A stretch of 64,000 nt of DNA from Candidatus Sumerlaeota bacterium (GTDB lineage Bacteria; Sumerlaeota; Sumerlaeia; JAFGJS01): positions 1 through 64,000 of the forward strand of contig JAFGJS010000075.1 of NCBI GenBank assembly GCA_016928995.1, written 5' to 3'. A program made the position numbers and the translations under genes. This document shows positions 1 through 64,000 of this stretch, piece after piece. Numbering within the stretch: position 1 is the stretch's first letter; each line of letters begins with the position of its first letter. The notes beneath the pieces were generated by a model that had not been told where the DNA came from, ran no database searches, and worked only from the letters and a program-made list of their open reading frames with translations.

Positions 1-121
1 CATAGTTGGCGTCGGTGTAAATCGTCAGCTGGGCTTGCGCGTCAATCGCCGCCACAGTGAATAGAGCCATGATGAAGAAAACCGCCAACCGCATTTTTGT
101 TTCGTGTGCATTCGATTGCAT
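1..121 (-). CDS. N-terminal fragment of a secreted protein, truncated at the window edge (signal peptide then QLTIYTDANY)
   Basis: Reverse strand from CAT at 119-121 reads MQSNAHETKMRLAVFFIMALFTVAAIDAQAQLTIYTDANY. The mature start resembles TLTIYTGANY in the GH128-like protein at 34960. Confidence 0.6.
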   Translation of the reverse strand, partial: MQSNAHETKMRLAVFFIMALFTVAAIDAQAQLTIYTDANY

Positions 122-786
122 ACGATCCTCCTCCATTTCAGTTCTTAGGTCATTGTATATTCTCCAAATCACAGCAAACATCAAAACGGACATCACATTT
201 CATCAATAGATCCTTATAAGCCAACTGGACTGAGAGCCTCCTTTCCGGAAATCATCCTCGGATTTATACAAAAAAAGCTGTTTTGAATACGGCTCCCCTA
301 TGCGGCTGACATTGCATCAGCCGATGTCAACGTAAGGTTGACACCATCGGGGATCGTGTAAGGCGCCTCGCTCGGAATGACGACACACAGGCACAACGGC
401 TTTGTTGTGCGACATATCAAGAACATAAAAAGACTGATTTAACTCGAATTCGCCCAGGAAAATCCTGAGCCGCGACATTTTTTGATGACCAACGAGCCAA
501 GATTCCTGTTACTCGGCTCGATGTTCACCCTTCACACTGGTTCAATTGATCATTTAGAAATGAGGGGAGACATGTACTGCCCTGTGTCTGCCCATCATGG
601 GACAGTTATTCATTTTGAATAAGATAATGGTGTATTTGGCGGGGATTTTGCAAGTAAAATCTCAAATAGAATCCCAGGCAGTACATATCATGAAATCCAA
701 ATCCTAAGCAAACCTGATCGAAACAAACGGCAGTCACCGGTTCAAAAAATAAACTCAAGCCAGCGACGCCATAAACATACAGTCGA

Positions 787-3177
787 TTATTCTCTGATCT
801 TCAGGGCTTCGAGCCATTGCAGACGCTGAATCATGGCGAAGATAATCAGCTGCGATGCGCCGATAAAAATCGCCATGAGCACCGCGGATTGCAGCAAACG
901 GATGGGATAAATGACCACCGGGAAGCGATAAAGTTCAGTGTTATATGCCAAAGCGAGCAAGTGGCAGAGTCCGGCGCCGGCGGCCATGCCGATTAAAATG
1001 CCGCCGCCGTTCAGCAGCAGGCTCTCGCCGGAAAAAATACGAGCGATCTGACGCGGCGAATAACCGAGCACCCGCAACGTGCCCACTTCACGCCGCCGTT
1101 CACTCAGCGAAACCAGCGCTGTATTGAACACGCTGGCAAAGGCGATCAAACCGGAGAAAAAGATTAGCGCCACCAGCATGCCACGCTGATTTTCAGCAAA
1201 GGTATCATTCATCTGATTGAGCGAACGCATCCTGGCGCCGACGCCGATGATGTCCGGACGGCGGCGCACCTCATTCAGCAATGCGCTGTCGATCGTGTCC
1301 TCGCCGCTGAGCCCCCCCAGGCAAAGCACGTTGTTCGCCACGCGGTATTCTCCGAGCAAGCGGCTGAGATATTCCAAATCGGCGTAAGCGCCAAGCCCCA
1401 GAAAAACCTCCACCACAGCAGCCACCGGCGCGGAGACGGTTTTGCGTTCGCCAATCAAGGGACGCAGGCGAATCACATCCCCCGGCTTCACGTTGAGCAG
1501 TTCCGCGAGTTTTTTTGTTAACACCAGTCCGCTTTCCGGCACTCGAATGGACGCGCCATTGCTATCAAGCGGTGTGAACAGCCGGCCGTCGCGCGGAAGA
1601 CCGGTCACCGATGTGCGCCGTTCATACGGGCCGTTCGAAAGATCGCAGATCACTCCAAGCTGCGCCTCGGTGAACGTCACGCCATTCAAACGGCCGACTT
1701 CACGCATGGCGCGCGAGGCGTCCGGATCGCGCAAGGCAATCGATAGATCCTCATGCATCACGCGAGAAAACTGATAATCCATCATGTATTCCAGCGCATC
1801 GACCATGCACAGCGACTCCACGATCAGCGCGGTGGAGATCATGCAGGCGAACACGCTGACGGAACTGCGAAACGGATTGCGGAAAATCGCGCGCATGATC
1901 ATCTTCCAGCGAAACGGAAAAAGCCGCCAGACCGGACCGATGCGTTCGATCCAAACGCGACCGGCCTTTTCCGGCGGCGGCGGGCGCATGGCCACGGCGG
2001 GATTCAACCGCGCGGCGAAACGCACGGCCTTCAGCGTGCCTGCGCAGGCAAACAGCACACTGATCAGCAAGCCCAGCAGATGAATATCCCAATAGAAATG
2101 GCCCGGCACGCTGGGCAGATCGAAAAAAGTGCGGTAAATAGCAAGGATTTCCGTTTGCGTCCACACACCGAACGCCGAACCCGCCACCCCTCCTGCCAGT
2201 CCGACGGCCAGCCCGAAACCGAGATAGTGCCGCGTTATCGCGCCGGTGGAGTAACCAATGGCTTTCAGTGTGCCGATCACGGTGCGATGCTGGATCACCA
2301 TGCGGCTGATCATCACATTGAGCACCAGCGCCGCGACGGCCAGCAGGATCGCCGGCATCACGGTGGAGGAGATGCGCAGCCCTTGCATCTCGTCGATCAG
2401 GAAGCGCACCGATCCCAAATCAGTCATCGCCGTGGTGTTCAGCACGCCATACTCATCCAGACGGCGCTCGATGTCCTTCAATGTGTTGTCCAGCGCGGCA
2501 TCCGACGAATCATGCAGGCGGCCGATGACCTGATTATAAGCCCCGTCCAAATCGCAGCTTTGCTGCAGAAATCGCTCAGGCAAATACATCACGCCCGTGC
2601 GCTTCGGATCCGGAGCGAAGCCGCCGCTGGGCGGCAGCAGCGTGACGTACTCCGGCGACATGCCCGTGCCCACGATCAACAGATCGTGCTGCCGGTCCAG
2701 CAGCACCACGCGCAAACGGTCGCCGGGCTTGAGCTTGTTCGCCGCGGCGAAGGAGCTGTTCAGGACCGCCTCTTTCGCGTCCGGTCCGGAAAACCACGCG
2801 CCGGTGCGCAGCAATACATCATTCAGCACGGGACGATGATCAGCAGGCATGCTGATCGCCGTGCCGGCGACCGGCTCATCCTGCCCGGGGATGTCGATGC
2901 GCACCGCCATGCTCACACGTCCGCGCGCCTCGCTGACGTTCGGCATTTCGGCGAGCTCCTCCACGGCCCAAACCGGCGCGCGCTTCAGATCCACCTGGAA
3001 ATCGGCGAGCTGCTGCTCGGCATTGTAGCGCAGACGGCTGCCGTTCATGTCGCGATACAGCGAACGCATGCCGATAAAGCACCCCGCGCCGATGGCCACG
3101 ATCATCACCAGCGCCAGCAGCGCCCACTTCCGCTCCCAGATTTCCCGCGCCATTTTTTTCAACAGCGTCCGGTTCAC
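787..3177 (-). CDS. FtsX/MacB-type ABC transporter permease
   Basis: 796 aa, N-terminal TM, two blocks of TM helices, FtsX-like IGTLKAIGYS and VGTLRVLGYS motifs. Next to an ABC ATPase. Confidence 0.88.
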   Translation of the reverse strand: MNRTLLKKMAREIWERKWALLALVMIVAIGAGCFIGMRSLYRDMNGSRLRYNAEQQLADFQVDLKRAPVWAVEELAEMPNVSEARGRVSMAVRIDIPGQDEPVAGTAISMPADHRPVLNDVLLRTGAWFSGPDAKEAVLNSSFAAANKLKPGDRLRVVLLDRQHDLLIVGTGMSPEYVTLLPPSGGFAPDPKRTGVMYLPERFLQQSCDLDGAYNQVIGRLHDSSDAALDNTLKDIERRLDEYGVLNTTAMTDLGSVRFLIDEMQGLRISSTVMPAILLAVAALVLNVMISRMVIQHRTVIGTLKAIGYSTGAITRHYLGFGLAVGLAGGVAGSAFGVWTQTEILAIYRTFFDLPSVPGHFYWDIHLLGLLISVLFACAGTLKAVRFAARLNPAVAMRPPPPEKAGRVWIERIGPVWRLFPFRWKMIMRAIFRNPFRSSVSVFACMISTALIVESLCMVDALEYMMDYQFSRVMHEDLSIALRDPDASRAMREVGRLNGVTFTEAQLGVICDLSNGPYERRTSVTGLPRDGRLFTPLDSNGASIRVPESGLVLTKKLAELLNVKPGDVIRLRPLIGERKTVSAPVAAVVEVFLGLGAYADLEYLSRLLGEYRVANNVLCLGGLSGEDTIDSALLNEVRRRPDIIGVGARMRSLNQMNDTFAENQRGMLVALIFFSGLIAFASVFNTALVSLSERRREVGTLRVLGYSPRQIARIFSGESLLLNGGGILIGMAAGAGLCHLLALAYNTELYRFPVVIYPIRLLQSAVLMAIFIGASQLIIFAMIQRLQWLEALKIRE

Positions 3178-4223
3178 TGTTTCGCCTCATCTGTCTGATG
3201 CATCCCGGCAGTGTCGGCGCTCAGAATCGATCGACCGATGATGCGTCTGAAAAAATTCGCAATCGCTTTACGGTATCGCAGAAAGACACAACACAACAGC
3301 ATGCACTGGAAAAACAACACGGAAAAAGCTTGTATCAAGTCCAGTTTCGCCCATTTCCGCCGGACCAGAACATCCGAAATATCCACCATGAAAGTCGGCC
3401 ATGCCTCCTCGGTCTTATAACCCCAACGGATGTACACATGCCCCCATTGGCCCTGTCCCAAGTATTTGTAGTTATCTCCGGAATTTTCGATGCTGTATAT
3501 CCTTTTTTGAATTTGATAGACACCGACATGTTCTCCCCATTTATGCTGAAAAGAAGCGTAAATCCCGCTGGCCTTTTGCCGATTTAATGACACCATGTTG
3601 CGAGCGCCCTGTTTGCTTTGAGCTACGCACCAACTTTCAGGACAGATGGCGAGGAGTTGCCTTACCATTTTATCCTCAGGCGAAATCTCGCCTTTCGCCA
3701 CATCAATGATCAACTTGTTGCTTGATGGGGGATAATGACCAAACCGGCCCAGTTGCCCGCGGTATCCCCGAAAAGCGATGGTGTATTTGCCCGCTTGATC
3801 AATCAGATATAAATCCGTCAGGTCCATGCCAGAAAATAAAGTGATCGTTGTATTCGGCTTGATTTTCGGCTGACCGAAGGATGCTGTCGATACGATCCCG
3901 CCGATGAATGGGGCTTGGTTTCCATCGGGATCGATCACGGTATAATTATCATGCACATCGATGCCCTGGTCATCGTAGGGAATCTCTTCTTCCAAGTCAT
4001 ACTTCAAGGTCATGGTGAGATTAATCGGTTCGCCCATCCTAACTGTTTGCGTTTCTGCGCTCAGGATTGTCGTGACGCCCTCAATCATTCGCTCAGGAGA
4101 ATCTTCGGATGAAGCGCGCCCCTGATGCGCCAGACAAAACACAACTGCGATTAAAACAAAAATGATGAATCGCAAGGATCTTCGCACGATTTTCGCCTCG
4201 CTCTCGGCCAAGACAACAATCAA
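3174..4223 (-). CDS. Exported/membrane-anchored hypothetical protein in the ABC transporter cluster
   Basis: 349 aa, N-terminal hydrophobic segment, C-terminal TM. 4-bp overlap with the permease start. Confidence 0.6.
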   Translation of the reverse strand: MIVVLAESEAKIVRRSLRFIIFVLIAVVFCLAHQGRASSEDSPERMIEGVTTILSAETQTVRMGEPINLTMTLKYDLEEEIPYDDQGIDVHDNYTVIDPDGNQAPFIGGIVSTASFGQPKIKPNTTITLFSGMDLTDLYLIDQAGKYTIAFRGYRGQLGRFGHYPPSSNKLIIDVAKGEISPEDKMVRQLLAICPESWCVAQSKQGARNMVSLNRQKASGIYASFQHKWGEHVGVYQIQKRIYSIENSGDNYKYLGQGQWGHVYIRWGYKTEEAWPTFMVDISDVLVRRKWAKLDLIQAFSVLFFQCMLLCCVFLRYRKAIANFFRRIIGRSILSADTAGMHQTDEAKQ

Positions 4224-4246
4224 TCATTAGAACCAACAATCCCGGC

Positions 4247-5044
4247 TCACCACTCCATCTCGTCCACGGTGGCGGGATGTTCGTTGATACGATCATGGCG
4301 GATGCGGCCGTCGTGGATTTCCGCCACACGATGCGCCAGGACGGTCACGGCGCGGTTGTGAGTGATGACGATGATCGTTTTCTTCAGCCGCTGGTTCAGG
4401 TCGCAGAGCAAGGCGAAGAGCTGCTTGCTTGCCTCGGAATCAAGCGCGCCGGTCGGCTCGTCGCAGAGCAGCAGTTTCGGATTGCTGGCGATGGCCCGAG
4501 CGATGGCCACGCGCTGCTGCTGTCCGCCGCTGAGCTGCGAGGGAAAGTGATCCGCCCGATCCTCCAGCCCCACGAGGCGCAACGCTTCCAGCGGATCCAT
4601 CGGATCGCTCACGATTTCAATCGCCACCTGCACGTTTTCCAGCGCGGTAAGCGAGGGGATCAGGTTGAACAACTGGAACACGAAGCCGATCTGCTGGCGG
4701 CGGAACTGGGTGAGCTTGGCGTCGCTCATCTGCGTGAGGTTTTCCGGCGCCCCGTCGCCGTCCACGTCGCGGAAGAGGATCTCGCCGGAAGTCGGACGAT
4801 CCATGCCGCCGACGAGATTCATCAGCGTGCTCTTGCCCGAGCCGCTGGGACCGACGACCATCATCAATTCGCCCTCGCGGATGTCGAGCGAACAATCGCG
4901 CAACGCAGCGACCTGCACCTCGCCCATCTGGTAGATCTTGCTGGCGTTGCGCACGGATATCAGAAGGTCCTCTTCAAACATGCTGATTCGCTCCGTCTGA
5001 CGAAGGATATGCGTCATTATCAGGATGCGGAAGGGACGACACAA
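4247..5044 (-). CDS. ABC transporter ATP-binding protein (LolD/MacB class)
   Basis: Walker [10 protein letters not shown], signature [14 protein letters not shown], Walker [13 protein letters not shown]. Confidence 0.93.
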
Positions 5045-5094
5045 GGACGAATCAATTTAATTCGAAATGCGAGATGGCCTCAAGCGGCTGGCGA

Positions 5095-6207
5095 CTAGGC
5101 GTTTTCTTTCAGTTTCTCTTTGCCTTCGAGCACTTCCTTGAAACTGAGACGCTGCCGCGACATGAACACGACGCCGATGATGATGATGGGAACCATCTGG
5201 AAGGCATGAATGATCAGCGAATAGGTCATGGGCACGGGCGAGCCGTCCGGCGTCAGTCCGAGGATGCTGAACGCCGCCTGCACGCCGGCCTCGTACAGCC
5301 CCCAGTACCCCGGCGCGGCGGGGATCATGATCGCCACGCAGATGATGATGTTGATGCTCATCCCCTGCATGAAGGAGATCGGCGTGAAGTCCGCCATGAG
5401 CGGTTTCAAGCCGAGGTACATCACCTGCAGGGAAACAGCGACCAGCACCCACACCATCAAGCTATGAAACAAAATGATGGCGATCAGTTTCGGATTGCGC
5501 AGGCTGTCCATGCCGCTGGAAAAGGAGTGGAACATCGCCACAACCTTGTCATGCATTCCGCGCGGCATCGGCAGTTTGCGCAGCAGACTCTCGACGATCA
5601 TCCGCACCTTGCGCGACAAAAGCGCGAGCGATCCGCAAAGCCCCAGCGCCATCACCGCCGCCACTCCACGAAACGCGCCTTCGAAATTGCGCGTCTTGCC
5701 GTCCCAGGTGATCGACAGGCTTTCCTTGATTTCCGGCATGGTCCACAGCATCAGCGTCATGAAAAAGATCAGCGTCATCATGTCGAACACGCGCTCGAGC
5801 ACGATCGTGCCGAAGCCCAGGCTGAACGCAACGTTGCGGTTTTTTTTCAAGACATACGCCCGCGCGAATTCTCCCACGCGCGCGGGAAGCAGGCAGTTCA
5901 AGGCAAATCCAATGAAAATCGGCGCGAGCAGCTGGTTCGCGGAAAGCTTCACCGAGGGCCGCAGCAGGCACTGCCAGCGCATCACGCGGAAATACATGCT
6001 CAGCAGCGTCAGTCCCACGAACGGAATCGTCCAGAGATATTGAACCTTCGTAATCGAGGCGGCCACGTCGGCGAAAGAAATTCCGCCCAGCCAAAAGGTG
6101 ATCCACAGCGCCACGGCGCTCACCAGGATGCAAACGGCCAATTGAATTTTGCGCTTCACTTTTCCGCCTTCGCCTCCGCGGCGGATTCCCGCTGCCGGGC
6201 GATCCAC
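5095..6207 (-). CDS. Flippase-like/lysylphosphatidylglycerol synthase TM-region family membrane protein
   Basis: 370 aa polytopic protein; pattern PARVGEFARAYVLKK...GTIVLERVFD. Confidence 0.8.
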   Translation of the reverse strand: MDRPAAGIRRGGEGGKVKRKIQLAVCILVSAVALWITFWLGGISFADVAASITKVQYLWTIPFVGLTLLSMYFRVMRWQCLLRPSVKLSANQLLAPIFIGFALNCLLPARVGEFARAYVLKKNRNVAFSLGFGTIVLERVFDMMTLIFFMTLMLWTMPEIKESLSITWDGKTRNFEGAFRGVAAVMALGLCGSLALLSRKVRMIVESLLRKLPMPRGMHDKVVAMFHSFSSGMDSLRNPKLIAIILFHSLMVWVLVAVSLQVMYLGLKPLMADFTPISFMQGMSINIIICVAIMIPAAPGYWGLYEAGVQAAFSILGLTPDGSPVPMTYSLIIHAFQMVPIIIIGVVFMSRQRLSFKEVLEGKEKLKENA

Positions 6208-7403
6208 GCGTCAATGGATTGTTGCGCGGCCTGCATCACCGTTCGCAACGGAACCTGCCGCTCCTCCGCCAGACGGCGGCAATCCTCATACTCCGGAGCG
6301 CCCTTGAACGGAGCGCCGTTCAACAGCGCGATCTTCGCCGTCACCTCGCCGTATTTCGTTTTGATCGTCTTCATCACACGCGGAAAACAATAGCGCGACG
6401 CCGGAATCACCCGCGCCCCAAGCGTGCTGGTTTCCTCCAGCAATACGCGCAGCACGGCAGGAGTGGACTCCGGCTGCGACAGCGCCTCAACACGCACGCC
6501 CGGACGATTTTTCTTCATCTGCGTCGCCATGAGACAAACATCCAGCGCCCCGGCGTCGAACAGCCGTTGCTGCAGATGAGAATAGACTTCCGGGCTCATA
6601 TCATCGATGTCTGTCGCCGTCAGTTCCAGCGAATGACGCTGCAATCCGGCGATAAAATCATCGCTGGCTGACGTGGCAGCCTCCGAGCGCCGCCCCAGCA
6701 GCACGCGCAGAAAATTCGTGCGTTGGGGAATCTCGCGCGAACCGGCGCCATAGCCGATCCGGTCGATCTGCGCCGACGGCATCGGCCCGAATTCATCCGT
6801 CAGCACGCGCAAAATCGCCGCGCCCGTCGGCGTGGTCATTTCCTTTTCGATCTCGCCGCCGCGCACGGGTATTCCGCGCAGCAACAGCGCCGTGGCCGGA
6901 GCGGGGACGGGCATCTCGCCATGCGCGCACGCCACCACGCCGCTGCCAACAACGACCGTGGAAGCCGCCGCGCTTTCGATCTCCAGCAGTTCCGCGGCGA
7001 CCATCGAACCGATGATGTCCACGATGGAATCCAGCGCGCCCACCTCGTGAAAATGCACCGCTTCCAAGTCCGTGCCGTGAACCTCGGCCTCGGCTTCGGC
7101 CAATACGGTGAACGCCCCCAGGCTGCGCGCCTTGACCCGCTCGGAAAACTCGCCGCGTTCGATCAGCTCGCGGATCTGGCGCAAATGCCGGTGCGGAGGA
7201 TTCTCCTCGCGCGACTCCACAACCGCTCTCGTCGCAAAGACGCCGCAGCGCTTCACTTGCTCCGTGCGCAACGCGAAATCAGGCGCGCCCATCGTCCGGA
7301 GCTGCCGCTCGATCTCCGCCGCGTCCGCGCCCAGATCGATCAGCGCCCCCAGCGTCATATCGCCGCTGACGCCGTTATAGCAGTCGAAATATGCGAAAGC
7401 CAT
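6156..7403 (-). CDS. larC: Nickel-pincer cofactor biosynthesis protein LarC
   Basis: MAFAYFDCYNGVSGDMTLGALIDLGAD, HFHEVGALDSIVDIIG, TPTGAAIL motifs of the LarC (DUF111) family. Confidence 0.88.
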   Translation of the reverse strand: MAFAYFDCYNGVSGDMTLGALIDLGADAAEIERQLRTMGAPDFALRTEQVKRCGVFATRAVVESREENPPHRHLRQIRELIERGEFSERVKARSLGAFTVLAEAEAEVHGTDLEAVHFHEVGALDSIVDIIGSMVAAELLEIESAAASTVVVGSGVVACAHGEMPVPAPATALLLRGIPVRGGEIEKEMTTPTGAAILRVLTDEFGPMPSAQIDRIGYGAGSREIPQRTNFLRVLLGRRSEAATSASDDFIAGLQRHSLELTATDIDDMSPEVYSHLQQRLFDAGALDVCLMATQMKKNRPGVRVEALSQPESTPAVLRVLLEETSTLGARVIPASRYCFPRVMKTIKTKYGEVTAKIALLNGAPFKGAPEYEDCRRLAEERQVPLRTVMQAAQQSIDAWIARQRESAAEAKAEK

Positions 7404-7663
7404 GATTGACGAACTTCCAATCGGAAAATGTCGTTCATCCTGTAAGCAAGCGTCCTACAGTAAGATCCCGCTCCGCTATTTGAGCAAGCTAAAATCGAAG
7501 TTAAAACTAAAGCGGTTCTTGAAAGTTATGTCCGAATGGGAAGAGAATACAGCCGAGGGCGGCTGTGCCACAGTCAAGCATGTCATGACAAGCCATCGGC
7601 ATGAAACGACACGGCCAGTTTCACTGTTTCAGAATGAATGGAGAGCTGACCGCTATAATCCGC

Positions 7664-8356
7664 TCAGGCTTTCGGACCCAGCCCGGCGATGCATTGATCC
7701 TCACGGACTACTTTGCGCGGTCCGCCGTCAAGACCAGTGGACCAGTCCTGAGGTTCAGCGATTGCGTCGAGCTTGTCAAGAATGCCCAGCGCCTTGCAGC
7801 GGTCGTAGATCAACTGCCAGGCGCACTCCAACTCCGGATTGACTTCGCATTTGCCGCCGCGCGAACCAGCGCACGGGCCGTTGAAGAGTTTCTTGGCGCA
7901 ACGCGTGATCGGACAGATGCCGGCGTACTCGCCAAGGCGGCAATTTCCGCAGCCGGAGCATTTCTCCGTCCAGACGCCCTGCGATTCGAGGATGCCGATG
8001 AACTGGGTGTTGAGGCCGGGATAAACCGGCGTCTCCGGGAAGCGTTCCGCCAGCGCCTGCACGCCAGCGCCGCAGCCAAAGGAGACGATTGCGTCATACC
8101 CCGCGACGCGCTGGGCCAGAATGTCGATGAAGGCGTCCTCGCATTGACGTTCAATGGTGCACTCGTCCACCGTGACATCCGGACGGCCGCCGAGGCGGAG
8201 CGCCATGCGCAACGCAGAACCCAGGATGCCCACTTCGCGCTCGCCGCCGGAGAGACACACGGTGACGCATGTGCCGCATCCAACGAGCAGCACCTTGTTA
8301 TGCTTTGCGATCATATCCCGGATTTCAGGCACCTTTTTGCGATCGGCGACTATCAT
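7664..8356 (-). CDS. metV: MetV-like methylenetetrahydrofolate reductase C-terminal (zinc/Fe-S) subunit
   Basis: VGCGTCVTVCLSGGEREV and CSGCGNCRLGEYAGICPITRCAKKLFNGPC; operon with metF and hdr genes. Confidence 0.82.
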   Translation of the reverse strand: MIVADRKKVPEIRDMIAKHNKVLLVGCGTCVTVCLSGGEREVGILGSALRMALRLGGRPDVTVDECTIERQCEDAFIDILAQRVAGYDAIVSFGCGAGVQALAERFPETPVYPGLNTQFIGILESQGVWTEKCSGCGNCRLGEYAGICPITRCAKKLFNGPCAGSRGGKCEVNPELECAWQLIYDRCKALGILDKLDAIAEPQDWSTGLDGGPRKVVREDQCIAGLGPKA

Positions 8357-8383
8357 TATCGTTCTCCTTGGAATTCTTCAAAT

Positions 8384-8902
8384 TCATGAACAGCAGCCGC
8401 TCGGTGCGGCGGCGAGTTGGGCTTGCGCTTCTTGATCCATCTTCTTCATACCGGATTTCACTTGTTCCGGATCCGGCTTGATCGGACTCGGTCCCAAGCG
8501 TGTCACCCGTTCGGACATCCCGGTCACGATCTCCGCGAACCGTCCGCCTTCGGCCGAAGACAGGTTGTACATCTCCAGCCGTTCCGGTTCAAGGCCGGCT
8601 TCCCCCAGCAACACCTTGGCACGCTCGACTCTGCGGCGGGCGCGCAGGTTGCCTTCCTGAAAGTGGCATCCGCCTTCCAGGCATCCGGCGACGATCACGC
8701 CGTCCGCCCCGCGCTCGAAAGCGGCCATGATGTAATTAATCTCCACACGCCCCGTGCAGGGCAGCCGCAGCACGCGCACGTTGTCAGGATACTGCAGACG
8801 CATCGAACCGGCCAGGTCCGCCGCGGCATACGCGCAATAATGGCAGCAGAACGCCAGGATCAGCGGCTGCTCCGATTGCGGATTTGCATGCTTGGTGCTC
8901 AT
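8384..8902 (-). CDS. MvhD/FrhD-type hydrogenase iron-sulfur subunit (copy 2)
   Basis: ILAFCCHYCAYAAADLAG...VRVLRLPCTGRV...GADGVIVAGCLEGGCHFQEGN. Confidence 0.85.
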   Translation of the reverse strand: MSTKHANPQSEQPLILAFCCHYCAYAAADLAGSMRLQYPDNVRVLRLPCTGRVEINYIMAAFERGADGVIVAGCLEGGCHFQEGNLRARRRVERAKVLLGEAGLEPERLEMYNLSSAEGGRFAEIVTGMSERVTRLGPSPIKPDPEQVKSGMKKMDQEAQAQLAAAPSGCCS

Positions 8903-8908
8903 ATCGAT

Positions 8909-11900
8909 CTACCCCTTGTGCCAGCGCGGCTGCGCCACGCCGACCTCTTCGAGAAATTCCAATTTCAACTCCTGATGTTTCGTTCCCGGACGCAACAGAT
9001 TATCCACGGCGCCAAGAATCTGCGCGTCGATGTAATTGCGCAATTGAATCGCCTTGGCCGGGCAATCGGCCACGCAGCTGCCGCAGCCCATGCACACCGC
9101 GCTCTGAATTTCCGCCTTGTTGAATTCGTTCGGCCGCGGCGCCATGTACGCGCATACGTGAACGCACGTCATGCACGAAATGCACTTGTCCTGATCCACC
9201 CACGCCGTCTGCGCGCTCACGGGCATTTGCCTTTTCGAGAGGATCGAAGCCGCCCGCCCCGCCACGGCATTGGCCTGCGAAATTGTTTCGCTGATCGACT
9301 TGGGCGCGTGCGCCGTGCCGCAGAGGAACAAACCCTCGCTGGCGAAATCGACCGGACGCAGCTTGACGTGCGCCTCGAGGAAAAAGCCGTCGGCGTTAAG
9401 CGGAACACGCAGCAATTCCGACAACTCCTCCCGATCCGCGCGCGGAACCATCGGCGCGGCCAGCACGAGCAAATCCGGCTTAAGTTGCATCTCGCGCTTC
9501 AGCGACGGCTCATGCACGCTCAGCGAAAGCGCGCCGTTCACGCGGACTTCCGGCGGACGCTTCTCGTCGTAACGCATGAACAGCACGCCCTTCTCACGCG
9601 CCTCGCGATACTTCGCCTCACGGAAGCCGTAAGTGCGCATGTCGCGATACAGCACCACGATGCGCGCCTGAGGATAGCGCTCCTTCAACAGCAAAGCGTT
9701 CTTCACCGCCGTCGTGCAGCACACGCGGCTGCAATACGGCCGCTCCTCGTTGCGTTGCTCGACGCACTGGATCATCGCGATCGTCGCACTCGCAGGCAGT
9801 TCCAGGTCGTCCTTGGCGAGATGCTCGGAGAGCTCGAGTTGAGTCAGCACCTTGTCGCTCTGGCCGTAACCGTAGGATGTTGGCTTGTGCTCAGTGGCGC
9901 CCGTCGCCACAACCACGACGCCGTGCTCGATCTTGACCGGCTTCGGCGCGCCGTCCCCGGACTTATAGGAAACGATGCACGAATTGAAATCTCCGATATG
10001 GCCGTTGATCTCCGAAGCCTTCGAAGAGCGATAGACAAACACGCGCGGGTTGTCCTGCACCCGCGTGATAAGATCCTCGATACAAGCTCGCACGTCTCCG
10101 CCGTCAAGCGCCTTATGCACGCTGAGCGCGGTTCCGCCAAGTTCGTCGGATTTCTCGACAAGGTGCACGGTGAAGCCCTGATCGGCCAGCGCGAGCGCGG
10201 CGGTCATCCCCGCCACGCCGCCGCCAACGATAAGCGCGGCGTTCTTTACGGCAATCGTCGAGTCCTTGAGCGCGACAAGATTCGCCGCGCGGCCCGCCGT
10301 CATCCGCATCAGGTCGCAGGCCTTATTCGTGGCGCCTTCCGGATTGCCCGAATGCACCCACGAACATTGATCGCGGATGTTGGCCATCTCCAGCAGATAC
10401 GGATTCAGCCCTGCGTCGCGCAAGGTGTCGCGGAAAATCGGCTCATGCGTCCGCGGCGTGCAGGATGCGATCACCACGCGATTGAAACCATGCTCGATGA
10501 TCTTCGCTTTGATTTCATCCTGGCTGTCGTCGGAGCAGGTGTAGACCGCATGCCCTGCATAAACCACGTTGGGCAATTCCCGCGCAGCCTGCACCACGCG
10601 CTCAATATCCACCACCGACGCGATGTTGCTGCCGCAATGGCAAACGAATACGCCGATGCGCGGCGGTTCATCCGTCACGTCGCGGGCAGCCGGATAGTCT
10701 TTCGTGCGCACCATGCTGCCGCGCGCCGGGGCCAGCAGGGTCATCGCCTTGGCCGCCGCCGCGCTCGCCTGCATCACGGTGTCCGGAATGTCCTTCGGCT
10801 CCTGGAACGCGCCGCCGACGTAAACGCCCGGGCGCGATGTTTCAAGCGGCGACAACTCGGCGGTCGCGGCGAAGCCCCACTTGTTCAGCTCGACCGACAT
10901 GCGCTGGGCATGTTCCTGCAGACCCGCGCTGGGCTCCATACCAAGCGCCAGAACGATCATGTCGAACTCTTCATCAATCCGCTGCATTGTGTCCGGATCG
11001 ACGTAAGTCAGCTGCAAATTGCGCGTGCCGGGCATCTCATACGTGCGCGAAATGAACGAGCGTACATAGCGCACGCCCATCTTGTTCATCGCGCGATCGC
11101 AGTAACGGTCGAAGTCCTTCCCATACGCGCGCAAATCGAGGTAGAAAACCGTTATCTCGAGATCTGGCTCGTGTTCCTTAGCCAGGATCGCTTCCTTCGT
11201 CGTCGCCATGCAACAAATCGAAGAGCAATAATCATTGTCGCATCCCGCGTCGCGCGAACCGACGCATTGAATGAACGCGAGCCGCTTGGGCGTCTTGCCG
11301 TCCGAAGGCCGCACGATGTGTCCGCCCGTCGGACCGGAAGCGGAAAGGATGCGTTCGAACTGGACGTTCGTGACGACGTTCGGCGCGATGCCATAGCCGA
11401 ACTCGCCTCTTCGCGTGGCGTCGAACGCCTCGAAGCCGGGCGTGAGCAGCACAGCGCCGATCTTCAGTTCGAACGTCTTTTCCCGTTCTTCATGGTTAAT
11501 CGCGCCGGCCTTGCAAGCCTTAACGCAAAGCATGCACTCGGAACAACCCGCGCAATTCAGGCAGCGTCCAGCTTCGGCCCGCGCTTGTTCCGCGGTATAA
11601 GCTTTCTCAACCTCGGCGAAATCGCCGGTGCGTTGTGCGGCGTCCAATTCATCCGCGGCGATCCGGGGATTGCGGCCTCTGCGTTTCCGGATGTCCTTCA
11701 GACGCGCCAGGTCTTTCTCGGAAAGAGGATTCGGCCGGTCAGCCGGTTTCTTGACGCCCTCATCCAACGCCCGCCCAGCAAGATAATTGTCGATGGCTTT
11801 CGCAGCACGCTTGCCATGCGCGATGGCGTCGATCACGCTGGAAGGTCCGGCCACCACGTCGCCGCCGGCGAACACTCCCTGCTTCGATGTCGCCATCGTC

Positions 11901-13474
11901 AGCGCATCGGCTTCAATCGTGCCCCACTTTGACAAACCGAGTCCAAGCGCCTCGGCCATGCGCTTGTCAGCCGCCTGGCTCACCGCCGGAATCAGCGTGT
12001 CGGCCTCGATGCGGAACTCCGAGCCTTCAATCGGCACGGGGCGGCGGCGTCCGCTCGCGTCCGGCTCGCCCAGTTTCATGCGGATGCATTCGACTCCGGT
12101 CATGCGCCCGTTTTCCGCGATCACTTTCACCGGCGCGGCGAGATACTGAATGTCGATGCCTTCTTCCAGCGTCGCTTCGATCTCCACCGGATCGGCGGGC
12201 ATCTCTGCGCGCGTGCGGCGGTAGAGCATCGTCACTTCCTTCGCGCCTACGCGCAACGCCGTACGTGCGGCGTCCACGGCGGTGTTGCCGCCGCCGGCCA
12301 CCACGACGCGCTGGCCGATCCCGGTCGCCTCGCCCAGCGAATGCTTGCGCAGAAAATCCACGCCATGCACCACGCCCGTGCATTCCTCGCCGGGGATGTT
12401 GAGTTTCAGGCTCTCATGCGCGCCCGTCGAAATGAACATCGCGTCAAAATTGTTTTCGAGCTCCGCGACCGGAACATTGGCACCCACGCCCGCGTTCGTC
12501 TTGAACTCGACGCCCAGCGCGCGGATGGAATCAATGTCCCGCGCGAGAATATCCGCAGGCAAACGGTAATCCGGAATGCCGACCGCCAGCATGCCGCCCA
12601 GCACCGGAAGCGACTCGAACACGGTCGCCTGATGCCCGGCCAGCGCCAGCGAATGCGCCGCGGCGAGTCCGGCCGGACCTGATCCGACGATAGCCACGGA
12701 TTTGCCCGAAGGCTGAATGTCTTTGGGTGGATCGGCCGTTGGAAACTGGTCCATCGCGAAACGCTTCAAGCCGCGAATGTTAATCGGTTCATCGATCTCG
12801 CCGCGATTGCATTTCAGCTCGCACGGATGAAAACAGACGCGGCCGCAGATCGACGGCAGCGGATTGTCGCGGCGGATCACCTCGACGGCTTCCTCGAACC
12901 GGCCCGCGGCGATCAGCGCCACATACGCCTGCACGCTCGAATCAATCGGACAGCCCGAACTGCACGTGGCGCGGCCCGTCTTGCAGATTAAATTAGCGTT
13001 GGGCGCCGCCTGAGCGTAAAAGCGGTCGATCGCCTTGCGCGTTCCGATGCCCGCGTCGAACGGACTGCTCAATTCTACCGGACAGACACTGGTGCATTCG
13101 CCGCAGGCGGTGCACTTGGCCACGTCCACAAAGCGCGGACGCTGCCGCACCGTCGCCGTGAAGTTCCCCGCCTCGCCGTCGAGCTTCACCACGTCGGACA
13201 TGGTGAACACATCGATATTCATATCGCGCATGCACTCGACGAGCTTCGGCGAGATGATGCACGTCGCGCAGTCGCCGGTCGGGAACGTCTTGTCCAGCCG
13301 CGCCATGCCGCCGCCAACGGCGGGTTTTTCTTCGATGAGATAAACGCGAAAACCCGAAGCGGAAAGATCCAACGAAGCCTGAATCCCGGCCACGCCAGCG
13401 CCGCAAACGAGCACAGCGCCGCACATTTCCTTCGAATTGCCGTTCGATTTATTTTGATTGGATTCGAGATTCAT
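8909..13474 (-). CDS. hdrA: HdrA-like FAD/Fe-S protein with inserted GltD/NfnB-like module and a second HdrA-like half
   Basis: 1521 aa. VCGAGVAGIQASLDLS and VGGGVAGMTAALAL FAD sites, internal VAIVGSGPAGLAAAHSLALAGH plus VVVAGGGNTAVDAARTALRVGA (GltD-like), several CxxCxxCxxxC clusters. Confidence 0.88.
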   Translation of the reverse strand: MNLESNQNKSNGNSKEMCGAVLVCGAGVAGIQASLDLSASGFRVYLIEEKPAVGGGMARLDKTFPTGDCATCIISPKLVECMRDMNIDVFTMSDVVKLDGEAGNFTATVRQRPRFVDVAKCTACGECTSVCPVELSSPFDAGIGTRKAIDRFYAQAAPNANLICKTGRATCSSGCPIDSSVQAYVALIAAGRFEEAVEVIRRDNPLPSICGRVCFHPCELKCNRGEIDEPINIRGLKRFAMDQFPTADPPKDIQPSGKSVAIVGSGPAGLAAAHSLALAGHQATVFESLPVLGGMLAVGIPDYRLPADILARDIDSIRALGVEFKTNAGVGANVPVAELENNFDAMFISTGAHESLKLNIPGEECTGVVHGVDFLRKHSLGEATGIGQRVVVAGGGNTAVDAARTALRVGAKEVTMLYRRTRAEMPADPVEIEATLEEGIDIQYLAAPVKVIAENGRMTGVECIRMKLGEPDASGRRRPVPIEGSEFRIEADTLIPAVSQAADKRMAEALGLGLSKWGTIEADALTMATSKQGVFAGGDVVAGPSSVIDAIAHGKRAAKAIDNYLAGRALDEGVKKPADRPNPLSEKDLARLKDIRKRRGRNPRIAADELDAAQRTGDFAEVEKAYTAEQARAEAGRCLNCAGCSECMLCVKACKAGAINHEEREKTFELKIGAVLLTPGFEAFDATRRGEFGYGIAPNVVTNVQFERILSASGPTGGHIVRPSDGKTPKRLAFIQCVGSRDAGCDNDYCSSICCMATTKEAILAKEHEPDLEITVFYLDLRAYGKDFDRYCDRAMNKMGVRYVRSFISRTYEMPGTRNLQLTYVDPDTMQRIDEEFDMIVLALGMEPSAGLQEHAQRMSVELNKWGFAATAELSPLETSRPGVYVGGAFQEPKDIPDTVMQASAAAAKAMTLLAPARGSMVRTKDYPAARDVTDEPPRIGVFVCHCGSNIASVVDIERVVQAARELPNVVYAGHAVYTCSDDSQDEIKAKIIEHGFNRVVIASCTPRTHEPIFRDTLRDAGLNPYLLEMANIRDQCSWVHSGNPEGATNKACDLMRMTAGRAANLVALKDSTIAVKNAALIVGGGVAGMTAALALADQGFTVHLVEKSDELGGTALSVHKALDGGDVRACIEDLITRVQDNPRVFVYRSSKASEINGHIGDFNSCIVSYKSGDGAPKPVKIEHGVVVVATGATEHKPTSYGYGQSDKVLTQLELSEHLAKDDLELPASATIAMIQCVEQRNEERPYCSRVCCTTAVKNALLLKERYPQARIVVLYRDMRTYGFREAKYREAREKGVLFMRYDEKRPPEVRVNGALSLSVHEPSLKREMQLKPDLLVLAAPMVPRADREELSELLRVPLNADGFFLEAHVKLRPVDFASEGLFLCGTAHAPKSISETISQANAVAGRAASILSKRQMPVSAQTAWVDQDKCISCMTCVHVCAYMAPRPNEFNKAEIQSAVCMGCGSCVADCPAKAIQLRNYIDAQILGAVDNLLRPGTKHQELKLEFLEEVGVAQPRWHKG

Positions 13475-14370
13475 CGAGCCGCTCCTGCTTGCGCCGAACG
13501 ACGTTCGCCACTGGAAATCTTCTTGAGCACTGCGTTGGCGTTGATCGTCAGGGCGTTCAGTCCGAGATCATCCGGCTTAAGCCCCAGAGCCAGCCCCAGC
13601 AGCTGCGTGATGTAGAGAGCCGGAGTCGGCGGAAGCTTGCCATGCGCATTCGCATCGGCCTGACGCATATCGAGATTCATCTGGCAAAGCGGGCAGGCCA
13701 CGGCGATGCAATCGGCGCCCGCCTCGACTGCCATGGCCAACAGGCGATGCGACAGCCGGCCCACAATGTTCGCATTCGACAACGACAGGCTCGCGCCGCA
13801 ACATTCGGTTTTATACGGCCAATCGACCGGCTCGCCGCCGGCGGCATCGATCAGCTCATCCATGCACGTGGGATGCTCCGGATTGTCGAAAGCGACGACC
13901 TCGGGCGGCCGCGAGAGCAGGCACCCGTAATATGACGCTACGCGCAAACCGCTCAGCGGCTTGGAAATGCGGCTTCGCACTCGCTCCACGGTGTATTCAT
14001 TCACGAGCACATCGAGAACATGCCGGACCGGCGTCTCGCCCGCGTATGCGGCGCCGGTGATCGTTTTAACTCGCTCGCGTTCCTGCTCGTCGGTTTTGAC
14101 TTTGTGGTTCGCCGTGCGCAGCCGGGCATAGCATGAAGCGCAAGCCGCCATGACCTCCAGCCCCATCTCGCGCGCCTTCTGCAGATTCATCGCGGGCAGC
14201 GCCGTCGCCAGCGAAGCATTGGACGAATGCGCGGGCGTTGAGCCGCAGCAGGTCCAATCCGGAATATCCGTGAGTTCAATATCAAGCGCCTGGCACATCG
14301 CGCGAGTGGACTTGTCGAAATCCCACGCTGTCGATTCAAGGCTGCATCCGGGAAAGAACGCGTACTTCAT
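13471..14370 (-). CDS. hdrB: CoB-CoM heterodisulfide reductase subunit B-like
   Basis: Two CCG domains (DWTCCGSTPAH; TECCGASLSLSN...CPLCQMNLD). Confidence 0.88.
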   Translation of the reverse strand: MKYAFFPGCSLESTAWDFDKSTRAMCQALDIELTDIPDWTCCGSTPAHSSNASLATALPAMNLQKAREMGLEVMAACASCYARLRTANHKVKTDEQERERVKTITGAAYAGETPVRHVLDVLVNEYTVERVRSRISKPLSGLRVASYYGCLLSRPPEVVAFDNPEHPTCMDELIDAAGGEPVDWPYKTECCGASLSLSNANIVGRLSHRLLAMAVEAGADCIAVACPLCQMNLDMRQADANAHGKLPPTPALYITQLLGLALGLKPDDLGLNALTINANAVLKKISSGERRSAQAGAAR

Positions 14371-14930
14371 CGTTTCTTCTCCTCTTCATCGGCCCGTTTG
14401 AACGCCTCTCGCACTTCCTTGGCCGCGGCGGATGAATGATGCGGCAGGAAGGATAGTTTCCGCTTAGCCAGCATCGCAGGAACCTTGTCGACATCGGAAA
14501 AGAAATCGCGCGTACGCAGTTTATAGGCGGTCATCATGCCCAGTTCAAACACGCGGCCATGCCGCCGCACGCTCTTCAGGAAGGAGTCGTTGAATGTCCT
14601 GACCCGCTCATCGGGCGCCGCGGCCTTGCGTTCCACTGCAAGCATGCGCAGCGTGTCCATCACGCCCGCGATATCGATCTCCATCGGGCAACGCGTCGTG
14701 CACGCCTCGCACGAAGCGCAAAGCCAGATCGCTTTCGACGCCAGCGTCTCCTCGTCCAGCCCCAGCTGCACCATGCGCATCACCTGGCTGGAAAGCAGGT
14801 CCATCTCCGGCGCGATCGGGCACCCGGTCGAACATTTATGGCATTGCAGACACGCCCCGACCGGCGCGCCGCTGCGTCGCTCGACTTCTTCGAGAAACGC
14901 CGTATTCGTCCATTCGACTGCTTTTGTCAT
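14367..14930 (-). CDS. hdrC: Heterodisulfide reductase subunit C-like 4Fe-4S protein
   Basis: CLQCHKCSTGCP and CASCEACTTRCP, RxxFNDSFLKSVRRHGRVFE. Confidence 0.86.
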   Translation of the reverse strand: MTKAVEWTNTAFLEEVERRSGAPVGACLQCHKCSTGCPIAPEMDLLSSQVMRMVQLGLDEETLASKAIWLCASCEACTTRCPMEIDIAGVMDTLRMLAVERKAAAPDERVRTFNDSFLKSVRRHGRVFELGMMTAYKLRTRDFFSDVDKVPAMLAKRKLSFLPHHSSAAAKEVREAFKRADEEEKKR

Positions 14931-14966
14931 CGGTCTTGTCCTTCAAACATCGAAACTATCCGTTTC

Positions 14967-17651
14967 TTATTCCCCTAACGCCTCGAGCTCGGCCTCAAGC
15001 TCGGCGTCCTTGCGCGGCATCACCTTGCGATAAACCTCCGCGGGCTTGCGCAAAACTCCGTCCACGGTGAGCAAATCGCGCTCGATCTCAATCCCGAAGA
15101 GCCGCTCATTCTCACGCAGATAAGGCAGAATCAGTTTCCAATCCCTGGCCGCAAGCGGACGATACATCCCGCCATTGAGCTGATCGGTCACCAAAGTCTG
15201 ATGCGGATCGCGCACGTAAATCGCGCCGCCCGAAGCCAGCGACAACAGGTTTGAACCGGGATACGGCAACTCCAGCGGAACGACCTTGCCCTCCTCGTCG
15301 AAACGCACGCCGTTGACGATGGCGAAGCCGCCGCCGTTGTGCGGATCGCCCGCCATGAACGACTCGGCCAGAAAATCGAGCGCCGTGCCGTTGATGATCA
15401 CTCGCGGCTTGCCCACCGCGTTGATCATCGGGCGGCCGGCCGCGTTGCCCATCACGTAAAACACGCCGCCCTTGGCGCCATAGAGGAACGTCTGCCCCAC
15501 ATCGCCGTACACGACCAGTTTTCCGCGCTTCGCAATCTGGCACAGCTGATCCTGGGCGTTGCCGTGCATATGGACTTCAAGCCCGTCCATGCCCGAACCC
15601 AGGTAATCGCCCGCATTATCGTAGCAATCCACCAGCAAGCCGTCGGTCTGCGCGCCGAAGCCCGCCGCATGAAAACGCGTGCCGCGGCTGTTATAATGCA
15701 CAAAATGCCGCCAGCCGAGTTCATACGCCTTGACCGCAAGCATCGCGTCGCAATCCAAACCTTCCGGACTGAAACCGCGCGCGTCGATGAGGAGCGTGGC
15801 TTCGTCCTCCTGCGGTCCGCGCAGCGTTTCGCGCGAATCCCAATTGATCCGGCGATGCGTGATCGCTTTACTCGAACTCGCCGCTTTTGCATTGCTGAAC
15901 AGCGGCTGGCGATCAAAAATCGTCTGCAAGCCCTGCCGCAAGATCGTCAGGATGGAACTGTGCTTCTTGCCGCCGGTCGGATAGCAGCGATCCAGGCATA
16001 AAGTCAGCGTGTCGATTCCCATGCCGGGCGCACGTTCAGCGGTCTGCTTCACCGTCTCATCCACGAACAAACGAAGCCGGTCAAAGTCCATGGCGGCGGC
16101 CGCATCGCGAAAATAGCCGAAAAGCCCCTCGGCATTCTCAACGCTGACGAAGCGGGCGATCTCCTCCGCGTCCGGCGAAACATTAGAATTCACCGCAATC
16201 GAAAGGTTGCAACGCTTCTGCTCCGAACTCGTGGACACCGGCACGCCGAACTTGTCGGTGATATTCAGTTTATAATGGCCATTTGACGCCGCAGAGGCGA
16301 AGCCATTGCCATTCGGCGCGATGTTCATCAAGAACGCCCCGCCGTCGCTGTAGCTGCCGCCGCGCGCATTCCAATACCGGTCCGCAACGGGTGAAATGCG
16401 CGGCTCCTCGGCGGCCAAACTGGCCAGCGTCGCGTCGATCGCCTGTTTCTCCGAACAGATCAGCCCGATGGACACCTCGCCTTCCTGCACGGCGAAAACC
16501 TGCGGACGAAGCATCGCGGTGTCCGTGATGCCCAGCAGCTGAAAGCCCTGCGGACCCAGGTTGCGGGCGATGATGAAGAACCACGGCCCGTCCGGCGATC
16601 CGTGCATGTGCGACGCCTGAATCTGGCGATAGATGCGTTGCCTTTCAGTAGGCAGACGGTCGAAGTCCAGTTCGGTGGTCGGCGCCAGCGCCTCGATGAT
16701 GTACTCCAGCGGGTACTTGTAAACCCGGTTCATCAAGTCGAACAGCATCACGGAAACCTCGGTGTCCGTGAGGAACTGCGGAAACAGATTGCGCTGCGCC
16801 AGGTATTCGCACACCGAGTGATAGTTCGCAAAGTCGCCGTTATGCACCAGCGCCTCGTTCATCCCGATGAACGGATGGCACCCGCCCGGATGCCATACGC
16901 GTCCGCGAGTCGGGTAGCGCTGATGCGCGATCCAGACATGCGCCCGGGTGTCAGCCATGCAATAATACTGCACGACGGCCTCGGCGTAGCCCACGACCTT
17001 GAGGATTACGAGATTCTTCGCGTGCGAAAGCACAAAGGCCTGCTTTTCGCCCATCGAAGCGTAATATTTCTGATTCAGCCGCGTGGAATTCTGAAAAACG
17101 AACTCGTCCTCCAGTTCCGTCTGCGAAAGATGACCAAGCCCCTTCTCCTGCGCGAAGCGTTCGAGCGCATCGGATTTCACTCGCACGAAATAGCGCGCCA
17201 CGTCCGGCGGCTTCACTTCCAACAGCGGCACGTCGCGATAATCATCGACCGTCTCAAGTAAGCCCGCCTGGTCGATCTCGAAATACGGCTCGATGCAGGT
17301 CCGCTCCACTTCCTCGCGGACATTGGGATCGAGCAATGCGATCTGCAGAATGTAGTCCTCGTCCAGAACCTTGCGCGAAACGCCCATGTCTTCCGGCACA
17401 AGACCGCACGCCGCGATGCCGCCGCCCTTGCCGTTGCCGCGATTGCGCATCTGGATCGACGGCTCGTAAATATGCCGGCCGCCCACCGGAACCGTGCAGC
17501 AAAAGCCAGTCACGCCGCAGCCGCCTTCCGCCTCGGGCGATTTCGCGAACCACTCATCGTCCGACGGACGATATGCCGCGCGGGCCTGGCGATAAAGCTC
17601 GATCCGGTCTAAATTGGAACGGGAAGGATTGATGTATTTTTCAAGGTTCAT
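14967..17651 (-). CDS. Glutamate synthase-like protein: class II glutamine amidotransferase + GXGXG domain
   Basis: Start MNLEKYINPS at 17651 overlaps the upstream stop (ATGA). GGCGVTGF nucleophile region, HQRYPTRG...HPFIGMNEALVHNGDFANY, GXGXG repeats (GDYLGSGMDGLEVHMHGNAQDQ..., GAKGGVFYVMGNAAG). Confidence 0.87.
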   Translation of the reverse strand: MNLEKYINPSRSNLDRIELYRQARAAYRPSDDEWFAKSPEAEGGCGVTGFCCTVPVGGRHIYEPSIQMRNRGNGKGGGIAACGLVPEDMGVSRKVLDEDYILQIALLDPNVREEVERTCIEPYFEIDQAGLLETVDDYRDVPLLEVKPPDVARYFVRVKSDALERFAQEKGLGHLSQTELEDEFVFQNSTRLNQKYYASMGEKQAFVLSHAKNLVILKVVGYAEAVVQYYCMADTRAHVWIAHQRYPTRGRVWHPGGCHPFIGMNEALVHNGDFANYHSVCEYLAQRNLFPQFLTDTEVSVMLFDLMNRVYKYPLEYIIEALAPTTELDFDRLPTERQRIYRQIQASHMHGSPDGPWFFIIARNLGPQGFQLLGITDTAMLRPQVFAVQEGEVSIGLICSEKQAIDATLASLAAEEPRISPVADRYWNARGGSYSDGGAFLMNIAPNGNGFASAASNGHYKLNITDKFGVPVSTSSEQKRCNLSIAVNSNVSPDAEEIARFVSVENAEGLFGYFRDAAAAMDFDRLRLFVDETVKQTAERAPGMGIDTLTLCLDRCYPTGGKKHSSILTILRQGLQTIFDRQPLFSNAKAASSSKAITHRRINWDSRETLRGPQEDEATLLIDARGFSPEGLDCDAMLAVKAYELGWRHFVHYNSRGTRFHAAGFGAQTDGLLVDCYDNAGDYLGSGMDGLEVHMHGNAQDQLCQIAKRGKLVVYGDVGQTFLYGAKGGVFYVMGNAAGRPMINAVGKPRVIINGTALDFLAESFMAGDPHNGGGFAIVNGVRFDEEGKVVPLELPYPGSNLLSLASGGAIYVRDPHQTLVTDQLNGGMYRPLAARDWKLILPYLRENERLFGIEIERDLLTVDGVLRKPAEVYRKVMPRKDAELEAELEALGE

Positions 17652-19198
17652 TTTTCGTAATCCAAATGCGTCAGCAAGTCCGTCCGGCCGCGCAAAGCAG
17701 CGACCGAATCGAGCCCCAGGCGATACAGAATCCCCACGAGGATCTCGCGCCACGCGCTGTATAGATTGACCAGCCGCTGCGTGCTCCACTCAATGGTGAG
17801 CATCTCCAGCAATTCCGAATCCGTCGTCGCGATTCCGCGCGCGCATCCGCGTCCGCTCTCGCATCGGCCGCACCGGATGCAATCCAGCGCCACCAGCTCC
17901 GCCGTGCCGATCACGACGCCGTCCGCGCCCAGCGCGATGGCCTTGGCCACGTCCCACGGCGTGCGGATGCCGCCGCTGGCGATCACGGTGATTTCGTCGC
18001 GCACTCCTTCGTCCATCAGGAAGTTATGTACGCCGTTGATCGCGTACTCGATGGGCATGGCGATGTTCTTCTTGGCCACGTCCGGCGCCGCGCCCGTGCC
18101 GCCGTAGCTGCCGTCCATATGTACGATGTGCGCTCCGGCGCAATACACGCCGACCGCCACCATCTCCACGTCATTCGGCGTCGAGACCTTCGCCGAAAGC
18201 AGCGCCCGCGGATTGACGTGCGCGATCCAATCCAGATGTTTTTTGTGGTCCTCAATCGAATACACGCTATGGAACGGAAACGGCGAAAAGAGCGACGTGC
18301 CGACGACCGCCTCGCGCATCGCCGCCACGTCCGGCGTGTTCTTGTCGCCGAGTAGATGCCCGCCCAATCCCGGCTTGGCGCCCTGCGCATACTTGAACTC
18401 AACGATACGCGCCCGGCTGATCGTCTCCTCGCGCACACCGAACAGCCCCGTCGCCACCTGCGTGATCATATGATCGGCGTACGGAACGAACCTGTCGGGA
18501 TAGCCGCCCTCGCCGGTGCAGCTGAACGTGTTCCACGCCTTGGCCACGCGCGCCTTCGAAATCAGCGCGCGCAAATTCGTCGAACCGAACGACATGCCGC
18601 CGCCATACCACGGCACATCAATTTTAATCTTCTCACGCGGATCATTCTTCCGGCGATTCAGCAGCAGTTCCGTGGAAATATCCTCCGGACGCAGATCGCT
18701 CGGAGGCGAATCGGGAAAACAAAATCGCAGTTTATCAAAGCCCCCGCCTGATGCGCCGGTCTCGCTTTCCAGAAACGCCGACGGCTGCATGCCCGTTTCA
18801 GCCATGTGCCACGTGCTGGCGAGCAGATCCGGCGGCCAGCGGCAATCGCCCAACGTTTCATAAGCGGGATTCGCGCGAACCGAAAGCGCCCCCTGCGGAC
18901 ATGCCTCGACGCAATTGGGGCCGCTTTCCGTGCAATCGGGTCCGATGCAGCGATAGTCGAGCGGACGCAACGGCATGCGATAGCCTTGCGGCCGCAGATG
19001 AACATCATGCTCGCAAACCTCGACGCACTTGCCGCAGGCGATACACTTTGAGTCGCGATGCACGCTGAATTTGCCGACAGGGTTGCGGTAACGCGGCGCC
19101 GCCCGGCGTACCTCGCGCGAAACAGCGGCATAGTCGAACGCGGATTGGCCCTCGATTTCCTGCTCTTGCGTTATGTCTTCTCTGGCGATCGCGCACAT
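17648..19198 (-). CDS. Glutamate synthase FMN-domain protein with N-terminal ferredoxin (canonical copy)
   Basis: CIACGKCVEVCEHDV, CTGEGGYP, AQGAKPGLGGHL, DGSYGGTGAAP, CIRCGRCESGRGCARGI. Confidence 0.88.
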   Translation of the reverse strand: MCAIAREDITQEQEIEGQSAFDYAAVSREVRRAAPRYRNPVGKFSVHRDSKCIACGKCVEVCEHDVHLRPQGYRMPLRPLDYRCIGPDCTESGPNCVEACPQGALSVRANPAYETLGDCRWPPDLLASTWHMAETGMQPSAFLESETGASGGGFDKLRFCFPDSPPSDLRPEDISTELLLNRRKNDPREKIKIDVPWYGGGMSFGSTNLRALISKARVAKAWNTFSCTGEGGYPDRFVPYADHMITQVATGLFGVREETISRARIVEFKYAQGAKPGLGGHLLGDKNTPDVAAMREAVVGTSLFSPFPFHSVYSIEDHKKHLDWIAHVNPRALLSAKVSTPNDVEMVAVGVYCAGAHIVHMDGSYGGTGAAPDVAKKNIAMPIEYAINGVHNFLMDEGVRDEITVIASGGIRTPWDVAKAIALGADGVVIGTAELVALDCIRCGRCESGRGCARGIATTDSELLEMLTIEWSTQRLVNLYSAWREILVGILYRLGLDSVAALRGRTDLLTHLDYEK

Positions 19199-19204
19199 GG
19201 TCGA

Positions 19205-20668
19205 TTATGCTCCATATTCCTCTTTGCGTTTGCCGAAGATCCTGCCGAACGTGGCCTCCTCCAGATCCTCGAAAAACATGCTGCGTCCCGTTTCACCGCG
19301 CAACCGCCGCGCCTCGCGGATGCCCATGGCGCCGAGCAGCTCAAGCAGCTGATTGCGCCAAGCGCCGATCAGGTTCACAATGCGCTGGGACGCGCCTTCC
19401 AATTCCGTGTTTTCCAGCCGGACCGGGCATGGCTCGCCGCGTCCGCACTCGCCGCAAAGCCGGCATTCAAGCGCCACGACAAGCGGCAAGTCCACGGCGA
19501 TCAGATCGGCCCCGCAGATCACCGCCTTGGCCATATGCTCCGGCAGCGCGATGCCGCCCGAGGCGATCAACGTGATCTCGTCGCGTGTGCCGGCCTTGAC
19601 CAGCGCGCCGTGCACATCGCGCAGCACATCGCGCATGTGACGCGGCTTCGCAGCGCCTGCTTCGCGTCCATGCGAATTGAAAACAAGATGAATCACTTCC
19701 GCGCCAAGACGAGACAACTCGAGCGTCCGCTCCGTCGCGTTGGGCGCGGCGTTCAACCGGATCGCTACGATCCGCTCAGGTTTTCCATGCTTCAACGCGT
19801 CGATGATGGAACCAATCTCCGGTTGATCCGCGACCATCACCATCGCCGCATCGGGACAGATCGCTTCAATGTTCGTCCGCGGATCGCTGATGAACGGCGT
19901 CAGATAGTTGCGCGCGATTTCATGCTCCGCGGCTTCATCCTTGCCGACCGCGATGCCGCCGGGAACGCTGGGATAATGCTTCGGCAGCGGCGGCAGATCC
20001 TCCGCGCGAACCACCGCGAAAATTCCCATCTTCGCCGCAGCCTGCGCGACAGCGGCAAACACCGGACCGCGTTGATAACGTTCAGGGAGAATATCGAAAA
20101 TCAACGGCATCGGATTCTCGATCAATGGCGAGGTGAAAATTTCAACTTCGCCTTGATTGAACGCGACATGACCCGGCTTGCGGCCGATATCGACGCTCGT
20201 GTTGATGTACTCGCGCCCATGAATCCCGTCACGCGTCGGGCGGACGATCTCCGACATATCGGTCCACATGGAATTGAAGCCCGGACCGCTGAACGGGCCG
20301 CCATATCCCGCGCCGGAAACCGGAATGCCGCCGGTTTCCGCCTGATACCAGGTGGAGAGAATGATGTCGGGCGTATAGTACGAATCGCCCAGCCGTTTGT
20401 ATTCAGGATTGACCACCCGTGTGAGAATTCCCTTGGTGCAGTTCTGCACGCAGTTCAGACAGCCCTTGCACTGGTAGATGTAATCCAGATAGCCCGTCTC
20501 GTCATGCAGACTGTCCGCCTCATCACGGAAAAGCCCATAAACACAACTGCGCTTGACGCAATTGTGGCAGCTCGAACAATCCTCGCGCCAATCGACAATG
20601 CCCAGCTTGCCAACGGGACGATAGCGCGGCGGAACGCGCTTGATCTCAATGTGATATTTTTCAGGCAC
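19205..20668 (-). CDS. Divergent glutamate synthase FMN-domain-like protein with N-terminal ferredoxin
   Basis: CSSCHNCVKRSCVYGLF...CKGCLNCVQNCTKGIL, ASGGIALPEHMAKAVICGADLIAVDLPLVVALECRLCGECGRGEPC. Confidence 0.8.
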   Translation of the reverse strand: MPEKYHIEIKRVPPRYRPVGKLGIVDWREDCSSCHNCVKRSCVYGLFRDEADSLHDETGYLDYIYQCKGCLNCVQNCTKGILTRVVNPEYKRLGDSYYTPDIILSTWYQAETGGIPVSGAGYGGPFSGPGFNSMWTDMSEIVRPTRDGIHGREYINTSVDIGRKPGHVAFNQGEVEIFTSPLIENPMPLIFDILPERYQRGPVFAAVAQAAAKMGIFAVVRAEDLPPLPKHYPSVPGGIAVGKDEAAEHEIARNYLTPFISDPRTNIEAICPDAAMVMVADQPEIGSIIDALKHGKPERIVAIRLNAAPNATERTLELSRLGAEVIHLVFNSHGREAGAAKPRHMRDVLRDVHGALVKAGTRDEITLIASGGIALPEHMAKAVICGADLIAVDLPLVVALECRLCGECGRGEPCPVRLENTELEGASQRIVNLIGAWRNQLLELLGAMGIREARRLRGETGRSMFFEDLEEATFGRIFGKRKEEYGA

Positions 20669-20670
20669 GG

Positions 20671-21588
20671 CTATGCGATCCCCAGTTTGGTCTTTGCAAT
20701 GACTTCCAGCGCGGCGTCGTTCTCGCCCTCGCAGCGAATTTCAAAGCCGCGCAGGCCGTCGAGTTGCTTCAAACGCTCCACGGTTTCCACGGCGATTTCG
20801 ATACCAGCAGCCCGCTGGGCCGCTGCATCATTTCGCGAAGCGATCCGCTCTGGAACGCCGGAGGGAACGCAGGGCGAGGGCAGGCTCTCGGCGCATTGCC
20901 GCGCTTCGTCAGCGCTCGTTAGAATTTGTACTCCAGCGATGAAAGCCGTCTTCTTGTGCAGTTCCAGACGCTGGACTTCGCTCCACCAAGTCTCAAATCG
21001 ATCCAGATCAAAAACAGGCTGTGTGATCAGAAACTGCGCTCCAGCTTGCACCTTTTTGGCCAAACGCAGGATTTGCATTTCGAGCGGATCCGCGAACGGC
21101 GCGGCCACGCCGCCGATGCAATACGGACCGGCGCCGCTCAATCCCGCCTCGCCGACCAGCGCGCCGGCCGACTTTAAATTCGACAAAGCCTGGATCAGTT
21201 GCACCGAATCGATGTCGAACACGTTTTTGGCGGACCGGCTCGGACTCAGGGTTTGATGCGTGCCGGTCGTGCAGAGAACATTGCGAATTCCCAGCGCCGC
21301 CGCACCGAGACAATCCGAGACCAAAGCCGTGCGATTGCGGTCGCGCGTCGTGATGTGCAGAATCGGCTCAATGCCCTCTTGCGCGACGATCGACGCCGCC
21401 GCCAACGCCGACATCGCCACGCCATGGCGATTATCGCCGACGCCCAGGGCGTGCGCCTTGTCCGCGAATCCCTTCGCCGCAGCGCGGACAAATTCGCTGT
21501 CGCCGCCTTTGGGGGGAGACATTTCAACAATCAAAAGCGATTCGCCGTTCTCAAGGCGTTTGTGCAGAGTTGTCTTTTCTTTCGTCAT
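20671..21588 (-). CDS. metF: Methylenetetrahydrofolate reductase
   Basis: LLIVEMSPPKGGD, ILHITTRDRNR, FLITQPVFDLDRFETW. Confidence 0.9.
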   Translation of the reverse strand: MTKEKTTLHKRLENGESLLIVEMSPPKGGDSEFVRAAAKGFADKAHALGVGDNRHGVAMSALAAASIVAQEGIEPILHITTRDRNRTALVSDCLGAAALGIRNVLCTTGTHQTLSPSRSAKNVFDIDSVQLIQALSNLKSAGALVGEAGLSGAGPYCIGGVAAPFADPLEMQILRLAKKVQAGAQFLITQPVFDLDRFETWWSEVQRLELHKKTAFIAGVQILTSADEARQCAESLPSPCVPSGVPERIASRNDAAAQRAAGIEIAVETVERLKQLDGLRGFEIRCEGENDAALEVIAKTKLGIA

Positions 21589-21624
21589 GATCCCCTCGTA
21601 TGCGTATTCCGTTGACGCTTGCGA

Positions 21625-22080
21625 TCAGGATGCCTGGGTAACGGCCGGCTTCCCAATCGATGTAGTAAGTTGTTCCACAGTTTCACGCACGATTCGCTCG
21701 AGATCGTCGGATGAAACATCCGCGGGACAATGCTTTAATAGGATCCGGTTCGCTTCCATCCCGATCTCATTGAGCAACCGCTGGACCGTGGCCACGCGAA
21801 TCTCCGCGCGATAGTTTCCCTGCGCTAAATGACATTCACCCTGGGGACAGGCAAAGACGCAGACCGCCTTCACTCCGCCCTCGAAGGCATGCATCAAATA
21901 TTGCACATCCAGCTTGCCGCTGCAGGGCGTCATTTGCGCCTGCACGCGCAATTCATTCTGCCGCCACTGCCGGGGCAAACGAGCGCTGGGCGACACGCAA
22001 TTATTACAGACGTATACGATAACATCCGCGCAATCAGAAACCGGCATCTTTACGTTCCAAACCTTCCTTATGAATGACAA
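21625..22080 (-). CDS. MvhD/FrhD-type hydrogenase iron-sulfur subunit (copy 1)
   Basis: VYVCNNCVSPSARLPRQ...MTPCSGKLDVQYLMHAFEGGVKAVCVFACPQGECHLAQGN. Start may be 22047. Confidence 0.83.
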   Translation of the reverse strand: MSFIRKVWNVKMPVSDCADVIVYVCNNCVSPSARLPRQWRQNELRVQAQMTPCSGKLDVQYLMHAFEGGVKAVCVFACPQGECHLAQGNYRAEIRVATVQRLLNEIGMEANRILLKHCPADVSSDDLERIVRETVEQLTTSIGKPAVTQAS

Positions 22081-22796
22081 TTACGTAACGGCTGGAGAGT
22101 CGCTTCTCGATCGATATTAACGTAAATAATTCGCCGAATATTGATATCGAGAATCAAGGTAGTAATCAGGGATAATATAGAATAAGCGCAGCTACTGTCA
22201 AGCATAAATATTTATATTGTTTATCCTGTTGACTTGTCATCATTATTTATACTTATCCTGAGTATGATCATTGGTAATGAGTCATGACAATACGAAATCC
22301 ATCCTAAATATCCTATTCTCAGTTATATAGATCCGTTTCAATCCGCAAATGATCAAAACTGTGATACCACAAAGCATGGTATTCAACGGGTCGAATCCGA
22401 TAGTTTGCGTCATTTTTGGAATATCAGAAGTCGATCCTGTACATCATGCCATTTGAGTCATGACTCGTTTAGATTTGATATTATTCATTTTAGGAATATT
22501 TAACAAATAAACTGGAAACGAATATCATCGTTCAAATCAACATATTGACTAATCTTAGCATCATCTTGAATAAGATATATCAATCCAACAGCGTGTTTTA
22601 TACCTTCAATCATTCAAATATTCTGTTAAAAATATCCTGAAAATAGTCGATTTTCTTATAAAATGTTTCGGTTGACGGTTCGATCGATACTGAAGTTGAA
22701 AATCATCCTCGACACTTCAGAAATACGATTGTGGAAGAAACAGCAGGCGCTGCGGTTGCCATGCTATTGAAATGAATTTCGGAAGATACAATGTGA

Positions 22797-24896
22797 TTAT
22801 TGATCAGGATTATCCGGCGAATCCGTCTGCTGCTTGCGCCATTCTTTCCAGCGCGCGATAAATTCAAACGCAGAGTCGATGCGGCGGCGGCGATCAAGGC
22901 CCACGCCGGTGCGGCCCAGCAAGGCGCTGGGAAATTTCTCGTAGGCGGAATCCTGCACGTCATAGATGGAGACGAATAAATAGCGGCCGATCTCCTCCCC
23001 CACCTTGGGCATGCCCCAGACCTTTAAAAACATGGCATGCAGATCATGCGGTGATAGATCCTTCCAGGGAACGCGCTCGCGCTTTCCGCCATTCACGCTC
23101 ATCAGCACATATTCATCGGTGAATTCATCAATCTCAAATTCACGGTTCTCTTCTGCGTTCAGCGCCGTCATCGGCGTCCGGCGATTGCCTTCCTCAATTA
23201 ATTGCTGAAGGATTGCGTCAAGATGCTCAAACACGAGCGTCAATCCAGCCATGCGAAAACGGAAGCGAGGATTGTTGTCATTTCTGATCATGCGCTCGCA
23301 GGCCCGCGCGCCCCCTCTGAAATCATACTCTAGCAGGCATTGAAACAGCTCTTGCTCGAAAGCGCTGACCTGCATCTCACGGCGTTCAGTCTCAGCGTCA
23401 TCCACATCGCCCGTATCCAAAACCGGCTCCATATCATCGAGTGAATCGGTGCCCCCGGAATCGAGCGTTCCATCCTCTTCCTGCGGAGCAGCCCCGGCGC
23501 CCGGTTGCGCCGCATCCTGCGCGGACCCTCGATGCTGCAACAGCGGGATGTCGATCCCCAGCATTTCGGCCAACTCCGAAATCCCCGAACCGCCATGCTT
23601 TTGTTGCCAAAAATACATCCCGGTCAGCGAGATGACAAAAGTCAGCATCAACGCAATGAAAAATTTCATCAGCGTGACCAGGAAACAGCCGCGCCGCTTT
23701 GTGGTTTTTTTCTCTGCGCCGGAGGACGGCGGAATCATGGTCTGCGGTTTAGTTGCATCGCCCGGCTTAGCCTCAGCAACCATCCGGGAACTCGGCAACA
23801 CGGTCTCCACAATGCCGAAATCCGCAGGATCAATGCCCTCGAAGCGCCGGCTCACTTCAGACAGTTCCGAATCGCCCTTGGGCAGAACCGGCTTTTGCTC
23901 ACGCGGCGGGCCTTCCGGATGTTCATGCAATCGCCGCAGATCGGCAAGCAACTCCACGTAGTTCTGATAACGTTCCGTGGACTTCTTGCTCATCATCTTG
24001 CCGATGATGCGCATAAACTCGCCGCGAGCCAGTTTGCGCATATCGTCCGACCAATCAATCGGCTCATCCACATGCGCCTTGAGCAGGCCGATGGTCGTCT
24101 TGCGCTGATAAGGCGGAGCGCCATTGACCAGATGAAACAGCGTCGCGCCCAACGAATAAATATCGCTGCGAAAATCCACCGGCTTCTCCAGGCACTGCTC
24201 CGGAGACATATACAGCGGGCTGCCCACCACCATCCCGGTCATGGTCAGCGATTGATCGACCGCGAGGTTTTTCGCCAAGCCGAAATCGACAAGCTTCACC
24301 TGCCCGTCTGGATTCAGCAGCAGATTGGCCGGCTTGATGTCGCGATGAATAATTTTCTGTTGCGCCGCGTAATCCAGCGCCTCGGCCACCTGGATGGCGT
24401 ATTTCAACGCATCGGCAAGCGGGAACTTGCCGTTCTCTTTCAACAATCCCATCAGGCTCACATCGCCGACGTATTCCATGGCGAAGAACGTGCAGCCCTG
24501 ATCCTTGCCGATGTAATAAATCGGCACGATGCCCGGATGATTCAATTTCGCCACGGCCTGCGCCTCGCGCCGGAAACGCTGGGCGAATTCGGGATTCGAC
24601 TCGTGTTGTTTATGCAGCGTCTTGAGCGCCACGCGGCGATCCAGGTCCATGTCATGCGCCAGGAACACCTCGCCCATGCCGCCGGAGCCGAGCTTCTTGA
24701 TCAGACGGTACGGCCCCAGGTTCACAAAACGCAATGGCTCCTCCGCCCTATGTCCACGACGGGCCAGTTCCGGATCAAACTCGGTGCGCGCAGTGGAAAA
24801 AGCATCCGCGGCGACGCGCGCCTTATGCGGATTCCTGTGCGTCGGCCGATTCTGCTCCGGATCTACTGGATGATCTTTGCCGCCTTGATTCGACAT
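22797..24896 (-). CDS. Serine/threonine protein kinase (PknB type) with one TM and C-terminal sensor region
   Basis: GSGGMGEVFLAHD, HRDIKPANLLL, DFGLAK, GSPLYMSPEQ; TM near FVISLTGMYF. Confidence 0.92.
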   Translation of the reverse strand: MSNQGGKDHPVDPEQNRPTHRNPHKARVAADAFSTARTEFDPELARRGHRAEEPLRFVNLGPYRLIKKLGSGGMGEVFLAHDMDLDRRVALKTLHKQHESNPEFAQRFRREAQAVAKLNHPGIVPIYYIGKDQGCTFFAMEYVGDVSLMGLLKENGKFPLADALKYAIQVAEALDYAAQQKIIHRDIKPANLLLNPDGQVKLVDFGLAKNLAVDQSLTMTGMVVGSPLYMSPEQCLEKPVDFRSDIYSLGATLFHLVNGAPPYQRKTTIGLLKAHVDEPIDWSDDMRKLARGEFMRIIGKMMSKKSTERYQNYVELLADLRRLHEHPEGPPREQKPVLPKGDSELSEVSRRFEGIDPADFGIVETVLPSSRMVAEAKPGDATKPQTMIPPSSGAEKKTTKRRGCFLVTLMKFFIALMLTFVISLTGMYFWQQKHGGSGISELAEMLGIDIPLLQHRGSAQDAAQPGAGAAPQEEDGTLDSGGTDSLDDMEPVLDTGDVDDAETERREMQVSAFEQELFQCLLEYDFRGGARACERMIRNDNNPRFRFRMAGLTLVFEHLDAILQQLIEEGNRRTPMTALNAEENREFEIDEFTDEYVLMSVNGGKRERVPWKDLSPHDLHAMFLKVWGMPKVGEEIGRYLFVSIYDVQDSAYEKFPSALLGRTGVGLDRRRRIDSAFEFIARWKEWRKQQTDSPDNPDQ

Positions 24897-25035
24897 GCTA
24901 CGACCGGCCCCGTCCCCTTAAAATTCGATCATCATCCGTCCATTTTGAGCATCCGCCTCTGAACCGCAATAAAAAAGAAACGCGCCCTCCCGCATTGAGC
25001 GATCCCGAACCCGGAAATCGCAAACCGATCAGCCT

Positions 25036-26082
25036 TCAGTCTGGCAGCGCAATCCAGCCGCTGCGGAAGCATCGCATCGCCGGATCGGCATTCTTGCAAT
25101 CCTGACCGTCGATCGGCCTCGTGCCATCATCGCTCAGGATTTGGATCCGCCTCTCCTCGCCCGGATAGAAAATCAACGTCTCCGGACGCAGGCCATGAAG
25201 GTCGATCCCCTCGACAATTTCCGGGGCGCGCTCCGGATCGCCTGACCATAAGTATATGGCGAATTCATCATTCTCGCCGTATGAACCCGCGATAATCAGA
25301 TATTGATTCCGGTGCTCATAATACTCGATGCTGCGCACGCCAAGTCCGCCCAGCGCAAGCAGCATGGGTTCGCCCAGTTTCGCAGGCTTGCCTTCGACCA
25401 CCTCGTCCGGATTCTCCATGGGAACGATCAGGGCTTTCCCGCCGGGAATCGGATTGCGAAAGGCGATCAGCAGCGCGCCCTGCGGAGTCGCACAAAGTCC
25501 TTCGATGTTCAAAGCGTCTTTCTGTTTGGGCGCCCGGGTCGCCGCGAGCATGAGCTGATAATCCTTCAACGACGGACAAGCGGCCAAATCGCTGAGCAAA
25601 TTCAAGTACGGCTGGCCCGCAGGAACAAGCAGCGCCTTGCCCTCCTCGAGCTTGACGTCCGTGGCGAAAAAACGGCGGCGGCTGGAGCGCGGCTTGCTGT
25701 TCTTGTTCGCGCCATGCGACGTGATCCAATAGATGCGCTCGCCGATGCGCGCCGCGCCCTCGATATCGGCCTCCGGATGTTTCGGATCCGGCGCCAGAAA
25801 TGCATCCAAATTGAATCCCCGGATTGGCGCGCCTGGCTCGTCACGCTGATAAATCCTTAAAATATTATCCTCGTCATTGGCGACGACGAAAGTGTCCGAA
25901 CTGATTGCCATCGCAGCGGATGCGTCGCACATGCCGAAATGTTCGACAATGTCATCGTCCGCTCCTAACACTTGAAACGCCAGCGATATATATGCTAATA
26001 TCATGAATATCGCCGCTCTATCACGAATCCTATCGCGCCGTTGACCCGGAACGGATGCTCGATTTAAAATTTGTCTGATCAT
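25036..26082 (-). CDS. DUF3616-like secreted protein
   Basis: DIEGAARIGERIYWITSHGANKNSKPRSSRRRFFATDV and NIEGLCATPQGALLIAFRNPI pattern. Confidence 0.7.
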   Translation of the reverse strand: MIRQILNRASVPGQRRDRIRDRAAIFMILAYISLAFQVLGADDDIVEHFGMCDASAAMAISSDTFVVANDEDNILRIYQRDEPGAPIRGFNLDAFLAPDPKHPEADIEGAARIGERIYWITSHGANKNSKPRSSRRRFFATDVKLEEGKALLVPAGQPYLNLLSDLAACPSLKDYQLMLAATRAPKQKDALNIEGLCATPQGALLIAFRNPIPGGKALIVPMENPDEVVEGKPAKLGEPMLLALGGLGVRSIEYYEHRNQYLIIAGSYGENDEFAIYLWSGDPERAPEIVEGIDLHGLRPETLIFYPGEERRIQILSDDGTRPIDGQDCKNADPAMRCFRSGWIALPD

Positions 26083-26399
26083 CGTTTTTCCTCATGAAAG
26101 AATACATTCATATCAATTCCCCTTGCGTCGGACGAAACTTTCAAGTAGAATGTCATATATTAGTAAAACGGGTAAAGGCTTGCCTGGATCGTACGTGAGC
26201 GTCATTCAGTTTCAATTCTCAATGATAACAATAAGGGATCTCAATATATATCGTGGATGACATGCCCTGGCTAAGGGACGGCAGAAGCGGTGTTGAGGGG
26301 GCCCACCTGGATGCCCAGGGAATTTTGAAACCGAACCAGCGCCACGGCGATTTGGGTAAGCCTTTTTAATTTTTCTTGCCTTGTTGAAAAGCTGTTTTC

Positions 26400-26439
26400 G
26401 TACTCGTACTCAGCGCAGCGGTACTCGTACTCGTACTCG
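26400..26439. repeat. Hexanucleotide tandem repeat (GTACTC)2-AGCGCAGCG-(GTACTC)3
   Basis: Read directly. Confidence 0.95.
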
Positions 26440-26600
26440 ATTTGATCGCAACAGCGCCCGCTGGAAATGTACTTTATAGAACGAGTGTAATTTCCAAAGG
26501 TTTTTAACAGAGCAAATTTTTCTCTTTCCTTTTTAACGCATTTCCCCTTCATTCGTTCACATCAAGCGAAATACAAAACAACCTGTCAACGAGTTCAACG

Positions 26601-27743
26601 ATGAAAATCATCTGCGATGAAAACATACCTTACGGCTGTGAAGCGTTCGAGCGGCTGGGCGATGTCCGAATGATGCCGGGTCGCGCGATCGACAGCGCCG
26701 CCTTGCGCGACGCGGAACTGTTGATTGTGCGCTCCATCACGCGCGTGAACGATGCGCTGCTGGATGGCACGGCCGTGCGCTTCGTGGCCACGGCAACCAT
26801 CGGCATGGACCACCTCGATATCGATTGTCTGCGCCACAGGGGCATTGAATGGACTTCGGCGCCCGGCTGCAACGCGGATTCCGTGATGAACTACATCGCT
26901 TCCGCATTGCTGGAATGGGCGACCGCGCAAAATCGCACACTGGACGGGCAGACGCTGGCCGTGATCGGCTGCGGCAACGTCGGCTCGCGCGTGGCGCGGC
27001 TGGGCGAGGCGCTGGGCATGCGCGTGCTGCGCAACGATCCGCCATTGGCTCGTGAACAGGACGGCGTTTACATCCCGCTGGATGATGCGCTGGCGCAAGC
27101 CGACATCGTGACGCTGCATGTGCCGCTGACCCGCACAGGCCAGGATCCGACGTTCCAGCTGGCGAACGACTCCTTTTTCGAACGTCTGAAACACGGCGCG
27201 CTGTTCATCAACTCATCACGCGGCAAGGTCGGCAGCGACGAGGCGATCCTGCGCGCGCTCGAAGCCGGACGCATCTCCGGCGCGATTCTCGACGTCTGGG
27301 AGACCGAGCCTTTGGTCCGCCCGGAACTGCACGACGCCGCATTCCTGGCCACGCCGCATATCGCGGGGTATTCCCTGGAAGGCAAATTCAACGGCACGCG
27401 TATGTGCTTCGAAGCGGCGGCAAGATTCCTCGGCGTCGAAGCCCAATGGGACTTGCAGCTCCCCCCGGCTAATCCCGAATGCTTCGAACTGGATTGCGCC
27501 GCTTTCACGGAAACCGAGGCGTTGCGAACGGCCGCGCAACAAATTTATGCCATCCGCGAGGACGACCGCCGGATGCGCGAAGCTCTGACTTCCTGCAACG
27601 ATGAAGCGCAACGTCCTGCCGCTTTCGACCAACTACGCAAGACTTATCCCGTGCGACGCGAGTACTCTGCGGCACGAATCGAATTGAAAAATCCAACGCG
27701 CAGCCTGGAGGGAAAACTCCGCGCCCTCGGATTTCAAATATAA
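26601..27743 (+). CDS. pdxB: Erythronate-4-phosphate dehydrogenase-like 2-hydroxyacid dehydrogenase
   Basis: MKIICDENIPYG, GCGNVGSRVA, SRGKVGSDEAIL, TPHIAGYSLEGKFNGT. Confidence 0.88.
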   Translation: MKIICDENIPYGCEAFERLGDVRMMPGRAIDSAALRDAELLIVRSITRVNDALLDGTAVRFVATATIGMDHLDIDCLRHRGIEWTSAPGCNADSVMNYIASALLEWATAQNRTLDGQTLAVIGCGNVGSRVARLGEALGMRVLRNDPPLAREQDGVYIPLDDALAQADIVTLHVPLTRTGQDPTFQLANDSFFERLKHGALFINSSRGKVGSDEAILRALEAGRISGAILDVWETEPLVRPELHDAAFLATPHIAGYSLEGKFNGTRMCFEAAARFLGVEAQWDLQLPPANPECFELDCAAFTETEALRTAAQQIYAIREDDRRMREALTSCNDEAQRPAAFDQLRKTYPVRREYSAARIELKNPTRSLEGKLRALGFQI

Positions 27744-27823
27744 CTCCGACATAAATTCAATGCCCCTTCCGATGGAATCGCGCTTGATTCTTCAATCAAC
27801 GATTATTAATATATCCTTATAAA

Positions 27824-28885
27824 GTGCAAAATCCCGATAGGTTTAATGACCAAATTAAGGAAATTTCTGTTATGATCGAGGAAAACACCTTGTCTCAACA
27901 GTTATCCGATGAGTCAGCCGCTCGAGCTTGCAAAACCGCCTTTATGTATCACCCCATTTTCATGGAGCATATAGTCGGAGAAGGATTTCCAGAAAGCCCG
28001 GATCGCATTCCCGCGATTCTGGGGCACCTTCGCGAATGCGGCTTGATGGAACAGATGGAATGCCCCGAAGTGATTCCTGCTGATGAACGCCTTTTGCATT
28101 TAACGCACGAGCATTACTATATCCGCCGCGTGGCGCTGGGTTGCATGGGCGCGAAGCCATTCATCGACACGCCCGACTGTCCGCTCAGCCCCAAAACATA
28201 CGAAGCGGCGCTCTATGCCGTCGGCGCGTGCACTGGCGCCGTGGATGCGGTGATGGAAGGCAAGATCTGCAACGCATTCTGCTGCGTCCGTCCGCCCGGA
28301 CATCACGCCCGTTACAACCAGGCGATGGGATTCTGCTATTTCAACAACATCGCCATCGCCGCTCGATACGCCCATACGAAGTATGAACTGAAGAAAATCC
28401 TCATCGTCGATTGGGACGTCCATCACGGCAACGCCACCCAGGAAATGTTCTACGATGACGGCGATATCTGGTACTTCAGCGCGCATCAAGCGCCGTTCTT
28501 TCCCGGCACAGGCGCGGCCGACGAACGCGGCGAAGGCAAAGGCCTGGGCGCCACGATCAATGTTCCGCTCCCGGCCGGCTCTGGCGATAAAGAGATGATT
28601 CAAGCCTTTAAAGATCACCTGCTGCCTGCGGCGCAAAAGCTGAAGCCCAATTTCGTATTCCTCTCCGTGGGATATGACAATCATATTGAAGATCCATTGG
28701 GCAACATGGTGATGACCGCCAACGGATATTATCAGCTTGCGCGCATCGTGCGCGGCATCGCTGCAGAATACGCCAACAACCGGCTGGTCGCCGTCCTGGA
28801 AGGCGGATACAATCAATTAGCGACAGCCGAAAGCGTCGAAGCGACGCTTCGAGCTATGATGGAACCCAGCCAAAAAAAATCATAA
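27824..28885 (+). CDS. Histone deacetylase family protein (class II-like)
   Basis: RPPGHHARYNQAMGFCYFNNIAIAA, VDWDVHHGNATQEMFY. Start may be 27872. Confidence 0.9.
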   Translation: MQNPDRFNDQIKEISVMIEENTLSQQLSDESAARACKTAFMYHPIFMEHIVGEGFPESPDRIPAILGHLRECGLMEQMECPEVIPADERLLHLTHEHYYIRRVALGCMGAKPFIDTPDCPLSPKTYEAALYAVGACTGAVDAVMEGKICNAFCCVRPPGHHARYNQAMGFCYFNNIAIAARYAHTKYELKKILIVDWDVHHGNATQEMFYDDGDIWYFSAHQAPFFPGTGAADERGEGKGLGATINVPLPAGSGDKEMIQAFKDHLLPAAQKLKPNFVFLSVGYDNHIEDPLGNMVMTANGYYQLARIVRGIAAEYANNRLVAVLEGGYNQLATAESVEATLRAMMEPSQKKS

Positions 28886-29133
28886 TCCGCTGATGACGCC
28901 GGCTGCTCTTATCCTAAAAGCAGTTCTCTGCCGCCGTTGCATTCACGCCATGCCGTCCGATCTTACTCGGCATAATACCGCGACAGACGATTCCAACTCC
29001 ACATGCCGCAGCCTTCACAATTGGATTCCGCAATCGTCCAATGCATCAATACTTGTCATCGCATGACAGCGCGACAGCGGATAGTGCCGGTTTACTGCGC
29101 CGTCTCTGCCACATCAAACAAGGGCTGTTAAAC

Positions 29134-29529
29134 TCAGAAACTTCCTTCGGAAGCAATAAAGAGAAGATAAAAAACACGGAAGGCCATAGTGAAGACAAAC
29201 TCATAAAGCCCGACGAGAAATCCTCGTATCAGGCCAAAACTCTCGCCAGCTTCGTCCTTCAGCATGCCGGAATAAATGACGGTTTTGACGAAAACTCCGA
29301 CGAAAAATTCCAGAATTAAAAAATAACGTGGATTCTCAACAATTTCAGGGATCACCACCAATAAGGCGATTGCGCCAAAGACCTCGAAAATCGATATGAT
29401 GACCGTGCTGAACGCAACAGCTTTGAAGGCAAGTCCAAAATCGGGAAATTCACCGACAACGACACGAGAAACAAAACTGCAGAAAACCATGCCCATAAAA
29501 CAATAAATGAAAAATTGAAAGAGGCACAT
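29134..29529 (-). CDS. Small integral membrane protein, hypothetical
   Basis: 131 aa, several hydrophobic segments; divergent from the GbsR gene. Confidence 0.45.
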   Translation of the reverse strand: MCLFQFFIYCFMGMVFCSFVSRVVVGEFPDFGLAFKAVAFSTVIISIFEVFGAIALLVVIPEIVENPRYFLILEFFVGVFVKTVIYSGMLKDEAGESFGLIRGFLVGLYEFVFTMAFRVFYLLFIASEGSF

Positions 29530-29729
29530 AAGAATTCAACATTCCAACAACAAGATACATGCAATACCAGCATACTTTCTTTATAAGAGTCTATGAATGC
29601 CGATGTTGCAAGCAAAAAAGATAAATATAGTATTTTTTTTTCTTACTTTGATTGGCGCCCAAAATGCCGTTGAACTGAAGGCGAATAACCGATTTCGCTT
29701 GCATTGCCCGAAACCGCCATTTATTGTAT

Positions 29730-29747
29730 TTTCAGAAATTTCTGAAA
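29730..29747. promoter_or_regulatory. Perfect 18-bp palindrome TTTCAGAAATTTCTGAAA (candidate operator)
   Basis: Read directly; ends 14 bp before ATG at 29762. Confidence 0.75.
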
Positions 29748-29761
29748 TAAAAGGCGCGATC

Positions 29762-30397
29762 ATGATTCTTTCAGCGGCAGGCGAACGGTTTATCGTGCAT
29801 TGGGGCGAAATGGGATCCCGATGGGGCATCAACCGGACTGTGGCGCAGGTGCATGCGCTGCTGTATTTATCGGAACGCCCTCTGCATGCCGAGGAAATCT
29901 GTGAAACGCTCAGCATCGCGCGTTCAAACGTCAGCATCAGCCTCAAGGAATTGCAAAGTTGGGGAGTCGTGCGGACAACGCACGTGCTCGGCGACCGGCG
30001 GGATCATTTCGAATGCATGCAAAACATCTGGGAAATGTTCCGGGCGATTGCGAATGAGCGCAAAAAACGCGAAGTGGAGCCGACGCTGGCTGTGCTGCGG
30101 GAATGCGCTCAACAGGCGAAAAAAGACCGCGACTCGAAATATGAGGCGCAAAGATTGCAGGAAATGCTGGGATTCTTTGAGCTGCTGATGGAATGGCACG
30201 ATCATCTGCAGCGCCTTCCGACGACTGCATTGACACGATTTGCGCGGCTTGCGGGCAGCATCTCAAAATGGCTGCCTCCCCAGCATGAAAATCACGAAAC
30301 ACCTCCTCCTGATTCAACGGCTGAACTTGAATTTGATTCAGCGGCAAGCGAGAAAACGGTGAAAGATGAATCCGATGAAGATCTCAGTTTGCTGTAA
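29762..30397 (+). CDS. GbsR/MarR-type transcriptional regulator
   Basis: GINRTVAQVHALLYLSERPLHAEEICETLSIARSNVSISLKELQSWGVVR; internal start of ORF 29597-30397. Confidence 0.85.
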   Translation: MILSAAGERFIVHWGEMGSRWGINRTVAQVHALLYLSERPLHAEEICETLSIARSNVSISLKELQSWGVVRTTHVLGDRRDHFECMQNIWEMFRAIANERKKREVEPTLAVLRECAQQAKKDRDSKYEAQRLQEMLGFFELLMEWHDHLQRLPTTALTRFARLAGSISKWLPPQHENHETPPPDSTAELEFDSAASEKTVKDESDEDLSLL

Positions 30398-30442
30398 TTC
30401 ATCTTTGAAATCAAAACTTAAGCAACCACAGTGTTCTTGTTT

Positions 30443-30460
30443 TTTCATAAATTTCTGAAA
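30443..30460. promoter_or_regulatory. Second copy (17/18) of the palindrome: TTTCATAAATTTCTGAAA
   Basis: Read directly; upstream of the gene at 30569. Confidence 0.7.
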
Positions 30461-30568
30461 GTCCCTAAATCCATGAATTACTTCTGTCGATATTATGAAA
30501 CAAATGGATTTGACGAATAAAGATCCAGAAGCGCCATCAATGCTTTACCATGAATCGAGGCTATTGCG

Positions 30569-31495
30569 ATGCACGCTGTGACCGGAGCGTTTGGTTATAC
30601 CGGACGATATGTGGCGGAGCGGCTGTTATCCCACGGAATACCCGTGCGAACGTTGACTGGTTCGCCTCAACGGGATAGTCCATTGCAAGGACAAATCGAA
30701 GTTGCCCCTTTCCATTTCGATGATCCGGCGGCGCTGACGGAAAGCCTGCGCGGCGTGGAAGTTCTGCACAACACGTACTGGGTGCGCTTCAACTATGAAC
30801 GGTTCAAGCACATGACGGCGGTGGAAAACACATTGCGGCTCTTTGAAGCGGCGGAGAAAGCTGGCGTGCGGCGCGTGGTGCATGTGAGCATCTCCAACGC
30901 GGATGAAAATTCACCGCTGGAGTACTTCGCCGGCAAAGGGCGGCTGGAACGAGCATTGCAAGAATCTGGCATGAGTCATGCAATCGTGCGGCCTGCCGTG
31001 TTGTTTGGCGGCGAGGATATTCTCATCAACAATATCGCGTGGGCGCTGCGGCGGCTGCCGGTTTTCGGCGTATTCGGCGATGGATCGTACGGCTTGCGGC
31101 CGGTGCATGTGGAGGACATGGCGGATTTAATGGTGGAATTGGCTTCAGGCCGCAGGAATGTTGTCGTGAACGCAATCGGTCCGGAGCAATACTCGTATCG
31201 CGGCTTGATTGAGCTGCTTATTGAAGCGATCGGCGTAAAACGAATGATTGTAAACACACCGCCGCGTTTGAACTACTGGATGGGCTGGGCGTTGGGAAAG
31301 TTGATGAGGGATGTGATGATCACACGAGAGGAAATCGACGGGCTGATGGCTGGCTTGTTGGAAGTGGAAGGATCGCCGACAGGAACGACAAAACTGAGCA
31401 CATGGATCCGCGCACATGCCGATACGCTGGGACGGCGATATCACAGCGAATTGGCGCGGCGGGTGGATCGCATCAAAAATTATGAAATGCTATGA
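30569..31495 (+). CDS. NmrA/NDUFA9-like NAD(P)-binding epimerase
   Basis: AVTGAFGYTGRYVAERLLSHG, AIVRPAVLFGGEDILINNIAWALRRLP. Confidence 0.85.
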   Translation: MHAVTGAFGYTGRYVAERLLSHGIPVRTLTGSPQRDSPLQGQIEVAPFHFDDPAALTESLRGVEVLHNTYWVRFNYERFKHMTAVENTLRLFEAAEKAGVRRVVHVSISNADENSPLEYFAGKGRLERALQESGMSHAIVRPAVLFGGEDILINNIAWALRRLPVFGVFGDGSYGLRPVHVEDMADLMVELASGRRNVVVNAIGPEQYSYRGLIELLIEAIGVKRMIVNTPPRLNYWMGWALGKLMRDVMITREEIDGLMAGLLEVEGSPTGTTKLSTWIRAHADTLGRRYHSELARRVDRIKNYEML

Positions 31496-31572
31496 TGCCT
31501 CAGGAACGCTGGATCAAGATTGTAACATGGAATTGCGACGCCTGGAGTTCATCAACGGCGGTGCAGAATGCG

Positions 31573-31601
31573 CAATTCGCAATTCGCAATTTGACAAATT
31601 G
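31573..31601. repeat. Heptamer repeat CAATTCG-CAATTCG-CAATTTG followed by CAAATTG inverted copy
   Basis: Read directly. Confidence 0.9.
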
Positions 31602-31660
31602 AGAGTGGCTTGTTTGAAATGTAAATCCTATGGGATGAAATTCGCGGAGGAATTGCGCCG

Positions 31661-32950
31661 ATGTTGACGCTGAAGGAAAAAATCGGAGTGATTGTCGGAT
31701 CGCGGGCTGATCTGCGTGCTGTGAAACTCGGCTTAATGCGGATGAAACGGCATGAGATCCCGTTCCGTTTGCTGATCGTTCCGCCCTTGCAGCTGGACGC
31801 GCTGAAGGAATGGCTGCGCCAGGCTGTGGACCAGGGCATCCAGGTTTTCATCGTCGCGCAAGGAGGTTCGGCGCTGTTGCCTGGATTTGCCGCGGCGCAT
31901 GTGCATAAACCCGTGATCGCCGTGCCGCTGGACACCTCGCCGAATCACGGCGATGACGCGCTGGGTTCTCTGGCCGCGCTGCCGGACGGTATGGACCTGG
32001 TCTCCACCGGATTGAACGACTTCCGTTCGGCGTTGCGAACTGCGGTGCGGATTTTAGCGACGAGCGACGACGATTACGCGGAAACATGCGCCAAAATCTA
32101 TGACGATTTGTTGAGTGCACAGCGGGACGAAGAGCTCCAACTGCGCCAGGAGTTTGATGACGTGCTGGGAGATGGCGGACCGAGAACAATGGCGCGCAAG
32201 CCCTTTAAGCCGGACCCCGAAGAGATTGCGAAAGCCAAGGCGATGCAGCAAGGCAAAGGCAATAGAGAGGATCCCCTGCGTCCCGCGCCGAAATCATCGG
32301 ACAACGGTCGCGTGTATACCGTAAACGCGGAGGATCCCGATTACTCCGTGATCGAACTTGCGGCGGAAGCCTTGCTGGCCGGAAAAGTGGTCTGCTTCCC
32401 GACCGAAACAGTGTACGGCCTGGCCGCGGACGCGACAAACACGAAAGCCGTGCAGGCGCTGGCGGCGTTGAAGGGCCGGAGGGATAATCATCCCTTCACG
32501 CTCATGATCTGCAATGACCAGCAACTCTTCCGCATCACGGCGCGTCCTCCGCATAGCGTGGTGAGCCGTCTTGATTCCTTCTGGCCGGGGCCGCTCACGC
32601 TGGTGTTTGAAAAGGCGGCGGGCGCCTTTGAGCATATCTCCGCCGACGAAACCATCGGCATCCGCATCCCGGATCATCTCGTCGCGCTGAGCATCCTGAG
32701 CGCCGTGGATCGCCCCTTGGCCGTGACCAGCGCGAATCCCTCCAGCGAACCGCCGGCGACGACCGCGTCAAGAGTCTTGACGTATTTCCCGGGCGACGCG
32801 CCGCAGGTGATCGTGGACGGCGGCCCGACGATCAGCAGCGAAGTGAGCACCGTGATCCGCGTCACGGAAGAGCCGTTTGAAATCCTGAGGGAAGGCAGCA
32901 TCAGCCGCGATCAACTCCGGGAAATCTACGGCGAAGAAATGTTCTTATAA
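31661..32950 (+). CDS. Fusion: PurE/AIR-carboxylase-like domain + YrdC/Sua5 threonylcarbamoyl-AMP synthase domain
   Basis: IGVIVGSRADLRAVKLGLMRM...VAQGGSALLPGFAAAHVHKPVIAVPLD (PurE-like); CFPTETVYGLAADATN...IGIRIPDH...TSANPSSEPPATT (YrdC). Confidence 0.85.
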   Translation: MLTLKEKIGVIVGSRADLRAVKLGLMRMKRHEIPFRLLIVPPLQLDALKEWLRQAVDQGIQVFIVAQGGSALLPGFAAAHVHKPVIAVPLDTSPNHGDDALGSLAALPDGMDLVSTGLNDFRSALRTAVRILATSDDDYAETCAKIYDDLLSAQRDEELQLRQEFDDVLGDGGPRTMARKPFKPDPEEIAKAKAMQQGKGNREDPLRPAPKSSDNGRVYTVNAEDPDYSVIELAAEALLAGKVVCFPTETVYGLAADATNTKAVQALAALKGRRDNHPFTLMICNDQQLFRITARPPHSVVSRLDSFWPGPLTLVFEKAAGAFEHISADETIGIRIPDHLVALSILSAVDRPLAVTSANPSSEPPATTASRVLTYFPGDAPQVIVDGGPTISSEVSTVIRVTEEPFEILREGSISRDQLREIYGEEMFL

Positions 32951-32997
32951 AACAGCCCGATCTTCAGATTTCACGATAAACGATAGGCAGACGCAGG

Positions 32998-33963
32998 ATG
33001 AGCATCCAGCGCACATTCCGGACGGTTTTCTTGAATGCGGTCGATTTTGACGATCGAACGTTCGACCTTTCTTCCCACCGACGGACCAGCGATGTTGTGG
33101 ATTCCCTGCGCAAGTATGGAGTGCTGCACCCGCCCGTGATCCGCGAACAAAACTCCACTCGTATGCAGATTGTTTCCGGATTCGGCCGCATGATCGCATT
33201 GCGCGAATTAGGCGTGGATTATATCGACGCCTATGTGCTGTCCGCAAAAATATCGGATCGCGAGTGCGCGTTGCTCAAACTGGCGGAATTGCGGACGGAG
33301 CGCGAACCGGACGCATTGGAAAAAGGACGCTTTGTCGTGTTGATCGATCCTCAACCGGGCGAAGCGGACTTTCATGAGCTCTGCGCCGCGATCGGCGTGC
33401 ATCCGACTGAAAAAGCCCTCAAGCGTGCAATCGCTGCTTTACAATTGCCGGATAAGTTTCTCAAGATGCTGACAGAAGGACGCCTTTCCGAGGACGCCGT
33501 CGAAACTCTATCCTCAATGACTGAACAAGATTGCGCGTCCATCGCAAGACTATTCGATATTTGTCGTCCGGGTTTAAATGTTCAACGGGAATTGCTGGAG
33601 CACTTACAGGACATTGCAGCGCGCGATAATCTTGACATCTCCGCAGTGCTTGCGAATGAGGCTATTGAACGCGCCCTGAATGATGCGTCGCTTAAACCTG
33701 CTCAAAAAACACAACTCGTCCGTAGCTCAGTTAATTATTTGCGATTTCCGCATCTCTGCGAATGGGAGGATTGTTTCGCACAGGCAGTAGATGAACTCCT
33801 TTGGCCGCCGGAATGCAAGCTATCGCATCATCCTTTTTTCGAATCATCACGATTAAAAATAGAATTGTCCTTCGAATCAAAAGAAGAATTGCGAAGTCAT
33901 ACTGAAAAACTACAGTCACTTTGCGCCAACGACGATTTATGCAAGCGTTTAAGATTGAAATGA
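32998..33963 (+). CDS. ParB N-terminal domain-like protein (orphan)
   Basis: VVDSLRKYGVLHPPVIREQNSTRMQIVSGFGRMIALRELGVDYIDAYVL. Confidence 0.75.
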   Translation: MSIQRTFRTVFLNAVDFDDRTFDLSSHRRTSDVVDSLRKYGVLHPPVIREQNSTRMQIVSGFGRMIALRELGVDYIDAYVLSAKISDRECALLKLAELRTEREPDALEKGRFVVLIDPQPGEADFHELCAAIGVHPTEKALKRAIAALQLPDKFLKMLTEGRLSEDAVETLSSMTEQDCASIARLFDICRPGLNVQRELLEHLQDIAARDNLDISAVLANEAIERALNDASLKPAQKTQLVRSSVNYLRFPHLCEWEDCFAQAVDELLWPPECKLSHHPFFESSRLKIELSFESKEELRSHTEKLQSLCANDDLCKRLRLK

Positions 33964-34452
33964 TTCTCAAATGCAATACTTTTATAGCACTTTAATCACA
34001 TCATTATTCTTTTGAAAATATTCCCGCTTATTGATTCAACGCATCATGCTCGTTAGCCGGAGCTTCACTTCCGAATCCATAACACAACACATATCGATTT
34101 ACGCCAACGTCTCTCCCTGATTATCTAAAATGCAGATTTACCATGAGGAATTTAATGCAATTTTGTCTTTTAGAATTTCTTGTTTGTCTGATCAGATGCG
34201 GAATTTTTGTATTTTCATCTCAATATGATCATTATATAAATCTTGCTGATCAATACTTAAAAATATCGTGATCTATATTCCGCCATATATATGCGTTATA
34301 ATTGATGCCTATAAATCCCTTGACCGGATTGAAATATTATACTACATTAAAAAAATGGGTGGAAAGGTTTTCATTATTATATCCGTGAATTACTGCATCA
34401 AGTAGAAGCGGATAGAAATCGAAAACCTGAGGGGCTGACCTAGCCGTATATT

Positions 34453-34485
34453 AAAAAGTTCTCATTCCGGCAGGAAGAACTTTTT
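34453..34485. other. Hairpin AAAAAGTTCT...AGAACTTTTT, 10-bp perfect arms
   Basis: Arms 34453-34462 and 34476-34485; inner TTCC/GGAA can also pair. Confidence 0.8.
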
Positions 34486-34581
34486 ACGAATTACCGGCCT
34501 GTATTATAATTGTATGTGGAATAGTATTTTCACAAATGTCGTGATTGCATTGTTTCTATTTTTACTGATCTACACATGTTG

Positions 34582-34602
34582 CTCTTCATATAATATGAAG
34601 AG
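34582..34602. other. Perfect inverted repeat CTCTTCATAT-A-ATATGAAGAG
   Basis: Read directly. Confidence 0.85.
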
Positions 34603-34959
34603 ATATTGAATTGATGCCATATTCATCACTCATTGCTGATGGGTTTGTATAAATTTAGAAAACAATGGCCATAATCGCTTGCGCTCGCATCAAATACACC
34701 TCAAAGGAGGTGATTTTTTACGCGATGCAATCTGCGCTTTATGAGTAGCACATCATCCTTATAGTGCGCCGTTGCATGAAGTATATACAATCTTGCTTTT
34801 ATGAATCGAAGGCGCCGCTCTATTTGAAATGAATAGAGTTTTGCATGCGAGTTTACTTCAAATCATCGTGGGTTGCGCTTTATACGGAATTCACGGCCGG
34901 TGATACAATGCAGTGAAAACCGGCGTAACGCGCAAAAAACTCAAGGAAGGAATTGAAAT

Positions 34960-36834
34960 ATGTCAAAAATTCAAAACATGGCAACCTCAAGTTTGATTCT
35001 CTTGTTGATGATCATGCTATCGTCCTATGCAGAAGCGCGCACCCGTCCCGGCAGTTCGAGTAGTTCAAGCAGCTCGAGTTCGAGCAGTTCCAGCAGCAGC
35101 AGCTCGAGTTCAAGCAGCAGTAGTAGTTCAAGCTCAAGCAGCTCGAGCAGCAGTTCAAGTAGTTCAAGCAGCAGTAGTTCCAGCGGCAGCGGCAGCACAT
35201 TAACCATTTATACCGGCGCCAATTACACAGGCAGTTCCATAAAGCCCACAGCTGATACAATCTACACCGGCAGCGATCTCGGCGACTTCGAGAATAACAT
35301 CGGCTCGTTTACGCTTACTGCAGGAAGCATGGCTGTATTCGCTGTGAACGAAGACGGCAGCGGCGGCAGCAAGTGCTACGTCGCGCAAGATCGCGACATC
35401 ACGATTTATCAGCTGCCCTCTGAATTGCAGGGCACGATTTCCTTTGTGCGTTACACGCCCTGGATCACCACGCATAAAAAAGGCTGGTGCGGCAGCGGCG
35501 CCGATTATCCTACCATGGTGGAAGCCAGCTGGTGGTACGACTGGGACAACGCGGACACCTCCACCGACGATATGGAATATGTGCCAATGCGTCATAACCT
35601 GTGGTGGAACGCCTATTCCAATATCGTCAGCAAAACCGGCTCGCCCCATGCGCTCGGTTTCAATGAACCGGATTCGTCGGATCAAGCGGATATGACCGTG
35701 GCGCAATGCATTGAACAGTGGCCATATCTTGAGGCGGCTGGCTTGCGTCTTGGATCGCCCGCGCCGACCGACGGCGGACTGGACTATTTGTATGAGTTCC
35801 TCGATTCCGCCGAAACGAACAACCGCCGCGTCGATTTCGTCGCTGTGCATATGTACAAAGGCGGCTGGAGCGGCAGCAACGTGCAGTACTGGCTGAACGA
35901 CATCAACGTTCAGGGCGGCAAGCCCATCTGGGTCACGGAGTGGAACAACGGCTGCACCTGGACCGGTTACGATCCAGCCGATGAAGATGAGCAGGCGGAC
36001 ATCATTCAAGATTTCATCGACACGATGAATGGCCTTAACTACGTCGAACGTTACGCCGTTTACAACTGGTGCGGCGATGTTCGCATGCTGATCGACTCCG
36101 ACGGCGTTATCACTCCGGCCGGCGAGGTCTACCGCGACACCGATTCGCCCGTGGCGTATCAGCAGGAAACCTACGCCTATGAGGGCGATGGCTCAGGCGC
36201 ATCCAATGAACTCGTGCTGTATTGGGCCTTTAACGGCAACGCCAGCGATAGTTCTGGCAACGGCCTCACCGGCACAGTCAACGGCGACGCGACCTACGCC
36301 ACCGGCCACATCAGCCAGGCGCTGAGTTGCGACGGCTATGGCGACACGGTCTCGCTCGCCTATACTTCAGAGTTGGCTCTGTCCAACTTCACCATCGCCA
36401 CGTGGGTCAACGTGGACACCAAGAACGACGTGCAGGGCATCTGCGGCACGCGCTTCGGCGTTGACCGCACATTCGACCTGAAAGTCGCAACCACTTACAT
36501 TCACTGCGACATCGGCGATGGCACGAGCTGGATTAACACCGCAGTGGACATCCCCTCGACCGCCGGGGGCAACCTGACAGCCGGTCAGTGGTATCACATC
36601 TGCTACGCCGTGGACGGCGACGCTGGCGAAGTCCGGATGTATATTAACGGCGCACTGTGCGCCACGGCCACCCTGAGCAGCGTCCCGCTGTTCATGCAGT
36701 CGGGCCAGACGCTGCACGTCGGCGACAGCAGCGGCACGAACACGACGGAATACATGGACGGCATGATCGACGACTTCCGGATTTATAACTACGCCTTGAG
36801 CGCTTCCGAAGTCGCGACGCTGGCCAACATGTAA
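34960..36834 (+). CDS. Secreted poly-Ser-linker protein with GH128/Asl1-like glycoside hydrolase domain and C-terminal LamG-like domain
   Basis: Signal peptide, 44 consecutive Ser, LGFNEPDSSDQADMT...VDFVAVHMYKGG...PIWVTEWNNG (GH128-like), ALSCDGYGDTVSL...YIDGMIDDFRIYNYALSASEV-type LamG (YMDGMIDDFRIYNYALS). Confidence 0.85.
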   Translation: MSKIQNMATSSLILLLMIMLSSYAEARTRPGSSSSSSSSSSSSSSSSSSSSSSSSSSSSSSSSSSSSSSSSSSSSGSGSTLTIYTGANYTGSSIKPTADTIYTGSDLGDFENNIGSFTLTAGSMAVFAVNEDGSGGSKCYVAQDRDITIYQLPSELQGTISFVRYTPWITTHKKGWCGSGADYPTMVEASWWYDWDNADTSTDDMEYVPMRHNLWWNAYSNIVSKTGSPHALGFNEPDSSDQADMTVAQCIEQWPYLEAAGLRLGSPAPTDGGLDYLYEFLDSAETNNRRVDFVAVHMYKGGWSGSNVQYWLNDINVQGGKPIWVTEWNNGCTWTGYDPADEDEQADIIQDFIDTMNGLNYVERYAVYNWCGDVRMLIDSDGVITPAGEVYRDTDSPVAYQQETYAYEGDGSGASNELVLYWAFNGNASDSSGNGLTGTVNGDATYATGHISQALSCDGYGDTVSLAYTSELALSNFTIATWVNVDTKNDVQGICGTRFGVDRTFDLKVATTYIHCDIGDGTSWINTAVDIPSTAGGNLTAGQWYHICYAVDGDAGEVRMYINGALCATATLSSVPLFMQSGQTLHVGDSSGTNTTEYMDGMIDDFRIYNYALSASEVATLANM

Positions 36835-36858
36835 GCCTGTTTGTCTACGACTGCGACA

Positions 36859-36898
36859 AAGCAAAGCCGGGGGTGCGATTGCGTCCCCGGCTTTGCTT
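36859..36898. terminator. Strong 14-bp hairpin between convergent genes
   Basis: AAGCAAAGCCGGGG / CCCCGGCTTTGCTT; no clear U-tract. Confidence 0.7.
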
Positions 36899-36934
36899 AT
36901 AATTCAAACGCCCCAGTTTCGACTGTCGCTGTTT

Positions 36935-38434
36935 TTATCGCTCCGGCGCCTGGCGCATGTCGCTATAGCCGGGCGTGTTGAACTGGGTGTTTTGATTGGG
37001 GAGGCTGCTGTAGCCCATTAAGTATTCATCCATGGAGTAGGCGGCCTCGCGGCCTTCGAGAATGGCCCAGACAACCAGACTCTGACCGCGCCGCATGTCG
37101 CCCGCGGCAAACACGCCGTCCACGCTTGTCTTGTATTTCTCATCGGCCTGGACATTGCCGCGGCCATCCAGTTTGCAGTTGAGCTTGCCGTTCCAGTATT
37201 TCTCCGGACCCAGAAAACCCAGGGCCAGCAACGCCATGTCGCACTCCTGAACGAACTCGCTGTCCGGAACTTCGATCATCTCCGGCCGGCCGCCGCCTTC
37301 CGGCTGTTTGAACTCGATCCGCACGGCTCGCAGCGCCTTCAGGGCGCCGTTTTCATCGCCGATGAATTCCTTGGTCAGGATGCCCCAGTCGCGCTCACCG
37401 CCTTCCTCCTGCGAGGAGGATGTGCGTAGAATATTCGGCCAATAGGGCCATTGCCAATGCTTGTCCAGCGCCTCGGGCGGCTGACTCAGCAGTTCATACT
37501 GATGCACGCTCTCCGCTTTCTGCCGCAGGCTGGTCCCCAGGCAGTCGGAACCGGTGTCGCCGCCGCCGAGTACCACGACTTTCTTACCTGTCGCAAGAAT
37601 CGCCTGCTTCTCGGGAACTTCATCGCCCGCCAAACGGTGATTCTGCTGCGAGAGAAATTGCATGGCGAAATATACGCCCTTGAGCTCCCGCCCCGGTATC
37701 GGCAGATCGCGCGGTTGAGTGGCGCCGCCGGACAGCAGCACAGCGTCGTTTTCCGCGCGAAGCTGCTCCAGCGTCACATCGCGCCCCACGTCCATGCCGG
37801 TCTTGAAAACCACGCCCTCCGCCTCCATCTGCTGCATGCGGCGGTCGATGATCTCCTTGTTCAGTTTGAAATCGGGAATTCCGTAGCGCAGCAATCCACC
37901 GATGCGGCTGTCGCGTTCATACACTGTCACGGCATGGCCCGCACGAGCTAGTTGTTGCGCGGCGGCCAAGCCTGCCGGTCCGCTGCCGATAATGGCGGCT
38001 TTTTTGCCCGACTGCCGCGCGGGAATCCAGGGTTTCACCAATTCTTGTTCAAACGATTGGTCGGCGATGTGCTGTTCGATGGACTTGATCGTCACCGGCG
38101 GCTCGTTGATCCCCAGCACGCACGACGCCTCGCATGGCGCAGGGCACACGCGCCCCGTCACCTCGGGAAAATTATTCGTTGCATGGAGCAAGTCAATCGC
38201 TTCTTCCAGCCGGTCGCGATAGACTGCGTCATTCCAATCCGGAATCGAGTTTCCCAACGGGCAACCCGTATGGCAAAACGGCGTGCCGCAATCCATGCAG
38301 CGCGCCCCCTGCCTTTGCAGTTCCTTGATCGAAAGCTGCTGGATGAATTCGCCCCAATGGCTCAAGCGCTCATCCGACGGCCGGTACGGCGCGGTCTTGC
38401 GCTCATGCAACATGAAACCTTTCGGATTGCCCAT
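36935..38434 (-). CDS. gltD: Glutamate synthase small subunit
   Basis: CMDCGTPFCHTGCPLGN, AAIIGSGPAGLAAAQQLARAGH, VVVLGGGDTGSDCLGTSLRQ. Confidence 0.93.
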   Translation of the reverse strand: MGNPKGFMLHERKTAPYRPSDERLSHWGEFIQQLSIKELQRQGARCMDCGTPFCHTGCPLGNSIPDWNDAVYRDRLEEAIDLLHATNNFPEVTGRVCPAPCEASCVLGINEPPVTIKSIEQHIADQSFEQELVKPWIPARQSGKKAAIIGSGPAGLAAAQQLARAGHAVTVYERDSRIGGLLRYGIPDFKLNKEIIDRRMQQMEAEGVVFKTGMDVGRDVTLEQLRAENDAVLLSGGATQPRDLPIPGRELKGVYFAMQFLSQQNHRLAGDEVPEKQAILATGKKVVVLGGGDTGSDCLGTSLRQKAESVHQYELLSQPPEALDKHWQWPYWPNILRTSSSQEEGGERDWGILTKEFIGDENGALKALRAVRIEFKQPEGGGRPEMIEVPDSEFVQECDMALLALGFLGPEKYWNGKLNCKLDGRGNVQADEKYKTSVDGVFAAGDMRRGQSLVVWAILEGREAAYSMDEYLMGYSSLPNQNTQFNTPGYSDMRQAPER

Positions 38435-38491
38435 TTCTCTGCTCCTTCGCTGGCCTTCAATCCATCATTATCAATCGCTCGCGGACCTTCA

Positions 38492-43300
<4,809 letters not shown>

Positions 43301-43492
43301 TGTATCCACCGCCTTGCCTAAATTAGTCCTGCATTCTTGCCAGTCATTACAAATCCGGGAAGATTTCCCGCGACATCCATTCCATCGAAAATCAAAAACC
43401 ACTTATTCCTTGCATTACAAATGCTTAATAATCTATACTCATATTATCGTCTTTCTAATGCTTTAGACAAACGAAAAGTATATATATTGTAT

Positions 43493-43507
43493 ATAAGTTT
43501 AACTTAT
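43493..43507. promoter_or_regulatory. Perfect dyad ATAAGTT-T-AACTTAT, candidate LysR operator
   Basis: Read directly, in the divergent gltB/lysR interval. Confidence 0.6.
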
Positions 43508-43624
43508 GATGACTGGCGGCATTGAAAATAAGAACCCTTGCGCATTAGAACTCTTGATGTATGATGAAGTCATGTTTAGCCAAACAAAACAACCGAGTGG
43601 CATGAGCCGGATAAGGCGGCCAAA

Positions 43625-44515
43625 ATGAATATTCAGGACTTCAAGATTTTCTTCGACATCGTCACACATAACAGCTTCAGCCAGGCGGCAGCCATGAATC
43701 ACGTTTCTCAATCCGCTGTCAGTCAGACTGTGCGCCGTCTGGAAAGCGAACTCAACTGCCGCCTGATTGATCGCTCCGTGCGCCCGTTCCAATTAACTCG
43801 CGCCGGCAAGCATTTTTTTGAGGGTTCAAAAAAAATCCTCAACCTGTTCGAATCGCTCTGCAGCGAAGTGCAGGCCAGCGAAACAGAAGAGGAAATCGCG
43901 GGCGTCGTGCGCGTCGCCGCGATCTACTCCGTCGGCCTGGTGGAGCTCAACCAGCGCATCCAGCTTTTCGTGCGGCTGCATCCAAAAACAAACGTGCGCC
44001 TCGCGTATCAACGTCCGAATTTGATTTATGATTCGCTGGATCGCGATGAGGTTGATCTCGGAGTGGTTTCCTATCCGCTGCCGCGCAAGGATTTGAAAAT
44101 TCTGCATTGGCGCAATGAACGCATGGCGCTCGTTTGTCATCCGGATCATCCTCTCTCGCGTCAAAACAGCATCACTGCTGACTTGCTGCAAGGGGTGAAG
44201 CTCATCGCCTTTGATCGCGACCTGCCGATTCGCAAGCAGATCGACAAATGGCTGCTCAAAAACGGGATTGAGGCGGAGATCGTGATGGAATTCGACAACG
44301 TCGAGAACATCAAGCAGGCCGTTGAAGTCAAGGCCGGGGCGAGCATCCTCCCGCTTCCCACGGTCAAGCGCGACGTGCATTACCGCTACCTGTCCGTCGT
44401 CCCGCTGGAAAGCGCGGAACTCATCCGCCCTGTCGGCATCCTGCATAAAAAACACAAGCCGCTCAGCACGGCATCGCAAGCCTTTATTAAATTCCTGCTC
44501 GATTCCACGGATTAA
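43625..44515 (+). CDS. LysR family transcriptional regulator
   Basis: MNIQDFKIFFDIVTHNSFSQAAAMNHVSQSAVSQTVRRLESELNCRLIDR; divergent from gltB. Confidence 0.92.
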   Translation: MNIQDFKIFFDIVTHNSFSQAAAMNHVSQSAVSQTVRRLESELNCRLIDRSVRPFQLTRAGKHFFEGSKKILNLFESLCSEVQASETEEEIAGVVRVAAIYSVGLVELNQRIQLFVRLHPKTNVRLAYQRPNLIYDSLDRDEVDLGVVSYPLPRKDLKILHWRNERMALVCHPDHPLSRQNSITADLLQGVKLIAFDRDLPIRKQIDKWLLKNGIEAEIVMEFDNVENIKQAVEVKAGASILPLPTVKRDVHYRYLSVVPLESAELIRPVGILHKKHKPLSTASQAFIKFLLDSTD

Positions 44516-44650
44516 CGCTGGCGAGAGAGAGATGGCGTGTATTGCGGGAAATCCGATAGACGACAGATTTGTCTTTATGGCGCTGAACGCCGCAGCGATC
44601 CAGCCAGAGGGGAAGATTTGGATGTATGCAAACTTGGTATCGCTATAAGT

Positions 44651-44690
44651 TTAAAAAGGCTGGAGGCTCATCGCATTTAGATGAGCCTCC
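44651..44690 (-). terminator. Rho-independent terminator-like hairpin
   Basis: GGAGGCTCATC/GATGAGCCTCC (44662-44690), followed on the minus strand by AGCCTTTTTAAA. Confidence 0.75.
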
Positions 44691-44781
44691 GGTTATTATG
44701 CTATTCGATAATCAGGTTGTCGCACACGCATCGAATATCTGCAGCTTTCATCGAGCCGCGTAACGCCGAACCTGCTCTTCA

Positions 44782-46809
44782 TCAGATGTCAAGGGCACGG
44801 CTCGTGTGACCCTCGACGCGGGGGACGGTCACTCCATAAGCGCTACGATATGCGCTCCAGTACATCGCGCGTTCAGCCACGATATTGGAGCCGGACTGCA
44901 CCTCAACCGCTGTGGAAAGCGACTGAGTGCCAAGCGCTGGATTCAAGCTTTCCAATCCCGCCACCGCCGACCATAGTATCAGCGAGCTGTTGACGTTCAC
45001 CGTCACGCGCGCTCCCGCCGGCACGGTGACCAGCGTGTCTTCATACTCCGGATTATCCGCCGGATCTACGGAAACAGCGCTGCTGCTATCAAGGTGCGGC
45101 GTCAGCACCTGCGGCACAGAGCCAGCCGGGCGCAGGAAGCGCACTTTGCACACTGCATCCGTGTCGCCGGGATTGCTCAGAACGATGAAGTTTTCGAAAT
45201 TAGACGAACCGCCGCAAGCGCCTTCCGGCAAGTACCAATTGGCGCCGACGTCGTTAAAGCCGACCGCAGCCGTGGCCACGGACCGGTCGGTGTAGGTGCT
45301 AGAGACGAAATACATCACACGCTCGCAGGAAATGCCCATGCCATTCCGAGCGATCAGTTCCGTGCCAAATCCGGAGCATCCTGCCATCTGGGCGTTGTTG
45401 TGCACCTGAATCGTATAACGCGCATTCGCATCGACAGTCACCGTATCGGTGATTTCGCCGCGGTCGCTGGTCAGATAACGGACGTCAACCGTGACCGCGG
45501 TGCTGTTCGGATTCGCGATCAGCAGGAATGTCTCGAATGTGTTGTGCACCGCGCCTTCGGCAAACAGCCAAGTGTCCTGCAACTCGGTCACGCCCAGCGA
45601 AGTGGCCGCGGTTTTATTCGCCTCGCCGTCCGCCACATCGAACATGGTGCGCTCAACCACGATGGGCGCGCCGGGCAAACTCGAATCTCCGTCCGTAGCG
45701 TAGGTTTCAATTTGCGTGGAGAAATCCTGCGATTCCATGCCGGTCACGTCCGTTCCGACGTTTAATGTGTAGCGCGTCATCGGCGGAATCGTAATTGAAT
45801 GCTCAATGGGCGCCTGGCCGTTCGTCAGCAGAAAGGACACGTTCACGTAAGCGTTCGACGTAGTGCTGGGATTGAGCATGAGAATATTCGTGATGCGGTA
45901 GCCGGTGCGCGTCGATCCCTCGGCCAGGAACCAGCTCGATTTCAACACCCTGGAGCCGATCGTGTCCGTGCCGCCCGAATCGCGATTGGTGATCTGCGAC
46001 AGATACATCGAGCGTTCCGCGTAAATCGGGACGTCGTTCGTCACTTGAATCGTCGTGCCGAAGCGCGTGCCGGCCAGACTGGCATTGCTGCCCATGTTCA
46101 GTGTTTGGCGCGTGTTTGGATTCATGGTCAAGGTCTGAACGACTTCCGTGCCAGCCTCGGTATAGCTCCTCAGCGTCACCTCGGCGGAATTCGTATCGCT
46201 CGGGTTCACGAGCAGGATGTATGTGGCGAATCCCGCCGTCGCATCTCCCTCGGCAAAAAACCACTGAGTGCTGAGGGAGCCGACGGGAATATAGCCGTCG
46301 GCGTAGGGAAGCGCGCCGCTCACGGATCCATCCTCGACAGAGTAACGCGTCTGCGCTGGGCTTTTCCCCACAATGCTCGATGTTGATTCATTGATCACGG
46401 TCAATGGATAGTTGCCCGCCGCCGCAGTCTTCGCGACATCAAAAACAATCATGGCCACCACGTCGTCCGGCAATTGCGCCGTAGGATCGCCGTAGGCTAT
46501 AACGCGCAGCTGACCAACGCCGGAGTCCACTAGAGTGTTCGAATAAACATCTAAACCGCTTGAGGCGACAGACAGCGCACGGCCGTTCAGCAGCGCGGCA
46601 GGATCATAGGTGACTGCTGCTTGCAATCCGCCAACGTCGCCCCCTTCTTTATCGAGCGTCAATGGCACCGAAGCCGTGTTACCGGGCGGTATCGCATAAT
46701 CCGTAGTGCCCACGGTGATGGATACGCCCCATGTCGGCACGGTTAACGCAGTAAGTAAAATAAGAATAGCGGCGCTACGGCCGAAGGCTGCGAATTGGAG
46801 ACCTTTCAT
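44782..46809 (-). CDS. Secreted protein: cohesin-like N-terminal domain plus four WFxAEG (DUF5719-like) repeats
   Basis: Signal peptide; repeats at QWFFAEG, SWFLAEG, TWLFAEG, NWYLPEG, each followed by L.NP, A/T-R-T/Q and ER.MY motifs. Confidence 0.75.
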   Translation of the reverse strand: MKGLQFAAFGRSAAILILLTALTVPTWGVSITVGTTDYAIPPGNTASVPLTLDKEGGDVGGLQAAVTYDPAALLNGRALSVASSGLDVYSNTLVDSGVGQLRVIAYGDPTAQLPDDVVAMIVFDVAKTAAAGNYPLTVINESTSSIVGKSPAQTRYSVEDGSVSGALPYADGYIPVGSLSTQWFFAEGDATAGFATYILLVNPSDTNSAEVTLRSYTEAGTEVVQTLTMNPNTRQTLNMGSNASLAGTRFGTTIQVTNDVPIYAERSMYLSQITNRDSGGTDTIGSRVLKSSWFLAEGSTRTGYRITNILMLNPSTTSNAYVNVSFLLTNGQAPIEHSITIPPMTRYTLNVGTDVTGMESQDFSTQIETYATDGDSSLPGAPIVVERTMFDVADGEANKTAATSLGVTELQDTWLFAEGAVHNTFETFLLIANPNSTAVTVDVRYLTSDRGEITDTVTVDANARYTIQVHNNAQMAGCSGFGTELIARNGMGISCERVMYFVSSTYTDRSVATAAVGFNDVGANWYLPEGACGGSSNFENFIVLSNPGDTDAVCKVRFLRPAGSVPQVLTPHLDSSSAVSVDPADNPEYEDTLVTVPAGARVTVNVNSSLILWSAVAGLESLNPALGTQSLSTAVEVQSGSNIVAERAMYWSAYRSAYGVTVPRVEGHTSRALDI

Positions 46810-47167
46810 TGCGATGACGCTCCTTATAGATGTTGATCAAATAAATAAACAAATCAAAAGATATGCCATGTTGCCTTGCTCACCGGGATCAAAACGAACA
46901 CTCGTCAACATGTTATTTAAGCTGCGGAATCGCTGATTCAAGTGAAGCGGCGTTTACCGCGAATGCGAACAATGGATTCTATCTTGACGGTTTATCCCGA
47001 TGCAACCAAAAAAAACAACAATTCCTTCCCTATCATTCATACTTGGTAGTTTTTTGAAGCCCCTAATGCTTCTTCTGATTGATCCTGCTTCTTTGACCCA
47101 GCCAGTGTTCGATAGGTTTGCCGTCCATCCAGTTTTTGGGGTATCTTGCCTGTATATCGGTATTAAG

Positions 47168-47217
47168 AAAGGCATCGCATCGTATTTTGCGAGATGAAAA
47201 AACAATACGATGCCTTC
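47168..47217. terminator. Hairpin AAGGCATCG[CATCG]TATT / AATACGATGCCTT
   Basis: 13-bp stem with a 5-nt duplicated bulge, downstream of the minus-strand gene ending at 47246. Confidence 0.5.
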
Positions 47218-47245
47218 TTGTCCTTTTTGAAACACTCTACCGTCT

Positions 47246-48469
47246 TTAGCGAATGGCCATCGTGCCGCCGATATAACCAGTGTATGATGTCAAATGACGG
47301 TGCCCTGCCGGCGTCAAAAAACCAATCGCCAGGGAGAAACCATCCGAAAGTTGCTGCGACAATTCCGTGCCGAGCGTGAAAAAGTTATCATCGCCGCCCA
47401 GAAACGGAGCGTCGGCCAAGGTGTGCATCACATAACCGCGCACTTCGGTTTTATCCGAAAGCGGCACGCCGATGATGCCGCCGGTGCGCAGACGGAATAC
47501 GCAATCGTCTTCAACACGATTCACATCGGAATCAAGGAATTCACCGGCCACGGCCCCGCGCACCCAGAAGGCGTTAAAGAACTTCTCCACGGAAGCGTTC
47601 ACGCCTACGCCTCTGAAACTGGCGTTATCCATATCGTGAATGAATGTGTAGTTATAAATCAGATAGGGCCCCGTCGCAACCTTCACGGGATCGCGCATGG
47701 GTATGTACTGGTAATATGGAACAAAAGTGAAGCTGTCCGCATCGGCCGCCGTGCCGTCATAGTCAATGCGGTCGTAAGGTATGATAATGCCATAACGGGA
47801 GTTATCTGTTTCGCGCTCGTAGCCCAGCGTGATGCCGTAAATATTGCCATCCACGCCATGGGCGTCAAAACGGGTGTAGCGCGCCGCCGCGATCGCCGCG
47901 GCGTTCGTCGCTCCGATCGCGCCCTCCGTGCCGGTGTGCGCGCTGCCGTCGTCCATGCGCACATTTAACCGGCCGGCCAAACCGCCGCCCAGACCCAACT
48001 CGGAAAATACAGAGTCCATCGGACCGGCCGGCGCATCCGTCAGCGCGGTGCTGGTCACCACTTGCGCGGCGGTCTCGATCGCCGCCTCCAGATCCTCCTC
48101 ATCGACCCCGCTGGAGACGGCGGCGAGACCAAGGCCGCTGCGCAATGCCGATAAGATGCTCGACAATTCCGAAATCGGAACGCCATGCACGATGCTGTCG
48201 GAAGTCTCAGTCGACGTGTTATAGTAATCGATATACACATCGCCATTCTGGGTCACGCTGATGTAATAATCGATATCCGGGTTAGTGGAAATCATGAACC
48301 CCTCGCTGATATAGGTGCCTGCGGTCCAACTGCCCAGCATACTGGCGATGCTGTCATAGGCATCTTGCGCTGTGTCATAAACATTCGTTTGCGCATCAGC
48401 CTTGCCGCAAATAAGCGCCCAACATACCGCCAACAGCATCAAATGTTTCAAGTATTGCATCCGTTTCAT
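47246..48469 (-). CDS. Outer-membrane/autotransporter-like beta-barrel protein
   Basis: Signal peptide MKRMQYLKHLMLLAVCWALICGKADA; alternating C-terminal strands. Start at 48469 preferred over 48511. Confidence 0.6.
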   Translation of the reverse strand: MKRMQYLKHLMLLAVCWALICGKADAQTNVYDTAQDAYDSIASMLGSWTAGTYISEGFMISTNPDIDYYISVTQNGDVYIDYYNTSTETSDSIVHGVPISELSSILSALRSGLGLAAVSSGVDEEDLEAAIETAAQVVTSTALTDAPAGPMDSVFSELGLGGGLAGRLNVRMDDGSAHTGTEGAIGATNAAAIAAARYTRFDAHGVDGNIYGITLGYERETDNSRYGIIIPYDRIDYDGTAADADSFTFVPYYQYIPMRDPVKVATGPYLIYNYTFIHDMDNASFRGVGVNASVEKFFNAFWVRGAVAGEFLDSDVNRVEDDCVFRLRTGGIIGVPLSDKTEVRGYVMHTLADAPFLGGDDNFFTLGTELSQQLSDGFSLAIGFLTPAGHRHLTSYTGYIGGTMAIR

Positions 48470-48592
48470 CGCGCCAACCCCCGTGATAAGCGTTAAAATA
48501 TGATGACTCAATCCATTCTAAAATCGATTAAACGTAAGGCAAGGCTTCATTGTATGTCAAGAATAGAACGTTCCGGCGATGTCCATAAATAA

Positions 48593-48628
48593 AGCCCCCC
48601 CTGAAACGGTTCTGTTTCAAGGGGGGCT
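48593..48628 (-). terminator. Strong terminator hairpin of the tlpA-like gene
   Basis: Minus strand AGCCCCCCTTGAAACAGAACCGTTTCAGGGGGGGCTTTATTT. Confidence 0.85.
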
Positions 48629-48658
48629 GAATATTTTGCGGCGCGTCACGCCACGGCG

Positions 48659-49384
48659 CTATTCCTGATTCAGCTCCGCGCGATCCGTTCCGCCAGCGTT
48701 TTCCGCGGAATGACCGCTGGATTCCTGAACGGTGTTAGCCTTGGTCCGCTCCAGCGCCCGGGCATCGCGCAGTTTGACGGCTCTTTCGAGCGGCTCATCA
48801 AGTCTCCCTGGATGATCGACCCAGATTACCTTGCCATTTTCATCGATCAGATAAGCCTGCGGAATCCCCTCCGCGTTGTATTTCAGTTGGTAATTCCAAT
48901 ACGCCGTGCCGACCGTATCCACCGCCACGGAGTAATCCATGTATTTTCCCATCTTCCGGACGAAACGCCAGACGGTGTCGCTGTCCTCGCCTGCGCTGAT
49001 ACCGATAATTTTCACATTTTGATCCTGGTACTTCTTCTGCAATTCCGTCAGATGCGGAGCGCTATAGCGGCACGGCACGCACCAAGTCGCCCAAAATTCC
49101 ACGACGTAAATCGTGCCGTCCTCGCCCGGCTTGAAGTCCACCCGTTTTTGCACCCATTCCAGCTTGCCCAGTTTGCCGGCCGGATCGCCAATCTCGCCAA
49201 ACTTGATAAACAGCGGCGGAGTTTCCGGGAAATTCGCCAAATTATTCCCGGCTTGCCCGGGCATGACCATCCCCATGGGCACGGCTTTCTGCTCAACCGG
49301 TCCTTTCTGCGTCTCAGCGGCGTACACCGCCATAATCACAGCCAATAATAGCGCGCTGCTGATGAGAACCAGTCTTTTCTTCAT
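48659..49384 (-). CDS. TlpA-like thioredoxin-fold protein
   Basis: VEFWATWCVPCRYSAPHLTELQKKYQ; signal peptide. Confidence 0.9.
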   Translation of the reverse strand: MKKRLVLISSALLLAVIMAVYAAETQKGPVEQKAVPMGMVMPGQAGNNLANFPETPPLFIKFGEIGDPAGKLGKLEWVQKRVDFKPGEDGTIYVVEFWATWCVPCRYSAPHLTELQKKYQDQNVKIIGISAGEDSDTVWRFVRKMGKYMDYSVAVDTVGTAYWNYQLKYNAEGIPQAYLIDENGKVIWVDHPGRLDEPLERAVKLRDARALERTKANTVQESSGHSAENAGGTDRAELNQE

Positions 49385-49515
49385 GTCCTTTGTCCTTTAT
49401 TCATTGAATCTGGATTGAGATCGCTTTTACAACTTTGTCGTAAGCGGAACGCCAGCCTTACATTCGAGCCAGACAAACAGCAAATATCAAACGATTCCGA
49501 TCGCGGAAGCGCGGC

Positions 49516-50025
49516 TTATTTTCGCAACAACGGCATCACCTCTGCCAGCCACTGATCAATGCGTTTCCCGGTCAACTCGTCCTGATTGTCGCGATCCAGC
49601 GCCAGACCGACGAAGCGGCCGTCGATCACCGCCTCGGATTCAGTGAAATCATAGCCCTCCGTCGGCCATGAACCCACCACGGTCGCTCCGCGTTCAATCA
49701 CTTTATTGTATAAAATCCGCATGGCATCGACAAACATGCCGGAATAACCCTTGGCGTCTCCGAGGCCGAACAACGCCACAGTCTTGCCGGTCAGATCGAT
49801 TTCTTCAAAATCGGGAAAGAAGATGTCCCAATCATCCTGCAACTGACCGTCTTCCCAAGTGGATACGCCGAAGATCAGCGCGTCGCACTGATCCATGTCC
49901 TCCGGATACGCGTCGGCGACATTCATAAACACCTCCAGCTCGCCGCCAAGGCGCTCCCGGATCAATTCCGCCGCCGCCTCCGTGTTTCCGCTCGAACTTC
50001 CGAAAAACAAACCCAGTCGAGACAT
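49516..50025 (-). CDS. Flavodoxin
   Basis: LGLFFGSSSGNTEAAAELI, FGVSTWEDGQLQDDWDIFFP; start at MSRLGLFF (50025). Confidence 0.92.
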   Translation of the reverse strand: MSRLGLFFGSSSGNTEAAAELIRERLGGELEVFMNVADAYPEDMDQCDALIFGVSTWEDGQLQDDWDIFFPDFEEIDLTGKTVALFGLGDAKGYSGMFVDAMRILYNKVIERGATVVGSWPTEGYDFTESEAVIDGRFVGLALDRDNQDELTGKRIDQWLAEVMPLLRK

Positions 50026-50079
50026 GGAAATGCTCCTTTCCAGACTCAATCGAGTCTTTTACTGGATACGATGTTGATG

Positions 50080-50793
50080 TCAAGCCTGCACTGCTTCGCC
50101 GGACCTTTCGAAATGCACGATAGGCCAGCCTTGCGCCCGGGCGCGCCGCTCCAGCTGCGGCGCGGGATTGACCGCCACGGCATGACCGCAGGCCTCCATC
50201 ACCGGAATATCCGTCGCGCTGTCGCCGTAATACGCCGCGTCGTCCAAACTGAAGCCATGTTCCCGGCAAAACCGGCTCACCCACTCGATTTTGCCCGGCC
50301 CATAACAATACGGCTCCTCGATCTCGCCGGTATAACGGCCGGCGCCATCCGTGCGCAGCTGCGTGCCCAGCAGATGCTCCACATTCAGCTCGCGCTGCAG
50401 ATTTTCCGCCAGCACGGCGGCCGATGCGGTGCAAATCGCGGTTATGCGCCCCTCGCCGCGCAATTGCGCCAGCAACGCCCGCGCTTCCGGGTAAATCGCG
50501 CCGCGCACATAACGTTCGTAATGCGCATCGAAAGACGAGCGTAATTCATCTTTCGTTCGCCCGATCATCTCGCTGTACTGAAACCGCAGAAAAGCCGGGA
50601 CGTTCAAGCGTCCCAGACGGTACATGTTGTAGTAAAAGTCGCGCCAGAATAAATTCGTGATCTCCGCCCGGCCGTCGGCCTGCAAATAAGTCTGCCACGA
50701 CAGATCGCAGTCGTTGTCGATCAACGTGTGATCCATATCGAAAATATGCACACGGCAATCCGGAGCTGGAATCGGCGTACTCGGCGTCATCAT
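50080..50793 (-). CDS. HAD-IB family hydrolase (SerB-like)
   Basis: HIFDMDHTLIDNDCDLSW, AYYGDSATDIPVMEACGHAVAVNP. Confidence 0.88.
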   Translation of the reverse strand: MMTPSTPIPAPDCRVHIFDMDHTLIDNDCDLSWQTYLQADGRAEITNLFWRDFYYNMYRLGRLNVPAFLRFQYSEMIGRTKDELRSSFDAHYERYVRGAIYPEARALLAQLRGEGRITAICTASAAVLAENLQRELNVEHLLGTQLRTDGAGRYTGEIEEPYCYGPGKIEWVSRFCREHGFSLDDAAYYGDSATDIPVMEACGHAVAVNPAPQLERRARAQGWPIVHFERSGEAVQA

Positions 50794-50829
50794 TCAACAG
50801 CGGCATCCGCCGCCCTCACCCCCGATCGA

Positions 50830-50859
50830 CTCTTGCTCATACTCTCGCTCTTGCTCTTC
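50830..50859. repeat. Imperfect hexamer repeat CTCTTG-CTCATA-CTCTCG-CTCTTG-CTCTTC
   Basis: Read directly. Confidence 0.85.
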
Positions 50860-51047
50860 ATCAATCGCCGATAATCCCGATCAAGATCATGAAATGGCGA
50901 TCAAACAAGGCGAAGCTTGGAACATCATGACGCTCAAGCGCAAGAATTTCTTTCATCCGGCGCGCCCATGCGCCGCACATGGCAACAGAAAACCGCGCGG
51001 ACGAATCGGCGTTCACCCGCGCGGCATTGTTCAGAACCTGCAATCGA

Positions 51048-53549
51048 TTAATCGGAAGAATCGCTGGCGCTGCGGACCAGCTCCTTCTTCTTATTTCGTT
51101 TGTCTTCGTATTTCTCCACGACGATGAAGACCAGCTCTTCGCCCGCCTTTCGCGCTTCGACCTTGCAGTTGTCGGGGATCTGCCCCTCGATGATCTGCGT
51201 CGAGATCGGATCTTCCACGAGCTTCTGCATCGCGCGCCGCAAGGGCCGCGCGCCGTATTCGGAGTCGTAACCCTCCTTGGCCAGCAGATCCCGCGCCTCG
51301 GGCGTGATCGTCACGGTGATGTTGCGCTCCTTCAGCCGGTCGTTGGTCTCCGTCACGAAAATGTCCACGATCTTGGCGATGCTCGCCTCGGACAGCGCGT
51401 GGAAAATGATGATTTCGTCCAGACGATTCACCAGTTCCGGGTTGAAGGTTTTCTTCAACTCGCTCATCACGCGTTCCTTCACCTTTGCGAAGTCATGGAT
51501 CCCGCCCTGGCCGGTGAAGCCCATCACGTTGCCCTGACCCAGACGCTTCGTGCCGATATTCGAAGTCAGAATGATCACCGTGTTGCGGAAATCGACCACA
51601 TGGCCCCAACTGTCGGTCAGCCGGCCTTCATCCAGGATCTGCAGCAGGATGCTCCAGATGTCCGGATGCGCTTTTTCAATTTCGTCAAACAGCACCACGG
51701 AGTATGGTTTTTGCCGCACCTTCTCCGTCAGCTGGCCGCCTTCCTCGTATCCCACGTAGCCCGGCGCGGCGCCCAACAGCCGCGAAACGGCGTATTTCTC
51801 CATGTACTCCGACATGTCGATGCGGATCAGCGCATCCTCGTCGCCGAAGAGGAACTCCGTGAGCGCCTTGGCCAATTCCGTCTTGCCCACGCCCGTGGGG
51901 CCGAGGAAAATGAACGAGCCCACGGGACGCTGCGGCATTTTAAGCCCGGCGCGGCTGCGGCGGATCGCGCGGGCGATCGCGGAGATCGCCTCTTCCTGAT
52001 CCACCACGCGTTTCCCCAGGCTGTCCTCCATCTGGCGCAACTTTTCCATTTCCTCCTGCTCCAGCCGCGTCACCGGGATGCCCGTCCATTTCGACACGAT
52101 GTACACGATGTCGTCTTCGTCGATCGTGCGCGTGAATTCACTGTCGTTCTTGCGTTCCTTCCACTCGGCCAGCAGCTGATCGCGCTCCTGCACGGTCTGC
52201 TCTTTCTTCTCCTTCAGCGCCTGGCACTTCTCGAATTCCTGACGCTGGGAAAGTTCCTGCAACTGATCGAGATATTCGGCGATCTTCTTATCGCAAGCCT
52301 TGACTTCCGGCGGCTTCACGCTCGCCTGCAGGCGCGCGCGCGAGCCGGCCTCGTCCACCAGGTCGATGGCCTTGTCCGGCAGCCAGCGGTCCGTGATGTA
52401 ACGGTCGGAGTACTTGGCCGCGCAGATGATCGCCTCGTCGCTGATGATAATGTTATGATGCGCCTCGTAGCGGCGGCGCAGGCCTTTCAGAATTTCAATC
52501 GTCTCGTCAATCGACGGCGGATCGACCGTGATCGACTGGAAGCGGCGCTCCAGCGCCCCGTCCTTTTCAATGTACTTCCGGTATTCCTCCAGCGTCGTGG
52601 CGCCGATGCATTGAATTTCGCCGCGCGAGAGGGCCGGCTTGAGCATGTTCGAGGCGTCGATCGCCCCTTCCGCCGCGCCCGCGCCGACCAACGTGTGCAG
52701 CTCATCGATGAAGATCAGCACATCGCGGCTCTTGCGAATTTCATGCATGATCTGTTTCAGGCGCTCTTCAAACTGGCCGCGGTACTTCGTGCCGGCCACG
52801 ACCGCCGCCAGATCCAGCGAAAGCAGGCGCTTGCCCGCCAGCAACTCCGGCACGTCGTCCGCCACGATCTTTTGCGCCAGCCCTTCCACGATGGCCGTCT
52901 TGCCCACGCCCGGCTCACCCAGCAGGATCGGATTGTTCTTCGTGCGGCGGCAAAGAATCTGCAGGATGCGTTCGATTTCGTCCTCGCGGCCGATCACTGG
53001 ATCCAGTTTGCCTTCCTTCGCCAGTTCCGTCAGATCGCGGCCAAAGGTGTCCAACGCGGGAGTCCGGCTCTTCTCGGCGGCGCTGGCCTTGGCCTTCGGC
53101 GCGCCCTGACTGCCATCGATCACGCTGAGCACTTCGCGGTGCGCCTTGTCGTAATCCACGCCCAGCTGCAACATCGCCTCGCTGGCCTTCGTTCCCTCTT
53201 CGCGGATCAACGCCAGCAGCAAGTGCTCCGTGCCGATCCACCCGTGATTCATCTGCGTGGCGATATGCTTGGCCGACTCCAGCACGCGCTTGGCGTCCGC
53301 GTTAGGCGTAAAAAGCCCCACTGTCGGGCTCTTGCCGATCTCCAGCGAGCGCTCGATCTCCTGCTTCAAGTCTTCCAGATCCACACTCAGGTTGTTCAGA
53401 GTCTGGACCGCGAGACCGTCGCCTTTGCGGATGATTCCGAGCATGTAATGCTCAGGTCCGATATAGTCATGGCCCAGCCGGCCGGCTTCAGCCTTGCTGA
53501 GCTTCAGGACTTCGCGCATTCCCGGCGTATAGGGCATCTGATTGGGCAT
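51048..53549 (-). CDS. clpC: ATP-dependent Clp protease ATP-binding subunit ClpC
   Basis: Clp N-domain repeats, [41 protein letters not shown]-like region. Confidence 0.95.
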
Positions 53550-53846
53550 GATATTCTCCCTCGACTGTCTTTAGAGAACCTTAACGAAATGAACAGGGAG
53601 CCCTTTCCGTTTTTTTTAATGTCAGCTCACTGTAAGTATGTTTGTTTTTTCAATGGCTGTCAATGGAAACAGACTTTATACTCTCCCTACTTGTTTGAAT
53701 CGGTTTTTTTTTAGTCTGACATAAGCCTGATTCAAAGGCCTTTTATATGAGTCAAAAAAAACACGCAACACTTTCATGTGAATCTGCGTTTTTGGAAGAT
53801 TTTCAGTTTTTCAGCGCATAAATCGACCACGAAGGCCAATTTTTCT

Positions 53847-55034
53847 ATGCACCGCAATCGCATCGTGCTTCATGTGGACATGGATTCCTTTTTCGTCGAA
53901 GTGGAGCGCTTGAACGACTCCTCGCTCATCGGCAAACCGGTCATCGTGGGCGGATCGCCCGAAAGCCGCGGCGTCGTTTGCTCCGCATCGTATGAAGCGC
54001 GCCGCTCCGGCGTCCGCTCCGCCATGCCCATGGCGCGCGCCATGCGACTGTGCCCCGCCGCCGTCGTGGTTCGCGTGGGAACCAGCGACTACGGCCATTA
54101 TTCCCGGCAGGTGCGCGAGACGCTCCAGTCCTTCAGCCCCCTGGTCGAAATGCAATCCATCGACGAGGGCTATCTCGATCTGACCGGCGCCGAACGCATC
54201 CACGGCTCGCCCATGCAAACGGCGCAGAAACTTCGCGACGCGATCTGGGAGCGCGTCCGACTGCCCTCGTCCTGCGGCGCCGGACCCAACAAACTCGTCG
54301 CCAAAGTGGCCAGCGCCTGCTGCAAACCACGCGGCATGCTCTGGATTCCCCACGGCGGCGAGGCGGAATTCTTCGCCCCGCTTCCCATCCGCAGACTTCC
54401 CGGCATCGGACCGAGCCTGGCCGCGCAACTTGAAGCCATGCGCATCCGAATCCTCGGCGATCTTCAGCGCGCAGGACTCGAACGGCTCTGCGAGGCGCTG
54501 GGCGGCATGGCCGGCGCCGAGCTCTTTGAACGCGCGCATGGACGCAGCCAATCGCCCGTCTGCCCGGAACGGGAGGCCAAGTCCGTCAGCAAAGAAACCA
54601 CCTTTCACCGCGACGTGGCCGATCGCGACACGCTCGAAGCCGCGCTCAGCCGGCATTGCGAGCACGTGGCCCATCGGCTGCGGGAAATCGGCTGCCGCGC
54701 TCATACGATCCAGCTCAAACTGCGCTACGCGGATTTCCGCACCATCACCCGCTCGATGCATTTCGACAGCGCCACGGACAACGACCGCGAAATCTACCGC
54801 GCAGTGAAGGATTTGCTCATCAAGGAACTCTCCCCCAATGCGCGCATCCGATTGATCGGCGCCAGCGCGTCCGGACTCACCGACGCGCAATGGCAGCTCG
54901 ACTTCCTCGATGAAGAGCGCCGGGAGAAAAACCGGCGTCTGGATCAAGCCCTCGACAATATCAAAGAACGCCACGGCTTTCAATCCATCCTCTGGAGCGA
55001 ATCCAAAAAGACCAACGAAAAAAACGGGAAATAA
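53847..55034 (+). CDS. dinB: DNA polymerase IV
   Basis: MHRNRIVLHVDMDSFFVEVERL, SIDEGYLDLTGAE, GAGPNKLVAKVAS. Confidence 0.93.
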   Translation: MHRNRIVLHVDMDSFFVEVERLNDSSLIGKPVIVGGSPESRGVVCSASYEARRSGVRSAMPMARAMRLCPAAVVVRVGTSDYGHYSRQVRETLQSFSPLVEMQSIDEGYLDLTGAERIHGSPMQTAQKLRDAIWERVRLPSSCGAGPNKLVAKVASACCKPRGMLWIPHGGEAEFFAPLPIRRLPGIGPSLAAQLEAMRIRILGDLQRAGLERLCEALGGMAGAELFERAHGRSQSPVCPEREAKSVSKETTFHRDVADRDTLEAALSRHCEHVAHRLREIGCRAHTIQLKLRYADFRTITRSMHFDSATDNDREIYRAVKDLLIKELSPNARIRLIGASASGLTDAQWQLDFLDEERREKNRRLDQALDNIKERHGFQSILWSESKKTNEKNGK

Positions 55035-55042
55035 AAAAGGAA

Positions 55043-55068
55043 AAGACGGCCGCATGAGCAGCCGTCTT
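55043..55068 (+). terminator. Hairpin downstream of dinB
   Basis: AAGACGGC/GCCGTCTT. Confidence 0.6.
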
Positions 55069-55132
55069 ATAAAGATCCTCGCAATGCTATATATCCACAA
55101 AGGATGATGGCGCGACTGAACGCTCCACGCGC

Positions 55133-55918
55133 TTATTCCGCCGGAGCCACATCCTCAGCAACAGCAGCATCCTCAGCGGCTTCCGGCGCGACAATCTCCA
55201 GCAGCTCCACCTCGAAAGTCAAAAGCGAGCAGGGCGGAATCGAACCCGGAATGCCAACCTCTTTGTACGCCAATTGATAAGGAATATACAATTCATACTT
55301 GCTGCCAACCGGCATCAGCTGCAATCCCTCGCCCCAGCCTTCAATCACGCCGTTCAGACCGAATTGCATCGGCTCGCCGCGCTCGTACGAACTGTCGAAG
55401 ACCGTGCCGTCCAGCAAACGCCCGCTATAATGCACCTTCACCGTATCGGTCAAGGCGGGTTTCGGGCCGTCTCCGGCTTTCAACTCTTTATATTGCAAGC
55501 CGCTTTCCGTCGCCATGACGCCTTCTTTTTCCTTATTGGCCACGAGGAATTCCTCTTGGGCTTTTTTATTCGCCACGCCCTCTTCCGCCGTCTTTTTCTG
55601 GCGCAATTCCTGCACCTTTCCCACGATTTCCTGGTTCATCGCTTCCATCTCTTGATCCGAAAACAACGACTCCTTGCCTTCCAGCGCGTCCTGCAGTCCG
55701 CGAGCCAGCACTTCGATGTCAACCTCGATGTACGTTTCCTTCAGGTTCCGTCCAAACACCTGGCCAAAGAAATAGCTGGCGCGCTGTTCGAAAGTTTTCA
55801 ACTCCGTGGAAGCGGCCGTCGAAGCTTGATCCGCAGGCGCCTCCGCCTCTTCCTGTGCGACCGCCGTCCAACCAAGCAGCAGCATCGTCAACAACGCCGC
55901 AAACAAAGTGCGTGACAT
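55133..55918 (-). CDS. FKBP-type peptidyl-prolyl cis-trans isomerase, secreted
   Basis: TVKVHYSGRLLDGTVFDSSYERGEPMQFGLNGVIEGWGEGLQLM; N-terminal FKBP dimerisation-like domain; signal peptide. Confidence 0.93.
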   Translation of the reverse strand: MSRTLFAALLTMLLLGWTAVAQEEAEAPADQASTAASTELKTFEQRASYFFGQVFGRNLKETYIEVDIEVLARGLQDALEGKESLFSDQEMEAMNQEIVGKVQELRQKKTAEEGVANKKAQEEFLVANKEKEGVMATESGLQYKELKAGDGPKPALTDTVKVHYSGRLLDGTVFDSSYERGEPMQFGLNGVIEGWGEGLQLMPVGSKYELYIPYQLAYKEVGIPGSIPPCSLLTFEVELLEIVAPEAAEDAAVAEDVAPAE

Positions 55919-56170
55919 AATTGTCTCCCTTTCCGGTTATTTGAGTCAGCATCTGACCGTGGATCCCTAACGGCACCCATTGATAATAATCAAGCTCGAA
56001 ATTTTCCGTCTTGCCGGCATGACGCCGCATCAAACCAGTTGACCGGCGTTTTTTTTCAAAAATCGTCAATTTTTTTCTCATGTTTATCATGACAGCCGCC
56101 GATAAAGATGTTAAGATGAAAAAGATGATATAGCTGGAATAGGGCTATCGCGCTAAGGAGGTGTTGAGGT

Positions 56171-56617
56171 ATGAGCGATATATCTTCCATTGCCTCAAGC
56201 CTTTACAGTGCTCTTGCGGGCTATTACGCCAAAGCGCATGGCAGTGAAGCGATGCAGGCGGCGATGGATTCAACCGATGCGGCTGAGAGCGGTGAAACCG
56301 AGGTGGAATCCGTCGTCTCGGCCTCGCTCAGCCACACCCAGCAGGTTGTGGATCAACTCGGAACCATGCTGGGCGTGAGCAAGAATGAGAATTCCGCCGC
56401 GCTTGAGGGTTTGTATGAAGCTGTGAGAATGCAGAGCAACGCGGACGCCATCATCGGCGCGCTCCGAGCCTTCTACGCCAGTTCGACGCAAGAGACGGCT
56501 GAAACAGCTTCGATTGAGGCTACTGAGGACGCGGCTGTCGAGACAACCGCCGAGACCGCTGAAACCGAAACGGATACGGACACCGAAAGCGGATCCAACA
56601 TCGACGTCACGGTCTAA
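56171..56617 (+). CDS. Hypothetical protein with acidic Thr/Glu/Ala-rich tail
   Basis: 148 aa preceded by AAGGAGGT; flanked by a terminator. Confidence 0.6.
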   Translation: MSDISSIASSLYSALAGYYAKAHGSEAMQAAMDSTDAAESGETEVESVVSASLSHTQQVVDQLGTMLGVSKNENSAALEGLYEAVRMQSNADAIIGALRAFYASSTQETAETASIEATEDAAVETTAETAETETDTDTESGSNIDVTV

Positions 56618-56659
56618 AGCGCACTGTCGGCGTTAATCATCTCCAAAAAAAAAACAATG

Positions 56660-56697
56660 ATCGGCCGTTCAACGAACGGCCGATTTTCCTTTTTTTA
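56660..56697. terminator. Bidirectional rho-independent terminator
   Basis: ATCGGCCGTT/AACGGCCGAT with T-rich tract downstream and A-run upstream. Confidence 0.85.
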
Positions 56698-56725
56698 TCC
56701 AAATTTGGCTTTTATAAAAGCATGT

Positions 56726-57649
56726 TTAGGTACGTAATGCGCCCTCGCTCTCCGGCTCTTGCTCCGGACATGCGCGCTGAATCACATGCAACTGCGCCCC
56801 CGTCTCCGGGGTCCATACCGCGAAATGAAACTCCGCGCGCGTGGCCGCGACGCCAACCTCTCCATCTTTGCGGAGCGCGATGAAATTAATATCCGCCTCC
56901 TTCTTCCCGCGCATCGAGACGTTCGTCATGATGCGCTCCACCGCCATCCGGCACGCCTCCTGGGTATGCGCCCCTGAGCGCATGAACTCGACGATCAGAG
57001 CGCAAGGCGCAAAGCGCAGAATATCGTCGCCATTCCCCGTCGCCGCCGCCCCGCCGACCGCGTTGTCGCAATAAAGTCCGCAGCCGCTTAACGGAGAGTC
57101 GCCCACCCGGCCGGGCGATTTATACCTCAAGCCGCTCGTTGAGCAGCCCGAACATAGATCGCCATGCGCATCCAAGGCGACGAGGCCGATCGTATCGTGC
57201 GAAGCGATTCCGCCCGTGCGCTCCAGATCCCTGTTCCGCAGCCACTCCTCATAATTCCGGCGCATGCCCTCCGTCAGCAGTTCCTCGAGCGCAAAGCCCT
57301 GCGCCTGAGCGAATTCCCGCGCCCCGGCTCCGGCCAGCATTGAGTGCGGACAGCGTTCCATGACACGACGCGCCACGGAGATCGGCGTCCGCACGCCTTC
57401 CAGCGCCGCCACCGCGCCAAAGCCATGCGTGCGCCCGTCATGAATCGCCGCGTCCGTCTGCACCACCCCGGCGGCGTTGGGATACCCGCCGTAACCCACC
57501 GAAGCGACTTCCGGATCGAGTTCCGCCGTACGAATGCCGCGCTCCACGGCGTCCAGGGCCGATCCGCCCGCGCCCAGCGCCTCTCCAGCTTCCTTCACGC
57601 CAGGCAACCCAAAGCGCCATGTCGCAATCGCAACTGGCTTTGACATCAA
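56726..57649 (-). CDS. Isoaspartyl peptidase/glycosylasparaginase family Ntn-hydrolase
   Basis: GGSALDAVERGIRTAELDPEVASVGYGG, HDTIGLVALDAHGDLCSGCSTSG. Confidence 0.9.
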   Translation of the reverse strand: MMSKPVAIATWRFGLPGVKEAGEALGAGGSALDAVERGIRTAELDPEVASVGYGGYPNAAGVVQTDAAIHDGRTHGFGAVAALEGVRTPISVARRVMERCPHSMLAGAGAREFAQAQGFALEELLTEGMRRNYEEWLRNRDLERTGGIASHDTIGLVALDAHGDLCSGCSTSGLRYKSPGRVGDSPLSGCGLYCDNAVGGAAATGNGDDILRFAPCALIVEFMRSGAHTQEACRMAVERIMTNVSMRGKKEADINFIALRKDGEVGVAATRAEFHFAVWTPETGAQLHVIQRACPEQEPESEGALRT

Positions 57650-58062
57650 CTTCTCCCTCCGTTTTTTAACTTGGCTATCCAGACAATGCGCCGCGTTTTT
57701 TTACAATTCAAGGCGCGCATTCATGATTCATGGAAACAGGGAAACATGCCGATATACAAGCGTCAACTTCCAATCTCGCCGTCAATCCGGCGAATTGTGA
57801 AATAATGCGATGCAAAATCCTGTTACTTCTGGCAAACACATTATATCGCGGACAAGTCGAGTTAATTGTGCTATAAATAAACGAGCGCGCAGCGCCGGGT
57901 CCGCATTCAACAGAGCCGCGGCTCCGGCCGGGGGCTTAGTTTCGGCTTGATTCTTGAATCCAAGCCGGTTAAAAATAAACTGACAGATAGAAGTAAACAA
58001 TGGATTTCAACCAAACGCGACTTCGTTGAACTGGGAGCGGTTGAACGGGGGGCAGGCGGGTC

Positions 58063-59790
58063 ATGGCCACGAAATTAGAGCGCCAGCTCGGTGAAATGCT
58101 GGTCAAAGAAAACGTCATCTCCGGCGATCAGCTGGAGAAAGCCTTGCTGCGGCAGGCCGAGGATGGCCATAGCCTGGGCCATGTGATCGTGGATCTGGGC
58201 ATGGCCTCTGAATGGGAAATGGCCGCGGCGCTGGGCAAGCATCTCAACGTGCCGTTCGTCACCCTCTCCCACTATGAAATCGACGAGCAGATTCTGCATT
58301 CCATCGATGAAGAAATCGTCAAGAAATACAAAATTATTCCGGTGGATAAAACCGGTGACACCCTGATGATCGCCCTCTCGGATCCGTCGAACATCTATCT
58401 GCTCGACGAGCTGCGGCTGCTGACCAAATGCAAAATCGTCCCGGTGATCTCCTTCGAATCCGACATCGAGGAGGCTATCCAGCGCTACTACACCAACTCG
58501 GAAAACAGCTTCGATGAGATGCTGAAGGACATCACGGACACCGACATCGACCAGATTTCCACAATCATCGGCAGCAACGATGACGACACTGACGAATCCG
58601 ACTTGACGCTCGACGCGGACGACGCTCCCGTGATCCAGCTGGTGAACCTGCTGATCAGCGAAGCGATCAACATGCGCGCCAGCGATATTCACATCGAGCC
58701 CTACGAGAAATCCCTGCGCGTGCGCTACCGCGTGGACGGCGCGCTGCGCGAGATGACTCCGCCGCCGAAAAAATTCCAGAACGCCATCACCTCGCGCATC
58801 AAGATTCTCTCGAACCTGGACATCGCGGAAAAACGCAAACCGCAGGACGGCAACTTCCGCGTCAACCGCGAGGGACAAAAGATCGACTTCCGTGTCTCCG
58901 TCTGCCCCACGGTCTATGGCGAAAAGGTCGTGATCCGTATCCTCGACCGCGGCAACCTGATGCTCGATCTTACGGACCTGGGCTTCGAGCCTGAGGTGCT
59001 GGAGACCTTCACGGCGCAGATCCACCTCCCCTGGGGCATGATTCTGGTCACAGGCCCCACCGGCAGCGGTAAAACGACCACGCTTTACTCCGCGCTGAAT
59101 ACGATTAATGAACCCAGCAAGAACATCATGACCGTTGAGGATCCCGTCGAGTACCAGTTGCACGGCATCAATCAGGTGCAGATCCGTCCCGACATCGGCC
59201 TGTCCTTCGCGGAGGGGCTGCGCTCCTTCCTGCGCCAGGACCCGGATGTGATTCTGGTCGGCGAGATTCGCGACATGGAAACAGCGGAGATCGGCGTCAA
59301 GGCCGCGCTCACCGGCCACCTGGTTTTCAGCACGCTGCATACCAACGACGCGCCGAGCTCGGTCAACCGCCTGACCAATATGGGAGTGCCTCCCTTCCTG
59401 GTCACGGCTTCGGTCAATATGATCATCGCGCAACGCCTTAGCCGGCGTATCTGCGAACGATGCAAAACGGACTTTCGTCCTCCGGCCTCGACCCTGGAAG
59501 ACCTGGGCTTGACGGCGGAAGAGTTGCAGAGCAATCCTGCCTTCAAAAAAGGCGCAGGCTGCGACCATTGCGTCGGCACGGGATACCGCGGCCGGCTTGC
59601 ATTATATGAATTGATGCTGGTTTCCGACACGATTAAACAGATGATCATCGAGGGCGAACCCAGCACTGTGCTCAAACGCCAAGCCATCCAGGAAGGGATG
59701 CGTTCCCTGCGCATGTCCGGCAACCGGAAAGCCATGCAGGGCGCGACATCCATCGAAGAGGTGCTGAGCGTCACCATGGCGGACAGCTGA
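58063..59790 (+). CDS. GspE/PilB-type secretion/pilus ATPase
   Basis: GPTGSGKTTTLYSALN, ILVGEIRDMETAEIGVKAALTGHLVFSTLHTNDA, CERCKTDF...CDHCVGTGY. Confidence 0.95.
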   Translation: MATKLERQLGEMLVKENVISGDQLEKALLRQAEDGHSLGHVIVDLGMASEWEMAAALGKHLNVPFVTLSHYEIDEQILHSIDEEIVKKYKIIPVDKTGDTLMIALSDPSNIYLLDELRLLTKCKIVPVISFESDIEEAIQRYYTNSENSFDEMLKDITDTDIDQISTIIGSNDDDTDESDLTLDADDAPVIQLVNLLISEAINMRASDIHIEPYEKSLRVRYRVDGALREMTPPPKKFQNAITSRIKILSNLDIAEKRKPQDGNFRVNREGQKIDFRVSVCPTVYGEKVVIRILDRGNLMLDLTDLGFEPEVLETFTAQIHLPWGMILVTGPTGSGKTTTLYSALNTINEPSKNIMTVEDPVEYQLHGINQVQIRPDIGLSFAEGLRSFLRQDPDVILVGEIRDMETAEIGVKAALTGHLVFSTLHTNDAPSSVNRLTNMGVPPFLVTASVNMIIAQRLSRRICERCKTDFRPPASTLEDLGLTAEELQSNPAFKKGAGCDHCVGTGYRGRLALYELMLVSDTIKQMIIEGEPSTVLKRQAIQEGMRSLRMSGNRKAMQGATSIEEVLSVTMADS

Positions 59791-59813
59791 CCTTCAAACT
59801 GAAGGAGACAAGA

Positions 59814-61028
59814 ATGGCAGTTTTTCAATATGTGGCTAAAAATGAAAGCGGTCAAACCGTCACCGGCTCCACCGAAGCCCCTACGCAGTCGATAGCTGCG
59901 CGGCAGCTGCGCGATCAAGGCCTGGTCCCGATTCAGATTCAAGCCGGCCAGCTCTCCGCCGCGCAACGCCGGCGCGCGCGCGGCAAAGGCGGAAAAGTCA
60001 AACTCTCGGACCTGGTGATCTTCTCACGGCAGCTCGCCGTCATGGTGCGCGCCGGTCTGCCGCTGCTTGAAGTGCTCAACATCCTGCAGGACCAGATGGA
60101 AAAGCGCAGTTTCCGCTCCGTCCTCGCCCAGGTGGAGCGCGATGTCAAACAAGGCAGCAGCCTCACGGAGGCGATGAAGGCGCACCCCAAGGTCTTCGAC
60201 CTCTTTTTTCTCAACATGATTCGCGCCGGCGAAGCCTCCGGTATGCTGGACAACATCCTCGACCAGGTGGCGGGGTATCTGGAAAAAATCGCCTCCTTGC
60301 GCCGCAAGGTCATCTCCGCCATCGTCTACCCCTTGTTAGTATCGCTCGCCGCCACAGGCATCACCATCTTCCTGCTCACTTACGTCGTGCCGGTCTTCAA
60401 GGAGATCTTCGATGGATTCGGCGCTCCGCTGCCCATCATGACCCGCGTTATCATCAGCGTCAGCGACATGCTCGTCAACTACTGGTACATCTTTGTGGCT
60501 GTGATTGTGATCCTCGTCATTTTCATCTGGCAATGGGGCAAAACCCGCAGCGGCCGGTTCACCATCGACCGATTTAAACTGAAGGTTCCCATCTTCGGCC
60601 AATTATTCCTTAAAGTCGCCATTTCCCGCTTCTCCCGCACGCTCGCCACGCTGATCCGCGCCGGCGTCAACATCCTCGCCGCGCTGGATATCGTGTCCAA
60701 AACCGCCGGAAACCTTGTCATCGAGGAGGCGATCGCCAAAACACGCGTCAGTGTGCAAAGCGGGGAGACATTCACCAAACCCCTCGTGGACGCCGGATGC
60801 TTCCCTCCGATGGTAACCCGCATGATCGACGTAGGCGAACGCACCGGCCAGCTCGAGTCGATGCTCAGCAAAATCGCCGACTTCTACGAAGATCAGGTGG
60901 ATGCGATGGTCTCCGCGCTGACCTCGATCATCGAGCCGCTGTTGATTATTTTCCTCGGCGTGCTCGTCGGCTTCGTCGTCATTTCGATGTTCCTGCCGCT
61001 GTTCAAGATGCTGGAACACATCAATTAA
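59814..61028 (+). CDS. GspF/PilC-type inner membrane protein
   Basis: VIFSRQLAVMVRAGLPLLEVLNIL, MIDVGERTGQLESMLSKIADFYEDQVD. Confidence 0.94.
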   Translation: MAVFQYVAKNESGQTVTGSTEAPTQSIAARQLRDQGLVPIQIQAGQLSAAQRRRARGKGGKVKLSDLVIFSRQLAVMVRAGLPLLEVLNILQDQMEKRSFRSVLAQVERDVKQGSSLTEAMKAHPKVFDLFFLNMIRAGEASGMLDNILDQVAGYLEKIASLRRKVISAIVYPLLVSLAATGITIFLLTYVVPVFKEIFDGFGAPLPIMTRVIISVSDMLVNYWYIFVAVIVILVIFIWQWGKTRSGRFTIDRFKLKVPIFGQLFLKVAISRFSRTLATLIRAGVNILAALDIVSKTAGNLVIEEAIAKTRVSVQSGETFTKPLVDAGCFPPMVTRMIDVGERTGQLESMLSKIADFYEDQVDAMVSALTSIIEPLLIIFLGVLVGFVVISMFLPLFKMLEHIN

Positions 61029-61051
61029 GATTCATATATTCGAACAAGCCT

Positions 61052-61082
61052 CCGCCCGGCGCGCCACGCTCGCGCCGGGCGG
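61052..61082 (+). terminator. 12-bp GC-rich hairpin downstream of gspF
   Basis: CCGCCCGGCGCG/CGCGCCGGGCGG then CTCGCTTTT. Confidence 0.75.
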
Positions 61083-61170
61083 CTCGCTTTTCCGCCAAAA
61101 ATTATCGTTGAAACTTGCGCCTGCGCCTGACAAATTCGCCCCTTTGGATCGAAAAAAAAGAGGAGCGACC

Positions 61171-61974
61171 ATGATTATCGTTAAAATCGGCGGCAGCGAG
61201 GGAACCGGTCACGAAGCGATCTGCGCGGACCTTGCGCGTCATATCCAGAGCGGCCGCCGGATCATCGTGGTCCATGGAGGCTCGCACGACACCAACGTGC
61301 TCAGCGAGGCGCTCGGTCATCCGCCCCGCTTCGTCACCAGCGTCTCCGGCCACACCAGCCGCTACACCGACCGCCGCACGATGGAAATCTTCATGATGGC
61401 CGTGGCCGGCAAGATGAACACGCTCATCGTCGAAAACCTGCAGCGCCTCGGCGTCAACGCCCTCGGTCTCTCCGGCATCGACGGCCGCCTGCTGCAAGCC
61501 AAGCGCAAAGACGCCATCCGCATCATCGAGGACGGCAAGAAGAAAATGCTGCGCGACGACTACACCGGCAAAATCGAGCAAGTCAACACGGAGCTGCTCC
61601 GCGCACTGCTTGAAGCAGGATACACCCCGGTGATCGCCCCCATCGCCCTCGCCGACACCGGCGACGCAGTAAACTGCGATGGCGACCGCGCCGCGGCCAT
61701 GATCGCCGGAGCGCTCGACGCCGAAACCTACGTCAACTTCACCAACGTCCCCGGGCTGCTCAAGGACATCGACGATCCGAACAGCCTGATCCGCGAAATC
61801 CCCCGCGGACAGCTGGAGAAATTCGAAGCTTACGCCCAGGGGCGCATGAAGAAAAAAATCATGGGCGCCCAGGAAGCGCTCGATGGCGGCGTGAAGGAAA
61901 TCCGCCTGGCCAGCGGCAAGGCCGAGAATCCGCTCGCCAACGCCCTCGCCGGCGAATGCACGGTGATTGGCTGA
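61171..61974 (+). CDS. [LysW]-aminoadipate/glutamate kinase-like (LysZ/ArgB superfamily)
   Basis: MIIVKIGGSEG, VVHGGS, SGHTSRYTDRRTMEIFMMAVAGKMNTLIVENLQRLGVNALGLSGIDGRLLQAKRK. Confidence 0.8.
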   Translation: MIIVKIGGSEGTGHEAICADLARHIQSGRRIIVVHGGSHDTNVLSEALGHPPRFVTSVSGHTSRYTDRRTMEIFMMAVAGKMNTLIVENLQRLGVNALGLSGIDGRLLQAKRKDAIRIIEDGKKKMLRDDYTGKIEQVNTELLRALLEAGYTPVIAPIALADTGDAVNCDGDRAAAMIAGALDAETYVNFTNVPGLLKDIDDPNSLIREIPRGQLEKFEAYAQGRMKKKIMGAQEALDGGVKEIRLASGKAENPLANALAGECTVIG

Positions 61975-61992
61975 TGTATTTTCTTTCAAGTT

Positions 61993-62041
61993 CAATTCTC
62001 AATTCACAATTAACAATTGCCAATTGAGAATTGCGAATTGA
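61993..62041. repeat. Degenerate heptamer array (CAATTNN)5 followed by GAATTGC-GAATTGA; contains a 12-bp perfect inverted repeat
   Basis: CAATTCT CAATTCA CAATTAA CAATTGC CAATTGA GAATTGC GAATTGA; CAATTCTCAATT (61993-62004) pairs with AATTGAGAATTG (62022-62033). Confidence 0.92.
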
Positions 62042-62047
62042 TTAGGA

Positions 62048-62434
62048 ATGAAAATAATGGGCAAATCCAATCCATCTGTTGATAAAAGCTACGCCCTTGC
62101 CTTGCGAATCATCCGCTTGCATCATTATCTGCTGGAGAAACACGAATATGATCTCGCTCGCGAAGTGCTCCGATGCGGAACGGCGGTCGGACAACATGTC
62201 GAAGAAGCTGTTTCCGGCGAAAGCCCGGAGAACTTTACGACGCAAATGGCTGTCGCCTACAAAGAAGGCAGGAAAACACGATACTGGATCCGATTGCTGC
62301 GCGATAGCCATCTGATCGACGACGAAGCGGCGCAGTCAGTGCTTGAAGACATTGAAGAATTGAATAAAATCCTATTCACCATCAAGCGCACATCCTCAGT
62401 TCAATCATCTCCCAATGAGGAGTCCCAATCATGA
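62048..62434 (+). CDS. Four-helix-bundle protein, S23/23S-rRNA intervening-sequence family
   Basis: SYALALRIIRLHHYLLEKHEYDLAREVLRCGTAVGQHVEEAVSGES...KEGRKTRYWIRLLRDSHLI pattern. Confidence 0.8.
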   Translation: MKIMGKSNPSVDKSYALALRIIRLHHYLLEKHEYDLAREVLRCGTAVGQHVEEAVSGESPENFTTQMAVAYKEGRKTRYWIRLLRDSHLIDDEAAQSVLEDIEELNKILFTIKRTSSVQSSPNEESQS

Positions 62435-63435
62435 ATCCCATCTCCTATGAAGATTCCGGAGTCTCTATCGACGAGCAGGACCGCTTTATCGAGCGGATCA
62501 AGGCGATCAATCCCGACATCGGCGGATTCAGCGGCGTCTTTCCGTTGCCGCTCAAGGGCATGACCGAGCCGTGCCTCGTCGCCGGCACGGACGGCGTCGG
62601 CACGAAGCTGCTCGTCGCCGAAATGACCGACCGCTACGACACCATCGGCATCGACCTTGTCGCAATGGTCGTCAACGACCTGATCTGCTGCGGCGCCCGG
62701 CCGTTGTTCTTCCTCGATTACTACGCCACAGGCAAACTCAGCGCCGATCACGCCACGAAAGTGCTCAAGGGCATCGTGGAAGGCTGCCGCCAGTCCAACT
62801 GCCAGCTCGTCGGCGGCGAAACCGCCGAACTCCCCGGGCTTTACAGCGGCAAGCACTTCGACCTGGCGGGCTTTGGCGTCGGCGTGGTGGATAGATCCAA
62901 AGTCATCGACGGCGCCCGCGTGCAAGCCGGAGACGCGATCATCGGCTTGCTTTCCAGCGGCATCCATAGCAACGGCCTCTCACTCGCCCGCAAGGTTCTC
63001 TTTGAAAAGATGGGGCTGACCGCGACGGACAGCCATCCGGAACTGCAAGGCTCCGTGGCGGACAATCTGCTGACGCCCACGCGCATTTATGTCGGACCTG
63101 CGCTCATGCTGGCCGAGGAATTCGACGTTCGCTCCATCGCCCATATCACCGGCGGCGGGCTGCTGGACAACCTGCCGCGCGTGCTGCCGAAGGGCGTCCA
63201 GGCCAGGATCGACACATCCGCCTGGCAAGTCCCGGCGCTCTTCCAGCTCATCGGGCGCGAAGGCCCGGTCGAGCGCCGCGAGATGTTCCGCACGTTCAAC
63301 ATGGGCGTCGGTCTTGTGCTGATCGTGCCCGCCGCACAGGCGTCTGCCGCCGTGAAACGCGCCGGGGAGCTCGGCTGCCCCGCCGTGCAGATCGGCGAAA
63401 TCGCCGCAGGCGAACGTTGCGTGAGGCTCGATTGA
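62431..63435 (+). CDS. purM: Phosphoribosylformylglycinamidine cyclo-ligase
   Basis: GTDGVGTKLLVAEM, DLVAMVVNDLICCGARPLFFLDYYATGKL, HITGGGLLDNLPRVLP. Confidence 0.95.
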   Translation: MNPISYEDSGVSIDEQDRFIERIKAINPDIGGFSGVFPLPLKGMTEPCLVAGTDGVGTKLLVAEMTDRYDTIGIDLVAMVVNDLICCGARPLFFLDYYATGKLSADHATKVLKGIVEGCRQSNCQLVGGETAELPGLYSGKHFDLAGFGVGVVDRSKVIDGARVQAGDAIIGLLSSGIHSNGLSLARKVLFEKMGLTATDSHPELQGSVADNLLTPTRIYVGPALMLAEEFDVRSIAHITGGGLLDNLPRVLPKGVQARIDTSAWQVPALFQLIGREGPVERREMFRTFNMGVGLVLIVPAAQASAAVKRAGELGCPAVQIGEIAAGERCVRLD

Positions 63436-63533
63436 GCTGCGGCAAATAGGCTTGCAATTTGGTTTTCAAGGCCGCATAGTCCGAAAACATATGCAGCATA
63501 TATGTCACTACCGGAAATGAAACAGACACGAAT

Positions 63534-64000
63534 ATGGATCATCCAATTAAAACCGCAGTCATCGGCGTCGGCAGTCTGGGCCAGCATCACGCGCGCAACT
63601 ACGCCGCCAATCCCGATTGCGAGCTCGTCGCCGTCGTGGACACCGACGAAAAGCGCGCCCAGACCATCGCCAAGACCAATAAAACCGAAGCTTGCACGGA
63701 CTACCGCGAGCTCATCGGCAAAATCCAAGCCGCCTCCGTTGTGGTCCCCACGGTCAAGCATTTCGAGATCGCCAAGGAGCTGCTCGAATCCGGCATCCAC
63801 GTGCTTGTGGAAAAACCGATCACGAAAAGCGTGGAAGAAGCGCACGAGCTGATTCAGATCGCCAAAGCGAACAACCGCATTCTGCAGGTTGGGCACATTG
63901 AACGTTTCAACGCGCCGATCATGGAACTCCGGCAGATCGTGGATCGCCCGGCGTTTATCGAAGCCCACCGCCTCGGCCCCTTCGATCCGCGTGTGCAGGA
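63534..64000 (+). CDS. Gfo/Idh/MocA family oxidoreductase, truncated at window end
   Basis: MDHPIKTAVIGVGSLGQHHARNYAANPDCELVAVVDTDEKRA...HVLVEKPITKSVEEAHEL. Confidence 0.9.
   Translation, partial: MDHPIKTAVIGVGSLGQHHARNYAANPDCELVAVVDTDEKRAQTIAKTNKTEACTDYRELIGKIQAASVVVPTVKHFEIAKELLESGIHVLVEKPITKSVEEAHELIQIAKANNRILQVGHIERFNAPIMELRQIVDRPAFIEAHRLGPFDPRVQ

Follow-up and report, generated by a model that had tools for sequence, protein, structure and literature searches.

Gene content of the operon

Ten minus-strand open reading frames, separated by gaps of 2–36 bp or overlapping by 4 bp, lie at positions 7664–22080 of the window, the whole 64,000-nucleotide stretch of Candidatus Sumerlaeota DNA analysed here. 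All ten frames exist as consecutive genes with short gaps or 4-bp overlaps, as an earlier note on this DNA had described, and Pfam/NCBIfam searches returned the identities that it had assigned (FlpD/MvhD, MTHFR, Glu_synthase twice, GATase_6 with GXGXG, HdrC, HdrB, HdrA, FlpD/MvhD and DUF5981). The order of transcription is MvhD1, MetF, FMN1, FMN2, GATase-GXGXG, HdrC, HdrB, HdrA, MvhD2 and MetV (Table 1), with a 716-bp gap upstream of the operon. MvhD1 probably starts at the ATG at 22047. The GATase-GXGXG gene starts at 17651 and not at 17789, which produces an ATGA overlap with FMN2 and leaves about 44 residues ahead of the catalytic cysteine.

Table 1. Genes of the operon in order of transcription, with window positions and supporting model matches.
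Product	Positions	Strand	Evidence
MvhD1, [2Fe-2S] MvhD/FlpD-type electron-transfer subunit	21625..22080	-	PF02662 E=1e-24
MetF-like flavoprotein	20671..21588	-	PF02219 E=7e-25
FMN1, degenerate glutamate-synthase barrel	19205..20668	-	PF01645, C-terminal half only
FMN2, N-terminal Fe-S region and glutamate-synthase FMN domain	17648..19198	-	PF01645 E=5e-86
GATase-GXGXG, class-II glutaminase fused to GXGXG beta-helix	14967..17651	-	GATase_6 and GXGXG; PF01493 E=7e-10
HdrC, two 4Fe-4S clusters	14367..14930	-	TIGR03290 E=2e-19, under its curated cut-off
HdrB, both CCG cysteine sets	13471..14370	-	PF02754 x2
HdrA with inserted GltD/NfnB NAD(P)H domain and second Rossmann half; HdrL / type III-like	8909..13474	-	NF040770, NF009410/TIGR01316
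MvhD2	8384..8902	-	PF02662 E=2e-49
MetV (DUF5981)	7664..8356	-	PF12225 E=3e-35

Glutamate synthase-type subunits

The best fold match of the GATase-GXGXG protein was glutamate synthase (GOGAT), and the class-II glutaminase residues of its GATase domain (C45, R245, N271-G272 and D296), representing the catalytic Cys, Arg, Asn-Gly and Asp of the GOGAT glutaminase, were invariant across the set. The GXGXG beta-helix of GOGAT was recognized by both its Pfam model and the fold match, and the two domains were fused in all 59 loci in which both were readable.

FMN2 retained K269, Q272, K275, R295, E316 and C440/C446/C452, of which K269, K275, R295 and E316 align with K931, K937, R957 and E978 of A. 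brasilense GltS (2vdc_A) and the three cysteines with its Fe-S cysteines C1102/C1108/C1113, such that both the 2-oxoglutarate Lys/Arg residues and the Fe-S cysteines of a GOGAT FMN barrel are present. A fourth cysteine, C443, is additional to the three aligned ones. The aligned residues were near-invariant across the set, and we take them to serve in FMN and 2-oxoglutarate binding, coupling of the two sites and ligation of a [3Fe-4S] cluster.

Both of the proteins that had been put forward as GOGAT FMN-domain proteins do carry a Glu_synthase domain, but the active site survives in FMN2 alone, as the PF01645 match of FMN1 covers just the C-terminal half of the model. A role of FMN1 as a second active GOGAT was rejected, because it lacks both the GAKPG region and the N-terminal part of the FMN barrel. 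It was also considered as the canonical GltS central domain; the fold search returned a general FMN-type barrel. Two AlphaFold models were made, both of monomers, and the AlphaFold2 model of FMN1 was an FMN-type TIM barrel (pLDDT 73). Twelve FMN1 cysteines were invariant in 81/81 sequences, and the protein is a probable Fe-S electron-relay subunit. A further Glu_synthase-domain protein of ~566 aa shares a contig with the operon in two genomes (G063:C75:48654-49646 and G078:C104:6053-7036), and in G063 it lies ~2 kb past metV.

HdrABC and its NAD(P)H modules

HdrA is 1521 aa long, a giant size explained by a GltD/NfnB-type NAD(P)H domain inserted at residues ~150–625. The protein matched HdrA as well as Nfn/GltD structures in the PDB, and it contains the GltD domain within HdrA that marks type III HdrA. 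In the 47 loci where the beginning of HdrA could be read, the GltD insert was present in 30 and NuoEFG in 16; none had both and one had neither (L046, 1036 aa). In the NuoEFG form (L045:15794-21757 and 15 other loci) HdrA is interrupted, at the place of the GltD insertion, by a NuoE domain, a NuoF gene and a NuoG-like N-terminus. The exchange of two unrelated NAD(P)H-oxidising modules at one position of HdrA argues strongly that NAD(P)H enters there. The motif GGGNTA...YRRTR in the GltD domain of the window suggests NADPH, while GGGNVA with an acidic residue in the GltD domain of a second clade suggests NADH.

HdrB matched HdrB of solved Hdr complexes and its CCG cysteines were kept in 44/44 sequences, while the eight cysteines of HdrC were invariant (47/47). 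The full HdrB cysteine set suggests another substrate or a cluster role.

MetF and MetV

MetF, MetV, HdrABC and MvhD are all co-encoded in the operon. The catalytic glutamate of the operon MetF (E22) was kept in 73/75 sequences and H111 in 74/75, but the folate-site aspartate, the other residue expected of an MTHFR active site, is Thr110 in the window protein. At this position 13/75 sequences had Asp, those shown being from Desulfobacterales, and the remaining 62/75 had Tyr, Thr, Phe, Ala, Ser or Asn. A separate canonical metF is present on contig C104 of the window's genome. Retention of the catalytic glutamate and of MetV indicates that a one-carbon substrate may be real, and MetFV may be a second port, either active or vestigial.

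Conservation and distribution of the operon

A second Sumerlaeota genome contained the same ten genes in identical order at 57–90% identity. A search of GTDB genome contigs with FMN1 as the query returned 328 relatives and located the arrangement in more than a dozen phyla, so the refuting condition named in the earlier note, conservation in this genome only, does not hold. The best 80 of these 328 loci were examined, and by name they belong to Planctomycetota, Omnitrophota, Armatimonadota, Thermodesulfobacteriota, Kiritimatiellota, Hydrogenedentota, Fibrobacterota, Myxococcota, Verrucomicrobiota, Chloroflexota, Latescibacterota, Bacteroidota, Ignavibacteriae and others. Gene order is thus largely kept among anaerobes, mostly uncultured, that span over a dozen phyla, and this cross-phylum synteny rules out an assembly artefact or chance adjacency.

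For loci whose contig extends far enough, an MvhD homologue was found upstream of MetF/FMN1 in 67/69, MetF in 65/69, FMN2 in 69/69, GATase in 58/58, HdrC and HdrB each in 42/51 and HdrA in 44/47. MvhD2 has an equal position in L023 and L046. Judging from coordinates, at least 17 other carriers have a MetV (DUF5981) gene on the contig that bears the FMN genes, ~10–12 kb downstream of them, a spacing that matches its place in the window. Pairwise divergence was correlated between subunits (r 0.62–0.94). In a tree for which the program warned of long branches, FMN1 and FMN2 formed sister clades with largely mirrored topologies, set apart from split and canonical GOGATs.

Prevalence was sparse and scattered; in the phylum to which one Planctomycetota carrier belongs, 6 of 294 genomes possessed the operon. 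Some match was present in 11/40 Sumerlaeota genomes, and full FMN1 only in the window's genome (G000) and G037. A Desulfobacterales form (MvhD-MetV-MetF-FMN1-FMN2-GATase-GXGXG) occurs without adjacent Hdr genes and some other loci have no HdrB/HdrC beside HdrA, which indicates that Hdr is not always adjacent. One deltaproteobacterial contig (L048:214-21380) carries two tandem copies, first the Desulfobacterales-like form (MvhD-MetV-MetF-FMN1-FMN2-GatGXG) and then the Hdr form.

Genomic context and carrier genomes

Flanking genes conserved across loci encoded AmtB (12 loci), PII (12 loci), NrpR (10 loci), GdhA and GlnA, with each representative confirmed by Pfam, and 27/80 loci had at least one of these five beside the operon. 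In 432 kb of flanks ~40 nitrogen-assimilation genes were seen in comparison to ~1 expected if 4 Mb are assumed to hold 10 genes of this kind. None of the five was found within the window itself.

The window does possess a canonical gltB (38492-43402) and a gltD-like gene (36935-38434), 15 kb from the operon, and this gltB has a divergent LysR gene (43625-44515). LysR relatives stand beside the operon in other phyla (L029, L049 and L052; 42–45% to the L049 protein), and their presence beside both canonical gltB and the operon suggests a shared GOGAT regulator. A sigma-54 activator family with a GAF domain occurred in seven flanks (L064, L065, L070, L075, L079, L080 and L045; Pfam-checked in L080), and sigma-54-like sites were found upstream of MvhD in 10/66 loci against 2.2% of mononucleotide shuffles, a result that is suggestive only. 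A class-I glutamine amidotransferase gene was near the operon in L059, L061, L063, L064, L068, L085 and L042, in several cases just upstream of MvhD.

Canonical GltB was a strong match in 27/50 carriers. It was not found as a strong match in the other 23, of which 13 had the operon FMN2 as their only strong Glu_synthase match, a count to which MAG incompleteness applies. Acetyl-CoA synthase (ACS; PF03598) was not found in 30/50 carriers, including the window's genome (92% complete), gaps in the MAGs being possible; the Desulfobacterales genomes examined do have ACS. The acetyl-CoA synthase expected of a Wood-Ljungdahl host was thus not found in most carriers, which weakens an interpretation of the operon as a Wood-Ljungdahl device.

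Proposed function of the operon

We propose, with a probability of about 0.6, that the ten gene products form a single NAD(P)H-driven, multi-subunit glutamate synthase that serves ammonium assimilation and is assembled on an Hdr electron-transfer chassis, a device that microbes employ elsewhere in methane and acetate chemistry. As every part of a glutamate synthase is there, catalytic residues included, and the neighbours are those of ammonium assimilation, a GOGAT fed through HdrA is the most economical reading of the gene and residue content. The cross-phylum synteny, the correlated divergence of the subunits with mirrored FMN1/FMN2 trees, the exclusive GltD or NuoEFG module and the carriers without a strong GltB or without a match to ACS also speak for it. 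Against it count the canonical gltB and gltD-like gene of the window, where none of the five nitrogen-assimilation genes was found, the kept MetF glutamate and MetV, the complete HdrB cysteine set and the loci in which Hdr genes are not adjacent. From these data we infer complex formation, glutamate synthase activity, an electron route, bifurcation, the substrates and a role of MetF as follows. Glutamine hydrolysis would take place on the GATase part of the GATase-GXGXG fusion, and the ammonia and 2-oxoglutarate would meet on the FMN of FMN2, where the imine would be reduced to glutamate. NAD(P)H would enter through the GltD-type domain within HdrA (NuoEF-type in other lineages), and electrons would pass from the HdrA flavins over MvhD, FMN1 and the N-terminal Fe-S regions to FMN2. 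MetFV would provide another flavin/Fe-S port, either inherited from the MetFV-HdrABC-MvhD complex or shared with it.

HdrA is the bifurcating subunit of characterised Hdr complexes, and glutamate formation with NADPH is strongly exergonic, its free energy normally being wasted in GOGAT; taken together, these make bifurcation to a low-potential acceptor plausible. HdrA would then probably bifurcate, with the wasteful downhill step to glutamate driving a low-potential acceptor such as ferredoxin. The fuller proposal is of a flavin-bifurcating glutamate synthase in which HdrA splits NAD(P)H electrons and glutamate formation pays for ferredoxin reduction (or feeds MetFV), so that ammonium assimilation would conserve energy in anaerobes of many phyla. 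This we advance tentatively, and consider it somewhat less probable than its opposite.

Alternatively, one-carbon and nitrogen metabolism could be coupled directly, with MetF oxidising methyl-THF (or reducing methylene-THF) and trading electrons with glutamate formation at FMN2, and NAD(P)H as a third partner; this is the strong version of the supercomplex suggested in the earlier note. MetF and MetV are kept almost throughout, the MetF catalytic glutamate is conserved and MetF divergence tracks that of the other subunits (r 0.62–0.91), all of which would fit such coupling. Tyr, Thr or Phe replaces the folate aspartate in most copies, however, the window's genome has another metF, and most carriers lack ACS, which leaves methyl-THF without an evident catabolic source or sink, so that we regard this alternative as unlikely.

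The earlier note had suggested that one flavin/Fe-S supercomplex may couple methylene-THF reduction, NAD(P)H and glutamine/2-oxoglutarate-type chemistry. One conserved module does bring these together with MetFV and Hdr, but its framing as an acetogen-type methylene-THF reductase with additions is probably not correct, given the ACS and folate aspartate counts, the separate metF and the nitrogen-assimilation neighbours. Another alternative, in which a Moorella-type reductase (MetFV-HdrABC-MvhD) uses the GOGAT-like proteins only as an electron relay or scaffold that turns over neither glutamine nor 2-oxoglutarate, draws on the full MetFV-HdrABC-MvhD set, on the catalytic glutamate of MetF and on the examined Desulfobacterales copies, which keep the folate aspartate in genomes with ACS. 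A scaffold would not hold glutaminase and FMN/2-oxoglutarate residues invariant, nor does it agree with nitrogen genes around the operon, carriers in which ACS was not found (30/50) or loss of the folate aspartate (62/75), and we judge this alternative unlikely, slightly more so than direct coupling. An amine exchange like that of N-methylglutamate synthase in methylamine use, with MetF oxidising the product, is very improbable: that enzyme is also split into GATase, FMN and GXGXG parts and MetF is next door, but no N-methylglutamate synthase model matched, the flanks hold AmtB, PII, NrpR, GlnA and GdhA with no conserved methylamine genes found, and the gene context lends this identity no support.

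GOGAT is central to nitrogen assimilation, and the operon appears to be the sole glutamate synthase candidate in some carrier phyla. If the HdrA-fed glutamate synthase reading is true and bifurcation occurs, an anabolic reaction would join the short list of bifurcating ones. Such an enzyme would also offer a lead on a possible acceptor of MetFV-Hdr-type complexes.

Comparison with known systems

No description of MetF/Hdr combined with glutamate synthase subunits was found in searches of the open-licence PMC literature. The closest relative on the Hdr side is the MetFV-HdrABC-MvhD complex of Moorella thermoacetica (Moth_1191-1196), described in PMC6085437, PMC9012536 and PMC5736913, which shares six subunit families, a single operon and an HdrA with doubled flavin halves. 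The window operon adds to this set three glutamate-synthase-type subunits, absent from the Moorella complex as the earlier note had pointed out, and a second MvhD. It also differs in the GltD or NuoEFG insert of HdrA, in a MetF usually without the folate aspartate, in a nitrogen gene context and in carriers that mostly lack ACS. The HdrA with a GltD insert corresponds to HdrL of D. autotrophicum (PMC2702500) and to type III HdrA / HdrA9-11 of ANME-1 (PMC9012536, PMC12054007), where the portions of these papers on HdrL and type III HdrA likewise place a GltD/NfnB domain in HdrA with MvhD alongside and do not report MetFV or glutamate synthase subunits with them.

On the glutamate synthase side, the NADPH-dependent GltBD of A. 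brasilense (PDB 2vdc/6s6s) shares the GATase, FMN domain, GXGXG helix and GltD-type NAD(P)H domain with key residues. In the operon, by comparison, the GATase is fused directly to GXGXG, the FMN domain is a separate Fe-S protein with the degenerate twin FMN1, the GltD part resides inside HdrA and the Glu_syn_central model has no match in the window operon. The split three-gene GOGAT (GATase, FMN and GXGXG; L024, L025 and L108) shares a separate FMN subunit, the N-terminal Fe-S domain and the four-Cys site, whereas its set has no MetF, MetV, MvhD or HdrA, its GATase and GXGXG are unfused, and its FMN and GATase proteins are ~36% and ~30% identical to those of the operon. In Sumerlaeota G011 and G012 (L024:192-5176 and L025:10373-14602) the gene immediately before this split GOGAT encodes an HdrB-HdrC-like fusion, so GOGAT-like clusters linked to Hdr may extend beyond this operon. 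Set against these systems, a GOGAT wired to HdrA would constitute a new class of glutamate synthase if its activity is confirmed.
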